Shown here: positions 1-64,000 of the stretch, piece by piece | How positions within the stretch are numbered: the first letter of the stretch is position 1 | Layout: each line of letters starts with the position of its first letter | Virus record (IMG/VR): IMGVR_UViG_3300037833_000033 | Span: 1 to 64,000 of that record | DNA length: 64,000 bases | Source of the DNA: a virus | Direction: 5' to 3' (one strand) | Notes under the pieces: model-generated | Databases searched by the model: none | Seen by the model: the letters and a program-made list of their open reading frames with translations, nothing else | Told to the model about the DNA's origin: nothing | Made by a program: the position numbers and the translations under genes

Positions 1-327
1 CTAGTAGCGCCGCGGTCCGTAATCGTAATCCGGGCGCCTTTGAGGGGGCCCGTCATCTTCCCAGCGGTCATAACCCCTGCGCTCGCCTCCCTCGCAAACG
101 AGTTGCCCCCGCAGGTTGGCCAGCCCGCCTCGGCGGCAGGTCCGCGTGTCGATCCTCGTGGGAACGTATTGACCGCGTGTCCGACACAGCGCCCGAACGT
201 AGGGGCCCTGCACCTCGATCTGAGTGCAACTCTGAGTGAAGCTCCCGTAGACCTGGGCCGAGGCGCCGGCGCTGGACAGGCCCAGCGCGAGCCCGCAGGC
301 CGACAACAGCAGAAATGGTCTCGTCAC
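1..327 (-). CDS. Secreted CVNH-like protein
   Basis: A 108-residue protein starting at GTG (325-327). Residues 1-24 form a signal peptide (hydrophobic LLLSACGLALGLSSA stretch ending ASA-Q), so it is probably exported. The mature part has the cysteine and hydrophobic spacing of the CVNH (cyanovirin-N homology) fold: GSFTQSC near the start, a C-R-T/R segment, then NLRGQLVC near residue 78. A charged, arginine- and tyrosine-rich tail follows. CVNH proteins are carbohydrate-binding, but no ligand can be read here. It lies outside the phage module and is probably a host gene. The family call is by eye. Confidence 0.7.
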   Translation of the reverse strand: MTRPFLLLSACGLALGLSSAGASAQVYGSFTQSCTQIEVQGPYVRALCRTRGQYVPTRIDTRTCRRGGLANLRGQLVCEGGERRGYDRWEDDGPPQRRPDYDYGPRRY

Positions 328-424
328 AGCGTGCTCCTATTGCTTGGCTGTTACCACACATGGGACGCGCGCGATGAACGACCAGTGACTCGGCGCGGGG
401 AGGAGACGCGCCCTTCTGCCGCCG

Positions 425-718
425 CTAGGAGCTGTAAGGACGGGCATCGGCGGCAGCGTACCGAATGCAGCTACGAACTGCGCGCATCCACCACCGAAAC
501 ATCATTAGATCAGCAACAAGAGCCAGACATGACACTACGAGCGCGGCATCATGAATGGCTGCGTCCCTGCTGATGGCAAGGGTCAGCCCCCAAGCTGAGG
601 ACGTGATGAGAAGCCACAGGCATCTGAAAAATGGCCATCCCATGCGCTCCAACACAAGCGCGGCATAAACACTGGCTGTGAGCCACCATACTGATCCTAG
701 AAGCCATCCTGCCCACAT
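425..718 (-). CDS. Small membrane protein of unknown function
   Basis: A 97-residue protein if started at ATG (716-718); a TTG at 743-745 would add nine residues. It is tryptophan-rich with three likely membrane helices (WAGWLLGSVWWLTASVYAALV, a middle FFRCLWLLITSSAWG region, and AALVVSCLALVADLMM) and a basic C-terminus. I recognise no family. It lies between the CVNH gene and the phage lysis module and may be host DNA or the edge of the prophage. Confidence 0.45.
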   Translation of the reverse strand: MWAGWLLGSVWWLTASVYAALVLERMGWPFFRCLWLLITSSAWGLTLAISRDAAIHDAALVVSCLALVADLMMFRWWMRAVRSCIRYAAADARPYSS

Positions 719-900
719 AGACCGGCATGCCCCACCAAAAGCCAAGCTCTGACTAACTACGGCCGTGCTTGGCGGTTCCGCGGTCCGAAGGTCTAATCAG
801 CGTGGCTGGCAAGGGCCTGCTAGAGGCTCGTGCAGATCAGAACGGCGCCCGCTGATGGGGGCATGGGTGAGGCGCCCAGATCTTGTTGCGTACCGATAGC

Positions 901-930
901 GGGGCCGAGCGGGAATAACCCGCCGGCCCC
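901..930. terminator. Strong stem-loop at left edge of the lysis cassette
   Basis: GGGGCCG and GCGGG pair with CCCGC and CGGCCCC around an AATAA loop. A pyrimidine-rich GTTTCTCTCTC follows on the plus strand. It sits 141 bases beyond the stop of the last minus-strand lysis gene and could end that transcript, although the T-rich side faces the plus strand. Confidence 0.5.
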
Positions 931-956
931 GTTTCTCTCTCAGAGGGGCGGTCACC

Positions 957-1043
957 ATGGGCGGGCGTAAGGGTCAGATGCTGGATTTCGTAGGCGCGGT
1001 TGTTTTCGCGGCGCTCGCGGGCTCCTGGGCTGGCTTGTGGTAG
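957..1043 (+). CDS. 28-residue membrane peptide, convergent with the lysis genes
   Basis: ATG at 957 is preceded by a good ribosome binding site (GAGGGG at 943-948). The peptide has a short basic start (MGGRKGQ) and one hydrophobic helix (VGAVVFAALAGSWAGLW). It lies on the strand opposite the lysis cassette, immediately after the 901-930 stem-loop. The size and topology suggest a small membrane peptide, and a similar one lies at 3449-3589. Function is unknown. Confidence 0.45.
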   Translation: MGGRKGQMLDFVGAVVFAALAGSWAGLW

Positions 1044-1071
1044 TCGCCAGGCGCTGCCACTTGCTGCTAGA

Positions 1072-1422
1072 TCAGGGCCGGCCCTGAACCTGCTTCGTGA
1101 GGGCGTCGATGGCCTTTGCGAGGCGGTCGTTCTCCCGCTCGTTCTGAGCCTGGGTCGCCTCCCGGATCGCCGCGGCAACCTCGTGCAGGCCGGCCGCGAT
1201 CTTGTCCCCGGCCGCGCCCAGTCTCTGGAACTCCTCGATGTAGAGCCTCGTCCCTTCGACTGAGGCGAGCGCGCCGGCAGCGCCGGCCAGGAGGCCCGCC
1301 TTCCCACCTTCCTTGATCTCGGCGTCCCGTTTGTTCTCCGTCCGCCGGTACATGAAGAAGGCGGCGATCGCCGGCAGCAGCACGCCCAGCAGCGGGGCGA
1401 TGTCTCTAAGGATTTCCCGCAT
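1072..1422 (-). CDS. Single-span membrane protein, possible i-spanin
   Basis: A 116-residue protein with one N-terminal membrane helix (LLGVLLPAIAAFFMY, about residues 10-26) followed by a long charged helical region ending in repeated A/E/R/Q heptads. That topology matches inner-membrane spanins of phage lysis cassettes, and it follows holin and endolysin genes. No overlapping o-spanin lipoprotein was found, so the role is inferred. It overlaps the upstream gene by 17 bases, which indicates translational coupling. Confidence 0.6.
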   Translation of the reverse strand: MREILRDIAPLLGVLLPAIAAFFMYRRTENKRDAEIKEGGKAGLLAGAAGALASVEGTRLYIEEFQRLGAAGDKIAAGLHEVAAAIREATQAQNERENDRLAKAIDALTKQVQGRP

Positions 1423-1891
1423 CCGACGTCCCCACCTTCGACCGTGCCTCTCTGATGTGGAGACTGTCTTGCCTGTGGACGTCCTCTCCGCCTCGCAGGC
1501 CGGCGAAGACCTCGAACGTGAAAGCCGTCACCGCGATCGCGAGCAGCATCGGCGGTCCGGCATCGCCCGGCATGGCCTCGTCGACCGCGAAAGCCAGCGT
1601 CAGGGCCACTGCCAGCGTGAGCCAGAACCCTCCCCCGACGCAGCACCCGCCGATGCGCCAGAGCGGCGTGTAGCGGTAGCCGCCGTTCTGGATGATCGCC
1701 CGCCACCGCAGCACGCCCACGAGAACCAGGATCCCCCCTCCCGGGCCCTCCGAGATCCATGCCTTCATAAGCGCGTAGTAGGGCAGGAGGAACGTCTCCC
1801 CCGGCCAGAGCAGGATGGTGCCGCACGTCACCATAAGGGTAGCGAGCATCATCTCGAGGGCGTGGGTCTTCACGGGCTCATGGAAGACCAT
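1406..1891 (-). CDS. Phage multi-span membrane protein in the lysis cassette
   Basis: Translation from ATG at 1889-1891 gives 161 residues. About four hydrophobic segments are visible (MMLATLMVTCGTILLW, GGILVLVGVL, a glycine-rich IGGCCVGGGFWLTLAVALTLAF, and PPMLLAIAVTAFTFEVF). It lies two bases after the stop of the holin gene and may be a second holin or an accessory membrane factor. I do not recognise the family. The upstream extension in this frame runs antisense through the holin and is ignored. Confidence 0.6.
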   Translation of the reverse strand: MVFHEPVKTHALEMMLATLMVTCGTILLWPGETFLLPYYALMKAWISEGPGGGILVLVGVLRWRAIIQNGGYRYTPLWRIGGCCVGGGFWLTLAVALTLAFAVDEAMPGDAGPPMLLAIAVTAFTFEVFAGLRGGEDVHRQDSLHIREARSKVGTSDAGNP

Positions 1892-1893
1892 GG

Positions 1894-2523
1894 TCAACGC
1901 TTTCCCGTGACCTTTGCCGCCACGGCCGCGACGACGCCCTGCCGCGGAACGCCGGTCGCCAAGGTCTCCTTGAACTTCGACGTGTCGCCGGCGATGTAGC
2001 CGTTCAGCCCGGCGAGGATGGCGAAGAACGGGATCGACGAGGTGAGGGCAGCCGTGACGACCTGGAGCGCAGTGGCGTCCGCCTTCCAGAGGTGCAGCAC
2101 GAACGGCGGAAGCACCGCGATCGCCCAGAGCAGCGTGGCGTAGCCGATGAGATGACGCCAGTGGTACCAGGAAACGCCGGCCGTGACCTCCGCCCGCATG
2201 GTCTCGTTGATAGACGCGCTCTGGGCGCTCCGGTCGGCCGCGTTCGCCTCCGCCTCCCGCGCCATCGCATCCCAGCGTGCCGCGGCCTCGCTCTCGACGG
2301 ACTGGATCGCCGCGACCGCCTCCGGCCGGACGTCGCCGGTCGGCGTCAGGACGGCACCCGCAATCGCCTCCGGCGTCGGCGCCGTGCCGAGCTGCCGCGC
2401 GAGGTAGGTGCCGGCCCATTCCCCGAGCAGCGCGCCGCCCGGGAACGGGATCGCGCCGCCGAGGATCTTGCCGAGGGTCGGCGCATAGGGTGCGAGCGAC
2501 TGCGCCAGGGACTGCCAGTTCAT
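1894..2523 (-). CDS. Holin, GTA three-helix type
   Basis: A 209-residue protein starting at ATG 2521-2523, which overlaps the endolysin stop by four bases. The C-terminal half carries the tryptophan-rich WYHWRHLIGYATLLWAI motif, then two more membrane helices (LPPFVLHLW, IPFFAILAGLNGYIAGD). This matches the family 'Holin of 3TMs, for gene-transfer release' known from gene transfer agents and alphaproteobacterial phages. It should form the inner-membrane lesion that releases or activates the endolysin. The N-terminal ~100 residues are alanine-rich and helical. Confidence 0.85.
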   Translation of the reverse strand: MNWQSLAQSLAPYAPTLGKILGGAIPFPGGALLGEWAGTYLARQLGTAPTPEAIAGAVLTPTGDVRPEAVAAIQSVESEAAARWDAMAREAEANAADRSAQSASINETMRAEVTAGVSWYHWRHLIGYATLLWAIAVLPPFVLHLWKADATALQVVTAALTSSIPFFAILAGLNGYIAGDTSKFKETLATGVPRQGVVAAVAAKVTGKR

Positions 2524-3317
2524 GCTTGTCCTCCAATGAGTTCTTCGTTGAGCGCGGCGTAGGCCCGGGCGCGTTCCCGGTTGTGCGAACCCTTCCACCA
2601 GAAGAAGAGCGCAATGCCGATCAGGACGACGGCCAGGACGGCGAGCACCGGCCAGAGCTCGACGCCGTCCGGCAGCGTGTCGGGAGCCTGCTCAGGCGGC
2701 ACAGTCGCCCCGGCCCCGGAACCCGCGCCCGCGGTCCCGGCCGTGCCGGCGACCTTCTCCTGACGGCTCGCCGTCTTGTCGGCCCCTGCCCGCTCGGCTT
2801 CGACCTTCGCCGCCATCGTGCCTTTCGACGCGCCCATGGCGGCGAGAGCCCAGGCGACGCCGACGGCCTCGATGCGCGCGACCCGGCGCGACCATCCCTT
2901 GCTGTAGGTCGACCACACCTTGAGGCTCCGCATGAAGCTGAGGCGCAGGGCACAGAGGCGCTTCACGGTCTCGGCATGGTTCTCGCTGCCGACCGCCTTC
3001 GGGAGGAGCTGCCGCACGCGGCCGACGCCGGAGTTCACGGCGAGGTCGAAGGCGGCGAGGTCGACGCCGGCGAAGAGGCGGTCGCAGCCGGCCGGGCCCC
3101 AATAGTCCCGCGCGTAGATCTCGGCGGCCTGCGCGAGCGTCAGGCGCGGGATGTCCAGATGGGGATAGCTGTTCGCGGCGATGCCGTACTTCGTGCCGAG
3201 CAGCCGGCCGGCGCCGACCTTGCCGCCGGTCCAGTTGCCCGGGTCGCGCTTGTCGTTGGTGAAGCCACCTTCATGGCCGAACACCTCCGCCAGCGCGCGC
3301 TGGAGGTTCTCTCGCAT
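2520..3317 (-). CDS. Endolysin, glycoside hydrolase family 108, with C-terminal membrane helix
   Basis: A 265-residue peptidoglycan hydrolase. The N-terminus shows the GH108 signature HEGGFTND with catalytic Glu16, then DPGNWTGG and KYGIA. A PG-binding-3-like region follows to about residue 165 (AFDLAVNSG, TYSKGWSRRV). An alanine/proline linker leads to a single C-terminal membrane helix (VLAVLAVVLIGIALFFWW, about 222-240). GH108 enzymes cleave the peptidoglycan glycan strand. The membrane anchor at the end suggests the enzyme is tethered until holin action. It is the first gene of the lysis cassette. Confidence 0.92.
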   Translation of the reverse strand: MRENLQRALAEVFGHEGGFTNDKRDPGNWTGGKVGAGRLLGTKYGIAANSYPHLDIPRLTLAQAAEIYARDYWGPAGCDRLFAGVDLAAFDLAVNSGVGRVRQLLPKAVGSENHAETVKRLCALRLSFMRSLKVWSTYSKGWSRRVARIEAVGVAWALAAMGASKGTMAAKVEAERAGADKTASRQEKVAGTAGTAGAGSGAGATVPPEQAPDTLPDGVELWPVLAVLAVVLIGIALFFWWKGSHNRERARAYAALNEELIGGQA

Positions 3318-3354
3318 CGGATTGTCCTGTGGTGGGGAGGAAGGTGACGCTGCG

Positions 3355-3376
3355 GCATCCTCGGATCCGAGGATGC
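3355..3376. promoter_or_regulatory. Perfect 22-bp palindrome between divergent genes
   Basis: GCATCCTCGGA followed directly by TCCGAGGATGC. It lies between the endolysin (minus) and a small plus-strand gene at 3449. A second short stem (CTGACG-GTG-CGTCAG, 3391-3405) lies beside it. A dyad of this length without a loop is better explained as a protein-binding site than as a terminator. Confidence 0.5.
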
Positions 3377-3448
3377 TGGAAAGAGCTTGCCTGACGGTGC
3401 GTCAGAGCCGCTAAGGCCCAGCTTCAGGTCTTTTGATGGGAGGGCGCG

Positions 3449-3589
3449 ATGTCCCCGCAACTCGCGGTCGCAGTAGAACTCGCGATGGCACTCGTGATCT
3501 TCGCCGCCGGCTTTGGTGCCGGCTACTACGTTCGCCACGACATCTCACGCAGGAAGAGGCGTGAAGCCAGGCGGCACGGGCCCTGGTGA
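3449..3589 (+). CDS. 46-residue membrane peptide on the strand opposite the late operon
   Basis: ATG at 3449 is preceded by GGGAGG (3438-3443). The peptide has one hydrophobic helix (LAVAVELAMALVIFAAGFGAG) followed by a strongly basic tail (RKRREARRHG). It lies between the tail gene ending at 3596 and the endolysin start at 3317, read in the opposite direction, with a 22-bp palindrome upstream. That layout suggests it is expressed independently of the late operon, for example in the lysogen. Function is unknown. Confidence 0.6.
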   Translation: MSPQLAVAVELAMALVIFAAGFGAGYYVRHDISRRKRREARRHGPW

Positions 3590-3595
3590 TTCCGT

Positions 3596-4000
3596 TCACC
3601 CGAACGGCGACGCCGGCACGATCCGCTTGAGGCCGTGGGCGGCTGCAACTGCATCGAAGTGAGCGGAGGCGTCGAAGTCCTCGCCGGGCTGCACGAGATG
3701 AGCGTCCATGATGAGGCTGCCCGTCACGGCGTCGAGGTCGTCGGCGGTGAGGCCGAGAGCCTCCCAAGGGGCGTCGGGCCACTGACCCTGATGCGCCGCC
3801 AGGAGCGCATCGACGAACGCCTGCTGGGCCGCGGTGGAGCACCCGAAGGCTGTCGCCGGCTCCTGCCCGTCCTCTGACAGCGGCACACTGTAGGTCTTGC
3901 CGGGCCATACGTCGTAGCCAAGGGCGCAAGCGATCTTGTTGCCGGCCTCTTGCAGGTCTGCGCGAAGAATGAGCGCAAGACGGTGCCGGAACGCGCTCAT
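3596..4000 (-). CDS. Phage protein of unknown function after the tail fibre gene
   Basis: A 134-residue soluble protein starting at ATG 3998-4000, overlapping the fibre gene stop by four bases. It has an acidic, alanine-rich sequence with PWEALGLTADDLDAVTG and HFDAVAAAHGLKRI segments. The position directly after the fibre could suit a fibre chaperone or assembly protein, but that is only positional inference. Confidence 0.6.
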   Translation of the reverse strand: MSAFRHRLALILRADLQEAGNKIACALGYDVWPGKTYSVPLSEDGQEPATAFGCSTAAQQAFVDALLAAHQGQWPDAPWEALGLTADDLDAVTGSLIMDAHLVQPGEDFDASAHFDAVAAAHGLKRIVPASPFG

Positions 4001-5082
4001 AGCGTGACCCCATTCTCAGTCGCGAGATACTGCACCATGCGCGTACGATCCGTTGATCCGAGATCGGGCACGACGATGTAATCGTGCAAGCGCCCCGCGA
4101 AGGGGAACCCAGCGGCGTTGTACTGCCCGAACTGAAGTTGGACCCATGTGCTCAGATCGAGGCCGCGCACCTCCAAAATCTTCTTGGAACCGACCGGCAT
4201 GGCATCGAGCAGAGCTTGGCGCGTTGCTGTTACGGCAACGCCGTTCACGGCGTATGTCGGGGAGCCGGCCCCCGCATGAGGGGAGGCCGCCGATGCCTGT
4301 GCCACCCCGAAGAACCGGGAAAGGCTGTTCGGGTCATTCCCTGCCATCCATACATCGTCGCCGGGCTGAAGTACGGCATAGACCGACAGCCCGGAGGGGA
4401 ACGTCAGGACATCGGTGAACAGGGCGTCGTCAACCCCGTCGAAGGAGAGCCAGTTCGGGCTGCTGGTGGATCGGTAGAGCGGCTTCGCGGCCGAACTGCT
4501 CTGCCGCCAGTATCGCGCATTCGTGCTCTTGTCGGTGATGCGGCCCACGGGTTGACTGTCCGCAGTAAGCGGCGTGGTGCCGTCGCTGCCTTGCGTGAGC
4601 TTCGCGATGTCACGGGCGCTCCACCACGCCCAGGGAGACACATCGGCCGGTGTCCACACGGTCACCGTGACGGATGGCGCCAGCAGCACCGCAGGCGCTG
4701 AGAGGAGCGGCGCAACGAGGGCCACAGGCCCAGCCGAGACAGAAGGCACCAGAGCCACCGCAGCGGCGTCCAGCAACGGCGCTTCCACCGTCACCGTCCC
4801 CGGCTGCACAGACGGCGCCAGAGCCACCGCAGAGGCGTCGAGCAGGGGTGCGGCGATCTCCACCGGCCCGGGCTGCACGGACGGCGGCAGGACGGCCGCA
4901 GAGGCGTCCAGAAGGGGCATGTGCAGGGCCGCGGTTACAACCACCGCCGGCGCCAGCGCCCGCGCCGCACTCTTGAGCACGGGCGGGTAGAGCGTCCCTG
5001 CCTCCCGCTCCGTCGGCAGCCCGTCCGCATCGACGGCGAGCGTGACGACATCGGGACCGGGAACGACGACGAGCCTAGTCAC
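3997..5082 (-). CDS. Tail fibre/appendage protein with internal repeats and lectin-like C-terminus
   Basis: A 361-residue protein. Residues ~48-145 contain four to five tandem repeats of about 22-25 residues with the core APLLDASAVALxPSVQPG; the corresponding DNA is repetitive too. The C-terminal part (~150-361) begins SPWAWWSARDI and contains NWLSFDGVDDALF and FAGRLHDYIV, the pattern of concanavalin-like (LamG) domains in phage fibres. The repeat block probably forms a fibrous spacer and the C-terminal domain contacts a receptor. It is the most distal tail gene before lysis. Confidence 0.75.
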   Translation of the reverse strand: MTRLVVVPGPDVVTLAVDADGLPTEREAGTLYPPVLKSAARALAPAVVVTAALHMPLLDASAAVLPPSVQPGPVEIAAPLLDASAVALAPSVQPGTVTVEAPLLDAAAVALVPSVSAGPVALVAPLLSAPAVLLAPSVTVTVWTPADVSPWAWWSARDIAKLTQGSDGTTPLTADSQPVGRITDKSTNARYWRQSSSAAKPLYRSTSSPNWLSFDGVDDALFTDVLTFPSGLSVYAVLQPGDDVWMAGNDPNSLSRFFGVAQASAASPHAGAGSPTYAVNGVAVTATRQALLDAMPVGSKKILEVRGLDLSTWVQLQFGQYNAAGFPFAGRLHDYIVVPDLGSTDRTRMVQYLATENGVTL

Positions 5083-5401
5083 GGTTCAGCCCTCCCGTGA
5101 CCGTGATGTGGCCCGTGGCGTAGACGCGCTGGCCCGTGTCGGTGCGGCGCTCGAGCTCGTAGGTCGCGACCCTGCCGAGGGGCAGGAGCCTCGTCTGCGC
5201 GACCGTGTAGGCCCAGCGGACCACTCGCTCCCCCAGGTCGATCACCAACCCGCCCTCTTCCGAGGTGGCGCGCAGGGAGCCTCCCCGCCAAGAGACGGAC
5301 AGTTCCCAGCCCACGTCCACGTCGAACGAAGGCGGGAACTCCCACTCCACCACGGGCTCATTGGTCCCGCGGTGCAGGCTGAAGTCGAGCACGGTCGCCA
5401 T
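5075..5401 (-). CDS. Small tail-tip protein of unknown function
   Basis: A 108-residue beta-rich protein (EWEFPPSFDVDVGWELSVSW, VVRWAYTVAQTRLLPLGRVATYELERR). It overlaps the fibre gene start by eight bases, so the two are coupled. It resembles the small beta-sandwich proteins that precede fibre genes in siphophages. The role is inferred from position. Confidence 0.65.
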   Translation of the reverse strand: MATVLDFSLHRGTNEPVVEWEFPPSFDVDVGWELSVSWRGGSLRATSEEGGLVIDLGERVVRWAYTVAQTRLLPLGRVATYELERRTDTGQRVYATGHITVTGGLNRD

Positions 5402-5413
5402 GATGGACCTCGC

Positions 5414-5821
5414 TTACAGGGAGACGATTCCGCCAGCATTCCAAGTGATGACGATGTCGCCGCCGTTAGGCTGGACCGGCAGGCCCGTGACGCCTGTGTC
5501 GAAGAAGGCCACCAGCCGCGATGTCGCCGCCGAGCCCGTGTCGATGAACAGGATCAGCGCCTCGCTCTGATCGCCCGTGACGGCCGTGAAGGTGACATCC
5601 GCGGCATCGAACAGGCCGTTCGTGAATGTCTTGCCCGTCAGGGCCGGCGAGGTCGCCACCCGCGCGCCCGCGGGAACGTCGGACAGGAACTCGTGCGCAG
5701 CCGAATAGGTGTAGTCGGCCAAATCGACGAGGAGCGCCTTCACGGTGCCCGAAACGAGGGAGGCGTTCGCGGCGTCGCCGTAGGCGGCCACTTTGTAGAG
5801 GGGATAGACTGCATTGGCCAT
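5414..5821 (-). CDS. Conserved phage tail-region protein
   Basis: A 135-residue protein. The ATG at 5821 is preceded by GGAG at six bases, which favours it over the ATG at 5833. The sequence starts MANAVYPLYKVAAYGDAAN, contains VKALLVDLADYTYS and ends with GGDIVITWNAGGIVSL. It is predicted beta-rich and soluble. Similar proteins occur just before fibre genes in alphaproteobacterial siphophages; the biochemical role is not known to me. Confidence 0.65.
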   Translation of the reverse strand: MANAVYPLYKVAAYGDAANASLVSGTVKALLVDLADYTYSAAHEFLSDVPAGARVATSPALTGKTFTNGLFDAADVTFTAVTGDQSEALILFIDTGSAATSRLVAFFDTGVTGLPVQPNGGDIVITWNAGGIVSL

Positions 5822-5899
5822 TGTAGGCTCCATAGGTTCGCGACCCGAGGAGCGGGCGCGGGGCGAAGAGGTCGGGAGGGGGTGGGTGGCGGTGGGCTG

Positions 5900-6433
5900 C
5901 TACAGCGTCGCGGCGAGTCGCCAGAGATCGTCCAGGTTTGCGTCGGTCCAGCCGAGCGCAGCGGCGAGCGCAAGCGTCATCGGATGTCGGCGCTCGTAGG
6001 TCTGAGCCGAGCGCAGGAACATGACGGCCCTCTGCCGGGTCGCCTCGTCGGGAATCGCGGCAACGACCGCGGCGAGCTGTGCCGGGATCGCGCCGGTTGC
6101 GCCCCATTCCTCCGCCTCGGGCCACGGGATCTCGCCCATCTCGGCGAGCGCCTGGGCGAACTGACGATCGCTCACGGCGGCCGGGACGGGGTTGGCCGGA
6201 GCGTCCCCGCCCTCGCTCGTCGCAAACCGCTCCACGGCGCTCCCAGCGGCTTCCGCGAGGGCGAAGGTGCGGACGATCTCGCTCGCGAGGCCCATCGGGA
6301 CCGCCCGGCAGCGGACGCCGCGGAACGTCGCCTCGGCCGGAAGCCCGAGGGCGTTGGCCGCCGCCTGGAGTTGCGCCGCGACGTCCTCGATGGACGCCGG
6401 CTCCTCGACGGCGAGGGAGACGACGAGGCCCAT
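5900..6433 (-). CDS. Phage protein of unknown function in the tail operon
   Basis: A 177-residue alanine-rich helical protein. Its ATG at 6431-6433 overlaps the stop of the upstream gene (TGATG coupling). Visible stretches include IPAQLAAVVAAIPDEATRQRAVMFLRSAQ and an ALGWTDANLDDLWRLAATL ending. It may be a tail-tip assembly factor, but no family is recognised. Confidence 0.65.
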   Translation of the reverse strand: MGLVVSLAVEEPASIEDVAAQLQAAANALGLPAEATFRGVRCRAVPMGLASEIVRTFALAEAAGSAVERFATSEGGDAPANPVPAAVSDRQFAQALAEMGEIPWPEAEEWGATGAIPAQLAAVVAAIPDEATRQRAVMFLRSAQTYERRHPMTLALAAALGWTDANLDDLWRLAATL

Positions 6434-7236
6434 CACAGGAGCTCCACGATCTCGCTCGCCCAGGTGTGGGGCGCCTGCGATGCGTTGGCCTCGACGATCT
6501 CCGAGAGGGCCCGGAGACGGCCGTAGATCGTCCGTTTCGGGAGCATCACCGCGGTATCGTCGGGGTCGTAGATCGCGAGGAGGTTCCCGGAGATCCCGAG
6601 GGTGTCCATCATATCCTCGACGGATGGGTAGGCGCCGAACGCCTCGGCGTCGGTCAGCGCGTCGAGCGTGAAGCGCAGCGAGCGATATTTCGGCTTGGTG
6701 CCGAAATGCGACTGGCCGCCCGTGGTCCGGCTCTCGGTCGTGTCGTCATTCACCTTGATCGCGGCGCCGTAGCTCATATTGATCGAGGGCACGAAGGGCA
6801 CCCCGGCCATGAAGCGGCCGACCTCGACGTAGTTGTCCGGGTTCAACGTGTCCGTAATGTCGATGAGAACGTATTGCCCGGAGACGGCCGCCGCTGCCCG
6901 GTACAGCGTCAGCCCCGCGTTCGCGCCGTCCGCGCCGACCGTCACGGTCTGGTCGAGGAGCGGCGCGGAGCCGTTCGAGGCGTTGGAGACGCGAATGCGG
7001 ACCGTTGCCGCTGCGGTCAGGTTGTGACTGATCAGCGCAAAGATCTGGAAGCTCTGCGCCGATCCGTGGTCGAGCACGAACTTGGTCGAGCCCGTCGCGT
7101 CATCCGACGAACGGGCGACGGTCGTCCGCTGCTGGCTCTGGATGTTGGTCAGGGGCAGGCCCGAGAGCCACGATCCGACCGCCAGAAACGACCCGCTGTC
7201 GCTCGCGGGGCTGTAGAGGATGTGCAGGCGCGCCAT
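6433..7236 (-). CDS. Tail-tip/baseplate protein
   Basis: A 267-residue beta-rich protein with segments typical of phage distal-tail proteins (WLSGLPLTNIQ, FQIFALISHNLTAAATVRIR, YVLIDITDT and GGQSHFGTKPKYRSLRFTLD). It follows the larger baseplate protein by three bases and is coupled to the next gene. It probably forms part of the tail tip. No single Pfam family can be assigned from sequence alone. Confidence 0.65.
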   Translation of the reverse strand: MARLHILYSPASDSGSFLAVGSWLSGLPLTNIQSQQRTTVARSSDDATGSTKFVLDHGSAQSFQIFALISHNLTAAATVRIRVSNASNGSAPLLDQTVTVGADGANAGLTLYRAAAAVSGQYVLIDITDTLNPDNYVEVGRFMAGVPFVPSINMSYGAAIKVNDDTTESRTTGGQSHFGTKPKYRSLRFTLDALTDAEAFGAYPSVEDMMDTLGISGNLLAIYDPDDTAVMLPKRTIYGRLRALSEIVEANASQAPHTWASEIVELL

Positions 7237-7239
7237 GGT

Positions 7240-8994
7240 CTACCCCCAAATCCCAAGCTCGGTCTCGCCCAACTCGTGGATCTCCTCCATGTCGACGACG
7301 ACGAAGTTCTTGCCGGAGGCCAGTCCGTACCGCGGGTGCGTGATGTTGATGACCTGCCCGATCTCAAGGCCCATCGTCTGCACGTTGAGCCGGACCCGGA
7401 AGAAGTCGCGCTTGACCTTGTAGAGATCGAGGAGCCGGGTCGCCTCGGTCGTGACGTAGGCGAGGTGGTCGATCACCCCGTCGAGATCGATCGGCGTCGC
7501 GAGCGGGTACGCCGTCAGGACGGAGCTGTCCTGCGCGACCACTTGGCGCCACTCGGTCTGGAAGTAGGTGCGGTCCGCCGCCGAGACCCCGCCCGCGATC
7601 TGGTCGGCCGTCAGCGGCGTCCAGTTGCGCTGATAGCGAAGGTTGACGAGATGCGTCGGGTCGGCGGTCTGTTCCCGCTTGATCGAGAGGATGTGCCGGG
7701 TGTCGTAGAACGCAACCGGCGAGGCCGGCGCGGTGATGCGCCCGACCGCGAGCTGCCCCGCCCGGTTGACCGTGTACCAGGTGCCCGACCCGTTCGCGAT
7801 CCGGTCCATCACGTCGAGCCCGGTCCCGCCCTCGGGGAGCCAGATCCCGACGTTGTCGGCCAGGACGGCGTTGAGAGCGGCGTAGGCGGTCGCGTCGTAG
7901 GACGTGACCCCGAGCGTGTTCGCGATCCACTTCTGGACTTGCGCGACCGTGCCGTAGGCGGTGATGACCCAGGATGCCCCCGCCACGCCGACGCCGTTCG
8001 CGCCGACGACCGACATTGTCAGCGTCGAGCCGACGTAGCTCGTCACCGTCCCGGAGAACCAGTAGCCGTTCCAATTCGTCGCTGAGCGGACAATGACCCA
8101 CGAGTTGACCGGGAAGTCCTTGCCGGAGCCGACCGTCAGGGCGATCGAAGCGCCGACCGCGGGCACGTTGAAGGCTTGGGAGAAGGCCGTGGATTCCAGC
8201 CCAAGCCCGATCACGTTGCAAGTAATCGGGCCCGTGATCGACCCGCCGAGTTCGATCGTGCCGTTCGCTACGTCGTGCCGGAACTGACCTGCCGCCGGGG
8301 TGCCGTCAACCGCACTAAGAGCTACTGCGGAAACATAAACAGCGTCGACGTTCGTCGTCCCCGTCGTCCCCGCGAGGCCGGATCCGACGTCGAAGATGTG
8401 CCGGCCGCCCGTGTTCTTCCCGAGATAGACCGGGGTGATGTTGCGGCAGAGCCCGAGCGCGATGGGCTTGAGCCGGTCCTTCATGTTGGCCGTGCCCTCG
8501 GCGCCTCCCGTGCCGGCGTAGCGGGCCGTCGAGATCAACCTGTCGAATTTCTCCTGCAAGTCGCGCAAAACGATCGTGAAGTAGTCGTCATCGTGCTCGA
8601 ACCCCGCAGTCGTGCCGTCGAAGATCAGCACGAAATCGGAGAAGGCGAAGCCTGGCCCGCCCATGTAGACCCGCACCCGCCGCCCCGACCACGCATAGCC
8701 GGCGAGCGCGTCGAGCCCGCCATCCGCGTTGGACAGGCGCAATCGCCCGCCGCCGGGAAGGGTGGAGCCGGCAAGCCGACCCTCCTTGAACAACGCCCGC
8801 TTGATCGAGATCGCCGAGGACAGGCGCTCGGCGAACAGAGTGTGAGCGGGGCTGTCGGACGCCCCGCTCACGAAGCCATGCGAGGAGTAGTAGAGCGTCC
8901 GCGTGGCCGTAATCGCGGCGTCGTAGGGCTCCAAGATCACGAGGAACCGAATGTCCGGCTTGTCGGAGGCGAGGAGGTCGGTAAAGAGGCTCAC
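7240..8994 (-). CDS. Large tail-tip/baseplate protein
   Basis: A 584-residue protein following the tape measure gene with a four-base overlap. The N-terminus (RFLVILEPYDAAITATRTLYYSSHGF) and the first third (GGRLRLSNADGGLDALAGY, FDGTTAGFEHDDDYFTIVLRD) resemble the tail-hub/baseplate proteins of rhizobial siphophages. The C-terminus (DLYKVKRDFFRVRLNVQTMGLEIGQVI) is the hub-like fold seen after tape measure genes. The role is inferred from position and overall pattern. Confidence 0.7.
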   Translation of the reverse strand: MSLFTDLLASDKPDIRFLVILEPYDAAITATRTLYYSSHGFVSGASDSPAHTLFAERLSSAISIKRALFKEGRLAGSTLPGGGRLRLSNADGGLDALAGYAWSGRRVRVYMGGPGFAFSDFVLIFDGTTAGFEHDDDYFTIVLRDLQEKFDRLISTARYAGTGGAEGTANMKDRLKPIALGLCRNITPVYLGKNTGGRHIFDVGSGLAGTTGTTNVDAVYVSAVALSAVDGTPAAGQFRHDVANGTIELGGSITGPITCNVIGLGLESTAFSQAFNVPAVGASIALTVGSGKDFPVNSWVIVRSATNWNGYWFSGTVTSYVGSTLTMSVVGANGVGVAGASWVITAYGTVAQVQKWIANTLGVTSYDATAYAALNAVLADNVGIWLPEGGTGLDVMDRIANGSGTWYTVNRAGQLAVGRITAPASPVAFYDTRHILSIKREQTADPTHLVNLRYQRNWTPLTADQIAGGVSAADRTYFQTEWRQVVAQDSSVLTAYPLATPIDLDGVIDHLAYVTTEATRLLDLYKVKRDFFRVRLNVQTMGLEIGQVINITHPRYGLASGKNFVVVDMEEIHELGETELGIWG

Positions 8995-11900
8995 CGCCGC
9001 CCTCCCTGCGCCCGCTGCTGCCCGGCCGGCTCACGATCGCCCGCCAGGGTTTCGGCTGCGACCGCAGACCTCACACCAGCTTTTGCGAGCGTCTCGATGA
9101 CCTCGTTCAGCCGGCGGATCTCCTCGCGCGACTGCGCCTGCTCGGCCCGGAGGAGGCGCAACTCGTCGACCACGGGGCCCCAATCATCATGATTGTCGTT
9201 GCCGGCGCCTGCGCTCCCCGGCCAATGGCCGGAATTGATCGCCTCGAGCACGGGGGCCCATTGCTCGGCCTGCGATGCCCGGACGACGAACTCGCCGGCG
9301 CTCAGCCGCGCCGCGATGCTGTCCGAGGTGGATGAGCCTGGACCGCGGACCCACCCGCCGAGCGCGTAGGGCTGCGAGCCATCGTTGACGCCGCCCAGCG
9401 CGCCAGGGCCGTCGTTGTTCGCCCCGGGCGTGCTCGCGCTGCCCGGCGACCCGTCGAAGCCGCCGCTGTTGTAGGGCACGTCACCCAGATTGTGGGGCGT
9501 GTAGTTGTAGCTGTCGCGGTTCGAGTAGTTCGCCGTCCCATCCGCGTTGAAGCTCGCGCCGATCACGGCAGGGTCAGTGATGCCGAAGAGGGAGCCAGCT
9601 CCGATCTGGGCAGGCGTCAGCCCGGCATAGGCGGTCAGGCCGACGATGTCCTGCACCATCGCGCCGATGGACGCGAGCGACATGAAGCTCGCCTTGAGCG
9701 TGCCCTTCTTGAGGTCCTGTCGGATCTGATCAAGGATCGGGTTGACCGATGTGGGCATTGCCGGCGTGAGCTGCCCGGGGTGGAACGGCACCCCACGCCC
9801 GTTCCTTCCGAAGTAGCCGTTGTCGTCGATCTGGTCCGCGATCTCCTGCGGCGTCATGGTCCCGGTCTGCCCGAATCCGGGGTAGCCGCCCAATGGGAAC
9901 CCCCCGTCCGCAATACCGTGCGGCATGCCGGGAATGCTGTGCGGCGCCCCTGACGTCGGCTGGTTCGGCGTGCCGAGGCCCGGCGGCCCGAACGTCCCGG
10001 TTCCGGTGCCGTAGACGCCGCCGAAGCCGCCGCCGGTCGTGAACGGGCCGCCGCCGAAGGTGCCGCCGGTCGTGTAGTCGCCGACGATCGGGCCGGGGTT
10101 CACCGGCTGGGCGTCAGGGTTGGGCCCGGGCGGCGTGCCCGGCACGTCGCGGTCGAGACCATGGTCGATGGGCCCCACGAAGCCGCCGCCGCCCGAGCCG
10201 GGCGTGGGTGCGCTGCCGGGCCCGGGCATGTAGCCACCGCCGCCTGAGCCGACACCGGGTGCAAGGCCGCCCGTCCCGGGAGGCGAGCCTCCTCCGATGG
10301 CGCCGCCGATGGAGCCACCGGACCCGGCGCCATCGCCCGGGAGCCAGTATTCGCCCAGGCTGCCCCAGAGAGTCGGCAGGAAACGGTTGCGCCGGCCAAT
10401 GCCCGCGGAGCGCCGCAGGCGGCCGACGGGATCGGCGACACCCGTGTTCATAGCGACGAGCGTTGCCTCGTGCCTCGCCGCCGCCTGCGCGTTCACTACG
10501 AACTCGCCATCGCTCAGGAGCGCTGGAATCGCATCATCCTGCGGCCCACCGCGGCCGCGCACACGGCCGCCGCGCGCGAAGCCCGGCACGGCACCGATCT
10601 TGCCGAGCTGCGCCAGCACGTCGTTGAAGATCGCAGCATACTGCGGGCCCGAAGCAAACATGCCCTGTGAGGCCGAAAGGTACGCCTGCGCCACGCCCTG
10701 CAGGTTGCCGAGCGCCGCGGTATCGCCGCCCTGCGCCTTGGCGAGGGTGTCGCCGTAAGCCTTCTGAGCCGCCGCAAACTGATCGCCCGGTGAAAGCGCG
10801 CTCTGCGGCCCAAGCTTGAGGTCCAGCACAAAGTCGGCGATTGACTGCTTCAGGTTGTCGAGTTCGTCGGACACGGTCGAGCCGAGATCGGCGATCACGC
10901 TCGCCAGGTCCGGAAACTGACGCTGCAGGTCGGCGAGCGCCTCGGACGTGAGATCCGCACCCTCGATAATGTCGCGGACGGTCGCCTCGTAGGCATTCTG
11001 CACGAGAGACTTGTCGATCCCGACTGCCTTCGCATCCTTCAGATCAAGGCCGCGCTGGCGCTCGGCGTCGGCCAGATCGTTGAGGTACCCGTTGCCCTGC
11101 GCGTCGTTGATCCGGGCGGTGAGGCTGGCCTTAAAGTCACCACGCAGGGTCCGCAGGGCCTCGTTCAGCTCTCCGCGCACCGCCTTGCCCGCGTCCTCCG
11201 CCGACATACCGAGGTCGATCAGCACGTCCTTCAAGCCCGCGGCCGCGCCCTGGACCTCGGCGAGACGGCTCGCGAACTCACTCTGATCCTGCGGGTTGAG
11301 GAGGCCGAGCGCATAGGCGGCGCCAGCCTTCCGGACATCGCGGACGCTCTCGTTGGCGGTTTCGGCGTCGGAGACGAGGCCGGCGAGAGTCTTGCCGAGC
11401 TCGTCGATGGCGGCCGCAGCAGCCATAAAGGGTCCGCTCGGGCCGGCGCCGCTCTCCAGGGACGCGATCAGGCCATCGATGGTCGCTTTGAAGTCCTGAA
11501 CGGTGTCCTTCCAGCCCTCACGGAATGCCTTCTGGATCTCGCGGGCCTCCCGAGGCATATCGGCCTCACGAGCGAGCTGCATCGCCTTGACCGCCGTGGC
11601 CTTGTTCTCGGCGCGCCACGCGGCGAGCGAGCCCATGCCCCCGTCGGTCATCTCGGCTTTCCAGGCTTCAATCGCGTCCTTCTGCTGATTCCACGCCTTC
11701 GTGGCCTGCCGCAGCTTCTCGGCAGCCGCGTCTGCCGCTCCCGTGATTCCACCGATCAGGCCGGCAATGCCGCCGATGACGGCGCCGGCCGCCGCCATTA
11801 TGGGATTTCCTGTGGCGAGCCCGGCCCCAAGGCCGCCCATTGCGCCGCCAAGGGCGCCCATGAGCGGGCTCTGCGACTGGTACCCAGTCGAATAGCCTCC

Positions 11901-14246
11901 TAGGCCCGCCACGAGGCCCGTCATGCCGGCCTGGCCATAGGAGGCCCCGAACACCGGACCGTTGCCCTTCACGGACGACGCCAGCTTGTCCCAGCCAGCG
12001 GTGACGCCCTGAGTGCTGCCCGTCTTGATCGCGTCCGTGAGTGCCGTCAGGGTCGCAGTATTGTTGCCGCTCAGAAGCGGGCTGATGAGGTTCGTCTGTA
12101 GCCCCTGGAAGCCGACCCCCGAGAAACCCTTGCCGAGGCTTGTGAGGAACGTCCCGAGGCTCGCGCCGGCGGTCGTGAAGGCGTCCTGCAGGGCGTTCGT
12201 CAGGACCGACGCGACACTCTCGACCTGCTGCTTGAACCGATCGAGTTCGGCCCGGTTCGCGGCGATCTTCTGGGCGTTGTCGACGTACAGTTGACCCTCG
12301 CGGCTGCGCAGGGGCAGGCCGGCGTTGATGAGATCGTGCTCGGCACGCTTGGCAGCGAGAAGGCGCTCGACCTCGTCGGCACTCTTGCCGACGTTTGCCC
12401 GCTCGATCGCGAGGAGCTCGATCTCCTGCCCCTGCACGGTCAGCATGTCGGCCATCTGCCGGCGGGCGGCCTCTGTAACCTCGAGACGGCGCAGGGCAGC
12501 GCGCTCGACTGCAGCGTCTGCCGAGCTCATCTCCCGGGACGACTGCAGGAGTTCGAGCTCACCGGACAGACGCGCGCGATCGGCAGCCGTCCGCGCGTTC
12601 GATAGCTCGATCTGCTTCCGCGTGATCTCGTTCTCGCGCTGCTCCTCGCTGATGATACGGCCCTGAACGTCGAGGAGCCGCTGATCCGCCTCTTCCATGA
12701 GGCGGGTATTGCCCCTCGCCTTCTCGATTGCGGTGGCATGGGCCTGCAGCGCCTCATCCCACTTTGAGAGGTGGACGGGCTCGACACTGGAGATGTCGGA
12801 CAGCGCCCTACGGAAGCTCTCCATATTGGCGAGGCTCGCTCGCGCTTTGGCGTCCAGCGCCTGAATGCCGTTGGCCGCGCCGAAAAGGCGGGCCTCAAGA
12901 TATGCGGCGCGCTTCGTCGTTTCTAGGATCTCATTAGCAAGCTTCTTGACGGTCTGATCAGTGGTCGTGCGCTCGATCTGAGAAATCTCCTCCCGAAATT
13001 CCCGAATCTTCGGGGAGCCGGCGTCCAGGCTCGATTGCAGCCTTGCGATAGCCTCCTCAAAGGCGCGGTATTTAACCGTCGCTGCGCCGACCCCGTCAGC
13101 GAACTCCAGATCAATACCTGGAACTGGGGATATGCGCGTTGGGCCAGCTGTCGAGCGGTCAAGGAACTCCTTTGTAAGATCCTTCAGTTCGGCGGCGAGC
13201 CGCCTCGTCGTGCCCCTTAATTGGGATTCGATGACAGCGGCGCTATCACGTGCGTATTCCTCCGCCCCTTCCTTGGCGAGCCCGTAGGCATCGCGCAGGC
13301 TCTTGACGAGGTCGGCATGCCGCTTAATCCGGTTGTCGAGGGTCTCGACTTCTCCGCCGATGCTCATCAGCGCTTGGACAGCGGTCCCGCCGAGAGCGAT
13401 TGCGCCGATGGAGACGAGTGTCATCGGAGAGAGGAGACCGAGAAACCCGGCGCCCACGCTCTTGAGGGCGCCCTTCACGCCCTTGTTTTCGCCGTCGAGC
13501 GCTAGGGCGAGCTGCGTTCCTTGCTGCATTGCGGTGATGAACGGGGACTGCCCGCTCGCGAGCATTACCGCGACGTCCTGAAACTGGGCCGTGATGTTGC
13601 CGGTGTTCGTCCACACCCGCTGCGACGCCTGGGCGACACCGTTAAGGCCAGCGACCTGCGCGGCATAACCGGCCCGCGCGCGGTCGAGCGCCTCCGCCCA
13701 CTGGACGGTCGTAAGCGCCCCTGCCCGGGAGAGCTGTGCGATCTCCGCAAGCTGGCTCTTGTAGCTCTCCTGGGCCGCGAAGAGCGGGACGTACTTCGCC
13801 TTGAGATGGTCGAGCGAGCCAGCGAGGTTGTCGTTCGCTCCGCCAGCCCCCAGTGCAGCCCGGGCAGCGTCATCCGTCATCTTAACGAACCGCCCCTGAG
13901 CATCGCGCAGGCGGCCCGTGGCGCTCTCGACGCTCCCGAGCGCGAGAGCTTCAGCCTGAAGCGATCGGTTCAAGGCGTCAACGGCCTGCTGCAACCCGCC
14001 GTTCATGCGGGTGGCCTGTTCCGTCTGCCGCCTCAACTGCTCGGCAGCCTCCGCAAGCGTCGTGGTCCGTCGCGATGATCTCTCAGCCGTGGCACCAAAG
14101 CTGCCGGTCGCCCGATCGAGTTTCTCGACGCTTTGCTCCGTTGCGACGGCAGCCGCCTTCACCCCCTCCAGCGCACGCTTCGCCTCGGCGCCGCCGGCTA
14201 CGGCCGGGGCGGGGTCGATCTTGATGGAAAGAGAGCTTTCAGTCAT
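8991..14246 (-). CDS. Tail tape measure protein
   Basis: 1751 residues, the longest gene in the window. The N-terminal ~1000 residues are mostly helical coiled coil with a TMP-type region (NITAQFQDVAVMLASGQSPF, about 215-235). A hydrophobic glycine/alanine segment follows (MGGLGAGLATGNPIMAAAGAVIGGIAG, about 805-835), as in tape measures that insert into the membrane. The C-terminal third has long glycine/proline-rich linkers and two copies of the GG-x-V-G-x-G-x-SD-x-I-x-A-x-L-S-x-GEFVV motif (about 1240 and 1650). It sets tail length and helps DNA ejection. Confidence 0.93.
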   Translation of the reverse strand: MTESSLSIKIDPAPAVAGGAEAKRALEGVKAAAVATEQSVEKLDRATGSFGATAERSSRRTTTLAEAAEQLRRQTEQATRMNGGLQQAVDALNRSLQAEALALGSVESATGRLRDAQGRFVKMTDDAARAALGAGGANDNLAGSLDHLKAKYVPLFAAQESYKSQLAEIAQLSRAGALTTVQWAEALDRARAGYAAQVAGLNGVAQASQRVWTNTGNITAQFQDVAVMLASGQSPFITAMQQGTQLALALDGENKGVKGALKSVGAGFLGLLSPMTLVSIGAIALGGTAVQALMSIGGEVETLDNRIKRHADLVKSLRDAYGLAKEGAEEYARDSAAVIESQLRGTTRRLAAELKDLTKEFLDRSTAGPTRISPVPGIDLEFADGVGAATVKYRAFEEAIARLQSSLDAGSPKIREFREEISQIERTTTDQTVKKLANEILETTKRAAYLEARLFGAANGIQALDAKARASLANMESFRRALSDISSVEPVHLSKWDEALQAHATAIEKARGNTRLMEEADQRLLDVQGRIISEEQRENEITRKQIELSNARTAADRARLSGELELLQSSREMSSADAAVERAALRRLEVTEAARRQMADMLTVQGQEIELLAIERANVGKSADEVERLLAAKRAEHDLINAGLPLRSREGQLYVDNAQKIAANRAELDRFKQQVESVASVLTNALQDAFTTAGASLGTFLTSLGKGFSGVGFQGLQTNLISPLLSGNNTATLTALTDAIKTGSTQGVTAGWDKLASSVKGNGPVFGASYGQAGMTGLVAGLGGYSTGYQSQSPLMGALGGAMGGLGAGLATGNPIMAAAGAVIGGIAGLIGGITGAADAAAEKLRQATKAWNQQKDAIEAWKAEMTDGGMGSLAAWRAENKATAVKAMQLAREADMPREAREIQKAFREGWKDTVQDFKATIDGLIASLESGAGPSGPFMAAAAAIDELGKTLAGLVSDAETANESVRDVRKAGAAYALGLLNPQDQSEFASRLAEVQGAAAGLKDVLIDLGMSAEDAGKAVRGELNEALRTLRGDFKASLTARINDAQGNGYLNDLADAERQRGLDLKDAKAVGIDKSLVQNAYEATVRDIIEGADLTSEALADLQRQFPDLASVIADLGSTVSDELDNLKQSIADFVLDLKLGPQSALSPGDQFAAAQKAYGDTLAKAQGGDTAALGNLQGVAQAYLSASQGMFASGPQYAAIFNDVLAQLGKIGAVPGFARGGRVRGRGGPQDDAIPALLSDGEFVVNAQAAARHEATLVAMNTGVADPVGRLRRSAGIGRRNRFLPTLWGSLGEYWLPGDGAGSGGSIGGAIGGGSPPGTGGLAPGVGSGGGGYMPGPGSAPTPGSGGGGFVGPIDHGLDRDVPGTPPGPNPDAQPVNPGPIVGDYTTGGTFGGGPFTTGGGFGGVYGTGTGTFGPPGLGTPNQPTSGAPHSIPGMPHGIADGGFPLGGYPGFGQTGTMTPQEIADQIDDNGYFGRNGRGVPFHPGQLTPAMPTSVNPILDQIRQDLKKGTLKASFMSLASIGAMVQDIVGLTAYAGLTPAQIGAGSLFGITDPAVIGASFNADGTANYSNRDSYNYTPHNLGDVPYNSGGFDGSPGSASTPGANNDGPGALGGVNDGSQPYALGGWVRGPGSSTSDSIAARLSAGEFVVRASQAEQWAPVLEAINSGHWPGSAGAGNDNHDDWGPVVDELRLLRAEQAQSREEIRRLNEVIETLAKAGVRSAVAAETLAGDREPAGQQRAQGGRR

Positions 14247-14276
14247 GGAAGGCTCCTTTCGATGTGAGAGAGCGCA

Positions 14277-14894
14277 ATGGAGCTCCTGGTCATCATTGTC
14301 GTCTGGCTCGTCTTGGCTGCTCTGGTCGGCGTAGCCGCCGAGGCCCGTGGACGCGACAAGTTCGGCTGGATGGCGATAGCTGCATTCGCCTCGCCGCTAT
14401 TCGCTGGATTGATCTTGGCCATCATGCCTTCATTGAAGCCAATGCAAGTAACTCTGGCGGATCCTGCGCAAAATTCATCCCGACCTATAGCTGGCGGATT
14501 GAAGAAATGCCCAGACTGCGCAGAACTTGTTCAAGCTGAAGCCAGAATATGTCGCTTCTGCCGTCATGAGTTCGATCCCGCAACAATCGCAAGACCATCA
14601 ACCACGCCATTTGAAGAAGAATACAAAGGTATCCGCTATACAGTTCTTGATAACGAAACCGTACAGGCTGACATTGGTGGCCGGATACAATCCTGGAGTA
14701 GCGAAGTCGATTTCTTTGAGTGGGTAGATGTCGGCGGAGCAAGTGAAAGTATAATTCCATCAAACCCTTATCGGGGAGTTCCGTTCACTGAATTGAGAAA
14801 CGGAATGATCGAAGCCCGCTTCAACGGACGCGCGCGAATGTGGGACAATTTTGAAGATTTCCGAAAATACGTTGACCGAAACGTTCGATTCTAA
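14277..14894 (+). CDS. Zinc-ribbon membrane protein inserted in the tail operon (moron)
   Basis: A 205-residue protein on the strand opposite the tail genes. It has two N-terminal membrane helices (LLVIIVVWLVLAALVGVAA and FGWMAIAAFASPLFAGLILAIM). A UPF0547-type zinc ribbon, KCPDCAELVQAEARICRFC, follows at about residues 76-94. A C-terminal beta-rich domain has GIRYTVLDNETVQADIGG. The second half is clearly less GC-rich than the neighbouring phage genes. The opposite strand, own base composition and position between tape measure and chaperone genes mark it as a moron. The likely role is in lysogenic conversion; function is unknown. Confidence 0.8.
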   Translation: MELLVIIVVWLVLAALVGVAAEARGRDKFGWMAIAAFASPLFAGLILAIMPSLKPMQVTLADPAQNSSRPIAGGLKKCPDCAELVQAEARICRFCRHEFDPATIARPSTTPFEEEYKGIRYTVLDNETVQADIGGRIQSWSSEVDFFEWVDVGGASESIIPSNPYRGVPFTELRNGMIEARFNGRARMWDNFEDFRKYVDRNVRF

Positions 14895-14911
14895 GTCACC
14901 TGTTGTCCGAA

Positions 14912-14933
14912 GGGCGCCCATCGCAGTGCGCCC
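14912..14933 (+). terminator. Stem-loop after the zinc-ribbon moron
   Basis: GGGCGC pairs with GCGCCC around a ten-base loop, 18 bases after the moron stop codon. A C/T-rich run follows, without a clean T tract. It may end the moron transcript. Confidence 0.35.
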
Positions 14934-14995
14934 CCTCCCCTCGACTTCCTGCCTAGGTTGTGCTGCTCTTCTGCCCGCAGCGGAGAGCCGTCGGC

Positions 14996-15370
14996 ATGAC
15001 CCAATGGGACCCTACACTTCCCGGAAAGGCGAAGGAGGCCATCCGCAAAGCCTCACAGGCCGAGCAGGAGAGCGCTCTTAAGGCCGCCACCGCTTTCATC
15101 GACGGGCTTCCCTTCAAGGGCGAGCGGGCAAGCCCGACACAGACCCTATCGTGGCCACGCATCGGGGTGCTTCGCGACGATGGCGCCCCGATCACGGGCG
15201 TCCCGCCAGAGATCAAGGAAGCGACGAGCCTTGTCGCAGGCTTCATCCTCGCTGATGTGCCCTTCGGACCGCCTGCCGTGGCTTGGATCTTCAAGATCAT
15301 CGACCATCTTCTCGAAGGTGGCGCCGAGTTCATCGACAGTCACGTAGGTTGGCGTCGTCGCACTCATTGA
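14996..15370 (+). CDS. Stand-alone homologue of the DnaT-like head-tail connector family
   Basis: A 124-residue reading frame from ATG 14996. Residues ~25-85 align by eye with the connector protein encoded at 29389-29907: ALKAATAFIDG matches ALRRATAWIEA, LSWPRIG matches LAWPRVG, and P-x-x-IKEATSLVAGFIL matches VPRAVKHATIEVAIAIL. The C-terminal ~35 residues do not match and may be non-homologous. It lies downstream of the zinc-ribbon moron on the same strand and overlaps a possible minus-strand gene (15146-15367). It may be a captured paralogue or a remnant. Confidence 0.5.
   Translation: MTQWDPTLPGKAKEAIRKASQAEQESALKAATAFIDGLPFKGERASPTQTLSWPRIGVLRDDGAPITGVPPEIKEATSLVAGFILADVPFGPPAVAWIFKIIDHLLEGGAEFIDSHVGWRRRTH
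15146..15367 (-). CDS. Possible 73-residue phage protein antisense to the connector-like gene
   Basis: The frame begins MSATTPTYVTVDELG and ends IVAKHPDAWPR. Its composition is natural and it continues the minus-strand series between the chaperone and the tape measure. It is wholly antisense to 14996-15370, and at most one of the two is likely to be conserved. The plus-strand frame has recognisable homology, so this one is given lower weight. Confidence 0.3.
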   Translation of the reverse strand: MSATTPTYVTVDELGATFEKMVDDLEDPSHGRRSEGHISEDEACDKARRFLDLWRDARDRGAIVAKHPDAWPR

Positions 15371-15578
15371 TCGCGCCCTTTCTCGGCATCTTCTTCCGCA
15401 GCCTTACGAGCCATCGTTCGAAGGCGGCTTTGTCCAAGAGGGTGGTGGTCATCTCTCGAGCAAGTCGCCGTTTCCCCCGCCTCTCGTGCGGTAGCCCCTC
15501 CTTCCGAGCGACGGCGCGCCTGAGGATCAGTTGATCCGGCAGCGGGCGGTGGCAGGCGAGACGATCGAATATGGCCAC
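15330..15578 (-). CDS. Small basic protein after the tail chaperone
   Basis: An 82-residue reading frame starting at GTG 15576-15578, eight bases after a GAGGTGAG ribosome binding site that overlaps the end of the chaperone extension. It is basic (RRGKRRLARE, FERWLVRLRKKMPRK). A shorter ATG start at 15452 is possible. Position suggests a small tail-assembly gene, but this is weakly supported. Confidence 0.45.
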   Translation of the reverse strand: MAIFDRLACHRPLPDQLILRRAVARKEGLPHERRGKRRLAREMTTTLLDKAAFERWLVRLRKKMPRKGAINECDDANLRDCR

Positions 15579-15586
15579 CTGAGCCC

Positions 15587-15952
15587 TCACCTCTTCTTCA
15601 CCTTCCTCTTGTCCCGCTGCTTTGCCCGCTCGGCCTCGTGGTCGAGGTAGGCTCGATCCATGGCGCCCAGCAGCCGCTTGAAGCGATCGAACGCATCGGG
15701 GTCGTCGATACCATGCCGGGCCGCGTAGCGGTCGATCGACGACCAGGGGATACGCCCTGCTCCGCCCATGGCTCCAAAGGGGCGGTCGGACGAGAGGTCG
15801 TTGAAGGCATCCCAGACCCACGCGAGATGCGGCCAGATTTCGGGCTGTTCGAGGAGGGCACGGGGCGGCTCGCCCTCCTCGGCTAGTTTCTGCAACCAGT
15901 CGAGTTTTTCGCCCCAGCGGAGGCGCCACTCTAAGCCGCTTGCGAGTTTCCC
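15587..15952 (-). CDS. Tail assembly chaperone, frameshifted T extension
   Basis: This frame is read only as an extension of the upstream chaperone by a -1 shift at 15946-15952, giving a fused product of about 255 residues. The extension runs LASGLEWRLRWGEKLDW to IPWSSIDRYAARHGI and DFDRF-like FDRFKRLLGAMD, ending in a basic tail. Its pattern (LLEQPEIWPHLAWVWDAFNDL) matches the gpT part of lambda-type GT chaperones, which bind the tape measure and recruit tail tube subunits. Confidence 0.8.
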   Translation of the reverse strand, partial: GKLASGLEWRLRWGEKLDWLQKLAEEGEPPRALLEQPEIWPHLAWVWDAFNDLSSDRPFGAMGGAGRIPWSSIDRYAARHGIDDPDAFDRFKRLLGAMDRAYLDHEAERAKQRDKRKVKKR

Positions 15953-16353
15953 TGGTCTGCCTCCAGGTCGGCCGCCTGGGCTTCGCCGACCGCGACGGCA
16001 GCCCAGATAACGGCATCGCGGAAGCGGCGGTATCGCGGATCGCTCAGGAGCTCGCGCGCCTTCTCCCGACTGAACGGGATCGAGCCGTCCTGGTCTTCGA
16101 AGTTCTCCCACCCGAGCAGCACGGTGGCGACGAGGCACTGGTTTGTGACGCGATCCTGCTCATCTGGATCGACACGACCGCCCTGACGCTTCGCGCGCGG
16201 CACGGCGTCCAACAGCTTGGTTTGCATGCGCCGGTAGTCAGCGTTGTTGATCCCCCGGACATGAAGGCGAAGGTCGCCCATTTCCGGAATGTCGCCGATC
16301 CAAGCGCCGGCCTCGATTTTCACCGCGTCGACGGTGATGTCATTGAGCTTCAT
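15931..16353 (-). CDS. Tail assembly chaperone (G-like)
   Basis: A 140-residue protein starting MKLNDITVDAVKIEAGAWI. It contains MRRMQ-like YRRMQTKLLDAVP and the conserved NQCLVATVLLGWENF and DPRYRRFRDAVIWAA segments typical of phage tail chaperones upstream of tape measures. It is produced alone or with the T extension through the GGGAAAC site five codons before its stop. It keeps the tape measure soluble during tail assembly. Confidence 0.85.
   Translation of the reverse strand: MKLNDITVDAVKIEAGAWIGDIPEMGDLRLHVRGINNADYRRMQTKLLDAVPRAKRQGGRVDPDEQDRVTNQCLVATVLLGWENFEDQDGSIPFSREKARELLSDPRYRRFRDAVIWAAVAVGEAQAADLEADQGNSQAA
15946..15952 (-). promoter_or_regulatory. -1 ribosomal slippery site GGGAAAC
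   Basis: On the coding strand the zero frame reads CAG-GGA-AAC, so the heptamer G-GGA-AAC has the X-XXY-YYZ form. The gpG frame stops at TAG 15931-15933, and the -1 frame continues to 15587. Lambda uses the related GGGAAAG for G to GT. Confidence 0.8.
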
Positions 16354-16378
16354 CGTTCTGTTCTCCTGTGAATGGGTT

Positions 16379-16448
16379 GCAGGGGCGGCACGTGATGAAT
16401 GGCTTTCACAACAACCTTGGCCGCCCCTGCTTCACGGCTCACGCCGTG
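16379..16448. ncRNA. 30-nt-loop stem-loop plus small hairpin, 3' of the Tnp-domain gene
   Basis: GCAGGGGCGGC (16379-16389) pairs perfectly with GCCGCCCCTGC (16420-16430) and encloses exactly 30 bases. A second hairpin, CACGGC-TCAC-GCCGTG (16433-16448), follows two bases later. The loop fits the same pattern as the four loops at 17266-17518 (minus strand: CA, N10, GA, N3, CC, N10, T), although the stem sequence is unrelated. It lies in the intergenic space just before the Tnp-domain gene stop at 16455. The RNA strand is not determined. Confidence 0.6.
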
Positions 16449-16454
16449 TCTCGA

Positions 16455-17555
16455 TTAGGTGGCGGGGGCGACACCGCTTCCAAGGGTTTCAATGGGCCTA
16501 TGGTCGCTCCCCGCCTTCCTCCACTCGCTCCAGAGCAAGCGAAGGAATCTCTTTTCCACATACCTCTGCGCCCGATTGTGCGCGTGGCCCTTCGTCTCGC
16601 CCCGCGGCATCTCGTATTCTTTCCTGGCGTCGTACACCGACTTCAGCGGCCCGCCCGCTTTGACGATGCACGCGCCCACGTTCCACATCACCGACCGGCG
16701 CGCCGGGCTATACCCATGCTCCAGCGCCGCCACCCCTGAGGTTCGTCGTTGGCGCCCATCCGGCATGACAGCGAGACCTAGGCGCTTCCACAACTTCGCA
16801 GGATTGCCGTAGCCGCCTAGATCCCCCGCCTCCCCGACGATCGCCGCGAGGCTGAGAAGCCCAACCCCACGGACGCTCTCGACCCATGTTGCGACGGGCA
16901 ACTCCTTCGCAAGCTTCGTGAGGCGTTTCTCGACTGCCTTCCTGTGGCGCTCGATCCCGTCGCGGGCTTCGACTAGGGGGAGCATCGCCGCGAGGGCGAT
17001 CTCCGCCATGGGGTGTTGCCCCTTTCCAAGAGCGGCGGAGTAGATAACATCGGCTTCCTTTTTATCCCCACCTTCGGCGAGGCGTCGGCACAAAGCCTTC
17101 GCCTGCAAGGTCAGGGACTTCTCCGCCCTGTGCCATGACTGGCGACGGCGCCACTGCTCTCGGATCTCGGCGATGGTGTTGGCGAGGGCGGCACGAACCC
17201 TTTGGAGATCATCACCCCATTGGCCGCCCTCGCCTTCCTGGTTGCCCAGGATCTTGGAATAGGGTGCGGCGGGCGACAGTTGTCGATGGGGATCCAGACG
17301 TTTACTGGTCGCCTCGCCGCTCGTGACGACAGTCCCCGATAGGGTGTCCTGACGGCCGTGGTCGTCACGAATTGGTGCGGCGGGCGACACATCTGCATCG
17401 GTGCCCACGAGGAGTTTGGTCGCCTCGCCGCGCGGGGACACACCCCGCATCTCTAACAATGGATCGGCGGGCGACAGATCTTGTTTGGGCATCGCCAGGA
17501 CAATGGTCGCCTCGCCGCGCTCGGATACACCGAGCATCTGAATGTCATCCCTCAC
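16455..17555 (-). CDS. IS110/IS116-type Tnp-domain protein without DEDD domain
   Basis: 366 residues from GTG 17553-17555, which overlaps the upstream stop. Residues ~1-100 are low-complexity repeats (GEAT...LSPAxP) encoded by the stem-loop array. Residues 118-215 are helical (VRAALANTIAEIREQWRRRQ). Residues 222-345 form a Transposase_20 domain: helix-hairpin-helix VRGVGLLSLAAIVGEAGDL, LWKRLGLAV, then RRTSG with Ser273 at the place of the IS110 catalytic serine, and HAHNRAQRYVEKRFLRLLW. The N-terminal DEDD RuvC-like domain of true IS110 transposases is absent, and no IS ends are seen. It looks like a fixed phage gene, possibly an RNA-guided or DNA-structure-binding factor; this is inference. 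Confidence 0.8.
   Translation of the reverse strand: MRDDIQMLGVSERGEATIVLAMPKQDLSPADPLLEMRGVSPRGEATKLLVGTDADVSPAAPIRDDHGRQDTLSGTVVTSGEATSKRLDPHRQLSPAAPYSKILGNQEGEGGQWGDDLQRVRAALANTIAEIREQWRRRQSWHRAEKSLTLQAKALCRRLAEGGDKKEADVIYSAALGKGQHPMAEIALAAMLPLVEARDGIERHRKAVEKRLTKLAKELPVATWVESVRGVGLLSLAAIVGEAGDLGGYGNPAKLWKRLGLAVMPDGRQRRTSGVAALEHGYSPARRSVMWNVGACIVKAGGPLKSVYDARKEYEMPRGETKGHAHNRAQRYVEKRFLRLLWSEWRKAGSDHRPIETLGSGVAPAT
17266..17535. ncRNA. Array of four 30-nt-loop stem-loops with interleaved small hairpins
   Basis: Stem-loops at 17266-17320, 17321-17370, 17377-17431 and 17465-17518 all close exactly 30 bases. Three use the arms GCGGCGGGCGAC / GTCGCCTCGCCGC (11-12 pairs with one bulge). The second uses an unrelated 10-bp stem TCGTGACGAC / GTCGTCACGA. 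Small hairpins follow the last two: GCGGGG-ACACA-CCCCGC (17432-17448) and GCTCGG-ATACA-CCGAGC (17519-17535). Loops share A1, G12, G13, C18, T29 and G30 (plus strand) and differ elsewhere. The array stays in frame with the Tnp-domain gene and may be both coding and structural. Strand is unknown. Confidence 0.65.
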
Positions 17556-18060
17556 GAGCGGCCTCCTGCAGTTCGCGCAGCCGCTCGTCCGTCAAAATCT
17601 CCTGCACCTTCCTGTTCGGTGGCACCGACTGCCCTATCAGCTGCAGCCACCGCGCCTTCACCGCCATGTCGCCGGCCTGTCGACTATAGAACTCCGCCGC
17701 CTCCGTGATGTCTTCTCGAGTGGCCTCGCCCAGGCGCTTGCCGCCTGGCAGGGGGAACATGAGGAGCGTCCCGCTCGCGAGCTGCACCACCCTCTCGGCG
17801 CCGGCCGCGGCGTCCGCGACCCGCTTCGCCGGCGGCGGGCTCCATACCGTCTTGCGCTCCGTCCTAACCTGCCCGCGAATGGCGTCGTAGCAAGCCTGGG
17901 CGATGAAGGGTTCGGTCAGAGCATCCCTGAGACTACGACTGCGACGCACGGCCTCCTCGAGCATTGCGGTCGCCACCTTCACGTTGCCCTCGCTGTCCTG
18001 CCAGGCGAGGCGGGCAGCCTCGGCGACGGGGTCCTTCTCCCTTTTCTCTGCCGCCGCCAT
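17545..18060 (-). CDS. Partner protein of the Tnp-domain gene, unknown function
   Basis: A 171-residue protein from ATG 18060, coupled to the gene before (TGATG) and the gene after (11-base overlap). It is helical. The N-terminal half carries AARLAWQDSEGNVKVATAMLEEAV and EPFIAQACYDAIRGQVRTER. The C-terminal half has AEFYSRQAGDMAVKARWLQLI and a final ILTDERLRELQEAA. I recall similar proteins beside Tnp-domain genes in other alphaproteobacterial phages, so a joint function is plausible; no biochemical role is known to me. Confidence 0.7.
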   Translation of the reverse strand: MAAAEKREKDPVAEAARLAWQDSEGNVKVATAMLEEAVRRSRSLRDALTEPFIAQACYDAIRGQVRTERKTVWSPPPAKRVADAAAGAERVVQLASGTLLMFPLPGGKRLGEATREDITEAAEFYSRQAGDMAVKARWLQLIGQSVPPNRKVQEILTDERLRELQEAAREG

Positions 18061-18749
18061 CACGCCCTCCCCGCCGCGGTCAGAAACGCCAGGATCTGCT
18101 TCAGCAGCATGCCCGAGAGACCCTCCCCGTCCCCGTCGATCGTGCTGCCCTCGCCTTCATGGGCGAGGAGCCGTGCCTTGACGGCGATTCCGTCGATCGT
18201 GCGGGCAGGCAGCTCGGCGATCTGGAGAGCGACCCTGTGTGCCTCCGCCTGGAGAGCGTCTGCCCGCTCCTCAGCCGCGGTGTAGCCGCTGTCGTGCTCG
18301 ACCTGCTTCTTCGCGGCGTCCCAGGCGTCCGACGCCTCCACGATCTCAAGTGCGCGGCGCAGAGCCCGGTCCCGGGCGTGCTGATTGAGGTAGCCCGAAG
18401 CCCGATAGCCCCGCAGCAGATCGATCTCGTCCTTGAAGTGCCAGGCGCGACGGCCTGCGGGATCGCGCCAGCGCGGCGGCGACAGCGGCTCAGGATCGCT
18501 CGGGTGCCACAACAGGACCTCGGGCATGGCAGGCTCGTGCTGCTGGCACCTCTTGTACGCCCGGTGCGCCTCGTCATCGGCTGCATCGCAGGCTAGCCTC
18601 AGCGCCTCCCAACGGTGGCCGAGGGCCTGAAGGGCAGCGTCGGAATCCGCGAGAGCGGCGAGCGCCGTTCCTGAAACGGTCCCGCCGAGAATTGCGGCGG
18701 CAGCGCCTGTGAAGGCAGAACGCCGGGTGATATGTGAATGGGTAGCCAT
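18060..18749 (-). CDS. Tat-signal protein of unknown function, first gene of the Tnp operon
   Basis: 229 residues from ATG 18749. The N-terminus HITRRSAFTGAAAAILGG is a twin-arginine-like signal followed by a hydrophobic stretch and an alanine-rich cleavage region. The rest is helical and charged (WHFKDEIDLLRGYRASGYL, ALEIVEASDAWDAAKKQVE, IDGIAVKARLLAHEG). The promoter at 18838-18866 faces it. It begins a three-gene coupled operon ending with the Tnp-domain protein. An exported or membrane-attached role is suggested by the signal; it is otherwise unknown. Confidence 0.7.
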   Translation of the reverse strand: MATHSHITRRSAFTGAAAAILGGTVSGTALAALADSDAALQALGHRWEALRLACDAADDEAHRAYKRCQQHEPAMPEVLLWHPSDPEPLSPPRWRDPAGRRAWHFKDEIDLLRGYRASGYLNQHARDRALRRALEIVEASDAWDAAKKQVEHDSGYTAAEERADALQAEAHRVALQIAELPARTIDGIAVKARLLAHEGEGSTIDGDGEGLSGMLLKQILAFLTAAGRA

Positions 18750-18821
18750 GGAATCCCTCGCTCGGGTTTCGGTGGTTAGGCCCGGCTCGGTGTTACCAGC
18801 ACCGTGTCGGGCCGCTTGCTT

Positions 18822-18881
18822 TGTAACGACAGTGACGATACTGTGGCTCCACAAATCCAATGTCAAGCCACTGGCGTTACA
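18822..18881. promoter_or_regulatory. Divergent control region of the RHH gene and the Tnp operon
   Basis: On the minus strand TTGACA (18861-18866) lies 17 bases from CAGTAT (18838-18843), a fair sigma-70-type promoter for the 18749 operon. An ACAGT-N6-ACTGT dyad (18829-18844) overlaps the -10, and TGTAAC...GTTACA (18822-18827, 18876-18881) bracket the region. The adjacent RHH protein is the likely ligand. Confidence 0.5.
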
Positions 18882-18885
18882 TTTT

Positions 18886-19071
18886 ATGCCCGAGCAGCGA
18901 AAAAAGACCGCCACACTGAACCTGCGGATCAGCCCAGCCCTCAAAGAGGTGGCCGAGAAGGCTGCCGCGGATGACCATCGATCGCTTACCTCGCTGGTCG
19001 AAAAGCTCCTTAGTGAACACCTCAAATCAAAGGGCTACTTGGTGAGCCAAGGTAACCCAGAAAGATCGTAA
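18886..19071 (+). CDS. Ribbon-helix-helix-type DNA-binding protein
   Basis: 61 residues from ATG 18886. The sequence TATLNLRISPALKEVAEKAA gives the beta strand and first helix of Arc/CopG-like proteins, and DHRSLTSLVEKLLSEHLKSKG the second. It probably dimerises and represses its own divergent promoter region at 18822-18881. It heads a run of small plus-strand genes. Two truncated copies of its C-terminal tail occur downstream (19471-19515 and 20461-20502). Confidence 0.75.
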   Translation: MPEQRKKTATLNLRISPALKEVAEKAAADDHRSLTSLVEKLLSEHLKSKGYLVSQGNPERS

Positions 19072-19263
19072 CCCCTCTGGATGAGATGGAACCGAAGAAA
19101 TAAGAGACGCGCAGTTCACAGCGCCTGCTACACAGGCACCCTGGTCTTCTTCGGCTGGCTGATGGTCGTCAGCGCACCTCAGCTGTTCTGGTAGTGCTGC
19201 CGTTTCTGAGCGCCTGAAGCTCAATGGCTACTGCCCGACTTAACCACAGGACCATTTGCTACG

Positions 19264-19452
19264 ATGATCACCGAGTACCGCGGATACAGCCTGACTTCAT
19301 TTCGCTCTTATGAAGGCTGGACTGTCTTGATCTCGCATAGGCTCAAGACCCACAGCGTTTTCGTGTCCGAAGTTGACCACGACAGCTCGCTCTTGCGGGC
19401 TCAGGAACTGGTTGACCGACGTCTTCTTTCCGATCCGCCACCAGCAATCTGA
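19264..19452 (+). CDS. Small protein, first copy of a duplicated family
   Basis: 62 residues with ITEYRGYSLTSFRSYEGWTV and a C-terminal RAQELVDRRLLSDPPP. It is paralogous to the protein at 19721-19933 (YRGYRLTAFQSYDGWTV ... AKDLIDRRLPSEPPP). The fold is probably a small alpha/beta unit. Function is unknown; it sits in an accessory region after the RHH regulator. Confidence 0.65.
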   Translation: MITEYRGYSLTSFRSYEGWTVLISHRLKTHSVFVSEVDHDSSLLRAQELVDRRLLSDPPPAI

Positions 19453-19470
19453 CCGAAACGGGGTCGCTCT

Positions 19471-19515
19471 ATGCTCCTCACCGACCACCTTCGCGAGAAG
19501 GGTTATCTGAAGTGA
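19471..19515 (+). pseudogene. Remnant of an RHH protein C-terminus
   Basis: Reads MLLTDHLREKGYLK then stop. It closely matches the end of the RHH protein (LLSEHLKSKGYL). Only the last ~14 residues remain, directly before the next gene, whose GTG overlaps its stop. Confidence 0.5.
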
Positions 19516-19724
19516 TCTCCCGCTCTCCCGTGCCGCGCGCCATCCTGCCTACCCATCGGGTGCTCTCGGCCTGCCTAGTGATGGGGGAGCCCAGGCTTGA
19601 AGAGATCCTGTCGGAGCCCATTGTCCTCTTGAGGATGAAGGCGGCGGGGGTGACGGCGCAGGAGTTGCGCGAGCTCTGCGAGAGCGTTCGAGAGAGGCTT
19701 ATTTCGAGAGCGCAGAGCCAATGA
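19512..19724 (+). CDS. Small helical protein of unknown function
   Basis: 70 residues from GTG 19512, coupled to the next gene by a four-base overlap (ATGA). Sequence: MISRSPVPRAILPTHRVLSA followed by a helical stretch with VTAQELRELCESVRERLISR. It may be a small regulator, but no family is recognised. Confidence 0.5.
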   Translation: MISRSPVPRAILPTHRVLSACLVMGEPRLEEILSEPIVLLRMKAAGVTAQELRELCESVRERLISRAQSQ

Positions 19725-19933
19725 CCCCCGAGCCGCTTGTCACTGAAGCCTCCGAATACCGCGGGTACAGGCTGACGGCTTTCCAATCCTACGACGGCTG
19801 GACCGTCATGATCACGGGGGACATCAAGTCCAAGAGCACCTTCGTTTCCGACGATACGTACGAAGCAGTCGTGCAGCGCGCGAAGGATCTCATCGACCGC
19901 AGGCTCCCCTCTGAGCCTCCTCCGTCCCGCTGA
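19721..19933 (+). CDS. Small protein, second copy of a duplicated family
   Basis: 70 residues, paralogue of 19264-19452 with about half of its positions identical (EYRGY-L-FxSYxGWTVxI, then DLIDRRLPSEPPP). The pair surrounds the 19512 gene and suggests a local tandem duplication. Function is unknown. Confidence 0.65.
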   Translation: MTPEPLVTEASEYRGYRLTAFQSYDGWTVMITGDIKSKSTFVSDDTYEAVVQRAKDLIDRRLPSEPPPSR

Positions 19934-19952
19934 AGCCAATAAGGAACCTCGT

Positions 19953-20198
19953 GTGCCGGACTTCCGAAAGATCAGAGGCAACCTCAACATCGTCCTGAAC
20001 CGCCTGGTGCGGGACGGCGTGATTGCCGACTTCAGGACCAACTTCGGCGACGAAGACAAATCCGGCACGCCTCTCGTAACCGTGACCGCCCCGCCAGGGC
20101 AGGATCTGGCCGCCGTACAGTCGCTCGTGCTGAATGCCCTCACGGAAGTGGCGATCGGGATCGACGTCGCTGTCGAGCCCTTCTCGCCGAGCATCTGA
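19953..20198 (+). CDS. Small conserved-looking protein of unknown function
   Basis: 81 residues from GTG 19953. The N-terminus is basic (FRKIRGNLNIVLNRLVRDGV). The middle and C-terminus (TPLVTVTAPPGQDLAAVQSLVLNAL, IGIDVAVEPFSP) look like a small alpha/beta domain. It lies 19 bases after the previous stop and is probably cotranscribed. Confidence 0.6.
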   Translation: MPDFRKIRGNLNIVLNRLVRDGVIADFRTNFGDEDKSGTPLVTVTAPPGQDLAAVQSLVLNALTEVAIGIDVAVEPFSPSI

Positions 20199-20219
20199 AG
20201 GCGGAGGAGCGACATACAC

Positions 20220-20453
20220 ATGAGCGACGCGCTGGCAGGCAAGATTGGCAGGTCCCGTGCCGACAGCATGGGCTGGGAGTACATCCTCGCTATCGGGCCG
20301 ATTGGCGGCTCGCATTATCTGATCTCCGAGATCAAGGATGACGGCACCTCTGGAAGCTTCGGCTCCAAGGTCGTTTCCCTCCAACGCCTGGAGCCCTACG
20401 ACTTCTACGACAACATCGAGATCGCGAAGGGTAAGCGTCCACCAGCCAGGTGA
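20220..20453 (+). CDS. Small soluble protein of unknown function
   Basis: 77 residues with GWEYILAIGPIGGSHYLI and a C-terminal EPYDFYDNIEIAKGKRP. It is preceded by GGAGGAG, a strong ribosome binding site. It is part of the plus-strand cassette run from 18886. No family is recognised. Confidence 0.6.
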   Translation: MSDALAGKIGRSRADSMGWEYILAIGPIGGSHYLISEIKDDGTSGSFGSKVVSLQRLEPYDFYDNIEIAKGKRPPAR

Positions 20454-20460
20454 GACCAAC

Positions 20461-20502
20461 CACTCCGACCACCTGAAAGCCAAGGGCTATCTGCCCCGAT
20501 GA
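20461..20502 (+). pseudogene. Second remnant of an RHH protein C-terminus
   Basis: Reads HSDHLKAKGYLPR then stop, again matching the tail of the 18886 RHH protein. No start codon or DNA-binding part remains. Its stop overlaps the ATG of the next small gene. Confidence 0.5.
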
Positions 20503-20675
20503 CCATCCTCCGCCGCCTTCTCTCCGCCCTTGCCCAGATGTGGCCGGTGGGCCGTCCGCGCCGCTATCCGCATACCTCCGCAGTCGAGGCGGCTCTGAAG
20601 GACTGGATCCCAGCCTCTGGCGGGATGCGAGAGGCCGCCAACGAGAACCATCGTTCCAAGGCTGCCGCCCCGTGA
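20499..20675 (+). CDS. 58-residue protein of unknown function
   Basis: Starts MTILRRLLSALAQMWPVGRPRR at ATG 20499 and ends HRSKAAAP. The start overlaps the RHH remnant stop (ATGA) and its own stop overlaps the next GTG (GTGA). It may be membrane-associated through the amphipathic N-terminus. Confidence 0.4.
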   Translation: MTILRRLLSALAQMWPVGRPRRYPHTSAVEAALKDWIPASGGMREAANENHRSKAAAP

Positions 20676-20761
20676 CCTACCGCCAATCCCTCCTCATGCT
20701 CCTCTTCGTCTTCGCGGTCGTCGGCTGCGTCTATGGCGCGGCGTTGGAGGTGGTAGGGTAG
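20672..20761 (+). CDS. 29-residue membrane peptide
   Basis: GTG start overlaps the previous stop. The sequence MTYRQSLLMLLFVFAVVGCVYG is a single hydrophobic helix with a lipobox-like cysteine. It is too short for a family call. Confidence 0.4.
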   Translation: MTYRQSLLMLLFVFAVVGCVYGAALEVVG

Positions 20762-20862
20762 AGCACGTGAGGGCGAAGAGACTCCTGAAGCCATTTTCTC
20801 TGCAGCGGCACCTCTCATCAGTTAGGTAGCCCAATCAGGGGCTTCAGCATCAGCGCCTGGAA

Positions 20863-23343
20863 TTAAGCGGCCTCGAGAAGCACTGCCTCGTACTCGCGAT
20901 CAACGATCCATTCTTCACTGCGTACTACGGCCTGCCCGACAACTCCGTACCTCTCTGCGATCGCGTCTCGCAATTCAATCACAATAGGGGACCGTTCCGG
21001 GGCAAGGCGCTGATATAGTTTATGTGTGTCAGGTGATTTGCTCGCCGCAGCAGCATGAAAGAGCAGGACATTCGACACGCCGAACTCTAAGATATCTTGG
21101 GCGCCTTCCCCTAATATCTGCACGGCCTCATCGAAACGCCTCGCTCGCAATTTTTCGCTGGCAAGAGCGTTCCGCATGATCCTTCTGGTCTTCTCAAAGG
21201 GCGAGCGCGCAATCCCAGCAGTAAAATGCCCAACAGCCCGATCCACTTGTCCAGACTTAAGCCATATCATTCCTCGAATATGGAATGCGATCCAGTCATC
21301 CTCCGTCCGGGGCGCCACATGTACTAACAACTGTTCGGCCTCTCCAAAGCGCCCCAAAACTGTGAGCAGCGCTGCTTTTGCATTTCTTGCTGCTGCATAA
21401 TCAGACCACTGCTGCAAGACTGCACTGTAAGCATCAAGCGCGTCGCTATAATTGCCTAGGCGCTTCAGGATATTCGCTCGACCGAGTTTGCTTATCAGAT
21501 CAAATGGGAAGCGTTGCGTATTTGTGTCATAAAGCGACAAAGCTTTAGGAAAATCACCGCATTCCTTGACTACATTTGCAAACCCGTTGGCAACAAGAGG
21601 TTCATCAGGGAACATCGCACATGCGTGTGCGTATGCGTCCATTGCCCCCTGTAGGTCACCGAGATCTCGAAGTGACTCAGCTAAGCCACTGTAAGCGACC
21701 GATATATGAGGAAAATCTTTCTTGATAGCCGCATACTCGTCGCGAGCTAGTGTGTACTGACCCATCAGGCGGCGAACTTCGGCGCCGCCGCATCTAGCAA
21801 CACTGTCAGACGGGAACAATTCGACAATTCTTTGATACTCGGAAAGCGCTTCTTCCAAATTTCCCATTTTCCGAAGGACTGTAGCCCTACCGTTGAGCGC
21901 GACAACTTGATTACCAAACCGGTCAAGAACATGATCGTAAGCTGCGATCGCGGCGTCCATCTGGCCCAAATCCAGCAATACCGCTGCTCGGCCACAAGCC
22001 ACACTCGGCTCATCAGGAAATTTCTTTGCTGCTTGCTCATAAACAGCAAGAGCCTCCCTGAATCTCCACATATCTCGGAGAGTCTCTGCTGCTCCACGCC
22101 AAGCGAACACGACTTCCGCATGGCTTGAATGCTCATCAATTACACTCTGGAATGCTGAAAGCGCTTCAGATAGACGATTTTGTATGCGCAATATGCGCGC
22201 CCGCCCGTTCTTAGCAAAAACTACATCTCCGAGGGTCTCTGCAGTTTCCAGCTCCCTCGTGGCTTCATCGAGCCTAAAACATTGGATTAGTGCATCAGCA
22301 GCATGTCCGTGCGCCCATGCATCCTCCGGGTAAATATCGGCTGCACGCTGCGCCCATTCCAACTGTACTGAGTGCAGGCCAATTCGCTTTGCTTCCTGTG
22401 CCATGCGGCAGAGAGATTTGGCGGCGAACTCCGGCCCACTCTGCGAAAGCTGCGATACAACCAGTTCATCAGCAAACCGTTTCGCAAGCGTAATGTTGCC
22501 GTCGCGTAGGCGCTGCTTGATGACTTCCTGCTGCTGAATGGCACTCTCGAATGCTTGTCTGCTACCAATCTGCGGCTTCTCGCGCTTGTGGTTAAAGGCT
22601 CTTGAGTCGTATGTCTCTTGTTCGTATGCAACGTCGAAAGTTGCTCTAGATTTGGCTTGTAAAAATTTCTGAGTCCAAGCCGATATTATCGGCCTATGGT
22701 TTGGAAGGTCCCGCAAACGCTTGTAACATTCGAATACAGCGAGGTTTGTCTGTTGTGTTCCTTCGCCCGCCTCGACCAAAACCATAAAAGCGCCCCTATT
22801 GATACAGTGCTCTAGGAACGCTTGTCGTTGCTCCTGTGTGTCGAATAGTTCGTCCGGTATGAGGCCCCACGCGTCATGATACCTTGCAATTGTCGCCTGG
22901 CTCTTGAGGAGGCTCTCAAAAATTCCCCGCAAGTGTTCATATTCAACAAAGTAGTTAGATGATCTTATAATTAGGTCCGGGTTTGGCAACGGCGCCCAAG
23001 CAAACTGACTTTTGACGCTCTTTCGAACTTCGCTATCCTCCAAGAGTGGCTCTAAGTACAGAGCCGCCTCTTGTCTTGTTTCCGGATATTCCTCAGTGTC
23101 GAGCACAATCAGTGCCAATCGGGTGGCTCTATCCGTTGACCATGCCTGATTAAGAGCCTTCTCGACCGCCTGCCGGCTTGTTGATTTGACGGCTAGCAAA
23201 TCGCTGCAGCCAACGAAAATTCGATGCAAGGCAGCAAAGGAGGACGGCTCCCACGCCTGGCGAGAGCTGGACCGCATAAGCGAGACGCTATTGCCTTCAA
23301 TAATAGCCGCCACGCCTGCCTGCCCAGAGACAAGCGCATCCAT
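20863..23343 (-). CDS. Large tetratricopeptide repeat protein, candidate defence or toxin-immunity component
   Basis: 826 residues. The first ~270 residues form an unrecognised helical domain. From about residue 290 onward there are at least ten TPR units with the usual W/L-G-Y-A-F-A-P spacing (for example ALAVYEQAAKKFPDEPSVACGRA and ALSEYQRIVELFPSD). It is translationally coupled to the zinc-ribbon gene (TAATG). Base composition is clearly less GC-rich than the phage structural genes, which points to separate acquisition. TPR arrays usually mediate protein recognition; a sensing role in a two-gene defence module is inference from pairing and location. Confidence 0.75.
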   Translation of the reverse strand: MDALVSGQAGVAAIIEGNSVSLMRSSSRQAWEPSSFAALHRIFVGCSDLLAVKSTSRQAVEKALNQAWSTDRATRLALIVLDTEEYPETRQEAALYLEPLLEDSEVRKSVKSQFAWAPLPNPDLIIRSSNYFVEYEHLRGIFESLLKSQATIARYHDAWGLIPDELFDTQEQRQAFLEHCINRGAFMVLVEAGEGTQQTNLAVFECYKRLRDLPNHRPIISAWTQKFLQAKSRATFDVAYEQETYDSRAFNHKREKPQIGSRQAFESAIQQQEVIKQRLRDGNITLAKRFADELVVSQLSQSGPEFAAKSLCRMAQEAKRIGLHSVQLEWAQRAADIYPEDAWAHGHAADALIQCFRLDEATRELETAETLGDVVFAKNGRARILRIQNRLSEALSAFQSVIDEHSSHAEVVFAWRGAAETLRDMWRFREALAVYEQAAKKFPDEPSVACGRAAVLLDLGQMDAAIAAYDHVLDRFGNQVVALNGRATVLRKMGNLEEALSEYQRIVELFPSDSVARCGGAEVRRLMGQYTLARDEYAAIKKDFPHISVAYSGLAESLRDLGDLQGAMDAYAHACAMFPDEPLVANGFANVVKECGDFPKALSLYDTNTQRFPFDLISKLGRANILKRLGNYSDALDAYSAVLQQWSDYAAARNAKAALLTVLGRFGEAEQLLVHVAPRTEDDWIAFHIRGMIWLKSGQVDRAVGHFTAGIARSPFEKTRRIMRNALASEKLRARRFDEAVQILGEGAQDILEFGVSNVLLFHAAAASKSPDTHKLYQRLAPERSPIVIELRDAIAERYGVVGQAVVRSEEWIVDREYEAVLLEAA

Positions 23344-24197
23344 TAAACATACTCCTCCACGGCGGCACCAAGCCTACGCAACTCCTTCACCACGCTCCGC
23401 CATATGGGCAAATCTGGGCCACCTTTGGGCCTGCGTCCAATCACCTTTTCGATCGCCTGCCTGTGGATCGGTCCATAGATGTGAGCTTCGATAAACTCTC
23501 CATCACCCGTGTGCGTCCCTTGCGTCACAAGAATATCTGCATATTCATCAGGTTTCGTGCCGCTAGAAATATGCGAATGTAGTTTCGCCATCGCAAGTAA
23601 ATTGCGCTCTTTCCATACCGCTCTGTAGCCGAGCGGAGCTTCTTGACCAGCGGTTATTCTTTGCTTCTGGCAGAAATTGAACGGGTTCTCTTCAAAAACG
23701 GAGGTTCTATGTGCGATCAAATTTTCACGGAGAGTTATATGGTAATCCCCATATGCCCTAACACCTACGCCGTTGAGACTTAATCCTGCAAAACTAATGT
23801 CTTTATAGAAAAATGGATTCACGGTGCTCTCTGCTGCATCTCTGCCGCGATCCCATTTATTGTCTTCTGGCAATCGAGATCCAGATCTTACTTGGCTGTG
23901 ATAAGTAACATATAATACGTTGTCGCTTTTCACTAGCGACTGGAGAACGCCAATATCTCGCGCCACAACACACTTCGATCCTGCCACGGCTAGTCCAAAA
24001 TCGCTGAGCACTGAGAGTGCATTTTTGGCGCCAGCCGAGGTGATAGCGTTCTGGACCCGCGCGTTGAGCGCGGTCCGCTCCTCGGTACGATCTGCAAATC
24101 GCACGTTTGGGAACCCAACATCGGAGCCGCAAGCAGCGCAATGCCGCTCCGAGGGCCGGACCGCAGTATTACAGTTTGAGCAGTGCGTTAGCGGCAT
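23343..24197 (-). CDS. Zinc-ribbon protein with ART/DUF3626-like region, partner of the TPR protein
   Basis: 284 residues from ATG 24197; a GTG at 24228-24230 would add 11. The N-terminus has CSNC and CAAC pairs forming a zinc ribbon. The central region contains VRAYGDYHITLRENLIAHRT, which resembles the YGDxxLxLR segment of DUF3626/ADP-ribosyltransferase-like proteins. Downstream are ERNLLAMAKLHSHISSG and EFIEAHIYGPIH. The likeness is by eye only. It could be the effector of the pair with the TPR protein. Lower GC than the phage backbone. Confidence 0.6.
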   Translation of the reverse strand: MPLTHCSNCNTAVRPSERHCAACGSDVGFPNVRFADRTEERTALNARVQNAITSAGAKNALSVLSDFGLAVAGSKCVVARDIGVLQSLVKSDNVLYVTYHSQVRSGSRLPEDNKWDRGRDAAESTVNPFFYKDISFAGLSLNGVGVRAYGDYHITLRENLIAHRTSVFEENPFNFCQKQRITAGQEAPLGYRAVWKERNLLAMAKLHSHISSGTKPDEYADILVTQGTHTGDGEFIEAHIYGPIHRQAIEKVIGRRPKGGPDLPIWRSVVKELRRLGAAVEEYV

Positions 24198-24341
24198 TCT
24201 TGGAGCTATCGGGACGATCCAGCAACACACGAGTTAGCAGTTGCAAATGGATTCGTCACCTTCGCTTTGGTTGCGCCTCCCATCCTTTGACCGCCACGCT
24301 CCCTCACGCTATGGCGCCCGTCCCCATAGACGGAGGGATCG

Positions 24342-24539
24342 TTGAAGAGGCTGTTTCTCAAGAGTGAAGGCAGGCTGAGCATCCTCGGCTGGATCGTCTT
24401 GCTGCTGTTGACCATCATCCCGCCCACTATGCTGTCCGACACTATTGACGTCCCGGAGTGGGTCGACTTCGCGATCTTCATCGTGTGGTTCATCATCGTG
24501 TCGTACGTGGCGCGGCGAGCTTGGGGAGTGCGGGTTTGA
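24342..24539 (+). CDS. Small two-helix membrane protein
   Basis: 65 residues from TTG 24342, with GGAGGG at 24332-24337 as ribosome binding site. Two hydrophobic helices (LGWIVLLLLTIIPPTML and FAIFIVWFIIVSYVA) are separated by an acidic turn. The unusual start is supported by the spacing. Function is unknown; accessory region. Confidence 0.6.
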   Translation: MKRLFLKSEGRLSILGWIVLLLLTIIPPTMLSDTIDVPEWVDFAIFIVWFIIVSYVARRAWGVRV

Positions 24540-24560
24540 GGGGGGCCGGGCTCTCACCCC

Positions 24561-24577
24561 ACCCCGATCATCTCGGC
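24561..24577 (+). repeat. 17-bp direct repeat, copy 1
   Basis: ACCCCGATCATCTCGGC, identical to 24889-24905. The core CCGA-N5-TCGG is a dyad. The two copies bracket the small gene at 24638-24826. Confidence 0.5.
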
Positions 24578-24637
24578 CCAGCCCAAGTGGCCCGGCTCCC
24601 CGCTCGCTGCTAGGCTCCCCGCGTGGAGGGTGTGGCG

Positions 24638-24826
24638 ATGAGAAAGCTAGCGAAGAGCGTCGGCGCAGTCGTCATCGCCCTCATGGCGACCGCGGTCGGT
24701 CTCTTCGTTCTCCTCGTCGTCTATCTGGCGCTCTGGCAGCAGAAGCCAGCCATGCCCTTGCGCGGACCAACGCCGACATGGGGCGGAGATTGGCCGGGCT
24801 GGAACGAGAGAACCTCGCGCCTTTGA
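24638..24826 (+). CDS. Small membrane protein between direct repeats
   Basis: 62 residues from ATG 24638 (MRKLAKSVGAVVIALMATAVG), with one strong membrane helix to LLVVYLALW and a tryptophan- and glycine-containing tail. A GTG at 24623 would add five residues. The gene is bracketed by two 17-bp direct repeats, suggesting a mobile cassette. Function is unknown. Confidence 0.5.
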   Translation: MRKLAKSVGAVVIALMATAVGLFVLLVVYLALWQQKPAMPLRGPTPTWGGDWPGWNERTSRL

Positions 24827-24888
24827 CTTGACCGACCTGAAACTTGGTCTGGTGCATGGGATCAGTCCGCCCCCTACACACTTACTCT

Positions 24889-24905
24889 ACCCCGATCATC
24901 TCGGC
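24889..24905 (+). repeat. 17-bp direct repeat, copy 2
   Basis: Exact copy of 24561-24577, 328 bases away. It lies between the small membrane gene and the end of the RTX adhesin gene. Confidence 0.5.
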
Positions 24906-24943
24906 TTGGGTTGAAGAGCGCCTCAAAGGCGCCCTCCCCCGCC

Positions 24944-26689
24944 TTACAGGATGAAGTCACCTTTCCCGAGATCGACGAGCCCTTCGAGCTTGATCGTGAA
25001 CTCGGCCTGCCTGTCGCCGTCGAGGTCCACTTGCACGAAGGTGTCGCCCTTCTTCTGCTCGAAGCGCAGCTCGTCGCCCGAGCCCTTGAAGCTCTTCTCG
25101 CCCCGCCACTTCAAGCTTCCCAGCCCGCTCAGGTCGATCTGATCTCCCTCAGCTTGAGAGAAGTCCAGGATCCGGTCGAACCCATTGGACGGGCTGTCCT
25201 TCGCGTTGGAGAACACGAACCGGTCCGCGCCTTCGCCCCCGAGCAGCACGTCGGCCCCGAGGCCGCCCTTCAGGATGTTGTCGCCCGATCCCCCCGAGAG
25301 TTGATCTTTGCCGCGACCGCCTATGTCGGGCAGATCGCCGATCGCGAGGGTAAACGCCTGCGAGGTGGCGGAGAGTCCGTCCTCATCGCTCGCCTTCACC
25401 TGCACGGCATAGGAGTTCTTCGTCTCGAAGTCGGCTCCACCCCTGAACCACAGCTCGGTGCCACGGATCTCGAACGAGCCCGCGTCCGATCCCACGAGGG
25501 AGAGGGTCTCGGTGCCGAGATCGTCGTCCGCGACAGTTACGTCCGCAACCTTCACGGCAGCCCCACCCTCGATCGCGGTGGTCACCTGGATACCCAGGGT
25601 CACGGCTGTGGGAGCATCGTTGACCCGCGTGTCGATGGTGTAGTTCGGCGAAGCGGTGGTGCGCCTTCCAGCATTTCCGAAGCCGTCGCTGACGCCACTC
25701 AGCGCGAGGGTGATCGCATTCGTGGCATCTGTGAAGTCGACCGCAGGCGTGAAGGTCCCCGTCCAGGTGACCCCGCCGTCATTGGAGGCCACACTCGAGA
25801 GCGTGCCGCCTTCAACAGTCAGGTCGGCATTGTTGAACCCCGTCACGGCTTCCGAGAAAGTGAACGTGACGAGCGAAGTTTCGCCTGCCGTGAGCGACGT
25901 GTCGGAGAGTTCGATAGCCACTGTCGGCGCCGTGCTGTCGACTGTCCAAGTGTAGGTGGCCGGTGTCGTATCGACATTGCCGGCCCTGTCTTTGGCTCGG
26001 ACTACCAGCGTATGTTCCCCATCTGGCACGCCCGTAAGCGGCAGAGAGGAACCCGTAGTCACAAACTTGCTGCCATCGAGAGACACTTCGAAGGCAATGC
26101 CGTCTCCAGTTCCGAACTCGAACGTGGCGTCGGTGCTGTTCGTCAGGGCGGCTGGTCCGCTGATGATGGTGGTATCAGGTGCCGATGTGTCGATGACGAG
26201 GTCCTTGTTGGCGCCGAGCGAGCCCGCTGTCCCGGGTGCAGGCAGCGTCAGGTCTGCATCGTTGCCTGAGCCGTCCTGGATCGAGCCGCCGTTGAGCGAC
26301 AATGCGTCAGTGCCGACGTAGTCGAGATCGGCGGAGGTATCGCCCTCCTGAACCGTGTAGATAAAGGTCAGGGTGCTGCCCGATGCGCTTGAGAGATTCA
26401 GCACGCGGTCGACGGTACCGGTCTCCAAGGTCAGCTGAGGCGCGCCTGCGACGGTAACATCGCCGTTGAAGTTGACCTGAACGGAAATGACATCTCCTGC
26501 TTTCAGAGAGGCGTCAGGGCGGCTCGAGCTAACGCTCGTCACAGCCAGCGGAGGCAGGGCGAGAGCAAGCATCGACCCTGTTCCTTCTTGGTAAGACGCA
26601 GGCGATCCTGCTCCTGCTGTCGGTATTGCTAGGCTTTCCCCGCTGCCTCCATGCCCAATATCGTCAGTAAAGTGGAACGTCCCAGCCAT
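24944..26689 (-). CDS. RTX adhesin-like protein with Ig-like/cadherin-like domains
   Basis: 581 residues from ATG 26689, preceded by GGGGG. The order is a short N-terminus, a bacterial Ig-like domain (VISVQVNFNGDVTVAG), a second (DTTIISGPAALTNSTDATF with DRAGNVDTTP), a third (LTAGETSLVTFTFSEAV), a cadherin-like domain (VTVADDDLGTETLSLVGSD) and a C-terminal RTX block (GGSGDNILKGGLGADVLLGG) with a M10-C-like end. RTX repeats bind calcium and such proteins leave by type I secretion without an N-terminal signal. No transporter lies nearby. It separates the tail tube gene from the accessory cassettes and is likely a lysogenic conversion gene. Confidence 0.85.
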   Translation of the reverse strand: MAGTFHFTDDIGHGGSGESLAIPTAGAGSPASYQEGTGSMLALALPPLAVTSVSSSRPDASLKAGDVISVQVNFNGDVTVAGAPQLTLETGTVDRVLNLSSASGSTLTFIYTVQEGDTSADLDYVGTDALSLNGGSIQDGSGNDADLTLPAPGTAGSLGANKDLVIDTSAPDTTIISGPAALTNSTDATFEFGTGDGIAFEVSLDGSKFVTTGSSLPLTGVPDGEHTLVVRAKDRAGNVDTTPATYTWTVDSTAPTVAIELSDTSLTAGETSLVTFTFSEAVTGFNNADLTVEGGTLSSVASNDGGVTWTGTFTPAVDFTDATNAITLALSGVSDGFGNAGRRTTASPNYTIDTRVNDAPTAVTLGIQVTTAIEGGAAVKVADVTVADDDLGTETLSLVGSDAGSFEIRGTELWFRGGADFETKNSYAVQVKASDEDGLSATSQAFTLAIGDLPDIGGRGKDQLSGGSGDNILKGGLGADVLLGGEGADRFVFSNAKDSPSNGFDRILDFSQAEGDQIDLSGLGSLKWRGEKSFKGSGDELRFEQKKGDTFVQVDLDGDRQAEFTIKLEGLVDLGKGDFIL

Positions 26690-26833
26690 TGTGCCCCCAA
26701 ACCTTTGCCCATTCGTGGGCTTGAGCGGCAGCCCTACAAAATCGCTATGTTGCACACAACTTGCCTAGCATCGGGCCTATTGCCGCGCCTCCGCTCCTAC
26801 ACCCGGACGTCCGGGAGGTTGAGGGGCCCGCCC

Positions 26834-27040
26834 TCACCTCTTTGGCTTCTGGGCTGACGGCTCGACTACGGAAGCGGGCGCCTCGGCCGGCGCGGGAGAG
26901 GGCTTCTCTCGCGCATGTCCCTTCTCGATGAGGAGATCGGCGTAGGCGACCGCGATCTCGACCTCCTCGCCCTTGGCGAACGAGCGCCGCTTGCCGTTCG
27001 GATAGCCCGTGAAAGCTTCGCTGATCACGACGGTCTTCAT
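26834..27040 (-). CDS. Small phage protein beside the tail tube gene
   Basis: 68 residues. MKTVVISEAFTGYPNGKRRSF and a helical middle (YADLLIEKGHA) are followed by a proline/alanine tail. Small proteins of this pattern follow capsid or tail tube genes in alphaproteobacterial phages. The exact role is unknown. Confidence 0.65.
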   Translation of the reverse strand: MKTVVISEAFTGYPNGKRRSFAKGEEVEIAVAYADLLIEKGHAREKPSPAPAEAPASVVEPSAQKPKR

Positions 27041-27079
27041 GATGGTGCTCCTTGCTCCGGTGGGGCCTCGGCGCGCCGA

Positions 27080-28009
27080 TCAGGCGACCGCGCGCGTGAT
27101 CTTCAGGGTGCAGGCCTCCGTGGCGTCGTAGACGCCCTGGAACGGGATCATGACCATGATGTCATCGTCGTTCCCGCCGGCCGTGACGTCGCCGTCGCCG
27201 AGAACCGCCTTCGGGATCAGGAAGGTGTACTTCTCGCCCGTGTCGACGCCGACCGTGAAGGAGATCGCGGCGCTGCCGTGATCGAGCACCGCCTGGTACA
27301 GGTCGTTGCTCTCAAAATAGCACTCCAGCGTGCCGGAGAGCTCGAACCGGCCCTCCCCGAACTCGGCCGAGAACTTCGAGCCGACCTCGGGACGCTCCCG
27401 CAGGTTGTTCGTCGTGTCAAACCGGATCCGGCGGACCCGAGGCGCCGGCGTGATGGACCCGACCGTCATGCTCGCCACGTTCGCCGAGGCAGTCGAGACG
27501 GGGTTGTCGTTCATGGCCGGGTAGGTTGCCCCGGTGATCGCCGCCGTGGCGAGCGTCTCCTTCTGGCCCAGGAGACTGATCGACCCCGTGACGCGCTCCT
27601 GGGCGCCGATGTCGAGCGAGAAGCCGTTGACCATGCAGCCGGTGAAGCGGCGGAACGAATCCGTGGCGCCGAGCTCGATGGTCTCCTCGACCGTGAATGA
27701 CTTGCGCGTGACGCCGTTCTTCAGGACGTTGGTCGACCAGGAGCCGAACAGAGCGCCTTCCAGGAGATCGTCCCAGGTCGCGTAGGTCAGCTCGAACGAG
27801 TAGGACCCGCTGGCGCCCAGGCCGAGGAGGAACTGATCCCGGACGTTGCGGTCGGGCTGCCGTTCGGCGGACGTGCCGGTGCGCTTGTTAGTGCGCATGC
27901 CGCCGTCGGTCGTGCGCAGCGACTTGAGGGTCGGCGTGGCAGGGGTGGTGCCGTAGGTTGCTTCCGCGATGTATGCGACGCGGATCCCTGCGCCTGAAGC
28001 GAAGGCCAT
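27080..28009 (-). CDS. Major tail tube protein
   Basis: 309 residues from ATG 28009. It starts MAFASGAGIRVAYIAEATYGTTPATP, the usual beginning of phage tail tube proteins, and continues with beta-rich segments (YSFELTYATWDDLLEGALF, FTGCMVNGFSLDIGAQERVTGSI). It follows the tail terminator gene. It polymerises around the tape measure to form the tail tube. Confidence 0.85.
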   Translation of the reverse strand: MAFASGAGIRVAYIAEATYGTTPATPTLKSLRTTDGGMRTNKRTGTSAERQPDRNVRDQFLLGLGASGSYSFELTYATWDDLLEGALFGSWSTNVLKNGVTRKSFTVEETIELGATDSFRRFTGCMVNGFSLDIGAQERVTGSISLLGQKETLATAAITGATYPAMNDNPVSTASANVASMTVGSITPAPRVRRIRFDTTNNLRERPEVGSKFSAEFGEGRFELSGTLECYFESNDLYQAVLDHGSAAISFTVGVDTGEKYTFLIPKAVLGDGDVTAGGNDDDIMVMIPFQGVYDATEACTLKITRAVA

Positions 28010-28044
28010 GGTGTGCTCCTGTGAGGTTAGAGAGGCGAGCGGAT

Positions 28045-28446
28045 CTAAAACAGCTCGTCGCGGTGGAAGGGGACGATGATCGTCATGACGAGCCAGGGAG
28101 ATTCCTGGCCAGTGTTCGAGACGTAGGGGGTGTCGCAGGTGATGTTCGCGAACTGCGCGCCCTGGAACACGGCGAGGGCGTGATCCGCGAGGACGCGGGC
28201 GGCCTGGGTCCCCTGTCCTCCCGGGGTGTAGATCTCCACGAAGATCACGCCGACGTGCCGGTGCAGGTTCGAGCCGGGGGAGCCGGTCGACACGCGCCGG
28301 GCCTCGCCGTTCCGGATCGTCAGGCGGCACCAGGCGGCGTTCTTCGGCGGGTCGAAGGAATGGCCCTCATAGGCTGTGCGGGTCCTGTTGTTCCAGGACG
28401 TCTCCCACCGCCCCTCGATCGCCTCCCGCTCGCTCGCGTAGCCCAT
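28045..28446 (-). CDS. Tail terminator-like protein (DUF4128 type)
   Basis: 133 residues. WCRLTIRNGEARRVSTGSPG, VGVIFVEIYTPGGQGTQAAR and VLADHALAVFQG are the pattern of DUF4128 phage proteins placed between the head-tail connector set and the tail tube. It should cap the tail tube and join it to the head. It starts one base after the neighbouring stop. Confidence 0.75.
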   Translation of the reverse strand: MGYASEREAIEGRWETSWNNRTRTAYEGHSFDPPKNAAWCRLTIRNGEARRVSTGSPGSNLHRHVGVIFVEIYTPGGQGTQAARVLADHALAVFQGAQFANITCDTPYVSNTGQESPWLVMTIIVPFHRDELF

Positions 28447-29006
28447 CAGAGGCTCCGGAAATGGGTGTTGAGCTCGGCGATCGTCACGGCGACGATACCC
28501 ATCGGAGCCTGCTTGCTGTGGCCGTTCTCAAGCGGGTCGGCGTAGGGCAGGTTGTTGACAAGATAGATGGCTACCTTGTCGGTCAGACCCGCAATGACGG
28601 CTGATCCGGCGGCGATCGTGGCTTGCCCCGAAGGGTCGACAGCATCGATCACGCCTGCCGGCCGTGAACCTATGCCGACTTGCCAGTTCGCTCGGAACCT
28701 GCCGCCGACGTAGCCCTTGCCGACCGCCAGCGGGATCTGCTTCTTCATGGAAGCGGTGCTCGTCGCCTTGCGACGCCGCCCGGGGTTCGCCCGGTTGTAT
28801 GCCTCGTTCTCGCCAGCGGTCACCGCCCTCTTGAGGTGAACAACCTGGTTGGGCCGCCACAGGTCGGGGTTGCCGACCGGCGACTTCATCACGACGCGAT
28901 GCAGGGCCTCCAGGGCAATGAATCGCGTCACCTCTACGACCTTGTCCTCAACGAGCTCCTTAGACAGAGCGTCGAGGTGAAGGCCGAACTCGCGGGCGTT
29001 GGCCAT
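28446..29006 (-). CDS. HK97 gp10-like minor tail/neck protein
   Basis: 186 residues. It has MANAREFGLHLDALSKELVED, a central LHRVVMKSPVGNPDLWRP (the common MKSPVGNP-type element of gp10-like proteins), a basic loop (NPGRRRKATSTASMKK) and the C-terminal VNNLPYADPLENGHSKQAP. Position between neck and terminator genes supports a role in head-tail joining. Confidence 0.8.
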   Translation of the reverse strand: MANAREFGLHLDALSKELVEDKVVEVTRFIALEALHRVVMKSPVGNPDLWRPNQVVHLKRAVTAGENEAYNRANPGRRRKATSTASMKKQIPLAVGKGYVGGRFRANWQVGIGSRPAGVIDAVDPSGQATIAAGSAVIAGLTDKVAIYLVNNLPYADPLENGHSKQAPMGIVAVTIAELNTHFRSL

Positions 29007-29389
29007 CAGACCGGCCTCACGATGGCGGCCGAGAGGCCGCCGGCCCGCAGGAGGTCCCTGCCTCGGACCACAGCGAAGACGGTGCCCGAAACGGTCATGC
29101 GGTCATTCTCGACCGGGATGAGGGAGAAGCCCTCGAGGTAGACGAGGTCCTCGTTCTGGCTCGCCACATAGCCCGGGAAGGGATCGGCGGCCGATCCAAG
29201 CTGCTCGGTCGCGAAAAGGACGCGCCCGGAGGCGGTCTGAGGGGCCGTAGCGACGTACTGGCCTGTCGCCGCATTGTAGGTGTCGGAGCCCGCGGCCCGG
29301 CTGAGCGTGCCCGTCTTGATTACGTCGGGCAACTCCGCGGCCGCGGCGTCGAAGGCCTCCTTGGCGATGGCGGCGACGGAGGTGCTCAT
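29006..29389 (-). CDS. Head-tail joining protein
   Basis: 127 residues from ATG 29389, which overlaps the upstream stop (TGATG). The sequence IKTGTLSRAAGSDTYNAATG, VASQNEDLVYLEGFSLIPVENDRM and FAVVRGRDLLRAGG resembles small beta-barrel joining proteins of the phage neck. The family is not assigned. Confidence 0.65.
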   Translation of the reverse strand: MSTSVAAIAKEAFDAAAAELPDVIKTGTLSRAAGSDTYNAATGQYVATAPQTASGRVLFATEQLGSAADPFPGYVASQNEDLVYLEGFSLIPVENDRMTVSGTVFAVVRGRDLLRAGGLSAAIVRPV

Positions 29390-29907
29390 CACACCCTCAC
29401 GGCCGTGCCGACGAAGTTCGAGGTGGCGTCGATCAGGCCTACCAGGAGCCCGTCCACACGCGAGAAGCGGGGCGAGCGGGCCGGGAGCGCGTACTCCGTC
29501 TCGGTCTCGACAGGACCCGCCTTAACCCGCTTCCGGGAGACGGCCGCCGTCTGGTCCGGCCGGGTGTCGAGGCTGGCGCCCTCCAGGATCGCGATCGCGA
29601 CCTCGATGGTGGCGTGCTTCACGGCCCGAGGCACGGAAGTGGAGGCTATGGAGAAGCCTTCGGGGTCCACAGCGCCGACACGAGGCCACGCCAGGCCCTG
29701 CAGGGCCGTCGCACGGCGCCCTTTCCAGCGGCCGTGGTAGGTCGCCTCGATCCAGGCCGTGGCGCGCCGCAAGGCCCGCTCCTGGGCCGCGAGATCGACA
29801 GCCTCGGCCGGCGCGTTCCGCGCGACGTCATAGGCGTCCATCTCCTCGACCGAGGCGTAGCTCTCGGCGAGGTCCATTCCGGTACCGTCTTCGACGATCA
29901 GCGCCAT
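29389..29907 (-). CDS. Head-tail connector, DnaT-like family
   Basis: 172 residues. MALIVEDGTGMDLAESYASVEEMDAY followed by ALRRATAWIEATYHGRWKG and LAWPRVGAVDPEG are typical of the phage family named after DnaT (DnaT_2). In phages it is found in the neck gene cluster and is thought to be a head completion protein. A related sequence lies on the other strand at 14996-15370. Confidence 0.8.
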   Translation of the reverse strand: MALIVEDGTGMDLAESYASVEEMDAYDVARNAPAEAVDLAAQERALRRATAWIEATYHGRWKGRRATALQGLAWPRVGAVDPEGFSIASTSVPRAVKHATIEVAIAILEGASLDTRPDQTAAVSRKRVKAGPVETETEYALPARSPRFSRVDGLLVGLIDATSNFVGTAVRV

Positions 29908-29910
29908 CCG

Positions 29911-30150
29911 TCAGGCCTTGCTCGCGTCTTCGATAATGTCGCGCTGGGCGACCGTCAGAGCGCCGACGAGCTCCATGAAGCTGTGCTCAGCGCTCCACCG
30001 GTTCCCGACTTCGCGACCCTCTTCCATGGTCACGATGCAGACGGCCCGCATGCGACCCGCCTCCGCGATGGCGAGAGCCTCCCGGAGGAGCTCGGCGCAC
30101 TTGGCCGAGGCTTCCTCCGGGACCGTCACGAGGTGGACCGTCCTGGTCAC
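29911..30150 (-). CDS. Small phage protein of unknown function
   Basis: 79 residues with two helices (SAKCAELLREALAIAEAGRM and ELVGALTVAQRDIIEDASKA) around a beta segment (RAVCIVTMEEG). It lies among neck genes and overlaps the next gene by four bases. Confidence 0.65.
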   Translation of the reverse strand: MTRTVHLVTVPEEASAKCAELLREALAIAEAGRMRAVCIVTMEEGREVGNRWSAEHSFMELVGALTVAQRDIIEDASKA

Positions 30151-30785
30151 GCCTGGCCGCGCCGCTCGAGCTCTGCCTCGATCGCCTTGTCAGCGTCGTC
30201 ACCATTCCGGACCGGACCGTCCGACACCTGCGAGGCGAGCGAACGCTTCTGCTGCCAGGGCAGTTCCCGCCAGTTCTCGGGGATGTTCACGACGCCGGAA
30301 TCTGTGCCCGTGCCGCCCGACGTGGCCGCCTCGCGGATCGCAGCAGCGGCAGCCTCGGCATTCGCCACGGCATCGGCGACCTCGGGCTTGATGCCGCCCG
30401 GCCGGTCTTCCATGCCTCGAGCCTCGCGCATCTGGGCGGCCGACTTGTCCACGAAGGCGCCGAGGTTGTTCTCGAACTCGGTCGCCTGCTTGTCGGGGTA
30501 GCGGACGTCGGTCGGCGTCGGCTCGCTGTAGGTGCCGCTTGGGTTCTTCACGGATGCGGTCGCGTCGAGGCCCGCTCCGCCGGTCTGACCGAAGTTGCCG
30601 GCGACCTTCCGCTTCGCGTCGAGCTCGGCGTAGAGCTTGCGCTCCTCGTCGGTCAGGCCGTCGTTGCCGGCGGCTTCCTTGGCCTCGGCGTCGAAGGGGG
30701 TGTGCTGCTTCGGGTCGAAGTCCGACTTGTTGATGATGGCGAAGCTGTCGCCGCTCTTGATGCGGATGGTTTCCACCTGGCTCAT
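30147..30785 (-). CDS. Phage protein between capsid and neck genes
   Basis: 212 residues. The N-terminus is structured (ETIRIKSGDSFAIINKSDFDP) and followed by a long polar, probably disordered region and a C-terminal helical motif WRELPWQQKRSLASQVSDGP. Proteins of this pattern follow capsid genes in related phages and may be head-decoration or connector factors. The role is unknown. Confidence 0.65.
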   Translation of the reverse strand: MSQVETIRIKSGDSFAIINKSDFDPKQHTPFDAEAKEAAGNDGLTDEERKLYAELDAKRKVAGNFGQTGGAGLDATASVKNPSGTYSEPTPTDVRYPDKQATEFENNLGAFVDKSAAQMREARGMEDRPGGIKPEVADAVANAEAAAAAIREAATSGGTGTDSGVVNIPENWRELPWQQKRSLASQVSDGPVRNGDDADKAIEAELERRGQA

Positions 30786-30855
30786 GGCCGGTCCTTTCGA
30801 GATGCAAAGAGAGGGATGACGCGGCGAAGACCGCGCCAGATCGATGCGGCCGCGA

Positions 30856-32001
30856 TCAACCCATCAGGATCGCGATGTGCTCCGACTTCACGACGCCGAC
30901 GCCCCAGGCGAGGCCGACCTCCCACCGCATGCGGCGGTACTCGGCGTACTGGCGGACCTCGAAGACGATGCCGGATGCGGGATCGGTGACGAGCTGCGCG
31001 TCGATCGCGGAATCGCCGCCCTCCGGAGCCGCCGGAGCGCGGGCCGCCAGCACCATGGCGTCCTGGGTGAAGGCGAGGTTGGCGGTGTAGTTGTTGCCGA
31101 CCGTAATGGCGGTGTTGTCCGCCGCTGCGACGAGCAGGCCCGGGCGGTTGAGCGCCAGAGCGCTGCCGGTGAGCCCGGCGCTGACGTACTTGTTGGTGTC
31201 GCCCGCGAAGGTGACCACGTCGCCCGCCGCCACCGTGCCGGTCCCGGTGTCGACCACGATGGAGGTGTCGCCGACGGCCTCCCCAGAGACGTTGTTCACG
31301 AGGTAGCCGGTGCCGGTGCCCTTGGTGTGGAGCGGCACGCCCGCGCTGTAGCCCAGCCGGAAGCCCATGACCTGGTTGAGCACGCGCTGGCGCAGCAGAT
31401 CGTCCGTCGCGGCCTCGTTGGCCTTGAACAGGATGGACTGCTTGCCCTCCAGGTTAAAGCGCGCGGCCGAGCCGACGACGAGGGTACGTCCCGCCTGCGG
31501 CGCGCCGTTCTCGTCGAGGATGCGGTTCACGCCCGCGAAGTCAGTCAGGTCGCCTGCCGTGCCGAAGGGCGCGGTGCCAGCCGTGCCATAGGCACGCGAG
31601 GCGGCCTTGTAGCCTGCAGCCACAAGATCGACCTCGACCTGATTGGCGATCCAGCGGAAGGCCTGGGCGAACTGGTCGGCCAGCACGCGATTGTACTGAC
31701 CGCCGGGGCCGAGCGCGCGCTGCTCCTCGCCGTTCCAGCGAACGGGCGAGTACTTGGACTTCGTGATCGCGACGGCTTGCGTTCCGAGCACGACGTCGCC
31801 GTCGTCCGGCGGAACGGAGGCCGGGGTGATGTTGCCGCCGGTGGCGGCCGGCACCACGGGGACGGTCACGGTCTGGCCGACCGCGGCGCGCTCCATGGTG
31901 GCGTCGCGCTGGACGGCCGGGATCATCCCGATCAGTTCGCGGGAGACGACGTTCAGGCCGGCGAAGATGCTCGGCATGATGGCAGTGATGTTGTTCGCCA
32001 T
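30856..32001 (-). CDS. Major capsid protein, P22-coat-like
   Basis: 381 residues. It begins MANNITAIMPSIFAGLNVVSREL, the standard N-terminus of P22-type coat proteins, and contains QTVTVPVVPAATGGNITPA, WNGEEQRALGPGG and a C-terminal VFEVRQYAEYRRMRWEVGLAWG. It follows the scaffold gene, as expected. It forms the HK97-fold head shell. Confidence 0.9.
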   Translation of the reverse strand: MANNITAIMPSIFAGLNVVSRELIGMIPAVQRDATMERAAVGQTVTVPVVPAATGGNITPASVPPDDGDVVLGTQAVAITKSKYSPVRWNGEEQRALGPGGQYNRVLADQFAQAFRWIANQVEVDLVAAGYKAASRAYGTAGTAPFGTAGDLTDFAGVNRILDENGAPQAGRTLVVGSAARFNLEGKQSILFKANEAATDDLLRQRVLNQVMGFRLGYSAGVPLHTKGTGTGYLVNNVSGEAVGDTSIVVDTGTGTVAAGDVVTFAGDTNKYVSAGLTGSALALNRPGLLVAAADNTAITVGNNYTANLAFTQDAMVLAARAPAAPEGGDSAIDAQLVTDPASGIVFEVRQYAEYRRMRWEVGLAWGVGVVKSEHIAILMG

Positions 32002-32125
32002 AGGGCGCCCTTTCTGAATGGTTGGATCGTGCGGAATGGGTCATCCGACCCGAGCGCCTTCCCCCATCCAGGGTCTGGCCAGTCGCGCTTGGTGAGCCGG
32101 GTCGCGCGGCCGGCAGCGGGTCAGG

Positions 32126-32929
32126 TCAGTCGACGACCTGGATCTGGTCGACCGTCATCGCCTTCATCTGAGCGGAGGGGTCGAGCTGATTGAACTGCGC
32201 GCGGGTCATCGTCTTGGAGCCGGTGCCGCCCCCTCCCCCGCTTGGGCGCGAGCCGCCGCCGTTGCCTCCCGAGCCCTTCAGGATGGCGTCGCGATGGGGG
32301 TAGGCGTCGACCAGGATCTCCAGCGCCTCATCGAACTCGGCGATCTCGCCGGGCTTGGCGCGGGAGTAGACCTTGGAGCCGTTCGGGTCGTAGGCGACGA
32401 TCTTGCCCTCTTCGACCTTGAAGCGGTTGCCGAACTGGGCCTGCAGGAGGTCGGCCGGGATGGCGACCTTGTCGGAGATGAACTTGCTGCGCGAAAACGC
32501 GCCGCCGACCTTCTCGGAATAGAGCTGCCCGGTGACCTTCTCGAGGTCGGTCTCGAGCGTCTTGATCTTCTCCCCGCTGGCCTTGGCGGCCTGAGCGACC
32601 TGATCCTCGGCAGCCTTCTTCGCCGCGGCCTTGATCTCCTCGACCTTGCCGGCGGTGACGAGGTCCCCGTCCTTGAGGTTCTTGACCGTCTCCAGGGCCT
32701 TCCTGGCGGCCTCGGCATCCTCAATCCCTTCGAAGGCCTTCAGCTGCGCCTCGGCGGCCTCCTTGGCCTCACGGTGGCCCTTGGCCTCACCGTTCAGGCG
32801 GGAGATGGTCGCGACGGTGGCGGGTGCGTCGAACGCCACCTCCTTACCGTCGGCATGGACGTAGACGGGCTTGTCGCCGTCGACCTCGGCATAGGTCTTG
32901 CCGTTCACCTCGACTGTCTTGAGTTTCAT
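32126..32929 (-). CDS. Capsid scaffolding protein
   Basis: 267 residues. A small N-terminal domain (KTVEVNGKTYAEVDGDKPVYVHADG) leads to a long charged coiled coil (~50-140) with many A/K/E, then GAFSRSKFISDKVAIP and a glycine-rich linker. The C-terminus is TMTRAQFNQLDPSAQMKAMT. This arrangement matches scaffold proteins encoded directly before P22-like coat genes. Confidence 0.85.
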   Translation of the reverse strand: MKLKTVEVNGKTYAEVDGDKPVYVHADGKEVAFDAPATVATISRLNGEAKGHREAKEAAEAQLKAFEGIEDAEAARKALETVKNLKDGDLVTAGKVEEIKAAAKKAAEDQVAQAAKASGEKIKTLETDLEKVTGQLYSEKVGGAFSRSKFISDKVAIPADLLQAQFGNRFKVEEGKIVAYDPNGSKVYSRAKPGEIAEFDEALEILVDAYPHRDAILKGSGGNGGGSRPSGGGGGTGSKTMTRAQFNQLDPSAQMKAMTVDQIQVVD

Positions 32930-32970
32930 GGTGGGGGTCCTTCGGGCATCCGCCCCGGCTATGAGCCTTC

Positions 32971-33059
32971 CGGCCCGGGCGCCGCTGCCCTTCCAGGCGC
33001 GCGGCCGTGATCGCCCGGGCCGTGGGCGCCGAGCGAAAGAGTGGCAGGCGGTGGCCTGC
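32971..33059. other. Stem-loop with 30-nt loop followed by a small hairpin
   Basis: CGGCCCGGGCG (32971-32981) pairs perfectly with CGCCCGGGCCG (33012-33022) across exactly 30 bases. GCAGGC-GGTG-GCCTGC (33044-33059) follows. It lies between the MuF and scaffold genes. The geometry matches the array near the Tnp-domain gene, but the loop does not fit its consensus. Confidence 0.4.
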
Positions 33060-33061
33060 GG

Positions 33062-34153
33062 TCAGTTCGGGTGTCGTTCCTCGAGCTGCTTCAGCGTCAG
33101 GGGCCGGCCGCTCTGGTCGATGAGGTCAGCGAGATCGATCCGCCCCTCCCGCCAGAGCCGCGCCTTGCCGGCGCCGAGGAGGTCGTCCTGGAAGGCAGCC
33201 GGCTTCGTCTTGAGCCAGTCCGCGAAAGAGATGTCAGCGGGCACTTGGCCGTCCATGGAAGCCCGGGTCGAGGCCGGCACGTCCGGAACGTTGATCCCGA
33301 TCTCCCGGAAGCTCTTGAGCTGCGGCACCATCACGGTGCGGCAGTTCGGGTGGTAAGGAGGCCCGCCGAGGAACGGCACCTTGTGGCCGATCGGCTTGCC
33401 CTCGAGCGTGTACCGCAGGCCCGAGCGGGCGATGCAGGTGGAGCTCGTCCGCCCGTCCAGGGTCACGAGGGTCACGAGCGCCTTCACCAGATCGCCGTTC
33501 GCCCGGTAGGTGTCGATCTGGGCCCGGTTCGCCACCGCCTGGACAGAGGAGCGGACCAGCGTCTCGGCGTTCCGCCGGGCGATCTCCATCACACCCCTGA
33601 CCGGCTCTCCGCCTTTCGTGCCGCCACGGATACGACGCACGATATCGCTGTTCGTCTCCCCTGCCGCCATGCCCTGCCGGACCTGGTCCTTGAACCGGTT
33701 GAGGACGTCCCCTGCCTGCCGGCTCCACCACTCCCGCGTTGGCGCCCCGTCGATCAGCACGTCGCTCGCGATGGCCTGGACCTGGACGGCCGACAGCGAG
33801 ACAGTATCGAAGGCGGCTGTCACCCCTTTGCGGAGCGCCGCGGCGGTGAACCGCGTCTCCGATTCCGCCAGCGGAGCGAGCTCGTTCCGGAGCAGGCCGT
33901 CGGCCTCGTTGTAGGCCGAGGAGATGCTCGCCCTCACGTGCTCGAGCATCTCCTGCAGGCGCACCGTGGTCGCCGACGAGAGCGGCGCCTCGAGCTCGCT
34001 CTGGATGAGCTGCCGAACCAGGTCCCTTTCCAGCTCGATCAGGACGCCGAGGATCTCCCGGCGCACCTGCGCGTCGAACCGCATCAGGTCGATGGCATGG
34101 GCCCTGACCTCGTCCGCAACGATGTCCGCCGCGGACGTCCTCTGGTCCATCAT
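33062..34153 (-). CDS. MuF-like head morphogenesis protein
   Basis: 363 residues. The N-terminal ~150 residues are helical. The C-terminal part has the MuF signature region: ARRNAETLVRSSVQAVANRAQ, then TLDGRTSSTCIARSGLRY and GGPPYHPNCRTVMVP with its conserved H/C residues. It lies directly after the portal gene (four-base overlap). MuF/SPP1 gp7-like proteins enter the head with the DNA and act in capsid maturation. Confidence 0.88.
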   Translation of the reverse strand: MMDQRTSAADIVADEVRAHAIDLMRFDAQVRREILGVLIELERDLVRQLIQSELEAPLSSATTVRLQEMLEHVRASISSAYNEADGLLRNELAPLAESETRFTAAALRKGVTAAFDTVSLSAVQVQAIASDVLIDGAPTREWWSRQAGDVLNRFKDQVRQGMAAGETNSDIVRRIRGGTKGGEPVRGVMEIARRNAETLVRSSVQAVANRAQIDTYRANGDLVKALVTLVTLDGRTSSTCIARSGLRYTLEGKPIGHKVPFLGGPPYHPNCRTVMVPQLKSFREIGINVPDVPASTRASMDGQVPADISFADWLKTKPAAFQDDLLGAGKARLWREGRIDLADLIDQSGRPLTLKQLEERHPN

Positions 34154-35733
34154 GCGGCCGCGGACCCGCTATTATCCGGCAGGGTGCCGCCAGGGCCCAG
34201 CGGCAAGGGTTGGCCCGTCAGGTCCGCCGGTTCGGTCCTGAGCCTCTCCCCCTCTGCCTCCGGATCGAACTCCGGCCCGAGCTTCCCGCGGCGCTGCAGC
34301 TCGCTCCAGTAGGTTGGCCGCGAGATCTCGCCGGCGACGCGCGCCTTCAGCAGCTCCGGCAGGTCGCCGTCGGCGTTCACGTCCACCGCGAAATCGGTGT
34401 GCACCTTCGCCGTGGTGGTGTCCGAGAGGCCGAGCCACTTCGACGTCAGGGCGAGACAGCGATCGAGGGTGTCCTTGAAGAGGATGGCCCACGCCTGGAC
34501 CGCAGACGAGGCCTTCTGCGACAGGTTCGCGGTGGTGACCACCGTGAGGTTGGCCGCGAGCAACGGCTGCATGCCGAGGTCGCGCATCTCCTGCCGGAAC
34601 GCGGCGAGGTCCTCCTTGAGGAACTTGAGCGATTCCGCGCTCGGCTCGACGAATTTCCAATCGCCGTGATTACCGGTCGGGTCGGGCGGTGCGAACAGCA
34701 CCGAGCTCGGCCCGATCGGTATCTTCATGTCCCTGGTCTTCCCGGTCTCCGGGTCGGTGACCGTGGGCTGCACGCCAATGGCTGCCAGCATCGGAAAGGC
34801 CGTGAGGGTCTTCACCTCCTTGAGGTTCGATTCCTGCTGAAATTCCTCGAGCTGCATATGAGCAAGGTCGCGAAGAGGAGGGTCGACCACGAACGAGGTG
34901 CCATGCCGCTTGCCTGGGATGAAAGGCACGAGCGGAATGACGCCGATTGAGTAGGAGCCCGTCCCGATGCTCACCCAGGTCTTGCGCGCGGTCGTCTTGT
35001 CCTCTTGTTCCTCGAACAAGTTCCAGACGGCGGGCCCCAGGGCAACCGGGCGCCCATCTGCGGCCTCCGCCGTCACGGGCCTGTCGATCACGCGGACCCG
35101 CTTCTTGACGACCTCCCTATAGCCGTCGCGGACAACCGCATCCTCGGCGATGCGTGCATGGGTGAGGACCTCGACCCCGCCGACGAACGTGCTGTAGACC
35201 GCCAGAAGGCGTTCGCAGGGCACATGGACCCAGTAGGGGCGCAGGCCCTGCTCCCGCTCCTCGGCCTTCGTCAACGGGCGGCCGCCCGGGTTCGGCCGGG
35301 CCGGCGTGTGGTCGACGAAGATCCAGGAAATCCCCTTGTCGATCCCAGCCTTGAACGCGTCGGAGGCGAAGACGTGCAGGCTGTTGCCCTGTCCGTCGAT
35401 ATCGTCGACCAGACCGCCGGTGCGGAGCTTCGTCTGCTCGTTCAGCTTGCCGGCCAGCACCTCGGGAGCATCGTCGCTGATGTCCACCGTCTTGCTGAAT
35501 GGCTTGCTCGCCAGGTTCCGGCTGATGTCGGCATACAGATTTGTAAGGGGCGCGTTCTTGCATCGCAGGCTGTAGAGGTCAGGGTTCTCCTCGACGAACT
35601 TCGGGAGGTAAACCGACGCCCGAAGGCGCATGCGCTCCACACCGGCCAGGATGTCGCTGACGAGCTCCCAGAAGCCGCTCATCGCCTTGTAGTCGGCGGA
35701 GGTCGTTGCCGGAGTGGCATCTTCCGGAATCAT
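34150..35733 (-). CDS. Portal protein, DUF4055 family
   Basis: 527 residues. It opens with ADYKAMSGFWELVSDILAGVERMR and YLPKFVEENPDLYSLR, both typical of DUF4055 portals. The middle carries IPLVPFIPGKRHGTSFVVDPPL and LQQESNLK-like LEEFQQESNLKEVKTLTAFPML. It lies between terminase and MuF genes with four-base overlaps. It forms the dodecameric portal through which DNA is packaged. Confidence 0.9.
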   Translation of the reverse strand: MIPEDATPATTSADYKAMSGFWELVSDILAGVERMRLRASVYLPKFVEENPDLYSLRCKNAPLTNLYADISRNLASKPFSKTVDISDDAPEVLAGKLNEQTKLRTGGLVDDIDGQGNSLHVFASDAFKAGIDKGISWIFVDHTPARPNPGGRPLTKAEEREQGLRPYWVHVPCERLLAVYSTFVGGVEVLTHARIAEDAVVRDGYREVVKKRVRVIDRPVTAEAADGRPVALGPAVWNLFEEQEDKTTARKTWVSIGTGSYSIGVIPLVPFIPGKRHGTSFVVDPPLRDLAHMQLEEFQQESNLKEVKTLTAFPMLAAIGVQPTVTDPETGKTRDMKIPIGPSSVLFAPPDPTGNHGDWKFVEPSAESLKFLKEDLAAFRQEMRDLGMQPLLAANLTVVTTANLSQKASSAVQAWAILFKDTLDRCLALTSKWLGLSDTTTAKVHTDFAVDVNADGDLPELLKARVAGEISRPTYWSELQRRGKLGPEFDPEAEGERLRTEPADLTGQPLPLGPGGTLPDNSGSAAA

Positions 35734-36965
35734 CGATACCTGCCAAACACGGGAGCCGCGGTGTGCTTCACGATCGGATGCCGGTAGGCGACCGGATAGG
35801 TCGCCGCGTCGATGACGTGATCGAGCCCGGAGGCTTTGTCGGGCTCGCCGTTCTTGTCGTAGGCCTGACGCTCCAGGGCCTCGGCCAGCCCGGGGCAGCC
35901 GTCAACGCTCACGAAGAGGCGGCCCGCCTTCAGGAGGGCATTGGTGGCGAGCACCCTGTCCTTCACGGCAGGGTTGGAGGGGTGCACGAGGACGTGGAAT
36001 CCGGCCTGCTTCAGGAGTGCAATGTCCGAGACACTGGCGTCGTTCGAGCGGCGGCCTTTGCCCGAGGCGTCGGGGTAGACGAAGATCGAGTGGCCGGCGT
36101 GCCGGGCCTTGATGAGACCGATCATGGCCGGGGTGTCGAACACGTCGAGGTGCTCCTGGACGGCATGCGGCCACCCTCCCCTGAGGACGTAGACGACAGC
36201 CGCCATCCGCGTGACGTTGAAATCCATGCCGATGTGAAGGGGCTCGTTGCCCTGGATCCGCTCATCGGTGTTGTGGGCCTGCCGATCGTACTCGGGGTAG
36301 ACCGACCCGAAGTTCAGGTTGACGAACTCGCCATCGAGGTAGGCCGCCAGGAGCGCCGAAGGGTAGCTGTCGCGCAGTGACTGGATGTAGCCCTCGGGCA
36401 GGTTCCTGGCGTTGCTCATCGTCGACGCCTTGATGAGGCGGTACCCAGGCGCGGGGTTCTTGCGCCACCGCTCGTAGACGAAGCGGAAGCCCTCAGGCGT
36501 GGTGGCCACCCCCACCGTGTTCAGGCTGCCGTCCGGCTTCTTCTGCCGGTTGCGCGAGATGATCTTGTTCCAGACGTCCCGGGCCTTGTCGGTCGGCAGG
36601 GTGTCGAGCTCGTCGACGAGGCTGTCGGCCACCTCATAGGCGACGATCCGCTCCGGCGTGTCCATGGTCCGGAAGATCACCTGCCCGAACCGCCCGACCT
36701 CGATCACGGCATCGCTCTTGTTGAGCGTGAACGGGATCTGCATCGCCTGCAGCATGTCGGTGACCCGCGGAAACCCCGTACGCTTCACCAGGTCGTACGT
36801 CGGCAGGTAATAGGCGACGTCCTGTCCGGGGTACTGAAGCTTGCGAGCCAGGATCCTGGCCACGCCGGCGTGGGTCTTACCGCTGCCGAACCCGCCGACG
36901 AACGCGGGAAACTGCTCCTCTGCCGTCACGATGTCGTGCTGCGGCCCACTAAGCCGGATCTGCAT
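35730..36965 (-). CDS. terL: Terminase large subunit
   Basis: 411 residues. Walker A is GGFGSGKT (24-31), Walker B is SLVDELD (115-121) and a coupling motif follows at VGVATTPEGF (151-160). The nuclease domain starts with GMDFNV (246-251) and includes VYPDASGKGRRSN. This is a complete packaging ATPase and nuclease. It overlaps the portal gene by four bases and the small subunit by 17 bases. Confidence 0.95.
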   Translation of the reverse strand: MQIRLSGPQHDIVTAEEQFPAFVGGFGSGKTHAGVARILARKLQYPGQDVAYYLPTYDLVKRTGFPRVTDMLQAMQIPFTLNKSDAVIEVGRFGQVIFRTMDTPERIVAYEVADSLVDELDTLPTDKARDVWNKIISRNRQKKPDGSLNTVGVATTPEGFRFVYERWRKNPAPGYRLIKASTMSNARNLPEGYIQSLRDSYPSALLAAYLDGEFVNLNFGSVYPEYDRQAHNTDERIQGNEPLHIGMDFNVTRMAAVVYVLRGGWPHAVQEHLDVFDTPAMIGLIKARHAGHSIFVYPDASGKGRRSNDASVSDIALLKQAGFHVLVHPSNPAVKDRVLATNALLKAGRLFVSVDGCPGLAEALERQAYDKNGEPDKASGLDHVIDAATYPVAYRHPIVKHTAAPVFGRYR

Positions 36966-37383
36966 CTCGAACGAACTGGATCACCGGCGGAGCGAGAGGC
37001 GTGCCGTTGGGGCCCGTCAGTTCGTTCGCGACCCGATCCTTGAACTTCTCCGGCCGGCGCCCCTTCAGCATGAAGATCATCAACGTGTCGCTGAACTCCT
37101 GGACCTCACCGACCTTTCGACCCTGCTGGTAGACCGGCTTCGTCGTGCCCTGAACGGCCCGGCGATACGCCTCGTCCTCCATGCGGTCGGTGCCCTCCTC
37201 GACCGCTTCGTCCCACGCCTTGGCGAAAGCCTCGTCCTCGGTGCGCCACTGGTAGGCCCGCGAACGGGTCAAGCCTGCATCGACGCAAGCGGCGGACACG
37301 GACTTGCCGTCCCTGAGCGCATCAAGGAACGCGGCCTCTTTTTTAGGTGTCCTAGTTGTCCTGTTTGCCATCGCTCGACCCAT
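36949..37383 (-). CDS. terS: Terminase small subunit-like HTH protein
   Basis: 144 residues from ATG 37383; an internal ATG at 37371 is also possible. It has an N-terminal helix-turn-helix of the resolvase-like type (KEAAFLDALRDGKSVSAACVDAGL, SRAYQWRTED) and a helical oligomerisation region. Position directly before TerL supports the small subunit role in recognising phage DNA. Confidence 0.8.
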   Translation of the reverse strand: MGRAMANRTTRTPKKEAAFLDALRDGKSVSAACVDAGLTRSRAYQWRTEDEAFAKAWDEAVEEGTDRMEDEAYRRAVQGTTKPVYQQGRKVGEVQEFSDTLMIFMLKGRRPEKFKDRVANELTGPNGTPLAPPVIQFVRDADPA

Positions 37384-37867
37384 GATGCTCGGCGATGTGG
37401 CAGGCCTCGCACAAAGTGATCCCGTTACCGACTATGATCCGCGCGGCAGGTTCATCCGACCAGCGCAGGATGTGATGTGCTTGAAGGCGCTCTGTTGCAC
37501 CGCAGTGAACACAGGCATGACCGTCCCGGTCCAGCACAGCCTGCCGCCAGGCTCTAACCTCGGGCGCATTCCGATCGAGGATCGGCCCGAGCACCTCCGG
37601 TACGGCGTTTGCCCGCCACTCCGGGAGGAGGTAGTCAAGGATCTGTCCGCAGGCAGCCCTTTGCCACCACTGTTGGCCCGGGAGGACCAACCCGATCATC
37701 GCGAGGACAACGTACTCGGTGTAGGCCTCTGGGCTGATCTGGTGCCGCAAGCTAGACGAAAGACGCTCGGTCATTCCGAGGTGGCGCGCGAGATCCCGCA
37801 AGGCGCCAAGCTTCTCGGCATAGAACCGATCCTCAACGAACCGGCGCTGCTTGTCCGTGAGCGCCAT
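37352..37867 (-). CDS. HNH endonuclease
   Basis: 171 residues. The C-terminal half carries a zinc-binding HNH fold: CVHCG, then QAHHILRW with the catalytic histidines, then GNGITLCEACHIAEHH. The N-terminal half is helical (KQRRFVEDRFYAEKLGALRDLARHLGM). HNH enzymes next to terminase genes assist cleavage of phage DNA in packaging. It overlaps the terminase small subunit by 32 bases. Confidence 0.88.
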   Translation of the reverse strand: MALTDKQRRFVEDRFYAEKLGALRDLARHLGMTERLSSSLRHQISPEAYTEYVVLAMIGLVLPGQQWWQRAACGQILDYLLPEWRANAVPEVLGPILDRNAPEVRAWRQAVLDRDGHACVHCGATERLQAHHILRWSDEPAARIIVGNGITLCEACHIAEHHGSSDGKQDN

Positions 37868-38003
37868 GGTGATTCCTCTGCGTGACCTTGTGTATCTATA
37901 TTGACTAGCTTGAATATTCAGGCGCAGTGTAGGGGTCTGTTGACCTAACTGCGCGCGAAGACAAATTCGCCGATGCTTAGCTTTCGCGATATGGAGAAAT
38001 AAA

Positions 38004-38345
38004 TTGGCAAGAGCGAATGAAATAGAAGACTTGATCTTTCAAGTTGCCGACACCGGCGAGGGTGGCACATTTATTTTCGAGGGCGAGCGGTTTAAGGTCA
38101 AAATCAATGATTCCTTCGAAACTGATGCTGGAGTCGTAGCGATCAAGTTGAAAATTGTCGCTGAGCCTTGGATCGCACACAAAACTGAGCGTTCTCTAAA
38201 CACGCTCAATCACAGATATGACGGCCCTGAATCATCGAGCAATCCCGATATCAGATTCAATGACAAAAACCCCGATTCTTTCAAAGTAACTGACACGTTC
38301 GGGATCATCATCTATAAAAACAGCGCCGACTTCTTCGATCTCTAA
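38004..38345 (+). CDS. Moron of unknown function beside the terminase block
   Basis: 113 residues from TTG 38004, with GGAG at 37994-37997. It is read against all flanking phage genes and is clearly AT-richer. Sequence: ANEIEDLIFQVADTGEGGTF, FKVKINDSFETDAGVVAIKL and a C-terminal DTFGIIIYKNSADFFDL; it is probably an alpha/beta domain. It has its own upstream noncoding region (37868-38003) that could hold a promoter. Function is unknown. Confidence 0.65.
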   Translation: MARANEIEDLIFQVADTGEGGTFIFEGERFKVKINDSFETDAGVVAIKLKIVAEPWIAHKTERSLNTLNHRYDGPESSSNPDIRFNDKNPDSFKVTDTFGIIIYKNSADFFDL

Positions 38346-38466
38346 ACAATCATCCATTCGTCGCGCAGCTGCCTGACTTCCCTTCAGAGGCTCGGTCAGC
38401 CTGGCTGCGTGAGGCGATGTCTCTACGGAAGCGCCCCACACGGCCGCCTATCTCCGCCTCAGCCCC

Positions 38467-38565
38467 TCACCCCACCATCACGCCCAGCGCGAAGCCCACG
38501 GCTCCGGCGACGATGGAGCACAGGAGGGCGAGGACGAGGGGGCGGCCGTCGAAGTCGTCGGGCAT
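38467..38565 (-). CDS. 32-residue membrane peptide
   Basis: ATG at 38563-38565 is preceded by GGAG at eight bases. MPDDFDGRPLVLALLCSIVA then GAVGFALGVMVG is a single hydrophobic helix. Function is unknown. Confidence 0.5.
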   Translation of the reverse strand: MPDDFDGRPLVLALLCSIVAGAVGFALGVMVG

Positions 38566-38588
38566 GGGCGTGCTCCGAACGTGACGAA

Positions 38589-38680
38589 GCCCCGGCGATG
38601 CGATCGCTCGGGGCGCAGTTACCCTGTTGCCTCGGTGGTGCCGTGGGCCGGTGCGGGATGACAACCGGGCGTCAACCCGG
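38589..38680. terminator. Two stem-loops downstream of the NusG-like gene
   Basis: GCCCCG-N14-CGGGGC (38589-38614) with an inner CGAT/ATCG pair, and ACCGGG-CGTCAA-CCCGGT (38663-38680). Both lie in the noncoding stretch 38566-38761 that follows the NusG-like gene. They may be terminators read through by an antiterminator. Confidence 0.4.
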
Positions 38681-38761
38681 TGCTCCAAGGGCGGCTTCGA
38701 ACAATGAAGCGGCCAATCCCGTAAACCTGACACAAAGCCTGCCCACAGGACCGGAATCCTG

Positions 38762-39385
38762 TCAAGCGGCCTCGACCTGAGACGCCTCCAATTCCACAGG
38801 AGTAACGCGACCGAAGATGGACACGCCGACCTTGTAGCGACCGGTGCGTTCGTCGGCGTCCTCGACCACGCCAGGGAATGACGCGAACGGCCCGTCGATC
38901 ACGCGCACCTCGGCACCGATCGCGAGCAGGGCTCCCACCAATTCCGCTTCCGTCATGGCCTCGCCCGTAACGAGATCGCAGAACCGCTGCAGCTCCGCGG
39001 GGGGAATGCGCATCACCGCCCCATCCGGCCGACGGAGGATGCGATCGAGGCCCGGGTGAGATTCTGCCTTCGCGCGCTCGTCGGCGCTCTCCACGCCCAC
39101 GAACACGACCCTGCGCAGGATCGGCACGCGCATGTCCACGATCCGGCCACGCCGCTCGACCCTGACTTCTTCCGACGCCTCGAAGCAGGGAATCCCTGCT
39201 TTCGCGAGGTCCTGCATCATGCGCCGGGCCCACCGCGGCCGCGCACGCAGCAGGTGCCAGGATCGCTGATCGTCAACCTTGAACCGATCGAGGCGGACGC
39301 GGATCCGCTGAACCGCCTTCTTGCGCGCCTCACGGGCCCGGTTCTGTTTCCTCTTGGGTGGGCCCTTCGGCCTCTTCTTCGCCAT
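38762..39385 (-). CDS. NusG-like transcription elongation/antitermination factor
   Basis: 207 residues. A very basic N-terminal extension (residues 1-32) is followed by an NGN-like domain: [20 protein letters not shown] (42-61), then [23 protein letters not shown] and [10 protein letters not shown]. The C-terminus is a KOW domain ([20 protein letters not shown], 157-176) with a final strand [13 protein letters not shown]. NusG paralogues such as RfaH and UpxY/LoaP modify elongation of specific long operons. Position between early genes and the packaging block suggests it helps RNA polymerase through the late genes. It may need an ops-like pause site. Confidence 0.82.
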
Positions 39386-39389
39386 TGCC

Positions 39390-39887
39390 TTACCCCTCCA
39401 CTCGGACGACCTCAGACCCCGGCCAGGCGCGCTTCACGGCCAACAAAGCCCTCAGGCCCTCCACCCCGCCCAGCAGCTCCGCGACCTCGTCAGGGGAGAT
39501 CCAAACAGCCCCTGTCTCCCCTGCCCGCTCCGCGGCGGCCTTCTGATGACCGATGGCCAGCACCACCCCGGTCTTCGAACACCTCCCCACGAAGTAGGCG
39601 TCGTCCCCCGCCCCGCTCGCTTCCATGCACTCCGCAGCCTTACGGTACCCCCTGACCAGCGCCGCCCCCTGAATCTCGATGTCGTCCTCGTCACCTTCGA
39701 CGGAGGCCCGATGCCAGAGATCGAGCTGCTCGTTCAGGCGGTGCGCTAGATCCGGATCGACCCTCTTTAGTGCGCTCATCGTCCACCGACTCTCGAAGGT
39801 CGTCGCCGCCTCCGTGATCTCCTGGACGAGCTTTCTCAGCCGGCGCTCGAACCGCTCTATGCCTCGCGTCACACGATCAGCCTGCAT
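39390..39887 (-). CDS. Phage early protein of unknown function
   Basis: 165 residues from ATG 39887, preceded by GGAGGGCG. It is helical and charged ([39 protein letters not shown]) with a C-terminal [22 protein letters not shown]. It lies four bases after the NusG-like gene start region and is likely cotranscribed. No family is recognised. Confidence 0.65.
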
Positions 39888-40052
39888 GGCGCCCTCCGAG
39901 ACAGAAGCCTCGGCCCCCGAAGTCTCGCCCTCCCCACTCCCACCCCCGGGGGATGCGGGGCCACGCCCCACTTCCTCGCGCGCGCGTATTCCCCGCTCCT
40001 ATAGACATACTCTTTTATCCTTCTTGTTGAGGTTTTCTGAGAGAACTAAAAA

Positions 40053-40233
40053 GAAGTGTTGAAGTGTTGCGCTAGAGGCTAAGCCATTGACGGACAAGCC
40101 GAATTGGCGCAACACTTGCGCAACAGATGCGGGGGCGGCAACACACCGAAGTGTGACCCCAATTTTCGCGCGCAACACTTCGGTCTGTTGCCGCCACACT
40201 TCTGTGGCGTGAAGTGTTGCGGGATGTGTGGCG
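40053..40233. repeat. Iteron region with GAAGTGTTGCG repeats, candidate replication origin
   Basis: GAAGTGTTG or its complement occurs at 40053, 40061, 40107 (complement), 40170 (complement) and 40211. Related GCGCAAC lies at 40118, and dyads at CACACCGAAGTGTG (40142-40155) and GCCACACTTCTGTGGC (40193-40208). The stretch 39888-40248 holds no convincing gene. It lies immediately 3' of a primase-helicase gene, the place where P4-like replicons carry their origin repeats. An operator role is the alternative. Confidence 0.65.
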
Positions 40234-40248
40234 AGGTCAGAGGCGGGG

Positions 40249-42939
40249 TTAGAATCGTGGTTTCGCATCGCGCAGACCTCCCTGCCGAAGCGGAGCTTTC
40301 TCCTCCCCACTTCCCGCCCCCTTCTCCGAGCGGCGGTTCACGCCCTCCTGGGTCTGCGCAAGGCCTGCGCAGCCGTTCTTGAGGGGGGCGTCAGAGTGCT
40401 CCTGCCAATAACGAAGGCCTGCGCTCGTCAGCCTGATCCCCGTCACGAAGCGCTCGCCTGCATGCCCCTGATAGCCGTCCACGTCGGCCCAAGGCGCCAC
40501 GGAGCGGAGGAGAGGCGTGAACTTGTGGGCGCCGAGCGCGCGCGCGTCATGCCCCTGCTCCTCAAGCTGCCAGCCGTTGAAGGAGCAGCGAAGGTCCTTG
40601 CGCGACACCATGGATTCAGGGTCGGGCTGTACGGCGACGCGCGCCCAGGCCGAGATCGGGCTGTTGTCGTCCTTGAAGCGGTCGATCGCCTGCAGGATGC
40701 TTGCCGGCAGGAGGTAGCGGCCGCGGGCGCGCAGGCGGTCCAGGCCCTCGATCGCCCAGTTCAGGATGCCGGGCCCCTCGAGCTCGACCAGCGTCTCCGC
40801 GAGGCCCGCGGTGCCCGTGACTCCCAGCTCCCGCCTGAGCTCTTCGACCTGGTGCTCCTCAACGACGTTCGTCATGTCGATCACGATGGAGCGGTTGTAG
40901 ATCGCCTCCGTGGCGTCCCGGGCCCGCGGCATGACGTTCGTGGTCAGGAGGACGGGAATCTCGAAGGAGGTTCGCAAATAGGTCCGGCCCTTCCGGTTCA
41001 CGTCGAGCGGCTCGCCCGTCACCACGTTCTTGAAGCGGGCGCCGTCGATTTCGTCGTTCTCGTTCACGGCGTCGTCGCGGACCCAGGCGCGCGCGCCATG
41101 CAGGGTCTGGAGGCCGAACTCCTTCGAGATGTCGACGATGGAAGGGGAAGCGATTGGGTCGCCGATCAGCCGCCGCAGGATCGTGGCGAGCTGCGTCTTG
41201 CCGGTCCGAGAGGGGCCTTTGAGAAACAAGGCTTTCCGCTGCTCGCGCGCGAGCACCCGGATCGCCAGGGCGGCACCGAAGCACTCCTGGATCACGGCGA
41301 CGATCTCGCGGCGCTCGAGGTCCGAGCGGTCCCTGAAGCAGATCTCCAGGAAGCGCAGGGTGCGGGGACATTGAGCCCCGGCCTCGAACGACACGCCGAC
41401 CTTGCTGCGCGCGAAGTGGGACGGATCGTGAGGAGAGAAGGCTCGGGACCGGAGGTCGACCATGCCGTTGCCGGCCGCGATCACGTCGCCGCCGTTCCAC
41501 CGCACCTCGCGGAGGTAGAGGTCGGGATGCTCGTTCAGCCGCTTCCAGGCTGCGTTCGCGACCTTGCTGTCGCCAGCGCGCCCCATGGCGTCGCAGCCGC
41601 GCTGCACGAGCGTGCGCAGCCATTGCTCGTCGGAGGGCGACAGGGCGGTCCAGACCCCGTCGCGGTACATCCAGATCTCGCCCTCGGCGAGCAGGATGTC
41701 GCCGCCGTCCCGGCGGATCGTTTCGACCACCCCGTCGGCGACGATCACCGGGATGGCGTCGGGGGAGGAGGTTTCTTTCTTGACCTTCTTCTTGCGCCTC
41801 TCCTCGAGGTGCACCACGGTGCCGGTGCCGGTGGCAAAAACAGAAGAGGCTGAAGCAGCAGAGGCCTCCCCCGCCTCTCCGTGCACGGTCTCGTCGCCAC
41901 GGTGCGCTCGCGTCACCTCTCTGGGTTTTTGCGTGGGGTTCTTCCTCTGCCAGTCCTCGCACATCCGCCGGATGGCGCGCTCTTCGCGTGTCCAGTTCCA
42001 GTTGCGGCCGTCGGCGCCGGCTGCGGCACGGGTGGCAGCCAGGACGGTGTCGACCACCTGCTCCAGGCCTACCCCCTTCGTCAGCAGGGAGGCCGTCACC
42101 GAAAGCTGGGTAGAGTGAATGCTCGTCTCCCCCACCCCCTGATAGGCCATGGCGGAGAGACGCTGCTCGACGTCGATCGGCGGCTTGAAGCCGAGGCGGG
42201 CCGCCACCTCCAGGAAGGGGTTGGCAGCAACAGAAGGGGCGGAGAGGCCTTGGGCGCCCTCCTTAATTTTTCTTCTGACGACCGGTGAAACGTAGGAGAG
42301 CATCTCCTCGATCTCGCCAAGCTCGTAACGGGCATCCCAATGAGCGGAGAGGACCGCCACTTCCTTCCACGCCCCATCCTTCGTGTTGTGCGTGCCGGGG
42401 AGCCGCATCAGCGCCGCGGGATGGGCGACGGCGAGGTCGCCCCCCACCAGGTCGGCGAGGAGGCGAAGGGCGGCCTCGACGCGGGAGACAACCTCTTCAT
42501 TTGCCTCCAGCCCTTCGTTCAAGAGCCAGTACAGGTGCAGGCCGTTGCCGGAAGCAACCAGAACTGAAGGGGGCAAGGGGAGGGTGGAGACCTTCGCGGA
42601 GATCTCCTCGAGGGTGGCTTCGACACTCTTCAGGTCCACGTCGGCGTGGAGGAGGGAGATCTCCGAGACGTTCACCTTGCTCCTCGGCGAGCCTCCCGCC
42701 CTCTCCGGCCGGGCGTCGGGGCGGAGGGTGGAGACGCAGAAGAAGAGGCCCCGGTCCTTCCGATCCCATTTGCTGACGAACAGATCGACGGTCTCGAGAT
42801 CCCTCGTCTCGATGCGCTTCTCGCCCGGCTCCCGGTCCCGAGCGTCGGCATTGGCCAGCGACGACAGGTAGACAGGGTTCACCGTGCCGGGTCCGAAGAC
42901 CTGGCGGATGAAGGAGGCGGAGGCCGAGAGGGGTGGCAT
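40249..42939 (-). CDS. Primase-helicase, RepB-like primase plus SF3 helicase
   Basis: 896 residues. The N-terminal ~270 residues are an AEP-type primase: LLHADVDLK, SVLVASGNGLHLYWLL and AHPAALMRLPGTHNTK. The middle has an NWTREERAIRRMCEDWQ segment and a linker. The C-terminal half is a D5/DUF5906-type superfamily 3 helicase with Walker A LKGPSRTGKT (about 573-582), HGARAWVRDDAVNE and VLLTTNVMPRARD (sensor). It resembles the alpha protein of P4. It should unwind and prime phage DNA, probably at the adjacent repeats. Confidence 0.9.
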   Translation of the reverse strand: MPPLSASASFIRQVFGPGTVNPVYLSSLANADARDREPGEKRIETRDLETVDLFVSKWDRKDRGLFFCVSTLRPDARPERAGGSPRSKVNVSEISLLHADVDLKSVEATLEEISAKVSTLPLPPSVLVASGNGLHLYWLLNEGLEANEEVVSRVEAALRLLADLVGGDLAVAHPAALMRLPGTHNTKDGAWKEVAVLSAHWDARYELGEIEEMLSYVSPVVRRKIKEGAQGLSAPSVAANPFLEVAARLGFKPPIDVEQRLSAMAYQGVGETSIHSTQLSVTASLLTKGVGLEQVVDTVLAATRAAAGADGRNWNWTREERAIRRMCEDWQRKNPTQKPREVTRAHRGDETVHGEAGEASAASASSVFATGTGTVVHLEERRKKKVKKETSSPDAIPVIVADGVVETIRRDGGDILLAEGEIWMYRDGVWTALSPSDEQWLRTLVQRGCDAMGRAGDSKVANAAWKRLNEHPDLYLREVRWNGGDVIAAGNGMVDLRSRAFSPHDPSHFARSKVGVSFEAGAQCPRTLRFLEICFRDRSDLERREIVAVIQECFGAALAIRVLAREQRKALFLKGPSRTGKTQLATILRRLIGDPIASPSIVDISKEFGLQTLHGARAWVRDDAVNENDEIDGARFKNVVTGEPLDVNRKGRTYLRTSFEIPVLLTTNVMPRARDATEAIYNRSIVIDMTNVVEEHQVEELRRELGVTGTAGLAETLVELEGPGILNWAIEGLDRLRARGRYLLPASILQAIDRFKDDNSPISAWARVAVQPDPESMVSRKDLRCSFNGWQLEEQGHDARALGAHKFTPLLRSVAPWADVDGYQGHAGERFVTGIRLTSAGLRYWQEHSDAPLKNGCAGLAQTQEGVNRRSEKGAGSGEEKAPLRQGGLRDAKPRF

Positions 42940-42974
42940 GTTGCGGTTGGCGCCTGTCTACGATCTGTTGTGGT

Positions 42975-43004
42975 GCCGGGAGGGGTCTGCTCACCCCTCC
43001 CGGC
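42975..43004. terminator. 12-bp stem-loop upstream of the primase-helicase gene
   Basis: GCCGGGAGGGGT pairs perfectly with ACCCCTCCCGGC around CTGCTC. It lies in the 74-base gap before the primase-helicase gene. There is no T tract, so it may attenuate or protect the transcript rather than end it. Confidence 0.5.
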
Positions 43005-43013
43005 AGATGCGCT

Positions 43014-43772
43014 TCAGAACCGCGTCTCGGCGGCCGCGGCCTTGCTGCGGCCGCTAGCCCTCGAAGTGGCGGGCTTCGGATCCTCGAACGGGATCTCGGG
43101 GCCTTCGTCCGCCTCCCCGCCCCCTTCTCCGGAAGCCTCGTCGGCCGCGGCGAGCGCCTCCACGAAGGCTTCCTTCCCGACCCAGCCGACTACGTCGAAC
43201 TTCGGAGTGAAGATCTTCCCGTAGGCCTTGTTGGGATGCTTGTAGGAATCGACGTTGAGCGCGATCACCGGGAACTGGTCCGGACGCTGGCGCATGTGCT
43301 TGCCGAAGATCCCGGCAAGCTTGCCGATCGCGTTGAGCCCACCCTTTGAGGAGGTCGCGAAGGTGAAGAGGTCGTCGCTATCCGTCGCCTTCAGGATGAG
43401 GTAGTTCGTGAGCTGCCAGGGGTCGCGCGGCTGACCCTGATCGACCTCCCACTCGTCCTCGTCGGTGTCGCCGAGCTCGGCGCGCTTGGGCGGCACATAG
43501 CCCTCAGCGACCCGCCCCATGATCATGTCGACGGGCTTGCTGTCCTCCCACTTCACCCAGCCGATCATCAGCTCGTCCATGTTGGCGACGAGCTGGGTGC
43601 CTTCCTCGACCTCGTCGCCGTTCTGACCGGCCGTGTACTCGCCCTTCGAGAACTTCAGGAGGTCGCCGACGATGCGATTCCGAGAGGTAGATTCCGCATA
43701 CGCCTCGAAGGCGTTCTTGGAAGAGCCGGCGGCCAGATCGGTGCCGGTGGAGCGCGTTGTCATCTGGTTCAT
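43014..43772 (-). CDS. Phage DNA-metabolism protein, possibly single-strand binding
   Basis: 252 residues. The N-terminal part (RNRIVGDLLKFSKGEYTAG, VANMDELMIGWVKWEDSKPV) and the middle (DPWQLTNYLILKATDSDDLFTF) are beta-rich, and the C-terminus is acidic and disordered. It lies between the nuclease and primase genes. A single-strand-binding or recombination-associated role fits the place and the acidic tail, but the family is not assigned. Confidence 0.65.
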   Translation of the reverse strand: MNQMTTRSTGTDLAAGSSKNAFEAYAESTSRNRIVGDLLKFSKGEYTAGQNGDEVEEGTQLVANMDELMIGWVKWEDSKPVDMIMGRVAEGYVPPKRAELGDTDEDEWEVDQGQPRDPWQLTNYLILKATDSDDLFTFATSSKGGLNAIGKLAGIFGKHMRQRPDQFPVIALNVDSYKHPNKAYGKIFTPKFDVVGWVGKEAFVEALAAADEASGEGGGEADEGPEIPFEDPKPATSRASGRSKAAAAETRF

Positions 43773-43794
43773 CGTTTTCTCGCTTCTCGCTTTG

Positions 43795-44943
43795 CTATGC
43801 GGCCACAGCCGCAGGGATCCCGGCAGAGGCCGGAATGGGGGTGGAAAGGCAGGACGAAGGGGCGCTGCTGTTTGCCCCCTCCCCTTCGCTGATCGTGATC
43901 ACCAGGCGGTCCGTAGGATCGCCGACGGTCTCGAACCGAGAGAGATCCACGCCGGCGGCGGCGGCCGCCTCACGGATGCCCTTCATGTCGTAGGCGGGCC
44001 GGCCCTTGACGGGTGACCATGTGACGGAGACGCCAGGGGCCGAGAGACGACGGGTACCGGAGGCCGCCAGGAGATCGCGGATTTGGTGCTCGAGTTCGCG
44101 AGCGTCCTGCTCCAGGGCGGCCGCGGAGGTCTTGAGCTCCTTCGCGTCGCGCGCCATGGCGGCGATCTGGTCGGCGAGGGCGCGGTCGACGGTGGAGGAC
44201 GCCTCCGGAACCCTCGCGGCCCTCTGTCTTCCGCACGCCGTCGTGAAGGGGCAGAACTCGCACTCACGCCCTCCTGCGATCACGCCCTCAGGGCGGATGG
44301 AGGAGACGTCTGTGGCCGTCATGATCGAGACGGCGCGAGCCTGAGCGGCGGAGAAGATGGCCGGGTCGAACTTGACCGGGAACTCCCTCACTTCGTCCCA
44401 GAACGAGGTGTCGGTGTAGGACAGAAGGGCATAGGAGGGCCGGTGTGAGGTCCGCGCCCTCACCAATCCCATCTGCACCTGCACCTGGTACACGTGCTCT
44501 GGTTTCGCCTCGTCGAGGCGGGTGCGCGGGTCCGCGGTTTTGCACTCGACCAACAAACAGTCGGAGAGGATGTCTTCCACCCCCGTGTGCCGGAGGACGT
44601 CCCGCTCCAGGCCCACGATCAGCCCGTCCGGCGTGGCGGACAGGAAGCCATCAACAAAGGTGCGCTGGTCTGCCCCCGCGAAAAGGAGGCGGTCCCCGAA
44701 CTCGCGCCGAAGCGCCGGCTCCCACCAGTGGTTCTCGTAGACGGAGCCGCGCACGCGGGCGCCCCAGCGGTCGGAGAAGTCGCCGTCGCGCGCGCGGCCA
44801 TAGACGTGATCTCCCTCGTTCTTGGCGAAGAACGTCTTGCGGGCGCACTGCCCGATCTCGGACGCGCCGATCGTCTGGGAGCGGTCGGTCTCCCACTCGC
44901 GGGCGGAGGCGAGAGCATAGGTGTTCAGAGCGTCGCGGATCAT
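43795..44943 (-). CDS. Cas4-like PD-(D/E)XK nuclease
   Basis: 382 residues from ATG 44943, overlapping the upstream gene by four bases. It has IGASEIGQCARKTFFAK, then ATPDGLIVGLE and LLVECKT, which supply the Asp and the Glu-x-Lys of a PD-(D/E)XK active site. A cysteine cluster (CEFCPFTTACG) may bind a metal. A coiled coil and a small C-terminal domain follow. This suits a phage recombination exonuclease. Confidence 0.82.
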   Translation of the reverse strand: MIRDALNTYALASAREWETDRSQTIGASEIGQCARKTFFAKNEGDHVYGRARDGDFSDRWGARVRGSVYENHWWEPALRREFGDRLLFAGADQRTFVDGFLSATPDGLIVGLERDVLRHTGVEDILSDCLLVECKTADPRTRLDEAKPEHVYQVQVQMGLVRARTSHRPSYALLSYTDTSFWDEVREFPVKFDPAIFSAAQARAVSIMTATDVSSIRPEGVIAGGRECEFCPFTTACGRQRAARVPEASSTVDRALADQIAAMARDAKELKTSAAALEQDARELEHQIRDLLAASGTRRLSAPGVSVTWSPVKGRPAYDMKGIREAAAAAGVDLSRFETVGDPTDRLVITISEGEGANSSAPSSCLSTPIPASAGIPAAVAA

Positions 44944-45431
44944 GACAACAGGCCCTCCGAAGAGACGCGATGACCATTCACGCGCTGCAGCTTCTTCGGT
45001 TTGCGCCACTGCACTGAGTTGCCGGCGCGCCGCCACAGAGCGACAGGGCGACGAACCGTGAGAAGGGGTGCGAGCTCAGCCCAGGAATACGCGGCCGCTG
45101 CAGGCGGGCCGGCGAGAGCCCCGACGGGGTAGTCAGGCAGCCCCCGAGGTGCCATTCCGAGCAGCAGAACCTGGACATCGCGCCAGTGCGCAACGGCCTT
45201 TGCGAACTCCGGCAGGCGAGCCATTTCCCCATCGGGCTCTGCCGGCTTCACTTCGACGAAGACCGGGCACAGGGGCGTCCTGATGACGAAGTCCGGACAC
45301 CACCCTTCGAGGTCCAGGGGCTCGTAGTCCCAGGTCCATCCGCACAGGTCGAAGAACGCCGCCCAGCGAGCTTCCAGGCGCGAGCGGAAGCGCGTGCCGC
45401 CGTAGGTGGTGGGGATTGCCTTGATTAGCAT
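44940..45431 (-). CDS. Phage endonuclease-like protein
   Basis: 163 residues from ATG 45431 (TGATG coupling). TYGGTRFRSRLEARWAAFFD, WDYEPLDLEGWCPDFVI and VFVEVKPAEPDG form the E...D...E-x-K pattern of small PD-(D/E)XK enzymes that are common in phages. The remaining ~70 residues have no clear domain. It lies directly before the Cas4-like gene. Confidence 0.75.
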   Translation of the reverse strand: MLIKAIPTTYGGTRFRSRLEARWAAFFDLCGWTWDYEPLDLEGWCPDFVIRTPLCPVFVEVKPAEPDGEMARLPEFAKAVAHWRDVQVLLLGMAPRGLPDYPVGALAGPPAAAAYSWAELAPLLTVRRPVALWRRAGNSVQWRKPKKLQRVNGHRVSSEGLLS

Positions 45432-45898
45432 CACCTCACCCCCATCAAATCTTTGATCTGGAAGAAGGCCTTAGGCTCCTCGCCGGGAAGATCGTCGTCG
45501 AAGGGTGGGAGCCCCTCGCGGAGGCGGAGGAGGGTGATAAGGCGGCTGATCTCCTGGAGGAGATCGAACCGAGCGTCCAAGGGCATTGCCTGAATCCAGG
45601 TCGCCTGCTCCACGAGGCGGATCAGGGCGGGGGCTGAGGAGAGCGTCATGGTGCGGACGAACCCCAACAGGCCTTTCACCTCACGACCGAAGGACCCGGT
45701 GAGGAGGTCCTCCACCTTTTGTCGCCGCCATCTTCTGTACAGGCGGCCGAGCTTCTCCTCGTCGCGCAGCTCCTTCTCGGCTTCGGCGGCGCGGGAAGCA
45801 CGGGCCTCGGCAGCCTTCAGCCGCTGTTTGACGGGCGCGACGATCTGGGTGTCCGCCAGCGCCTCGAAGGGATTCGGGATGGGGGCGTGAGCGTTCAT
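45431..45898 (-). CDS. Phage early protein of unknown function
   Basis: 155 residues, helical throughout (QRLKAAEARASRAAEAEKEL, KVEDLLTGSFGREVKGLLGF, LLQEISRLITLLRLREGLPP). Short overlaps on both sides show it belongs to the early operon. No family is recognised. Confidence 0.65.
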   Translation of the reverse strand: MNAHAPIPNPFEALADTQIVAPVKQRLKAAEARASRAAEAEKELRDEEKLGRLYRRWRRQKVEDLLTGSFGREVKGLLGFVRTMTLSSAPALIRLVEQATWIQAMPLDARFDLLQEISRLITLLRLREGLPPFDDDLPGEEPKAFFQIKDLMGVR

Positions 45899-46269
45899 AG
45901 CCCCATCCCCCGTCCGGCTTCGCCGCGCAGGCGCGCCGCTTCATGGGCTTCCGTCATCGACGGATAGAAGGCGCGCTCGAGGACGAGGAGCGCTTCGGAA
46001 GGATCGCGGCGCCGCAGCAGGGATATCGCCTCCTCGACAGCGTCATGCAGCGGGTGCATGTCCATCTCGAGATGGTCGACGACGATCTCGCTTGCTTCCC
46101 ACTTCGTGAGGACACTCAGGAGCTCGGTTATGACGTCACCGGTCCGCTCGACGGGGACCGCATTGCACAGGGCTTGGAGGGACGACCTGGCGATGACGCT
46201 CCCGTCATCGTCAAGGACGTCGACGGTTTCGGACAGGTCGGTCACAGAGGTGTTCTTCTGCTCACTCAT
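45895..46269 (-). CDS. Phage early protein of unknown function
   Basis: 124 residues from ATG 46269. The sequence SSLQALCNAVPVERTGDVIT and LLSVLTKWEASEIVVDHLEM is helical and acidic. It overlaps the next gene by four bases and the previous by eight. Function is unknown. Confidence 0.6.
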   Translation of the reverse strand: MSEQKNTSVTDLSETVDVLDDDGSVIARSSLQALCNAVPVERTGDVITELLSVLTKWEASEIVVDHLEMDMHPLHDAVEEAISLLRRRDPSEALLVLERAFYPSMTEAHEAARLRGEAGRGMGL

Positions 46270-46603
46270 GCTCGCCCGCCCTCCGCGGCCGCTGCATCGG
46301 CTGGGGATGGTCTGCCGCCGCAAAGTGCCGGCACGCAGACGCGCCGTGAGGCACGTTCCCGCCGCGCTGATGCGTGAGCTGCTGATAGCGGGCGCAGGGC
46401 GCAGGGCGTGGCCCGCCGCCGTTCTTGCCGCCTTCCGCGAACCAGGTGCTCGTCTTCATCCAGAAGACGCACTCCCGGCAGGTGCGGCCTGCGGGACCTG
46501 TACCGGCGAAGTGGGCCATGCCGACGTGCGTGCCGCGGGCCCGGCGGATCACGTCCTCCTGACCTTCGCGGTTCAGCCCATGGGTGACCTGGAACAGGGA
46601 CAT
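46262..46603 (-). CDS. Cysteine-rich small phage protein
   Basis: 113 residues with THVGMAHFAGTGPAGRTCRECVFW, APCARYQQL and GASACRHF. The cysteine and histidine spacing suggests a zinc site. It is coupled by one shared base to the next gene. The role is unknown, perhaps nucleic-acid binding. Confidence 0.6.
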   Translation of the reverse strand: MSLFQVTHGLNREGQEDVIRRARGTHVGMAHFAGTGPAGRTCRECVFWMKTSTWFAEGGKNGGGPRPAPCARYQQLTHQRGGNVPHGASACRHFAAADHPQPMQRPRRAGEHE

Positions 46604-46818
46604 CAGCGGCCCCCTGTCATCATACGACGGTGAATGTCGCGGGCGCGCTGACGCTCGGCGTCTTCCGCGGCGCGTGCTGCGCGCTTCGCACGCTCGGTCG
46701 CCCAGTAATCCTTCTGAGCCTGCGTGACGCGCGGGTTCGCCTCACAGGCTGGGTTGTCGCAAGCGGGTGCAGCGTGAGGGTAGCCGCAGGCCGGGCAGGT
46801 GATGTTGCGTTCGCTCAT
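46603..46818 (-). CDS. Small zinc-ribbon phage protein
   Basis: 71 residues. ITCPACGYPHAAPACDNPAC holds two CxxC-type pairs, followed by a basic helix (RAKRAARAAEDAERQRARD). It is likely a small zinc ribbon that contacts nucleic acid or another protein. Confidence 0.65.
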   Translation of the reverse strand: MSERNITCPACGYPHAAPACDNPACEANPRVTQAQKDYWATERAKRAARAAEDAERQRARDIHRRMMTGGR

Positions 46819-46820
46819 CG

Positions 46821-47213
46821 TCAGAACCCCGTCGCCAATTCGGCGTTGGAGCGGACCCGCGCCCTCTTCGGCGGCAGACCCCAGGCCTCGAAGGCGGCCT
46901 TGGCCTCTTCCAAACTCTCGACCTCGGCGACGTCGAACCCGTCGGCACGAAGGTCGCGGATGTAGGCGATCTGGCGATAGCTGTAGGTGCCGCCCGGCCG
47001 CTTCACCTCCATGAAGTAGGCGCGCCCCTGGCAGTAGATGCTGAGGTCCGGATGGCCTGCCTCCACGCCCTCCCGCTTGAAGCGGATCGCCTCGACCGCG
47101 GCCCTGCGGCCGCCATTGGCGGCGTGGTGGATCTTCCCGGCGTAGGTCCGTCGGTAGAAGACCACGATGGAAGTCTGGATCTCCGACTCCCTGTAGCTGC
47201 GGCGGCCTGCCAT
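46821..47213 (-). CDS. VRR-NUC domain nuclease
   Basis: 130 residues from ATG 47213. RESEIQTSIVVFYRRTY, HHAANGGRR, GVEAGHPDLSIYCQGRAYFMEVKRPGG and SYRQIAYIRDLRADGFDV form the complete VRR-NUC fold with the PD and E-x-K residues. These stand-alone phage enzymes act as Holliday-junction or structure-specific nucleases in replication and recombination. Confidence 0.88.
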   Translation of the reverse strand: MAGRRSYRESEIQTSIVVFYRRTYAGKIHHAANGGRRAAVEAIRFKREGVEAGHPDLSIYCQGRAYFMEVKRPGGTYSYRQIAYIRDLRADGFDVAEVESLEEAKAAFEAWGLPPKRARVRSNAELATGF

Positions 47214-47677
47214 CACGCCCCCTCCCCGCAGGTCCGGAGCCCCATGGAGCGCAACGCGTGCAGGATCGTCGTGTGGTCGCGACCGAACTGCTGGGCGAGC
47301 CACGGCAGGCTGCGGTGCGGGAAAGCGAGCCGGACTTCCCTGATCGCCTCCCAGCGCGCCGTCTTCACGGGCCGACAACGGGAGGGGCCCAGAAGGGTGG
47401 AGGCCGTCATGCCGTGCCGAGCGGCGACTGTGGCAATGATCTGCCGGGGTGTCGGCTTGTCGCCGACGGTCGCGCGGTACTGCTCGAGCTGCTCCTGGAA
47501 AATCTGCTCGTCCAAACTAACGAGGGCGGGGGCGGGCTCTTCGGCCGGGATGGGCTTCGGGCCCGGGGCCGGAGCCCTCTTCCCGCGCTCGAACTCCTGG
47601 CCCGCACGCACCATGCGGGCACGGGCGGCGCGGAAGCGCGCGTTCATCTCCTCGAGGGTCCGGGGCTCGGGGGTCAT
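47213..47677 (-). CDS. Protein with a DnaA domain IV-like DNA-binding region
   Basis: 154 residues. The N-terminal half is a charged linker. The C-terminal ~70 residues read PTPRQIIATVAARHGMTAST, then RWEAIREVRLAFPHRSLPWLAQQFGRDHTTILHAL. This is the DnaA C-terminal fold with the GRDHTT signature. There is no AAA+ domain. Such truncated DnaA-like proteins may bind a phage origin or sequester host DnaA boxes. It is coupled to the CII-like gene by a four-base overlap. Confidence 0.85.
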   Translation of the reverse strand: MTPEPRTLEEMNARFRAARARMVRAGQEFERGKRAPAPGPKPIPAEEPAPALVSLDEQIFQEQLEQYRATVGDKPTPRQIIATVAARHGMTASTLLGPSRCRPVKTARWEAIREVRLAFPHRSLPWLAQQFGRDHTTILHALRSMGLRTCGEGA

Positions 47678-48192
47678 GAAGCCCTCCCGGTCCGCAGGCC
47701 GACGACGTTGGCGGGCTGGGCGCCGAGGTCGTTTTCCAGTTCGGCTACGTCCGTGGCGACGTTGCGAGCCCGGGCGACGATGCGCTGTACCTCAGCAGGA
47801 TCGGTCCGTCCGTCGGCCGCGGCCTTCATGAGCTCGGTCTGCAGGGCGGAGACCGATTCCGTGATGTCGATCGCGTGGTTGAGGAGCGCCGCGCCGTTCT
47901 CAACCGGCTCGGCCGCAGGCACCATACGATTGCCCGAGCAGTGCACCAGGAGCTGCAGGAGCCGCGACTCCCCTCCCCGGCGGCGGAGCTGCAGGATCGA
48001 ATCCAGGATCACATCGGCCGGGACCTGGTGACCTTTGTTCTCCTCGCTGATGTTCGTGCAGCGCGAGATGCGGGCCGCGTCGAGCCGGGTGCGCCGGGCG
48101 AATGCCGTGACGCCGCCGAGCTGCTCGACGTCCTCGTCGAAGGCCGCCTTGATGGCCTTCTCCAGATCGGTGTTCTCGTCCCAGGGGGTCAT
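47674..48192 (-). CDS. CII-like phage regulator
   Basis: 172 residues. The N-terminal part has a helix-turn-helix (EDVEQLGGVTAFARRTRLDA, then ARISRCTNISE and VPADVILDSILQLRR) as in CII-type phage regulators. The C-terminus is a helical region (HAIDITESVSALQTELMKAA, RIVARARNVATDVAELEND). It is probably an early transcription regulator acting after Cro/CI. Confidence 0.75.
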   Translation of the reverse strand: MTPWDENTDLEKAIKAAFDEDVEQLGGVTAFARRTRLDAARISRCTNISEENKGHQVPADVILDSILQLRRRGGESRLLQLLVHCSGNRMVPAAEPVENGAALLNHAIDITESVSALQTELMKAAADGRTDPAEVQRIVARARNVATDVAELENDLGAQPANVVGLRTGRAS

Positions 48193-48227
48193 GCAACGTT
48201 CTCGAACTGAATTGACGTGACGGGTGG

Positions 48228-48371
48228 TCAGGCGGTCGGCACGGTGCTGGCGTGGAAGACGTGCTCAACGAGAGGACCGGAATGCGCGGGTCGGGCGGCG
48301 ACGATGGCTGGGGCATGCCCAACCCGCGCACCTCCGCTCGGCCCCAGGGGGAAAGGGACGAGGGAAGGCAT
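48228..48371 (-). CDS. Possible 47-residue protein coupled to the Cro-like gene
   Basis: ATG 48369-48371 overlaps the stop of the Cro-like gene (TGATG). The sequence (MPSLVPFPLGPSGGARVGHA) is not recognisable. It may be chance; otherwise 48193-48370 is noncoding. Confidence 0.25.
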   Translation of the reverse strand: MPSLVPFPLGPSGGARVGHAPAIVAARPAHSGPLVEHVFHASTVPTA

Positions 48372-48583
48372 CAGGCGGCCTCGCCTTGCCGCGGGGCCGG
48401 ATAGATGTCGGGGCGAAGTTCGTGGCGGGGGATGCCAGTCAGGCGTTCCAGGTCCAGCACGCGCTCGACCGGGATGCGCTGCTTTGCGCGCCATTCTGAA
48501 ACGGCGTTTCTGCTGATCCCGAGGCGGCGGGCGAGCGCCGCTCCACCCCCGTAAGCCTCGATAGCGCGATCGACGACGTTCAT
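48371..48583 (-). CDS. Cro-like (YdaS-type) repressor
   Basis: 70 residues from ATG 48583. It has the helix-turn-helix AIEAYGGGAALARRLGISRN followed by AVSEWRAKQRIPVERVLDLE, the pattern of YdaS/Cro proteins. It is the first gene of the leftward lytic operon. It is transcribed from the promoter at 48608-48636 and is expected to repress the divergent CI gene. Confidence 0.88.
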   Translation of the reverse strand: MNVVDRAIEAYGGGAALARRLGISRNAVSEWRAKQRIPVERVLDLERLTGIPRHELRPDIYPAPRQGEAA

Positions 48584-48607
48584 GCTCCAACCTCTCAGTC
48601 CCGCCGT

Positions 48608-48642
48608 TTGTAATTTATCACTTAGCAATCTGTCAAGTGATA
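48608..48642 (-). promoter_or_regulatory. Leftward lytic promoter with CI/Cro operator
   Basis: On the minus strand TTGACA (48631-48636) is followed after 17 bases by TTACAA (48608-48613). The dyad TATCACTT-N11-AAGTGATA (48616-48642) overlaps both elements. Bases 48608-48637 recur (29/30) on the plus strand at 58162-58191. Confidence 0.8.
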
Positions 48643-48683
48643 CTCATGCTGACGGCTGTCAAGGACCGCTTTACAAAATCGCT

Positions 48684-49448
48684 ATGGAGACGTTTGGCGA
48701 ACGGTTGGAATGGGCGCTAGCCCAGCGTGAGTGGAAGCAGTCACGGCTTGCACGGGAGCTAGGCGTCACGCGCACGGCAATCAGCCAGTGGGTGACTGGG
48801 AAGAGCGACCCGTCCTCCGCGAACCTGCGAGCGGCCGCGAGCGTGCTTGAGGTCAGCTCGGAATGGCTCGGCACAGGTCGAGGCGAACCTCGCCCAAGCG
48901 GTTCAGCGGCGAAAGTTCGGGATGTCGGCGACCTAGAACCAATGCCGCGGCAGCTCGGCATGGTGCGAGTGGACGGCAGGGTTCAGGCCGGTAGCTTCGT
49001 AGAGAAGCACATGCTCGATCCGCTGCCTGACGACTACGTGTCCGCGCCCAAGGATCCCGACTTTCCCTTCGCGCGCCAGATTGCCTTCCGGGTTGGCGGG
49101 GATTCGATGAATCGCGCCAGACCGAAGCCAATCATCGAAGGCGACGTGATCGTATGCGTTCTGTGGGAGGATCTCGGAATCGAGATCACAGATGGCATGA
49201 ACGTCGTGGTTCAACGGGAGATGGACGGCGGCCACCTCGTTGAGCGATCTGTGAAAGAAGTCCGGGTCACGGAAGGGGGATACGAGTTCCTGCCGCGGTC
49301 TAGCAACTCCGCATATCAGCCGTTCCGGGTCGCCCATGACCTCTCAGCCGATGACGGAAAGCAGGTCTTGGTACTGGCACTGGTGCGGTTTGTTTTTGAT
49401 CACCAACCGCTGCCAGTGACGGTGAGGCGGCTGACGAAGGCGCAGTGA
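48684..49448 (+). CDS. CI-like repressor with S24 peptidase-like domain
   Basis: 254 residues from ATG 48684. The N-terminal XRE helix-turn-helix is ESRLARELG-like SRLARELGVTRTAISQWVTG (20-39). The C-terminal domain resembles LexA/CI: VQAGSF, then FRVGGDSMN with Ser141. The place expected for the catalytic lysine reads Glu187-Arg188, so self-cleavage may be lost. There is no ribosome binding site, but TACAAA lies 12 bases upstream of ATG. The mRNA may therefore be leaderless, as for lambda cI from PRM. It maintains lysogeny at 48608-48642 and probably at 58162-58191. Confidence 0.88.
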   Translation: METFGERLEWALAQREWKQSRLARELGVTRTAISQWVTGKSDPSSANLRAAASVLEVSSEWLGTGRGEPRPSGSAAKVRDVGDLEPMPRQLGMVRVDGRVQAGSFVEKHMLDPLPDDYVSAPKDPDFPFARQIAFRVGGDSMNRARPKPIIEGDVIVCVLWEDLGIEITDGMNVVVQREMDGGHLVERSVKEVRVTEGGYEFLPRSSNSAYQPFRVAHDLSADDGKQVLVLALVRFVFDHQPLPVTVRRLTKAQ

Positions 49449-49455
49449 CCAGCAA

Positions 49456-49470
49456 GCCGCCCCGGGCGGC
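49456..49470 (+). terminator. GC-rich hairpin after the repressor gene
   Basis: GCCGCCC-C-GGGCGGC, beginning eight bases after the repressor stop. There is no T tract. A second imperfect dyad (GTGGGCC...GGCCAC) follows in the same 128-base gap. Confidence 0.35.
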
Positions 49471-49576
49471 GAAGGGAGATCCGCCGCGTCATGTGGGCCG
49501 CTTTCCGTCTCTAGGCCACACGTCGGATTGACTCCCCTGCCGAGTTTCACAACCTTGGCGCTCAGACGACGGGGGG

Positions 49577-50953
49577 ATGTCGATGGAAGTTACCCTTGCT
49601 TTGGGGGCGGCTGCGGCGGTGCTGTTCGCGATCGCGGCTTACTTTGTCATCCTTCTCATCCGGCAGCGGAAGGCTCATCGCGCAGAGCGGGTCGCATTCG
49701 ATGCGAAGATCCAGAGCTTCGGCGAGCGCCTGAAACCTATCACCAGCATGGATGAAGAGGTCGCGCGGCTTCAGGCCGAAATCCGGCAGCATCAGTCCAG
49801 CATTGAGGGGCTTCGCTCTTCCTACTACGAGAAGAAAGCCGTCTACGATCGTCTGATCAAAGAGGTCGCGATCTTCGATGAGAAGCTCGCGTTTGCCGAG
49901 ATGGGGGTCTACGAACCTCACTTCGACTTTACAGACAGCGAGAAATACAAAGACGCAATCGCTGCCGTCCGTGAACAGCAGAAGCTCATGGTGTCGCTGA
50001 AGACGGCCGTCATCTGCACGGCGACCTGGGCGGTCGATGGCAGTGCCTCCAAAGGCCAAACCATGACCAACAGGAACATTCGCCTGACGCTCCGTGCCTT
50101 CAACAACGAATGCGAAGCCGCCATAGCCAACACACGCTGGAATAACGTTAACGCGATGGAGAAGCGCATCACCAATGCACAGGTGCAGATCGACAAGCTG
50201 AATGAGTCGAATCACATCTTCATCACGAACGACTACCTGAAGCTCAAGCTCAAGGAACTGTACCTCACGCACGAATACCGCGAGAAACTGAAAGCGGAAC
50301 GCGAGGAGAAGGCTGAAGCCGCCCGGGCGGCGCGCGAGGAGCAGAAGTTCGTCCGCGACCTGGAGCGCGCTGAGGAAGAGGAGGCGCGCTATCAGCGCAT
50401 GCTCGAAAAGGCAAAGGCGGCGGCTGCGAAGAGCGTTGGCGCTCAGCTCGAGGCTTACTCGGGTCAGGTGGCCCTACTCGAAAAGGAGCTAGAGGACGCC
50501 CACGCCAAGGTGCTCCGGGCACAGGCAATGGCGGAGAAGACACGCTCTGGCTACGTCTACATTATCTCCAACGTGGGCTCGTTCGGGGACGAAGTGATCA
50601 AGATCGGGCTCACACGTCGCCTGGATCCTGCCGACCGCGTGCGGGAGCTCGGGGACGCCAGCGTCCCCTTCGTGTTCGATACCCATGCGATCATCTACAG
50701 CGACGACGCGCCGGCCCTGGAGAAGGCGCTCCACAATGCCTTTGAACCAACCCGCGTGAACGCTCGCAACTATCGCAAAGAGTTCTTCCGAGCGAAGATC
50801 GACGAGGTCGAAGCCGCTGTGAAGCGACTGGCGCCAGGTGCCCCGTTCTTCAAGGACATCGAGGCCCAGGAATATCGGGAGACCTTGGCGAAGCGGAATG
50901 CCACCTTGCTGGCGATGGAGGCTCGACCGGTCGCGTTTCCCGCGGCAATCTGA
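49577..50953 (+). CDS. Membrane-anchored DUF4041/GIY-YIG nuclease, SNIPE-like
   Basis: 458 residues. Residues ~6-28 are a membrane helix (LALGAAAAVLFAIAAYFVILL). A coiled coil follows, then a DUF4041-type region (EKLAFAEMGVYEPHFDFTDS, MTNRNIRLTLRAFNNECEAA) and a second coiled coil. The C-terminal GIY-YIG (Mug113/T5orf172) nuclease starts SGYVYIISNVG (about 324) with IKIGLTRRLDPADRVREL and ALEKALHNAFEPTRVN. This exact order is that of SNIPE, a nuclease at the inner membrane that cuts phage DNA during entry. In a prophage next to the repressor it probably gives superinfection exclusion. Confidence 0.87.
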   Translation: MSMEVTLALGAAAAVLFAIAAYFVILLIRQRKAHRAERVAFDAKIQSFGERLKPITSMDEEVARLQAEIRQHQSSIEGLRSSYYEKKAVYDRLIKEVAIFDEKLAFAEMGVYEPHFDFTDSEKYKDAIAAVREQQKLMVSLKTAVICTATWAVDGSASKGQTMTNRNIRLTLRAFNNECEAAIANTRWNNVNAMEKRITNAQVQIDKLNESNHIFITNDYLKLKLKELYLTHEYREKLKAEREEKAEAARAAREEQKFVRDLERAEEEEARYQRMLEKAKAAAAKSVGAQLEAYSGQVALLEKELEDAHAKVLRAQAMAEKTRSGYVYIISNVGSFGDEVIKIGLTRRLDPADRVRELGDASVPFVFDTHAIIYSDDAPALEKALHNAFEPTRVNARNYRKEFFRAKIDEVEAAVKRLAPGAPFFKDIEAQEYRETLAKRNATLLAMEARPVAFPAAI

Positions 50954-50969
50954 GCCCCTATACCGCTAA

Positions 50970-50990
50970 CCCCACACTCCAAGAGCAGGA
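50970..50990 (+). repeat. Cassette-border repeat, copy a
   Basis: CCCCACACTCCAAGAGCAGGA. The same element recurs at 51594, 52552, 53170 and 53369. It supplies the ribosome binding site of the gene that follows. Confidence 0.6.
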
Positions 50991-51000
50991 AACAGCACGT

Positions 51001-51594
51001 ATGATGAGGCTAGTGATCATACTGGCCGGCGCGACCCTCTTCCTCGCCGGGCCAGTCGCGGCTGACGGCCCATTCGGCGTCACAATGGGAAGCAATCCGC
51101 TAGACTACCCGACGTGTAAGGCGGCCGAGGGCGTGACAGGGGCATACGACTGCTCTGGTCTCCCACGGTCCCATCCAGATATGAGAGTGTACAATCTAAT
51201 TTCATCGTCAGAAACTGGTGTTTGCCTGCTTCGCGGGTCGACTGATATTCTAGAGACAAGCTCGTTTGGTAGTGAGTTGCGGATGAAAACTGAAGAGTTG
51301 AAGGATCAAGTATCTTCAGTTTACGGACCAAGTAATAAGTTCGACTTTATAATGCCAAGAAGCATATGGATCGACCCATCATACTGGATGATGGCCATCG
51401 TCAAGAATGATAGGCATTATGCTTATGCATGGAATAAGGATTCTAAAGCTCGTCTCAAGGACAACATCAAGAACATCGTTCTTTCGGCGAAGGCTATAGA
51501 TGCCACAAGGGGATACGTTCAAATCGAGTACGTCTTCGAAAACCACGCTAAGTGCCAGGAAGAGCATAAGAAGGCGCGTGCCAAGGCGTTTTGA
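51001..51594 (+). CDS. Exported protein of unknown function
   Basis: 197 residues with a clear signal peptide (MRLVIILAGATLFLAGPVAA, cleavage near ADG). The mature part starts FGVTMGSNPLDYPTCK and has several cysteines and tyrosines plus a C-terminal VQIEYVFENHAKCQEEH. Its later half is less GC-rich than its neighbours. Similar exported proteins occur as phage-borne conversion genes; the function is unknown. Confidence 0.7.
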   Translation: MMRLVIILAGATLFLAGPVAADGPFGVTMGSNPLDYPTCKAAEGVTGAYDCSGLPRSHPDMRVYNLISSSETGVCLLRGSTDILETSSFGSELRMKTEELKDQVSSVYGPSNKFDFIMPRSIWIDPSYWMMAIVKNDRHYAYAWNKDSKARLKDNIKNIVLSAKAIDATRGYVQIEYVFENHAKCQEEHKKARAKAF

Positions 51595-51623
51595 CCCCGC
51601 ACTCCAAGGGCAAGGGATGAGGT
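51594..51623 (+). repeat. Cassette-border repeat, copy b
   Basis: Reads ACCCCGCACTCCAAGGGCAA then GGGATGAGGT. It follows the exported-protein stop directly. Unlike the other copies it is not next to a start codon; the next gene starts at 51691. Confidence 0.6.
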
Positions 51624-51690
51624 GAGAGAGATTTTGTAGCGCGCGTAGGGGATAGGCCGCGGCACGTGGCAGAGTGAAGGGCAAAAATCT

Positions 51691-52551
51691 GTGGCAGAGT
51701 ATACCGTTCCCACGATCACCGATTTGCGGGCGAGTGAGGGGTACCAACATTATGTTTATCTCGATTGGACGTTTTCATCTATCTACGATGTAGAATTTAA
51801 GATTTATAGATTTGCCGAGGCTGAGCCTTCACATCTGGTCGGCTCGCTTTATGTGGGCGCATCTGCTGGGGCAACCTCGCATGTCTTCGGACATTCTGAC
51901 TTTGAAAACACATCTGGAGACACGAAGGTCTATAGTTATTACGTGGTTCCTATAGTCTTTGTTAAACCTCCTGGGACGCTTGCTGCAGCGCCTGCTGCCG
52001 GGACGATGAGCAACATCGATACGGGGTATGTTATGGCGGGCGGCAACGACGCCGATAACACCATATTCGGTGGGCCATCGGATAATACCGTCGTGGGGAA
52101 TGATGGCAGCGACCGTCTTTTCGGCTTGGGTGACAGGGACGTTCTGTATGGAGGGAAGGGCGCCGATCATCTCGACGGCGGCGAAGGCAACGATCGGCTG
52201 TCCGGCGACCAAGGCCACGATACGTTAATTGGCGGACCCGGCGCGGATCGCTTCGTCTACGGGCTCGAAGAGGAAGCCGGCAAAGATGCAGACGGCGATA
52301 CCGTTTACTTCGTACGGAGCGAAGGCGACCTGATCGATCTCCGCTACGTGGATGCTACGCTGAAGACCAAGGACGGGAACAAGAGTTTCGAGTGGGTGGA
52401 TGATGAGCACATCGGGGCCGCGTTCACAGGCGAGCCGGGCCAACTCCGCTACAAGGGACATGTTCTTGAAGCGGATCGAGACGGGGACGGCCGAGCAGAT
52501 TTCTCGATCAGGATCATCGGCAAGCTCACTGCTGACGACGTGCTTCTGTAA
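51691..52551 (+). CDS. RTX calcium-binding protein
   Basis: 286 residues from GTG 51691. The N-terminal ~110 residues look like a fibronectin type III-like domain (ITDLRASEGYQHYVYLDWTF ... KVYSYYVVPIVF). RTX nonapeptides follow (GNDGSDRLFGLGDRDVLYGG, GADHLDGGEGNDRLSG), and a C-terminal DGRADFSIRIIGKLTADDVLL matches the end of the larger RTX protein at 24944. Such proteins are exported by type I secretion and fold on calcium. Probable lysogenic conversion gene. Confidence 0.8.
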   Translation: MAEYTVPTITDLRASEGYQHYVYLDWTFSSIYDVEFKIYRFAEAEPSHLVGSLYVGASAGATSHVFGHSDFENTSGDTKVYSYYVVPIVFVKPPGTLAAAPAAGTMSNIDTGYVMAGGNDADNTIFGGPSDNTVVGNDGSDRLFGLGDRDVLYGGKGADHLDGGEGNDRLSGDQGHDTLIGGPGADRFVYGLEEEAGKDADGDTVYFVRSEGDLIDLRYVDATLKTKDGNKSFEWVDDEHIGAAFTGEPGQLRYKGHVLEADRDGDGRADFSIRIIGKLTADDVLL

Positions 52552-52580
52552 CCCCACACTCCAAGAGCAGGGGATGAGAG
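52552..52580 (+). repeat. Cassette-border repeat, copy c
   Basis: CCCCACACTCCAAGAGCAGG then GGATGAGAG. It overlaps the space between the RTX gene stop and the next start codon. Confidence 0.6.
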
Positions 52581-52582
52581 GC

Positions 52583-53107
52583 ATGCGCGGGATGTCGGCA
52601 GGAACACGGCTGGCGGCCGCTCTGCTCCTGGTCTGGCCGCTCTCGGTGGCAGCTCAACCGGGGCTGCCCGCATCAGGGGCGCGTGCCCTCATCGGCGAAG
52701 CCCTCAGGCAGCAAATGGGCCGGCAGGAGTACACCTTCGACCTCCGGCTGAACTCGTGCACAGCCTCGTCCTGTGCAATCGCGCCCGATCAGAACGTGAC
52801 GGGGGAGATTCGCAGCGACGAGCAGGGCATCAGGTCCGCGGCGGTCTCTCGCCGCCTCCTCAACCCGGGAGACGATCTGGGCCGAAACCGCTTTCTCGCG
52901 ACCTGTAACGTGCTCATCGGTGCCCTTGCAGGAGGCATGAACCTGGAACTGGGCCGGTTTGTCGAACGACTGCAAGAGGATGCTGCGGACAACAGCCGGC
53001 GCAGCGGTCGTGAAGGCACAAGCGAGCGTCGGGTCGGCCAAGCGCGCGTCGTGTTCACCGCACAGAAGAACCTGGAGCGCTGTGAAGTTTCGAGAGGCAG
53101 CCGTTAG
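52583..53107 (+). CDS. Exported protein of unknown function
   Basis: 174 residues if started at ATG 52583, which has the same distance to the border repeat as in other copies; ATGs at 52574 and 52592 are in frame. It has a signal peptide (RLAAALLLVWPLSVAAQ). The mature part has LIGEALRQQMGRQEYTFDL, a cysteine pair (LNSCTASSCAI) and a basic C-terminus. Function is unknown. Confidence 0.6.
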   Translation: MRGMSAGTRLAAALLLVWPLSVAAQPGLPASGARALIGEALRQQMGRQEYTFDLRLNSCTASSCAIAPDQNVTGEIRSDEQGIRSAAVSRRLLNPGDDLGRNRFLATCNVLIGALAGGMNLELGRFVERLQEDAADNSRRSGREGTSERRVGQARVVFTAQKNLERCEVSRGSR

Positions 53108-53169
53108 GGTCGGCGGCAGACCTTGCCGGCCCGGCACAGATGATCGGCACCGTGTTGTGCGGTAGGAAA

Positions 53170-53195
53170 GCGCTCCAAGAGCAGGGGATGAGGTG
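53170..53195 (+). repeat. Cassette-border repeat, copy d
   Basis: GCGCTCCAAGAGCAGGGGAT then GAGGTG, ending directly at the ATG of the 53196 gene. Confidence 0.6.
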
Positions 53196-53366
53196 ATGAA
53201 GCCGACGACTTTCATCTTCCTTCACGCGGTCGGCGTTGCTGCTGGCGCAGCGGCGCTCTGGTGGTTCGTCTTTCCATCGAGCCTGGGCGAAGCGGTGGCC
53301 GACGCGGTTACAGCCGGAGCTGTCGCCAGCTACGTGGAGCTGGTCGCGATGCGTCGGGGGCTATAG
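53196..53366 (+). CDS. Small membrane protein in a repeat-bordered cassette
   Basis: 56 residues. One or two hydrophobic helices (TFIFLHAVGVAAGAAALWWF and AVTAGAVASYVELVAM). The start codon is fixed by the border repeat that ends AGGTG-ATG. Function is unknown. Confidence 0.55.
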   Translation: MKPTTFIFLHAVGVAAGAAALWWFVFPSSLGEAVADAVTAGAVASYVELVAMRRGL

Positions 53367-53368
53367 GT

Positions 53369-53388
53369 CGGGAGCAGGGGATGAGGTG
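53369..53388 (+). repeat. Cassette-border repeat, copy e (short)
   Basis: TCGGGAGCAGGGGATGAGGT. It keeps only the 3' half of the element and ends at the ATG of the 53389 gene. Confidence 0.55.
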
Positions 53389-53628
53389 ATGCCGCTCCCG
53401 ATTGAAAGCATCGACGTCGGCAAGTGCTACCTAGCCGATCGGCGGCAACGCCCTCAGGTATGGCGCGTGGAGAGGATCTTTCCCGACGGGCGGCTGGACT
53501 ACATGAATCGGCCAGTGGACCCTTCTCTGAAGCAGGTGTGGCGATCGGGTATGACCACGCTCGCCTTCTTCGCAGGGGTCGTTTCATGCGAGGTCCCCTG
53601 CGACTGGATCCCAGAAAACGACGGTTGA
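53389..53628 (+). CDS. Small soluble protein in a repeat-bordered cassette
   Basis: 79 residues: PLPIESIDVGKCYLADRRQR, PQVWRVERIFPDGRLDYMNR and a C-terminal EVPCDWIPENDG. Predicted to be a small beta-barrel-like domain. The start is set by the border repeat. Function is unknown. Confidence 0.6.
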   Translation: MPLPIESIDVGKCYLADRRQRPQVWRVERIFPDGRLDYMNRPVDPSLKQVWRSGMTTLAFFAGVVSCEVPCDWIPENDG

Positions 53629-53699
53629 GCCCACCCGCATGGTCTAGCTTTGGCCGCCGGCTCAACCTAAAGTCCGAGGATCCTGATTTGGGGGATCCG

Positions 53700-53855
53700 A
53701 TGGACACCCTTCACCTTCTCCTCGCACTGGCGACCGCTTTCCTCGCGCTCTTCGCGACGGTGGCCGGCGTCATGACCATCGTGTCCCGGTTCGCGAAGGC
53801 TCGGGAACGCGAGAGGCTCGCCGAGCTCATCGTGCAGGCCACAGGCAGGGGGTGA
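53700..53855 (+). CDS. 51-residue membrane protein
   Basis: ATG 53700 is preceded by GGGGG. One membrane helix (TLHLLLALATAFLALFATVA) is followed by a basic amphipathic helix (RFAKARERERLAELIVQ). Its stop lies within a degenerate copy of the border element (GGCAGGGGGTGAGGTGA). Function is unknown. Confidence 0.5.
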   Translation: MDTLHLLLALATAFLALFATVAGVMTIVSRFAKARERERLAELIVQATGRG

Positions 53856-53998
53856 GGTGAGCCCTCCCCTGCGACTGGGCGCCGGAGGGAGGTGGGTGAG
53901 GTGGGACCGGGAGCGGCCTTCGTGACGCCGCCTTTTCGCCAGGGCTACTGTCCATTAAGGGGTAATGGAGAGGCTCGTGGAGAGCCGAGGGCAAGGTG

Positions 53999-54871
53999 AT
54001 GAGTTGGCAGTCTGCGCATGAGGCACACGCTATCGAGCGTGTAGCCCTCACATTTCAGCTGGCAGAGATGGTGCCGTCTAAGCCGTGGGCATCTCTGCTA
54101 AAGGATGCAACGACTCGGCTCGTTCCGGAAGGGTTTCGCGTTGTAAACGAGGTGGAAATCGCGCCTCCTATGGTAGCCGCGGGCGGCCCTCAAAGGGGGG
54201 TTGCCCAATTCATGATCGGTCCAGGCGGCGTCGTTCTTGGATCTGGAGCTGCGGCTGGTCCGACTGGGGTTTCGTTCCAGATGGTAGAAGGGGCCGAAAT
54301 CCGAGAGGAAATTGGCGCTCACCAAAGCAGGTTTGTCTACGCTACTACTCGATACGCAGGCTGGGACGTTTTCCGATCTCGAGTTGAAAACATAATATTC
54401 CCGTGGCTTAACTCAGTTCTTCCGATTGTAAATCTGCAGATGATGAAACTGGAATATTGGGACCGTTTCGTGTTTGACGGACCGGCGCATGATGTCGATT
54501 ACGGATCTTTGCTCAACAGCGCATCGGGCCATCTACCTAAATTCGGGTTTGAGACAAAGGGCCTGTGGCATTCTCACGTTGGCTACTTCGCAGAACCAGG
54601 GCTGTCCTCCCGCCGGCTGATCAATCTGAACATCGACGCCTTCGACGTCTCCAGAAGCATAGGCGCTCCTTTGGAGGCACCGGAACAGCTGCGCTCTGTC
54701 GGCATTTATTCCATGGTACAGGATGACCAAGGCCATCGGTCGCTGGCGTCCGGTAGCGACACGGTCTCGTCATTGGAGGAGATGCACACTATATTGAAAC
54801 TGCTGCTTGCGGACGTTATCACTCGGCAGGCGGCCGAACGAATCTCCCTCAACGCTGGAAATATGTCGTGA
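53999..54871 (+). CDS. TIGR04255-like protein, first gene of an accessory trio
   Basis: 290 residues from ATG 53999. Features resemble the sporadically distributed family TIGR04255: VEGAEIREEIGAHQSRFVYA, TTRYAGWDVFRSRVENIIF and a MKLEYWDRFVFDG segment. The family is patchily distributed and often near mobile or defence loci; its function is not established. The next gene overlaps its stop by four bases. Base composition is somewhat lower in GC than the phage core. Confidence 0.6.
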   Translation: MSWQSAHEAHAIERVALTFQLAEMVPSKPWASLLKDATTRLVPEGFRVVNEVEIAPPMVAAGGPQRGVAQFMIGPGGVVLGSGAAAGPTGVSFQMVEGAEIREEIGAHQSRFVYATTRYAGWDVFRSRVENIIFPWLNSVLPIVNLQMMKLEYWDRFVFDGPAHDVDYGSLLNSASGHLPKFGFETKGLWHSHVGYFAEPGLSSRRLINLNIDAFDVSRSIGAPLEAPEQLRSVGIYSMVQDDQGHRSLASGSDTVSSLEEMHTILKLLLADVITRQAAERISLNAGNMS

Positions 54872-55428
54872 TTGCAACCTCTTCGCCAGCAATGCACTTG
54901 GCAGCCTATTTGGCGTCTGCCGAGCTTCTGGCATCGACAAGCGCGACGACAACGCGAGCCTCGATCATAGATCAAGAGCTCGTCCAGCGTTCATATGTCG
55001 GCTCTCCTAGATGGGAAGGTGGCAGCAATGGCCTTGGATCCTTCAGGATTGTTCAGACGGCCATGTCCGACCGAGCCCCGATAATTATCGGAGCTGAAAG
55101 AGCCGAAGATCCAGCCGTTGCGGAGCTTAACAGTCTTTTGGAGCTTGGTGCTGGATGGGACGGCGAGGATGCCGCTCCTCCACATAAAGCTGCCATTCAA
55201 GATGCGATCCATTTCTTGTATGCCGCCGGATCACTAGCGACGAACTTGTCGCCAACCTTGCATGTGGACGGTTCGGTGCTCCTTGAGCTAGACGATGGAT
55301 CAGCCGGGTCTCTCCGCTTTCGCGGCAATGGAACTATCGGGTATGCGGTACGCGGTATTGGGTTCGGTTCGGTCCCGTTTGATGGGGCGACGATCCCCCC
55401 TGAACTCAGGCACGCACTCGAAGCCTAG
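54868..55428 (+). CDS. Second gene of the accessory trio, unknown function
   Basis: 186 residues from GTG 54868 (four-base overlap). The N-terminus is serine/threonine-rich. The middle has VAELNSLLELGAGWDGEDAA, then LHVDGSVLLELDDGSAGSL and GNGTIGYAVRGIG, giving a beta-rich C-terminal half. The LxELxxGWDGxxAxxP segment is common in small proteins paired with TIGR04255-like genes, but I cannot name a function. Confidence 0.6.
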   Translation: MIATSSPAMHLAAYLASAELLASTSATTTRASIIDQELVQRSYVGSPRWEGGSNGLGSFRIVQTAMSDRAPIIIGAERAEDPAVAELNSLLELGAGWDGEDAAPPHKAAIQDAIHFLYAAGSLATNLSPTLHVDGSVLLELDDGSAGSLRFRGNGTIGYAVRGIGFGSVPFDGATIPPELRHALEA

Positions 55429-55430
55429 TC

Positions 55431-56051
55431 GTGACTGAACAGGATGTTATGTGCGAGCATTGCCGCGAAAGCATTGCCGCGATTGAGCACGCAAACCCAG
55501 GTTTTCGTGCCAATGATCTTGACCAAGCAGAGCCTTTGTGTCGGTGTCAGCATGTCTCCGTTAGCGAGTACTCCTCTGGTCCCGTGAAGGATACGGAGGT
55601 TTTAGTTCGTGTTCTAGTCGCGCCCCAGCACATGACTGGCAAACGCCAACCTCGCGCTGCTGCGCTCACTGATGCAGAGCGAAACGGCCTTTCTCTCCTG
55701 CGTGAGCATGAGGCAACGGACGAAGACATACGGAAAGTTGCGGAAGGTCTAGTTGCTCGTGCGCGCAACCACCACGGTAATAAGGCAGGTGTTTTTGGAG
55801 TCCTTCGCATACATTGTGGCACAGTTCGAAACTGCGTGCCTGAATGCGATGATGCGCCCTGCTATTGTGTCTACGATACGGCCCTTTCTGAACTTAGGCC
55901 GCATACCGAGACTTTTCAGCGGGTCGCTGGAGTTGAAGATGGCATACGCGAGCTCCGCCGCGCTACATTATTCTCGGTGTTGAAAACGAGTTTTGTAAGT
56001 GTCGGCGAGTTCCGAGGCGGCTTGCTGTTAGATCTGGCTCCTCAGCAATAG
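55431..56051 (+). CDS. Third gene of the accessory trio, cysteine-rich protein
   Basis: 206 residues from GTG 55431. CEHCRESIAAIEHANPGF and CRCQHVSV near the N-terminus and IHCGTVRNCVPECDDAPCYC in the middle give up to ten cysteines, probably two metal sites. The central part is helical (EHEATDEDIRKVAEGLVARA). It starts two bases after the previous stop. An effector or metal-dependent role within the trio is speculative. Confidence 0.6.
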   Translation: MTEQDVMCEHCRESIAAIEHANPGFRANDLDQAEPLCRCQHVSVSEYSSGPVKDTEVLVRVLVAPQHMTGKRQPRAAALTDAERNGLSLLREHEATDEDIRKVAEGLVARARNHHGNKAGVFGVLRIHCGTVRNCVPECDDAPCYCVYDTALSELRPHTETFQRVAGVEDGIRELRRATLFSVLKTSFVSVGEFRGGLLLDLAPQQ

Positions 56052-56064
56052 ACGCCAATTGGAG

Positions 56065-56217
56065 TTATTCCTCAGTCTTGTCCCGCATATATCTTGCAAC
56101 TTCTTTCTCATGTTCAGTCGGTGCGAAAGGGAGGCGCTCACCTTCTCCCAAGCCCCCTCCCCACTCGGTCTCTAATGCGTACCTGCCAGAGACCTCTTCA
56201 GCTTTACGGAAGGAGCG
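56065..56217 (-). pseudogene. Possible gene remnant
   Basis: An open minus-strand frame without a usable start reads FRKAEEVSGRYALETEWGGG and ends EVARYMRDKTEE. It lies in the 313-base gap 56052-56364, which otherwise holds nothing I can support. It may be the C-terminal piece of a lost gene. Confidence 0.25.
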
Positions 56218-56364
56218 CCGTTAGCTCGGCCGCCAGGAACCCGCCCGCCCTTCAGGCGTTCACCTGGTTCTTCATCGACACTCCTTCTCAGAACGGCTCC
56301 TGGCGTACTTCAGGGGCCGTTTCTGCTATGAGAGCCGAGCACATGAGCCCTCGAGGAAGTCGCC

Positions 56365-56469
56365 ATGAGGAACGGCTGGACGTGGGGGGACGTGGCCCAG
56401 CTCGTGGTAACGATTGTCTTCGCCTTGGCGTTTGTTTCAGCCATCCTCTTCTGGCCGGAGATGGAGTGA
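56365..56469 (+). CDS. 34-residue membrane peptide
   Basis: ATG 56365 follows GAGGAAG. Sequence MRNGWTWGDVAQLVVTIVF then ALAFVSAILFWPEME: one membrane helix with short polar ends. Function is unknown. Confidence 0.5.
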   Translation: MRNGWTWGDVAQLVVTIVFALAFVSAILFWPEME

Positions 56470-56506
56470 GGATGCCGACCTGCGGCTGCCCTCCCCAGCA
56501 TCTCCA

Positions 56507-56872
56507 TCACCGCCCAGGCCCTGAGAGAGTGCGAGGGTCGTCAGGATCCCGCACGATCCCCCGCGGATACCGCGCATTGTGCTCGAGGAGCCGTTCGTAA
56601 GCCTCAACCACACGCCGGCCGGCGGCGCCTCGGCTGTCCTCGTGTCCGTGGATGTCGAAGGGCACCTTCCCCGTGGTGCTGTGAGCGAACATCGACCAAT
56701 GCCAGCGGCCCACGTTCGCGCTGTGGTGCTCGATGCAGGCCCGGCCGATGCTCTCCCCTGTCGCCTCGTCGAAGGCGATGAAGTCCTGATCGGGGGCGAG
56801 TTCCGGGTGCACCTCGTGATGAGGGCGCCAGTAGACGGCGACGGCCTCAGAACCCGTCCTGGCTCGGGACAT
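56507..56872 (-). CDS. Small soluble protein, last gene of a minus-strand operon
   Basis: 121 residues from ATG 56872. VYWRPHHEVHPELAPDQDFI, HHSANVGRWHWSMFAH and a C-terminal EAYERLLEHNARYP are visible. It overlaps the upstream gene by 26 bases. No family is recognised; it belongs to a run of small lysogenic genes between 56.5 and 58.0 kb. Confidence 0.6.
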   Translation of the reverse strand: MSRARTGSEAVAVYWRPHHEVHPELAPDQDFIAFDEATGESIGRACIEHHSANVGRWHWSMFAHSTTGKVPFDIHGHEDSRGAAGRRVVEAYERLLEHNARYPRGIVRDPDDPRTLSGPGR

Positions 56873-57083
56873 CGCCGTGCTCGGCCAGGATGATCGGATC
56901 GTCAAAGACGCCCGTGTCCATGTCGCCGATGCGCTTGAAGGCGATGGCACCGGCTTTCGTGGTGGCGAGCGTCTGTGCCATGCGCACGGCGGCCGCCTCG
57001 GACGTGGCGATGCGCGGTTGCTCGGCCGCGAGGCCCCTGCCCTTCTTCACGAAGGTCTGAACGCCGTAATAGGTTGTGGTCAT
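56847..57083 (-). CDS. Small protein, paralogue of the neighbouring gene product
   Basis: 78 residues with YYGVQTFVKKGRGLAAEQPR, AAVRMAQTLATTKAGAIAFK and RIGDMDTGVFDDPIILAEHG. The last part matches RTGDTQLGEFEEPTVLAEYG in the 57107-57367 product, so the two are tandem paralogues. Function is unknown. Confidence 0.65.
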   Translation of the reverse strand: MTTTYYGVQTFVKKGRGLAAEQPRIATSEAAAVRMAQTLATTKAGAIAFKRIGDMDTGVFDDPIILAEHGDVPSQDGF

Positions 57084-57106
57084 GGTGGGGATCCTTTGGG
57101 GCAGGG

Positions 57107-57367
57107 CTACCAGGTAGCGAACTCGTCGTTCTCAGGCGGAGGCGTGCCGTATTCGGCCAGGACTGTCGGCTCCTCGAACTCGCCCAGCTGTGTGTCGCCC
57201 GTGCGGGAGAAGGCGATCACGTAGGTGCGCATGGTGGCGAGGACGGCGGCGCGGGCTTGGACCACGCCCGCCGTCTGGCCGGACCAGGGCTCGTCGGCGA
57301 TCCAGCCTTCCTCCGTCCGCTGGTAGGCTTGGACGACGTGATAGGTGAGGCGGTCGTGGTCAGCCAT
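57107..57367 (-). CDS. Small protein, tandem paralogue
   Basis: 86 residues from ATG 57367. LTYHVVQAYQRTEEGWIADE, then RAAVLATMRTYVIAFSRTGD and EEPTVLAEYGTPPPEN. It shares the C-terminal half with the 56847-57083 product. It is probably a small alpha/beta domain. Function is unknown. Confidence 0.65.
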   Translation of the reverse strand: MADHDRLTYHVVQAYQRTEEGWIADEPWSGQTAGVVQARAAVLATMRTYVIAFSRTGDTQLGEFEEPTVLAEYGTPPPENDEFATW

Positions 57368-57377
57368 GGCGAGCTCC

Positions 57378-57713
57378 TCATTCGGCAAAGAGCCGCCGCG
57401 GCGGGAGTGGCAGCTTGTCGGCCACCTTCGAAGACGTAGCGCCGTCCTCTCCCGCCACCCTGAACCCCGCGATCGCCTCCGGCCTCACGCCAGCGAACTC
57501 TGCGAACGCCACAACTCTCGCATCCTCGTCGAGGATGTAATCGAGCAACGCTTCCTGGAAGGCCGGCGACTCTGCCTCCTCGCGTAGGCTCGTCAGATCG
57601 TGCCCGGTCACGCCGACGAAGTGGCTGAAGCGGTCGTCATCGGCGGCGAGGAAGCTCAGCATGGTTGCGGTGAGCTCCACGCCGCGGGGCAGGCCTGTTG
57701 TCTCTTTCAGCAT
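57378..57713 (-). CDS. DUF3572 domain protein
   Basis: 111 residues. MLSFLAADDDRFSHFVGVTG, LTSLREEAESPAFQEALLDY and VVAFAEFAGVRPEAIAGFRV follow the DUF3572 pattern (about 90 residues, common in Alphaproteobacteria). Its function is not known. It is the second gene of the minus-strand operon. Confidence 0.8.
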   Translation of the reverse strand: MLKETTGLPRGVELTATMLSFLAADDDRFSHFVGVTGHDLTSLREEAESPAFQEALLDYILDEDARVVAFAEFAGVRPEAIAGFRVAGEDGATSSKVADKLPLPPRRLFAE

Positions 57714-57728
57714 GTTGGATTTCCAAGC

Positions 57729-58019
57729 TTACGCAACGTCGCTTGCCTCTGACGCAGTCGGAACGTACTCGACCTCTCCGACCACGATTGCCGCTTCACA
57801 CCCACACCGCTCGCAAGCGTATTCGATTTGGCCCAATGCGCCACTTTCATAGAAATCCGTTGCGGTGGCGGGATCGTCGACTTCGTCGAACAATCTTATT
57901 GTTAGTTCCTCGACGTGGGAGCAGTCCGCGCACCGAAGATGTAGCCGGAAATTACGCTCCTGAACTAAACCGAGGGCAGCAAATCCACGGGTAGCGGTAG
58001 GAGGGAGAAGGACGGCCAT
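57729..58019 (-). CDS. Zinc-binding small protein, first gene of a minus-strand operon
   Basis: 96 residues. It has RLHLRCADCSHVEELTIRLF and YACERCGCEAAIVVGEVEYV, giving two CxxC pairs that should bind zinc. The gene is divergent from the integrase operon; the space 58020-58161 should hold its promoter. Function is unknown. Confidence 0.65.
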   Translation of the reverse strand: MAVLLPPTATRGFAALGLVQERNFRLHLRCADCSHVEELTIRLFDEVDDPATATDFYESGALGQIEYACERCGCEAAIVVGEVEYVPTASEASDVA

Positions 58020-58161
58020 GACGGGCTCCGGCTGTGGGATGTTGCCATTTTGTTCTCATTTCCCTAGGAGTCAAGTTGCCGCACCCGCCCCTGAAACGGC
58101 CGTCCCCGAAATCCACAAGGTGTCTTTGGAGTGACGCCGCTTCACAAAAATCGCGACTGCG

Positions 58162-58191
58162 CTTGACATATTGCTAAGTGATAAATTACAA
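58162..58191 (+). promoter_or_regulatory. Rightward early promoter, second copy of the CI/Cro promoter element
   Basis: TTGACA (58163-58168), 17-base spacer, TTACAA (58186-58191). It matches the complement of 48608-48637 at 29 of 30 positions. The AAGTGATA operator half is kept, but the partner half is replaced upstream. It faces the genes from 58213 to the integrase. Confidence 0.8.
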
Positions 58192-58212
58192 CAAGCCATC
58201 CGCCCGCACCGG

Positions 58213-58545
58213 ATGGCCCTCATGCCTTACCCTTCCCGCCGAGACTTCGAAGACCGCTTCCACGTCGTCCGCCGGCGTGACGCCTTCCACTGCCTGGAGG
58301 TAGCGGCTCAACACCGCCGCCAGGCGATCAGGGAGGCAGCCCTCAACGGCGGCTTTGCGCCCTCCGTCTTCATCAAGCTGGCCTCCGACGCCCTTCGGAA
58401 CGCGCGCCGCTACGACCAGGAGGCCCGCGTGTTCGGGCTGCGGCTGCCGGGTGAAGAGGAGGGATGGGAGGATCTGATGGACCTCCCCTCCCCCTCCGAC
58501 CTTGACCTCGCGGCCGAAGCCGCCCTGCAGGCGGAGGCGGCGTGA
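58213..58545 (+). CDS. First gene of the rightward early operon, unknown function
   Basis: 110 residues from ATG 58213 (ATG 58222 possible). Helical and basic: YPSRRDFEDRFHVVRRRDAF, ALRNARRYDQEARVFGLRL, with an acidic C-terminus. It is about 20 bases after the promoter element. It may be a small regulator; no family is recognised. Confidence 0.65.
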   Translation: MALMPYPSRRDFEDRFHVVRRRDAFHCLEVAAQHRRQAIREAALNGGFAPSVFIKLASDALRNARRYDQEARVFGLRLPGEEEGWEDLMDLPSPSDLDLAAEAALQAEAA

Positions 58546-58781
58546 TGCTGACCTTCAAGCGCCACATCGCTCCGAACGGCCTTCCCGGCTTCCGCGTCTT
58601 CGCCGGAGCCGCCTGCCTCGGCACGATCTTCAACCCCGGGCGCGTCAACGACGTCGGCCCCATGAACGGCATGGCCTGGCAGGGCGTCGCGCCCGACGGG
58701 ACGCGGTTCGGGGCGACCTCGCGTCCGAAGCTCGCACAGAAGCTGCAGATCCATGCGGCCGCTCAGCGGGAAGCCCGCTGA
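58545..58781 (+). CDS. Small phage early protein
   Basis: 78 residues (TGATG coupling). FKRHIAPNGLPGFRVFAGAA, WQGVAPDGTRFGATSRPKLA and a final HAAAQREAR. It is probably a small beta-rich domain. Function is unknown. Confidence 0.6.
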   Translation: MLTFKRHIAPNGLPGFRVFAGAACLGTIFNPGRVNDVGPMNGMAWQGVAPDGTRFGATSRPKLAQKLQIHAAAQREAR

Positions 58782-58782
58782 C

Positions 58783-59025
58783 ATGCGCTGCACGTCATCT
58801 TTCCTAGCCTTCATCGACGCCGTTCTCAGCACCACCCCAATCGAGCAGCGCCGGGACTACCTCCTGAGCGAGCTCGAGAAGCTCGAAGCGCGCGAGCGGA
58901 CGTACGGCGGGGGCTTCCCTGACGCCAAGGCCGGCCTGCAACAGCGCATCGAACGCGAGGCCCGCGCCTGGATCGCACAGCACGAAGCCGCACCATCGTT
59001 CGCACACTCCGGGAGGGCTTTCTGA
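58783..59025 (+). CDS. Small helical phage early protein
   Basis: 80 residues from ATG 58783. RCTSSFLAFIDAVLSTTPIE and LLSELEKLEARERTYGGG are helical. Shares one base with the ParB-like gene. Function is unknown. Confidence 0.55.
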   Translation: MRCTSSFLAFIDAVLSTTPIEQRRDYLLSELEKLEARERTYGGGFPDAKAGLQQRIEREARAWIAQHEAAPSFAHSGRAF

Positions 59026-59861
59026 TGCGCCCCATCACCACTGCCGGTTACGCCGGCATCACGACCCCGACCGACGTCGGCCCTGCGGCCGTCCTGCAGT
59101 GGCTCAAGATCTCCGACCTGGTGGTCGATCCTTCCTACCAGCGCGAGATCCAGAGCGCCGGTCGGTCCAACGTGCGCCGGATCGCATCGGCCTTCTCCTG
59201 GGCCAAGTTCGCACCCGTGATCGTGTCGCCCGTGGAGGGCGGCAAGTTCGCGATCGTGGACGGCCAGCACCGTACCACCGCGGCTGCGCTCTGCGGCCTC
59301 GAGCAGGTTCCGTGCGCCGTCATCATGGTGGACCGATCCGGCCAGGCCGCGGCCTTCAAGGCGATCAACGGCGCCACCACGAAGGTGAGTCCGATGGCAA
59401 TGTTCCATGCGGCCGTCACCGCCGGCGACCCCGAGGCGCTCGCCCTCAAGGAGGTCTGCGACTGCGCCGGCGTCCGGATCCTGCGTTACCCGATTCAGAC
59501 CGATGCCCAGGAGCCGGGCGACACCATGGCGGCATCGGCGATCGAGCGCCTGCTCAAGCGCCATGGCCGGGCCACCATGATCACGGCTCTGCAGTGCGTC
59601 ACGCAAACCAGCGAAGGCAATCCCGGCCTCTTGGTTGCGCCAGTCATCGCCGCGATCGCCGACGTGCTGGCAGAGGAGCCCGCTTGGCGGGACGCCGGGT
59701 CCAAGCTCCTCGATGTATTCGACGCGATCGACCTCGACACCGAGCTCGACGCGGCCCGCGTGACGGCTGCCAAGCGCCCGAACATCAGCATCGCCGTCGC
59801 CCTGGCGAACCGCCTGCGTGACCGCCTCTCCAAGAGCATTCCCGTCGCGGAGGCCGCCTGA
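59025..59861 (+). CDS. ParB/Srx-like N-terminal domain protein
   Basis: 278 residues. The ParB-type domain runs LKISDLVVDPSYQREIQSAG, RIASAFSWAKFAPVIVSPVE, then VDGQHRTTAAAL (78-89), which carries the GxHR-like nucleotide-binding motif. A helical C-terminal domain follows, with no helix-turn-helix recognisable. Phage proteins of this form may be CTP- or ATP-using switches or nucleases; no partition site is seen. Confidence 0.8.
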   Translation: MRPITTAGYAGITTPTDVGPAAVLQWLKISDLVVDPSYQREIQSAGRSNVRRIASAFSWAKFAPVIVSPVEGGKFAIVDGQHRTTAAALCGLEQVPCAVIMVDRSGQAAAFKAINGATTKVSPMAMFHAAVTAGDPEALALKEVCDCAGVRILRYPIQTDAQEPGDTMAASAIERLLKRHGRATMITALQCVTQTSEGNPGLLVAPVIAAIADVLAEEPAWRDAGSKLLDVFDAIDLDTELDAARVTAAKRPNISIAVALANRLRDRLSKSIPVAEAA

Positions 59862-60091
59862 TGCGCTTCGCCCATCGCATGGACCGGACGGCCCGCTACA
59901 CCGACGAGGACGTCGCGCGGAAGCTGGCCAACCTCGAGCACCACACGCTGAGGAATGCCGCAGGCGTGATCGACGAGGACGCTGTCGCAAGCGCCGTCAT
60001 CGATGCGGGCGTTCATCCGCTCTCCTGGGATTCCACCAACTGGCGTGACGTCGCCTTGCAGGCGCTCGAGCTCCGGAGGGACGGCCGATGA
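59861..60091 (+). CDS. Small phage early protein
   Basis: 76 residues. RTARYTDEDVARKLANLEHH and VHPLSWDSTNWRDVALQALE. It begins on the last base of the ParB-like stop and overlaps the next gene by four bases. Function is unknown. Confidence 0.6.
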   Translation: MRFAHRMDRTARYTDEDVARKLANLEHHTLRNAAGVIDEDAVASAVIDAGVHPLSWDSTNWRDVALQALELRRDGR

Positions 60092-60249
60092 GCACCCTCA
60101 CCGCCCTCATCGTCGCCGCCGTGTTCTGCATGGCCCTCGCCCTTTTCCTCGGGATCACAGGCGCCTTCAAGGCCAGCCCGAAGCAGGAGCCCTCCCCTCG
60201 CGACCTCGAGCCTTGGGGCGACTGGCCGCATCGCGGGGATGAGCTGTGA
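60088..60249 (+). CDS. 53-residue membrane protein
   Basis: ATG 60088 overlaps the previous stop (ATGA). One membrane helix (STLTALIVAAVFCMALALFL) is followed by a polar tail (EPSPRDLEPWGDWPHRGDEL). Function is unknown. Confidence 0.6.
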   Translation: MSTLTALIVAAVFCMALALFLGITGAFKASPKQEPSPRDLEPWGDWPHRGDEL

Positions 60250-60758
60250 GCATCTCTCTCCGGCCTGTCACCCGGGATGAGGCCGATCGCTTCATTTCCG
60301 AGCATCACCGCCACCACCGGCCGCCGGTCGGGGCCCTCTGGCGGCACGGCGCTCACGACAGCGAGGGCTACCTTGTCGCCGTCGCTGTGGTCGGACGGCC
60401 CGTGGCGCGCGAGCTCGACGACGGCCTGACGGTCGAGGTCACCCGCATGTGCTCGGACGGTGAGCCCAACGTGTGCAGCATGCTCTACGCCGCGGCTCGC
60501 CGCGCGGCCGATGCCAAGGGCTACCGGCGCGGGCTGACCTACATCCTGCGCAGCGAATGGGATCGGTTCGACCCGGCCACCGGGCGCCGCATCGGCGGCG
60601 CTAGCATACGAGCTGCCGGCTATGAGTTCCTGTGGGAGGTGCGCGGTCGCAGCTGGGATGCGCCTTCGCGCCCTCGGACCGACAAGCACCCAACCGAGGA
60701 CAAGGTGGCTCTCGGATGGGGCGCCTGGCCCCAGCTTACCGCGAGGGCCGCCGCATGA
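60246..60758 (+). CDS. XF1762 family protein
   Basis: 170 residues from GTG 60246. ISEHHRHHRPPVGALWRHGA, VAVAVVGRPVARELDDGLTV, EVTRMCSDGEPNVCSMLYAA and GYRRGLTYILRSE follow the XF1762 family known from phages and Xylella. The fold appears related to acetyltransferases, but the substrate is unknown. Confidence 0.8.
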   Translation: MSISLRPVTRDEADRFISEHHRHHRPPVGALWRHGAHDSEGYLVAVAVVGRPVARELDDGLTVEVTRMCSDGEPNVCSMLYAAARRAADAKGYRRGLTYILRSEWDRFDPATGRRIGGASIRAAGYEFLWEVRGRSWDAPSRPRTDKHPTEDKVALGWGAWPQLTARAAA

Positions 60759-61060
60759 TCTGCCCCCGCTGCGGCTCCGACACCCGCGTCATTGAAACCC
60801 GAGAGGTCGAAGGCAAGCCGGTGATCCGCCGGCGGAGACGGTGCGCTGAAGGCCACCGCTTCGACACCTACGAGAGCCGGGAGAAGCCGACCCACCTTGT
60901 CGAGCGCCCGCCGGGGTACCAGGCCGCTCTGATGCGGAAACGCCGAGCCCAGGACCGGGAGCGGGATCAGCGTGACCGCCTGCGCGAGATCGCCCGCCAG
61001 GAGCACAAGCAGACCGGCGAGCCCCTCGAGCAAGTCTACGCCCGCTTCGGCGTCGCCTGA
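60755..61060 (+). CDS. NrdR-like zinc-ribbon protein
   Basis: 101 residues from ATG 60755. The first 45 residues (MICPRCGSDTRVIETREVEG then RRRRRCAEGHRFDTYES) match the zinc ribbon of NrdR, although the second CxxC is reduced to CxxGH. The ATP-cone is absent and is replaced by a basic helix (MRKRRAQDRERDQRDRLREI). It may bind DNA as a phage regulator. Confidence 0.75.
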   Translation: MICPRCGSDTRVIETREVEGKPVIRRRRRCAEGHRFDTYESREKPTHLVERPPGYQAALMRKRRAQDRERDQRDRLREIARQEHKQTGEPLEQVYARFGVA

Positions 61061-61082
61061 CCTCCCTCCCAGGATCACCCCG

Positions 61083-61676
61083 ATGACACAGACCCAGACA
61101 GACCGTGAGGGCGAGCTTGAGGCCGAGCGCGAGGTTGCAGATCATCTCTCGCAACGATGCCAAGTCCTGCGGGCCGAGAAGGATGCGCTACAGCGGAACT
61201 ACGACGCGGTATGCGCTCTCCTCGATGATGCGCGCGAGCAATGGGCCGAGGCGAAGGCGGGCAGGGATGAGTGGCGCCAGCAATCCGAGCGCCACGCCGC
61301 CGAGGTTCAGACGCTCACCAAGGAGCGGGACGAGGCGCGGGAGGAACTCGCTTCAATGCGAGCGGAGGGCGGTTGGCTTGCGGATCGTACCATCGACGCG
61401 CTCATGGCGAAAGCCGACCGGACAGGCGCCGCAGAGAAGGCCCTAGCCGACACGCGGGAGGCGTTGGAGCGGCTAGAGGCCGCGAACGACCGGCTCGCCA
61501 GTCTCCGGACCCAAGACGAATACAACGCCATGGTCAGCAAGCCGGCCGTTTGTGAGGCGCTGGTCGCGCTGGACTTCGCCCGCCGTGATGCACGCGAGAT
61601 CCTTGCCGCCGCCCGAGCCGCCACAGGCGACCAGACCCCGATCCAATCTCAGGAAGGAACGGACCATGCCGATTGA
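61083..61676 (+). CDS. Coiled-coil phage early protein
   Basis: 197 residues. Almost entirely coiled coil (LEAEREVADHLSQRCQVLRA, EVQTLTKERDEAREELASMR), with a helical end (PAVCEALVALDFARRDAREI). Function is unknown. It overlaps the following gene by 11 bases. Confidence 0.65.
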   Translation: MTQTQTDREGELEAEREVADHLSQRCQVLRAEKDALQRNYDAVCALLDDAREQWAEAKAGRDEWRQQSERHAAEVQTLTKERDEAREELASMRAEGGWLADRTIDALMAKADRTGAAEKALADTREALERLEAANDRLASLRTQDEYNAMVSKPAVCEALVALDFARRDAREILAAARAATGDQTPIQSQEGTDHAD

Positions 61677-62307
61677 TCCCCTCTCCCCGGAGACGGCCCG
61701 CGAGGTCGAGGCTGATGTGCGGCCAACCATATACATCGCGAGCAAGACTACCCACGCAGCCCGTTGGCGCGACCTTCGGAGTGCCGGCTTGCCGATCATC
61801 TCGACTTGGATTGACGAGGCCGGGAAGGGCGAGACGGCGTGCTTCGCTGATCTGTGGCGACGCTGCGTTTCCGAGGCTGCGAGCGCAGATGCGCTGATCG
61901 TCTACCGGGAGCCCGGCGAAGTCCTCAAGGGCGCTTTCGTGGAAGTCGGCGCGGCGCTCGCCAGCGGCAAGCCGGTCTACGCTGTCGGATGCGACGAGTT
62001 CTCGTTCGTGAACCACCGGCTCGTCCGATCTGCGCCGACGCTTGACGCCGCCATCTCCGCTCTCGACCAGTCCCGCGCCGCATCCGAGACCCGAAGCGCA
62101 GACGGCGGGAGGGGCCTGACGCGCATCAAGCAGCTAGAGGCCGACTATGCGGACTGCAACCGGGAGCGAGAGCGGTGGAAGGACGAGGCCATGCGACTAC
62201 GAGCCGATCTGGCGACGTGGGCGGGTATCGACGCCGAGATCATGGCCGAAGATGAGCAGATCGCAGCAGCATCTCCCCCGCCCAGCGAGACGGGAGGGCG
62301 GGAGTGA
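61666..62307 (+). CDS. Nucleoside 2-deoxyribosyltransferase-like protein
   Basis: 213 residues from ATG 61666. PTIYIASKTTHAARWRDLRS, LPIISTWIDEAGKGE, ASADALIVYREPGEVLKGAF and VEVGAALASGKPVYAVG form the Rossmann-like NDT fold. The Glu in FVEVGAAL is the expected nucleophile. A C-terminal coiled coil is added. Such enzymes cleave nucleoside or nucleotide glycosidic bonds, so a role in nucleotide pools or a signalling nucleotide is possible. Confidence 0.78.
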   Translation: MPIDPLSPETAREVEADVRPTIYIASKTTHAARWRDLRSAGLPIISTWIDEAGKGETACFADLWRRCVSEAASADALIVYREPGEVLKGAFVEVGAALASGKPVYAVGCDEFSFVNHRLVRSAPTLDAAISALDQSRAASETRSADGGRGLTRIKQLEADYADCNRERERWKDEAMRLRADLATWAGIDAEIMAEDEQIAAASPPPSETGGRE

Positions 62308-62459
62308 TGGAGCACTTCCCAACACCCCAGGAGCGCGCCGAGGCAGAGCGCGCATGGCGGCGCCTCTTGCAGTGGGCCGCCCGACGCGCGCGAGAGGCGC
62401 GCGAAGCCCCGGCCCGCCCCACCCCCTCCCCACAGCCCGAAGGACAGGCCGATGGCTGA
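62307..62459 (+). CDS. 50-residue basic protein
   Basis: ATG 62307 overlaps the previous stop (TGATG) after GGGCGGGAG. Helical, arginine-rich (AEAERAWRRLLQWAARRARE) with a proline-rich end. Overlaps the next gene by eight bases. It may bind nucleic acid. Confidence 0.45.
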   Translation: MEHFPTPQERAEAERAWRRLLQWAARRAREAREAPARPTPSPQPEGQADG

Positions 62460-62712
62460 GAAGCTGACAGAGGCGCAAATGAGCGAGAACGTAGCTGTTG
62501 GTCGCCTTGTATCAGTCGGCTGGTTCCGACCGGAGGAGGGGCAGGAAATTCCCGAGGGCGAGGGAGCCCTTGAGGTTCGCATCCTGATCGCGCCGGCAGA
62601 CATCCCGAAATGGCCGTTTAACGCGGTGTGGGATCGTCGCCATGTGCAACTCACTCTGCTGCCGCCCGCCGGCCGCTCCGCCCTGATGCAGACAGACGGA
62701 GGGGAGCGGTGA
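62452..62712 (+). CDS. Small phage early protein
   Basis: 86 residues. SENVAVGRLVSVGWFRPEEG and LEVRILIAPADIPKWPFNAV look like a small beta domain. Function is unknown. Four-base overlap with the next gene. Confidence 0.6.
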   Translation: MAEKLTEAQMSENVAVGRLVSVGWFRPEEGQEIPEGEGALEVRILIAPADIPKWPFNAVWDRRHVQLTLLPPAGRSALMQTDGGER

Positions 62713-62933
62713 GCAAGCCAGGGACGACGTTCGTATCCTACTTCCACGCCGATCAGGACAGGGGCGCCTTCGGCTTCGGGTGGGCAACGATCAACATCAA
62801 GATCGAGACCCGCGAAGATGTTGAAGCGGCTCACGAAGCCATCGCGCGGGAGCGCCCCCACCTGAAGGGGTTCAACATCATTAGTTGGCAGGAACTCCCC
62901 TCCGCCCCCATCCGTCAGGAGCCCCAGCCGTGA
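62709..62933 (+). CDS. Small phage early protein
   Basis: 74 residues from GTG 62709. TTFVSYFHADQDRGAFGFGW, ATINIKIETREDVEAAHEAI and LKGFNIISWQELP form a compact alpha/beta sequence. Function is unknown. Confidence 0.6.
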   Translation: MSKPGTTFVSYFHADQDRGAFGFGWATINIKIETREDVEAAHEAIARERPHLKGFNIISWQELPSAPIRQEPQP

Positions 62934-63259
62934 GCCCGATGGAAAGCGAGAGGCTGATCGAGGAGATGACCGGCGCCTACAACGCCGTGTGGGCCGCGTG
63001 GCCGAACCTGGACGCCACAAGCGTTGATGCCTGCCGCAGGGCCGCACTCTCTGCCGCCCTCGCCCTCGCCCGCCCGGCCATCCTGGAGGAGGCCGCGAAG
63101 GTGGCGGAAGGGTGGGCCACGAAGTTCCGGGAGGGCTCAAGCGGCAAAGTCTACACATCTACCGTCGTGGTCATCTGCGGCAGCATCGCGGAGGATATTC
63201 GCTCCCTCTCCCCTCAGAGCCAGCCCGCCTCCGCCCCGTCGATGGGAGAGAAGCCGTGA
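62930..63259 (+). CDS. Helical phage early protein
   Basis: 109 residues from GTG 62930. MTGAYNAVWAAWPNLDATSV and EEAAKVAEGWATKFREGSSG; mostly helical. Function is unknown. Overlaps both neighbours by four bases. Confidence 0.6.
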   Translation: MSPMESERLIEEMTGAYNAVWAAWPNLDATSVDACRRAALSAALALARPAILEEAAKVAEGWATKFREGSSGKVYTSTVVVICGSIAEDIRSLSPQSQPASAPSMGEKP

Positions 63260-63513
63260 GCGCCGACCCTGAGCAGATCGAGGCCGAGTTCGCCGCCCTT
63301 GTAGCGCAAGGATGGCCGAAGCTGCCCCCGCGCGCCAAGACGCCCGGCCTCACCGAGTTGCTGGCCGGCCATCATGCGTCGATCGCGACGCAGCTCGTGG
63401 ACAGCGAGCTTCCGAGCACGCGCCGGTTCTGGCGGGCAAAGTTGGGGTGGCCGGAGCTCGCCGACGACCCGCGGCCGATGAGCGAATTGCTGTTCCCGGG
63501 AGGGAGAGGATGA
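63256..63513 (+). CDS. Small phage early protein
   Basis: 85 residues from GTG 63256. IEAEFAALVAQGWPKLPPRA and STRRFWRAKLGWPELADDPR. Function is unknown. Four-base overlap with the next gene. Confidence 0.55.
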   Translation: MSADPEQIEAEFAALVAQGWPKLPPRAKTPGLTELLAGHHASIATQLVDSELPSTRRFWRAKLGWPELADDPRPMSELLFPGGRG

Positions 63514-63926
63514 CAAGGGTCGCCCCACGCCGTGAGGAGATCGCGGAGGACACGCCCCTCAGGCTGGACATGGCAGCCCAGCTAGCGTTCCCTGACGGCT
63601 CCATTACCGTGTCGAGCCTGCGGCGGGAGGCGGCTCGCGGGCGGCTCCAAGTGTGGCGCATCGCGGGGAAGCAGATGACGACCCTCGCCGCCCTTCGGAG
63701 AATGATGGACCAATGCCTCGAAAAGCGCAGCCCGCCCGCCTCTGGCTCCGACCAGCCGAGGGAGACCGCGGTTCCATCTGGACCATTGTCGATCAGGGAC
63801 GGCGCTACAGCACAGGATGCGGCCCGGATGCGCGCCGAGAAGCTGAAGCAAAGCTACGGGAATACCTCGCCCAGAAACACGAACCCGTCGCCCAGCGCAC
63901 CCGTCATCCCTCTCAAGTCCCGATAG
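63510..63926 (+). CDS. Excisionase-like protein overlapping the integrase
   Basis: 138 residues from ATG 63510. The N-terminal ~70 residues form an excisionase-type winged helix-turn-helix (PLRLDMAAQLAFPDGSITVS, SLRREAARGRLQVWRIAGKQ, TTLAALRRMMDQ). From 63713 on it runs in a different frame over the integrase for 214 bases, where it is proline- and serine-rich and ends NPSPSAPVIPLKSR. The place just upstream of the integrase supports a role in excision. Confidence 0.72.
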   Translation: MTRVAPRREEIAEDTPLRLDMAAQLAFPDGSITVSSLRREAARGRLQVWRIAGKQMTTLAALRRMMDQCLEKRSPPASGSDQPRETAVPSGPLSIRDGATAQDAARMRAEKLKQSYGNTSPRNTNPSPSAPVIPLKSR

Positions 63927-64000
63927 GGGACGTGCTCTCGGTCTATCTGGATGAAGTCGTGCCGAAGCAGGCGAGCCCTGCACGGGTCGCCGCTAGGATT
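63713..64000 (+). CDS. int: Tyrosine integrase, N-terminal part (cut by window end)
   Basis: 96 residues from ATG 63713 are visible. MPRKAQPARLWLRPAEGDRG, WTIVDQGRRYSTGCGPDARR and PIGDVLSVYLDEVVPKQASP make up the N-terminal arm and the start of the core-binding domain of phage integrases from Rhizobiales. The catalytic RHRY domain lies beyond the window. It integrates and excises the prophage, and its att site is expected after its stop. Confidence 0.82.
   Translation, partial: MPRKAQPARLWLRPAEGDRGSIWTIVDQGRRYSTGCGPDARREAEAKLREYLAQKHEPVAQRTRHPSQVPIGDVLSVYLDEVVPKQASPARVAARI

What the first reader, a model, noticed from the sequence alone, without database searches (positions are those of the whole stretch)
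16379..17535. Array of stem-loops, all with exactly 30-nt loops, in and around an IS110-type Tnp-domain gene
Five stems of 10-12 bp close loops at 16390-16419, 17278-17307, 17331-17360, 17389-17418 and 17476-17505. Every loop is 30 bases. Three stems share one sequence; two have unrelated perfect stems, so geometry is kept rather than sequence. All five loops share, on the minus strand, CA-N10-G-R-N3-CC-N10-T; the two 10-base arms vary freely. On the plus strand the centre reads GG-N3-Y-C, able to form two pairs in all five. Known: IS110 transposases use a bridge RNA with guide loops that recognise target and donor DNA. Inference: this may be a phage-borne multi-guide RNA system, with the N10 arms as guides.
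Basis: partly seen in the sequence, partly recalled or inferred. Interest (0 to 1): 0.94.

Follow-up and report, generated by a model that had tools for sequence, protein, structure and literature searches.

The report
Phage guide-RNA array inside its effector gene
A bacterial virus carries a small RNA-guided DNA-binding system of the recently described TIGR-Tas type, its guide array is written inside the gene for its own effector protein, and guides in this family match genes of rival viruses while sparing the virus's own copies, which points to a natural role that was unknown.

Summary
Seven stem-loops (two were missed), all with 30-nt loops, sit on the minus strand at 16379-17517. Across about 30 relatives, perfect stems near the gene close a 30-nt loop 89 times; no other loop length exceeds 15. 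The gene is not an IS110 transposase. It is a nuclease-free TasA, and the units are a stem-loop TIGR array: CCA-N9-YG-NNNN-CCA-N9-YG inside a variable stem, the array type described in the 2025 TIGR-Tas paper (PMC12045711).

Two things go beyond that paper's main text. First, six of the seven units lie inside the TasA reading frame, and the layout recurs in relatives. Second, candidate natural targets appear. In a test that barred each unit from records its own pattern had fetched, 10 of 197 units match other phages' DNA exactly in TIGR geometry, against 1.8 for shuffled pairs. One phage carries two guides for two synonymous alleles of a rival DNA-ejection gene and itself carries a third allele that they match poorly. 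A window guide matches tasA of other phages, not its own. I infer RNA-guided interference between phages; no wet-lab evidence exists here.

The parts
16455..17555 (-). tasA reading frame, 366 aa, GTG start at 17555, TAA stop at 16455-16457; contains units 1-6 and the Nop domain
   Evidence: ORF; GTG with AGGAGG six bases upstream and overlap with the stop of the upstream gene; PDB TasR match; NCBIfam TIGR_Tas
17562..17567 (-). AGGAGG Shine-Dalgarno sequence of the tasA start at 17555
   Evidence: sequence
16458..17180 (-). Nop domain (coiled coil and RNA-binding C-terminal part), no nuclease domain
17465..17517 (-). TIGR stem-loop unit 1, loop 17476-17505; spacers TTGTCCTGG / AACAAGATC; bulged A in stem
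17378..17430 (-). TIGR stem-loop unit 2, loop 17389-17418; spacers AACTCCTCG / ATGCAGATG; bulged A in stem
17321..17370 (-). TIGR stem-loop unit 3, loop 17331-17360; spacers CGGCCGTCA / ATCGGGGAC; perfect 10-bp stem
17267..17319 (-). TIGR stem-loop unit 4, loop 17278-17307; spacers GTAAACGTC / ATCGACAAC; bulged A in stem
17181..17234 (-).
16461..16515 (-).
16379..16430 (-). TIGR stem-loop unit 7, just past the stop, loop 16390-16419; spacers AGGTTGTTG / TTCATCACG; perfect 11-bp stem
17545..18063 (-). upstream gene of unknown function; its stop overlaps the tasA start (translational coupling likely); context
15931..16353 (-). downstream neighbour: tail assembly chaperone (context, not part of the system)

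Best explanation
This is a TIGR-TasA system of the stem-loop array type on a phage. The minus-strand message of tasA carries seven hairpins, six inside the reading frame. Each hairpin is cut out as a guide RNA with two 9-nt spacers between box C (CCA) and box D (YG). A TasA dimer without nuclease holds the guide and binds double-stranded DNA, spacer A pairing with one strand and spacer B with the other, side by side. The spacers point at conserved codons of genes of competing phages, and the carrier's own copies differ at those codons, mostly by synonymous changes. Binding without cutting would block transcription or replication of the rival. Shown here: family, unit anatomy, position in the frame, spacer turnover, and target matches in the expected geometry. 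Inferred: RNA processing, DNA binding and the interference outcome.
For: Protein: TasR structure 9MTY matches at 6e-15 and 4.6e-17 with a profile; TasH at 2.5e-7. 9MTY is the TasR of PMC12045711. NCBIfam TIGR_Tas 94.2 bits. AlphaFold model pLDDT 87; top folds TasR (TM 0.67) and TasH, then IS110 (about 0.5). Array: 159 distinct units in 24 loci, profile CCA-N9-YG-NNNN-CCA-N9-YG, stem positions 1-8 paired in 90-100% of units with many pair types. Frame: in 18 loci where the tasA frame reaches into the array it has 2 stops in all, against 33 and 51 in the other two frames, and the GTG plus AGGAGG start before the array is shared by relatives. Targets: exact 8+8 matches, own-fetched records barred, 10 units against 1.8 (sd 1.2, max 5 of 60 shuffles); wrong geometries 1, 2, 1. 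G010 guides: 18/18 in four rivals for one allele, 17/18 in two rivals for the other, own copy 14-15/18; 9 of 11 IMG/VR occurrences of that 18-mer are the same codons of the DNA-ejection gene. G007 guide: tail sheath 18/18 in two and 17/18 in four rivals, own copy 13/18. Window unit 6: its 17-mer occurs in only four IMG/VR contigs, all in tasA genes; own tasA 13/18. No self-target excess.
Against: No RNA, binding or infection data. About 95% of units have no identified target in the DNA searched. A set of 80 rhizobial phage loci showed no excess at the 17/18 level. The match of window unit 6 to tasA alone has a shuffle frequency near 0.05 when all units are considered. Low own-copy matches are partly expected, because average homologues also match at 14-15 of 18. 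The choice of spacer positions 2-9 was made after seeing where mismatches fell, partly on the same hits. TasA has no nuclease, so the outcome of binding is inferred.
Confidence: 0.78

Rival explanations
1. A TIGR-TasA system that regulates the phage's own genes or host genes rather than rivals.
For: TasA has no nuclease, so regulation by binding is natural; most spacers lack a known target, and host genomes were searched for only four guides.
Against: Own-genome matches are not above shuffled pairs. Four guides searched in their host genomes gave no hit except one in an Asp-codon repeat of ftsK that looks like low complexity. Identified targets lie in other phages and differ from own copies.
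Confidence: 0.12
2. A TasA that helps recombination or integration by bending DNA at guide-specified sites, as PMC12045711 speculates.
For: TasR bends its target about 180 degrees in the published structure; phage location.
Against: Candidate targets are codons inside tail sheath, DNA-ejection, tasA and a putative peptidase gene of other phages, not attachment sites.
Confidence: 0.04
3. An IS110-type transposon with a multi-guide bridge RNA.
For: Weak Transposase_20 match, PHROG name 'transposase', shared Nop-type domain.
Against: No DEDD domain, IS110 model far below cut-off, fold closer to TasR and TasH, many single-loop units instead of one two-loop bridge RNA.
Confidence: 0.02
4. The repeats are only protein-level repeats of an N-terminal domain and the hairpins are a by-product.
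For: Three window units encode similar peptides (GEAT...SPA) and the frame is open.
Against: Stems covary while loop length stays 30 nt, bases between the boxes carry no information, units occur outside frames downstream of the gene and upstream of it in rhizobial phages, and unrelated stems keep the geometry.
Confidence: 0.01

Closest known systems
TIGR-TasA stem-loop arrays (Faure et al. 2025, PMC12045711, e.g. the Peromyscus gut contig)
   Different: Here the loop is 30 nt throughout with a 4-nt centre, and most units lie inside the tas reading frame; the paper's main text describes arrays upstream and downstream. Natural targets are proposed here; the paper could not identify genuine ones.
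TIGR dual-repeat arrays with TasR or TasH
   Same: CCA and YG boxes, two 9-nt spacers per unit, same Nop fold, same A + rc(B) target geometry with gaps of 0-2.
   Different: Edge repeats are replaced by unit-specific stems; no RuvC or HNH nuclease.
IS110 transposase with bridge RNA (IS621, ISCro4)
   Same: Related Nop-type RNA-binding domain and split guides.
   Different: No DEDD catalytic domain, no two-loop bridge RNA, no transposon recognised.
Box C/D snoRNPs (Nop5, Nop56/58)
   Same: Nop fold and guides between box C and box D.
   Different: No K-turn or L7Ae seen; DNA rather than RNA target expected.
Type IV and V-M CRISPR systems on mobile elements
   Same: Works like them if it silences rival elements without cutting.
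   Different: Unrelated proteins, guides and array; analogy only.

Membership tests
TIGR-TasA, stem-loop array type | Nop-domain Tas protein without nuclease | tested here: met
   TasR/TasH sequence and fold matches, model all helical with no RuvC or HNH part; NCBIfam TIGR_Tas 94.2 bits, just under its cut-off of 100
TIGR-TasA, stem-loop array type | Tandem hairpins with variable palindromic stems beside the gene | tested here: met
   7 units in the window, 159 distinct units in 24 loci, stems covary
[quoted passage not shown]
   CCA-N9-YG-NNNN-CCA-N9-YG; some box positions were part of the search, the Y of the loop and the lack of information in N9 were not
TIGR-TasA, stem-loop array type | Spacers A and B match opposite strands of one DNA site, gap 0-2 | tested here: met
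   10 units against 1.8 shuffled; wrong geometries 1, 2, 1. Sequence matches only; binding not tested
TIGR-TasA, stem-loop array type | Units expressed, processed and bound by TasA | not testable with these tools
   needs small-RNA sequencing of a pull-down
TIGR-TasA, stem-loop array type | Falls in a stem-array clade of the Tas tree | not tested
   reference Tas sequences of the paper were not at hand
TIGR dual-repeat array | Constant edge and loop repeats through the array | tested here: not met
   stems differ between units of one array
IS110 transposon | N-terminal DEDD catalytic domain | tested here: not met
   no DEDD_Tnp_IS110 match in Pfam; NCBIfam IS110 46 bits against cut-off 140
IS110 transposon | One bridge RNA with target-binding and donor-binding loops | tested here: not met
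   many single-loop units instead

The most novel reading that the evidence does not exclude
Phage TIGR-TasA systems are a natural weapon or exclusion system against competing phages: they carry guides to conserved codons of rivals' virion genes and of rivals' tasA, including several guides for synonymous alleles of one site, while their own genes are recoded at those sites; and the guide array is stored inside the effector's own coding sequence, so each transcript can yield either protein or guides.
Probability: 0.65. Interest if true: 0.92.

Novelty: new variant of a known kind. Interest (0 to 1): 0.82.

Why it matters
The discoverers of TIGR-Tas state that genuine targets and the role of nuclease-free TasA are unknown (PMC12045711). 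The target matches reported here make that question directly testable: they name phages, genes and codons. If confirmed, phages carry an RNA-guided, allele-tracking system against each other that tells self from rival largely by synonymous codons. An array embedded in the effector's reading frame would be a new way to store guides. Cultured actinobacteriophages (Mycobacterium phage Rich, Gordonia phage Morrissey) carry the same type of locus, so laboratory tests are within reach.

Tried and rejected
Self-targeting: no excess of spacer matches in the carrier's own contig. Reverse geometry rc(B)+A and same-strand A+B or B+A: no excess. Spacer windows 1-8 and 3-10: weaker than 2-9. Rhizobial 16-3-like phage loci as targets: no excess at 17/18. 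Window unit 1 in 289 genomes of one class: no match. Host genomes of two carriers for four guides: one low-complexity hit. Window unit 7 has four exact IMG/VR matches with gap 2, three in one tail-fibre-like gene of apparently unrelated phages; not accepted as a target. BLAST of six guides of phages Rich and Morrissey against the phage collection: no match, but short targets are near the E-value limit, so this is not evidence of absence. Rfam and PADLOC: nothing relevant. A 30-nt-loop stem at 32971-33022 is far from the gene and lacks the boxes; taken as chance.

Full report
1. The observation. Two further units were missed: loop 17193-17222 with a perfect 12-bp stem and loop 16473-16502 with a 12-bp stem and one bulged A. 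Numbered along the minus strand the units are 1 (17465-17517), 2 (17378-17430), 3 (17321-17370), 4 (17267-17319), 5 (17181-17234), 6 (16461-16515) and 7 (16379-16430). As RNA all seven fold with the stem, z-scores -2.1 to -4.4 against shuffles. The window is part of a 67,005-base virus record.

2. Relatives. Scans with the protein gave 26 IMG/VR contigs and three bacterial genomes (Bosea vaviloviae, a Caulobacterales MAG, Rhizobium esperanzae) plus Rhizobium phage RHph_X2_25 and more distant phages. Within 1.5 kb of the gene in these loci, perfect stems of at least 8 bp close a 30-nt loop 89 times; every other loop length from 10 to 60 gives 0-15. A tolerant search finds 193 units near the gene, 159 after removing duplicate contigs, against a few dozen in all the remaining and opposite-strand sequence of the same contigs.

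3. Anatomy of a unit. The column profile is CCA - nine positions without information - YG - NNNN (often AAAC) - CCA - nine positions without information - YG, closed by a stem whose positions 1-8 pair in 144-159 of 159 units using GC, CG, AT, TA and wobble pairs. Part of this consensus was required by the search, but the Y of the loop, the length of the empty stretches and the identity of the stem pairs were not. At three orthologous slots in close relatives, stems are 56-82% identical and spacers 25-35%, so spacers turn over while structure stays. This is box C CCA and box D UG with two 9-nt spacers as published for TasR, in the stem-loop form published for TasA (PMC12045711).

4. The protein. 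The frame 16455-17555 matches the TasR structure 9MTY (6e-15 alone, 4.6e-17 as a family profile) and TasH (2.5e-7); 9MTY is the TasR entry of that paper. NCBIfam gives TIGR_Tas 94.2 bits (cut-off 100) and IS110 46 bits (cut-off 140). A model with mean pLDDT 87 is a helical coiled coil plus C-terminal RNA-binding part; its best folds are TasR and TasH, then the IS110 recombinases, then Nop5 and Prp31 at chance-level E-values. There is no nuclease domain, so it is a TasA. The IS110 reading fails on its defining catalytic domain.

5. The array is inside the gene. The tasA frame starts at a GTG at 17555 with AGGAGG six bases upstream, overlapping the stop of the upstream gene. No start codon lies between the array and the conserved domain in relative L002, whose frame is open to the contig end. 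A GTG with AGGAGG or GGAGG precedes the array in G005, G008, G009, G010, L007 and L008 as well. In 18 loci where the tasA frame reaches into the array, that frame has 2 stops in all through the array; the other two forward frames have 33 and 51 (summed). In G022 the frame is open for 1176 nt upstream of the conserved domain. In some rhizobial phages part of the array is outside the frame, and unit 7 here lies past the stop, so translation is not needed for the hairpins. Independent annotators of RHph_X2_25 and phage Rich also placed the start before hairpins. The paper's main text describes arrays upstream and downstream of tas genes; I found no mention there of an array inside the frame, but I could not see its figures or supplements.

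6. Targets. The published rule is spacer A on one strand, spacer B on the other, side by side with a gap of 0-2, so the target reads A + gap + rc(B). Own contigs show no excess. Between carriers, four matches of 17/18 appeared, in tasA (twice), tail sheath and a putative peptidase gene. IMG/VR scans then showed: the 17-mer of window unit 6 occurs in four contigs, all in tasA genes; the G008 guide hits one phage gene (HExxH region, PHROG 513) in 19 of 40 contigs, always with gap 1; the G007 guide matches the tail sheath motif N[IV]TIFPEL, 18/18 in two contigs and 17/18 in four. Replicates within one conserved gene are not independent events; the test in paragraph 8 counts units, not hits.

7. 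An independent set. Whole contigs fetched because of the G008, G007 and window unit 6 guides were searched with all other guides. Two neighbouring units of G010, nearly identical to each other, hit the same codons, LYGSINN, of a gene matching PHROG 4287, DNA ejection protein. One matches TACGGGTCGATCAACAAC 18/18 in four phages, the other TACGGCAGCATCAACAAC 17/18 in two phages. G010's own copy, and those of two further virus records from the same genome, read TATGGGAGCATCAACAAC, 14 and 15 of 18. Of 11 IMG/VR contigs with the first 18-mer, nine have it at these codons. G007's own sheath matches its guide at 13/18, and the window's own tasA matches unit 6 at 13/18.

8. Statistics. At 17/18 the general excess is modest. 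The single mismatch of the 17/18 hits sat at spacer position 1 in six of seven units, which suggests that this position is not read; this was noticed after the fact. With positions 2-9 required exactly, and with every unit barred from records that its own pattern had fetched, 10 of 197 units match, against 1.80 (sd 1.17, maximum 5 in 60) for shuffled A/B pairs and 1, 2 and 1 for the three wrong geometries. About two of the ten are expected by chance. The strongest single cases are G010 (two units), G008, G007 (not in that count, because its best matches came from its own scan) and window unit 6.

9. Mechanism. Shown: family, units, frame, spacer turnover, target matches. Inferred: hairpins are cut from the message, loaded on a TasA dimer, and block rival phage genes or genomes without cutting; sequence differences, mostly synonymous, spare the carrier. 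Window unit 6 would aim at the tasA gene of competing carriers. Because guides and effector share one transcript, cutting out guides would consume the effector message, a built-in trade-off; this is speculation. Regulation of own or host genes is the main rival and is not excluded for the many units without a target.

10. Novelty. The system is a member of TIGR-Tas, so not a new kind. The embedded array and, above all, candidate natural targets with allele-tracking guides are new relative to the literature I could search (most subscription papers and all bioRxiv-only preprints were out of reach).

Noticed in passing
L004:1978-3600 (Mycobacterium phage Rich gp50) and L005:1811-3660 (Gordonia phage Morrissey gp42): Both cultured phages carry the same stem-loop TIGR array with 30-nt loops (about 7 and 8 units, stems up to 21 bp), partly inside the annotated gene. 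They are annotated as hypothetical proteins and would be good laboratory models.
   Followed up: partly
L006:3532-3830 (Microcystis phage Mvi-JY20): A dual-repeat-like TIGR array (CCA-N9-YGCGAGCCA-N9-YG...) follows the tasA-like gene.
   Followed up: no
window 40054-40221: Intergenic cluster of inverted copies of AAGTGTTG / CAACACTT (five copies, several 10-11 bp stems), perhaps an origin or operator region, beside a primase/helicase-like gene at 40249-42939.
   Followed up: no
G010 (L048-L050) and G011 (L074), IMG/VR records of genome 2546826724: Two virus records from one genome carry identical TIGR units; both, and a third record G037 without a tasA match, carry the same poorly matched allele of the DNA-ejection gene.
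   Followed up: partly
G022 (L081-L085) around tasA: The longest array seen, 20 units, with the tasA frame open for 1176 nt upstream of the conserved domain.
   Followed up: partly
tasA across all fetched contigs: tasA is by far the most widely shared long gene among otherwise dissimilar phages (29-31 records against at most 8 for any other long gene tested; the sample was chosen by tasA), which fits movement of the locus between phages.
   Followed up: partly
window 20863-23343: 826-aa protein with tetratricopeptide-like repeats of unknown role in the phage (by eye).
   Followed up: no
PHROG 513, 4285 and 2199: PHROG names these 'transposase', but the first matches a HExxH peptidase-like phage gene and the others match TasA; the labels mislead.
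   Followed up: no
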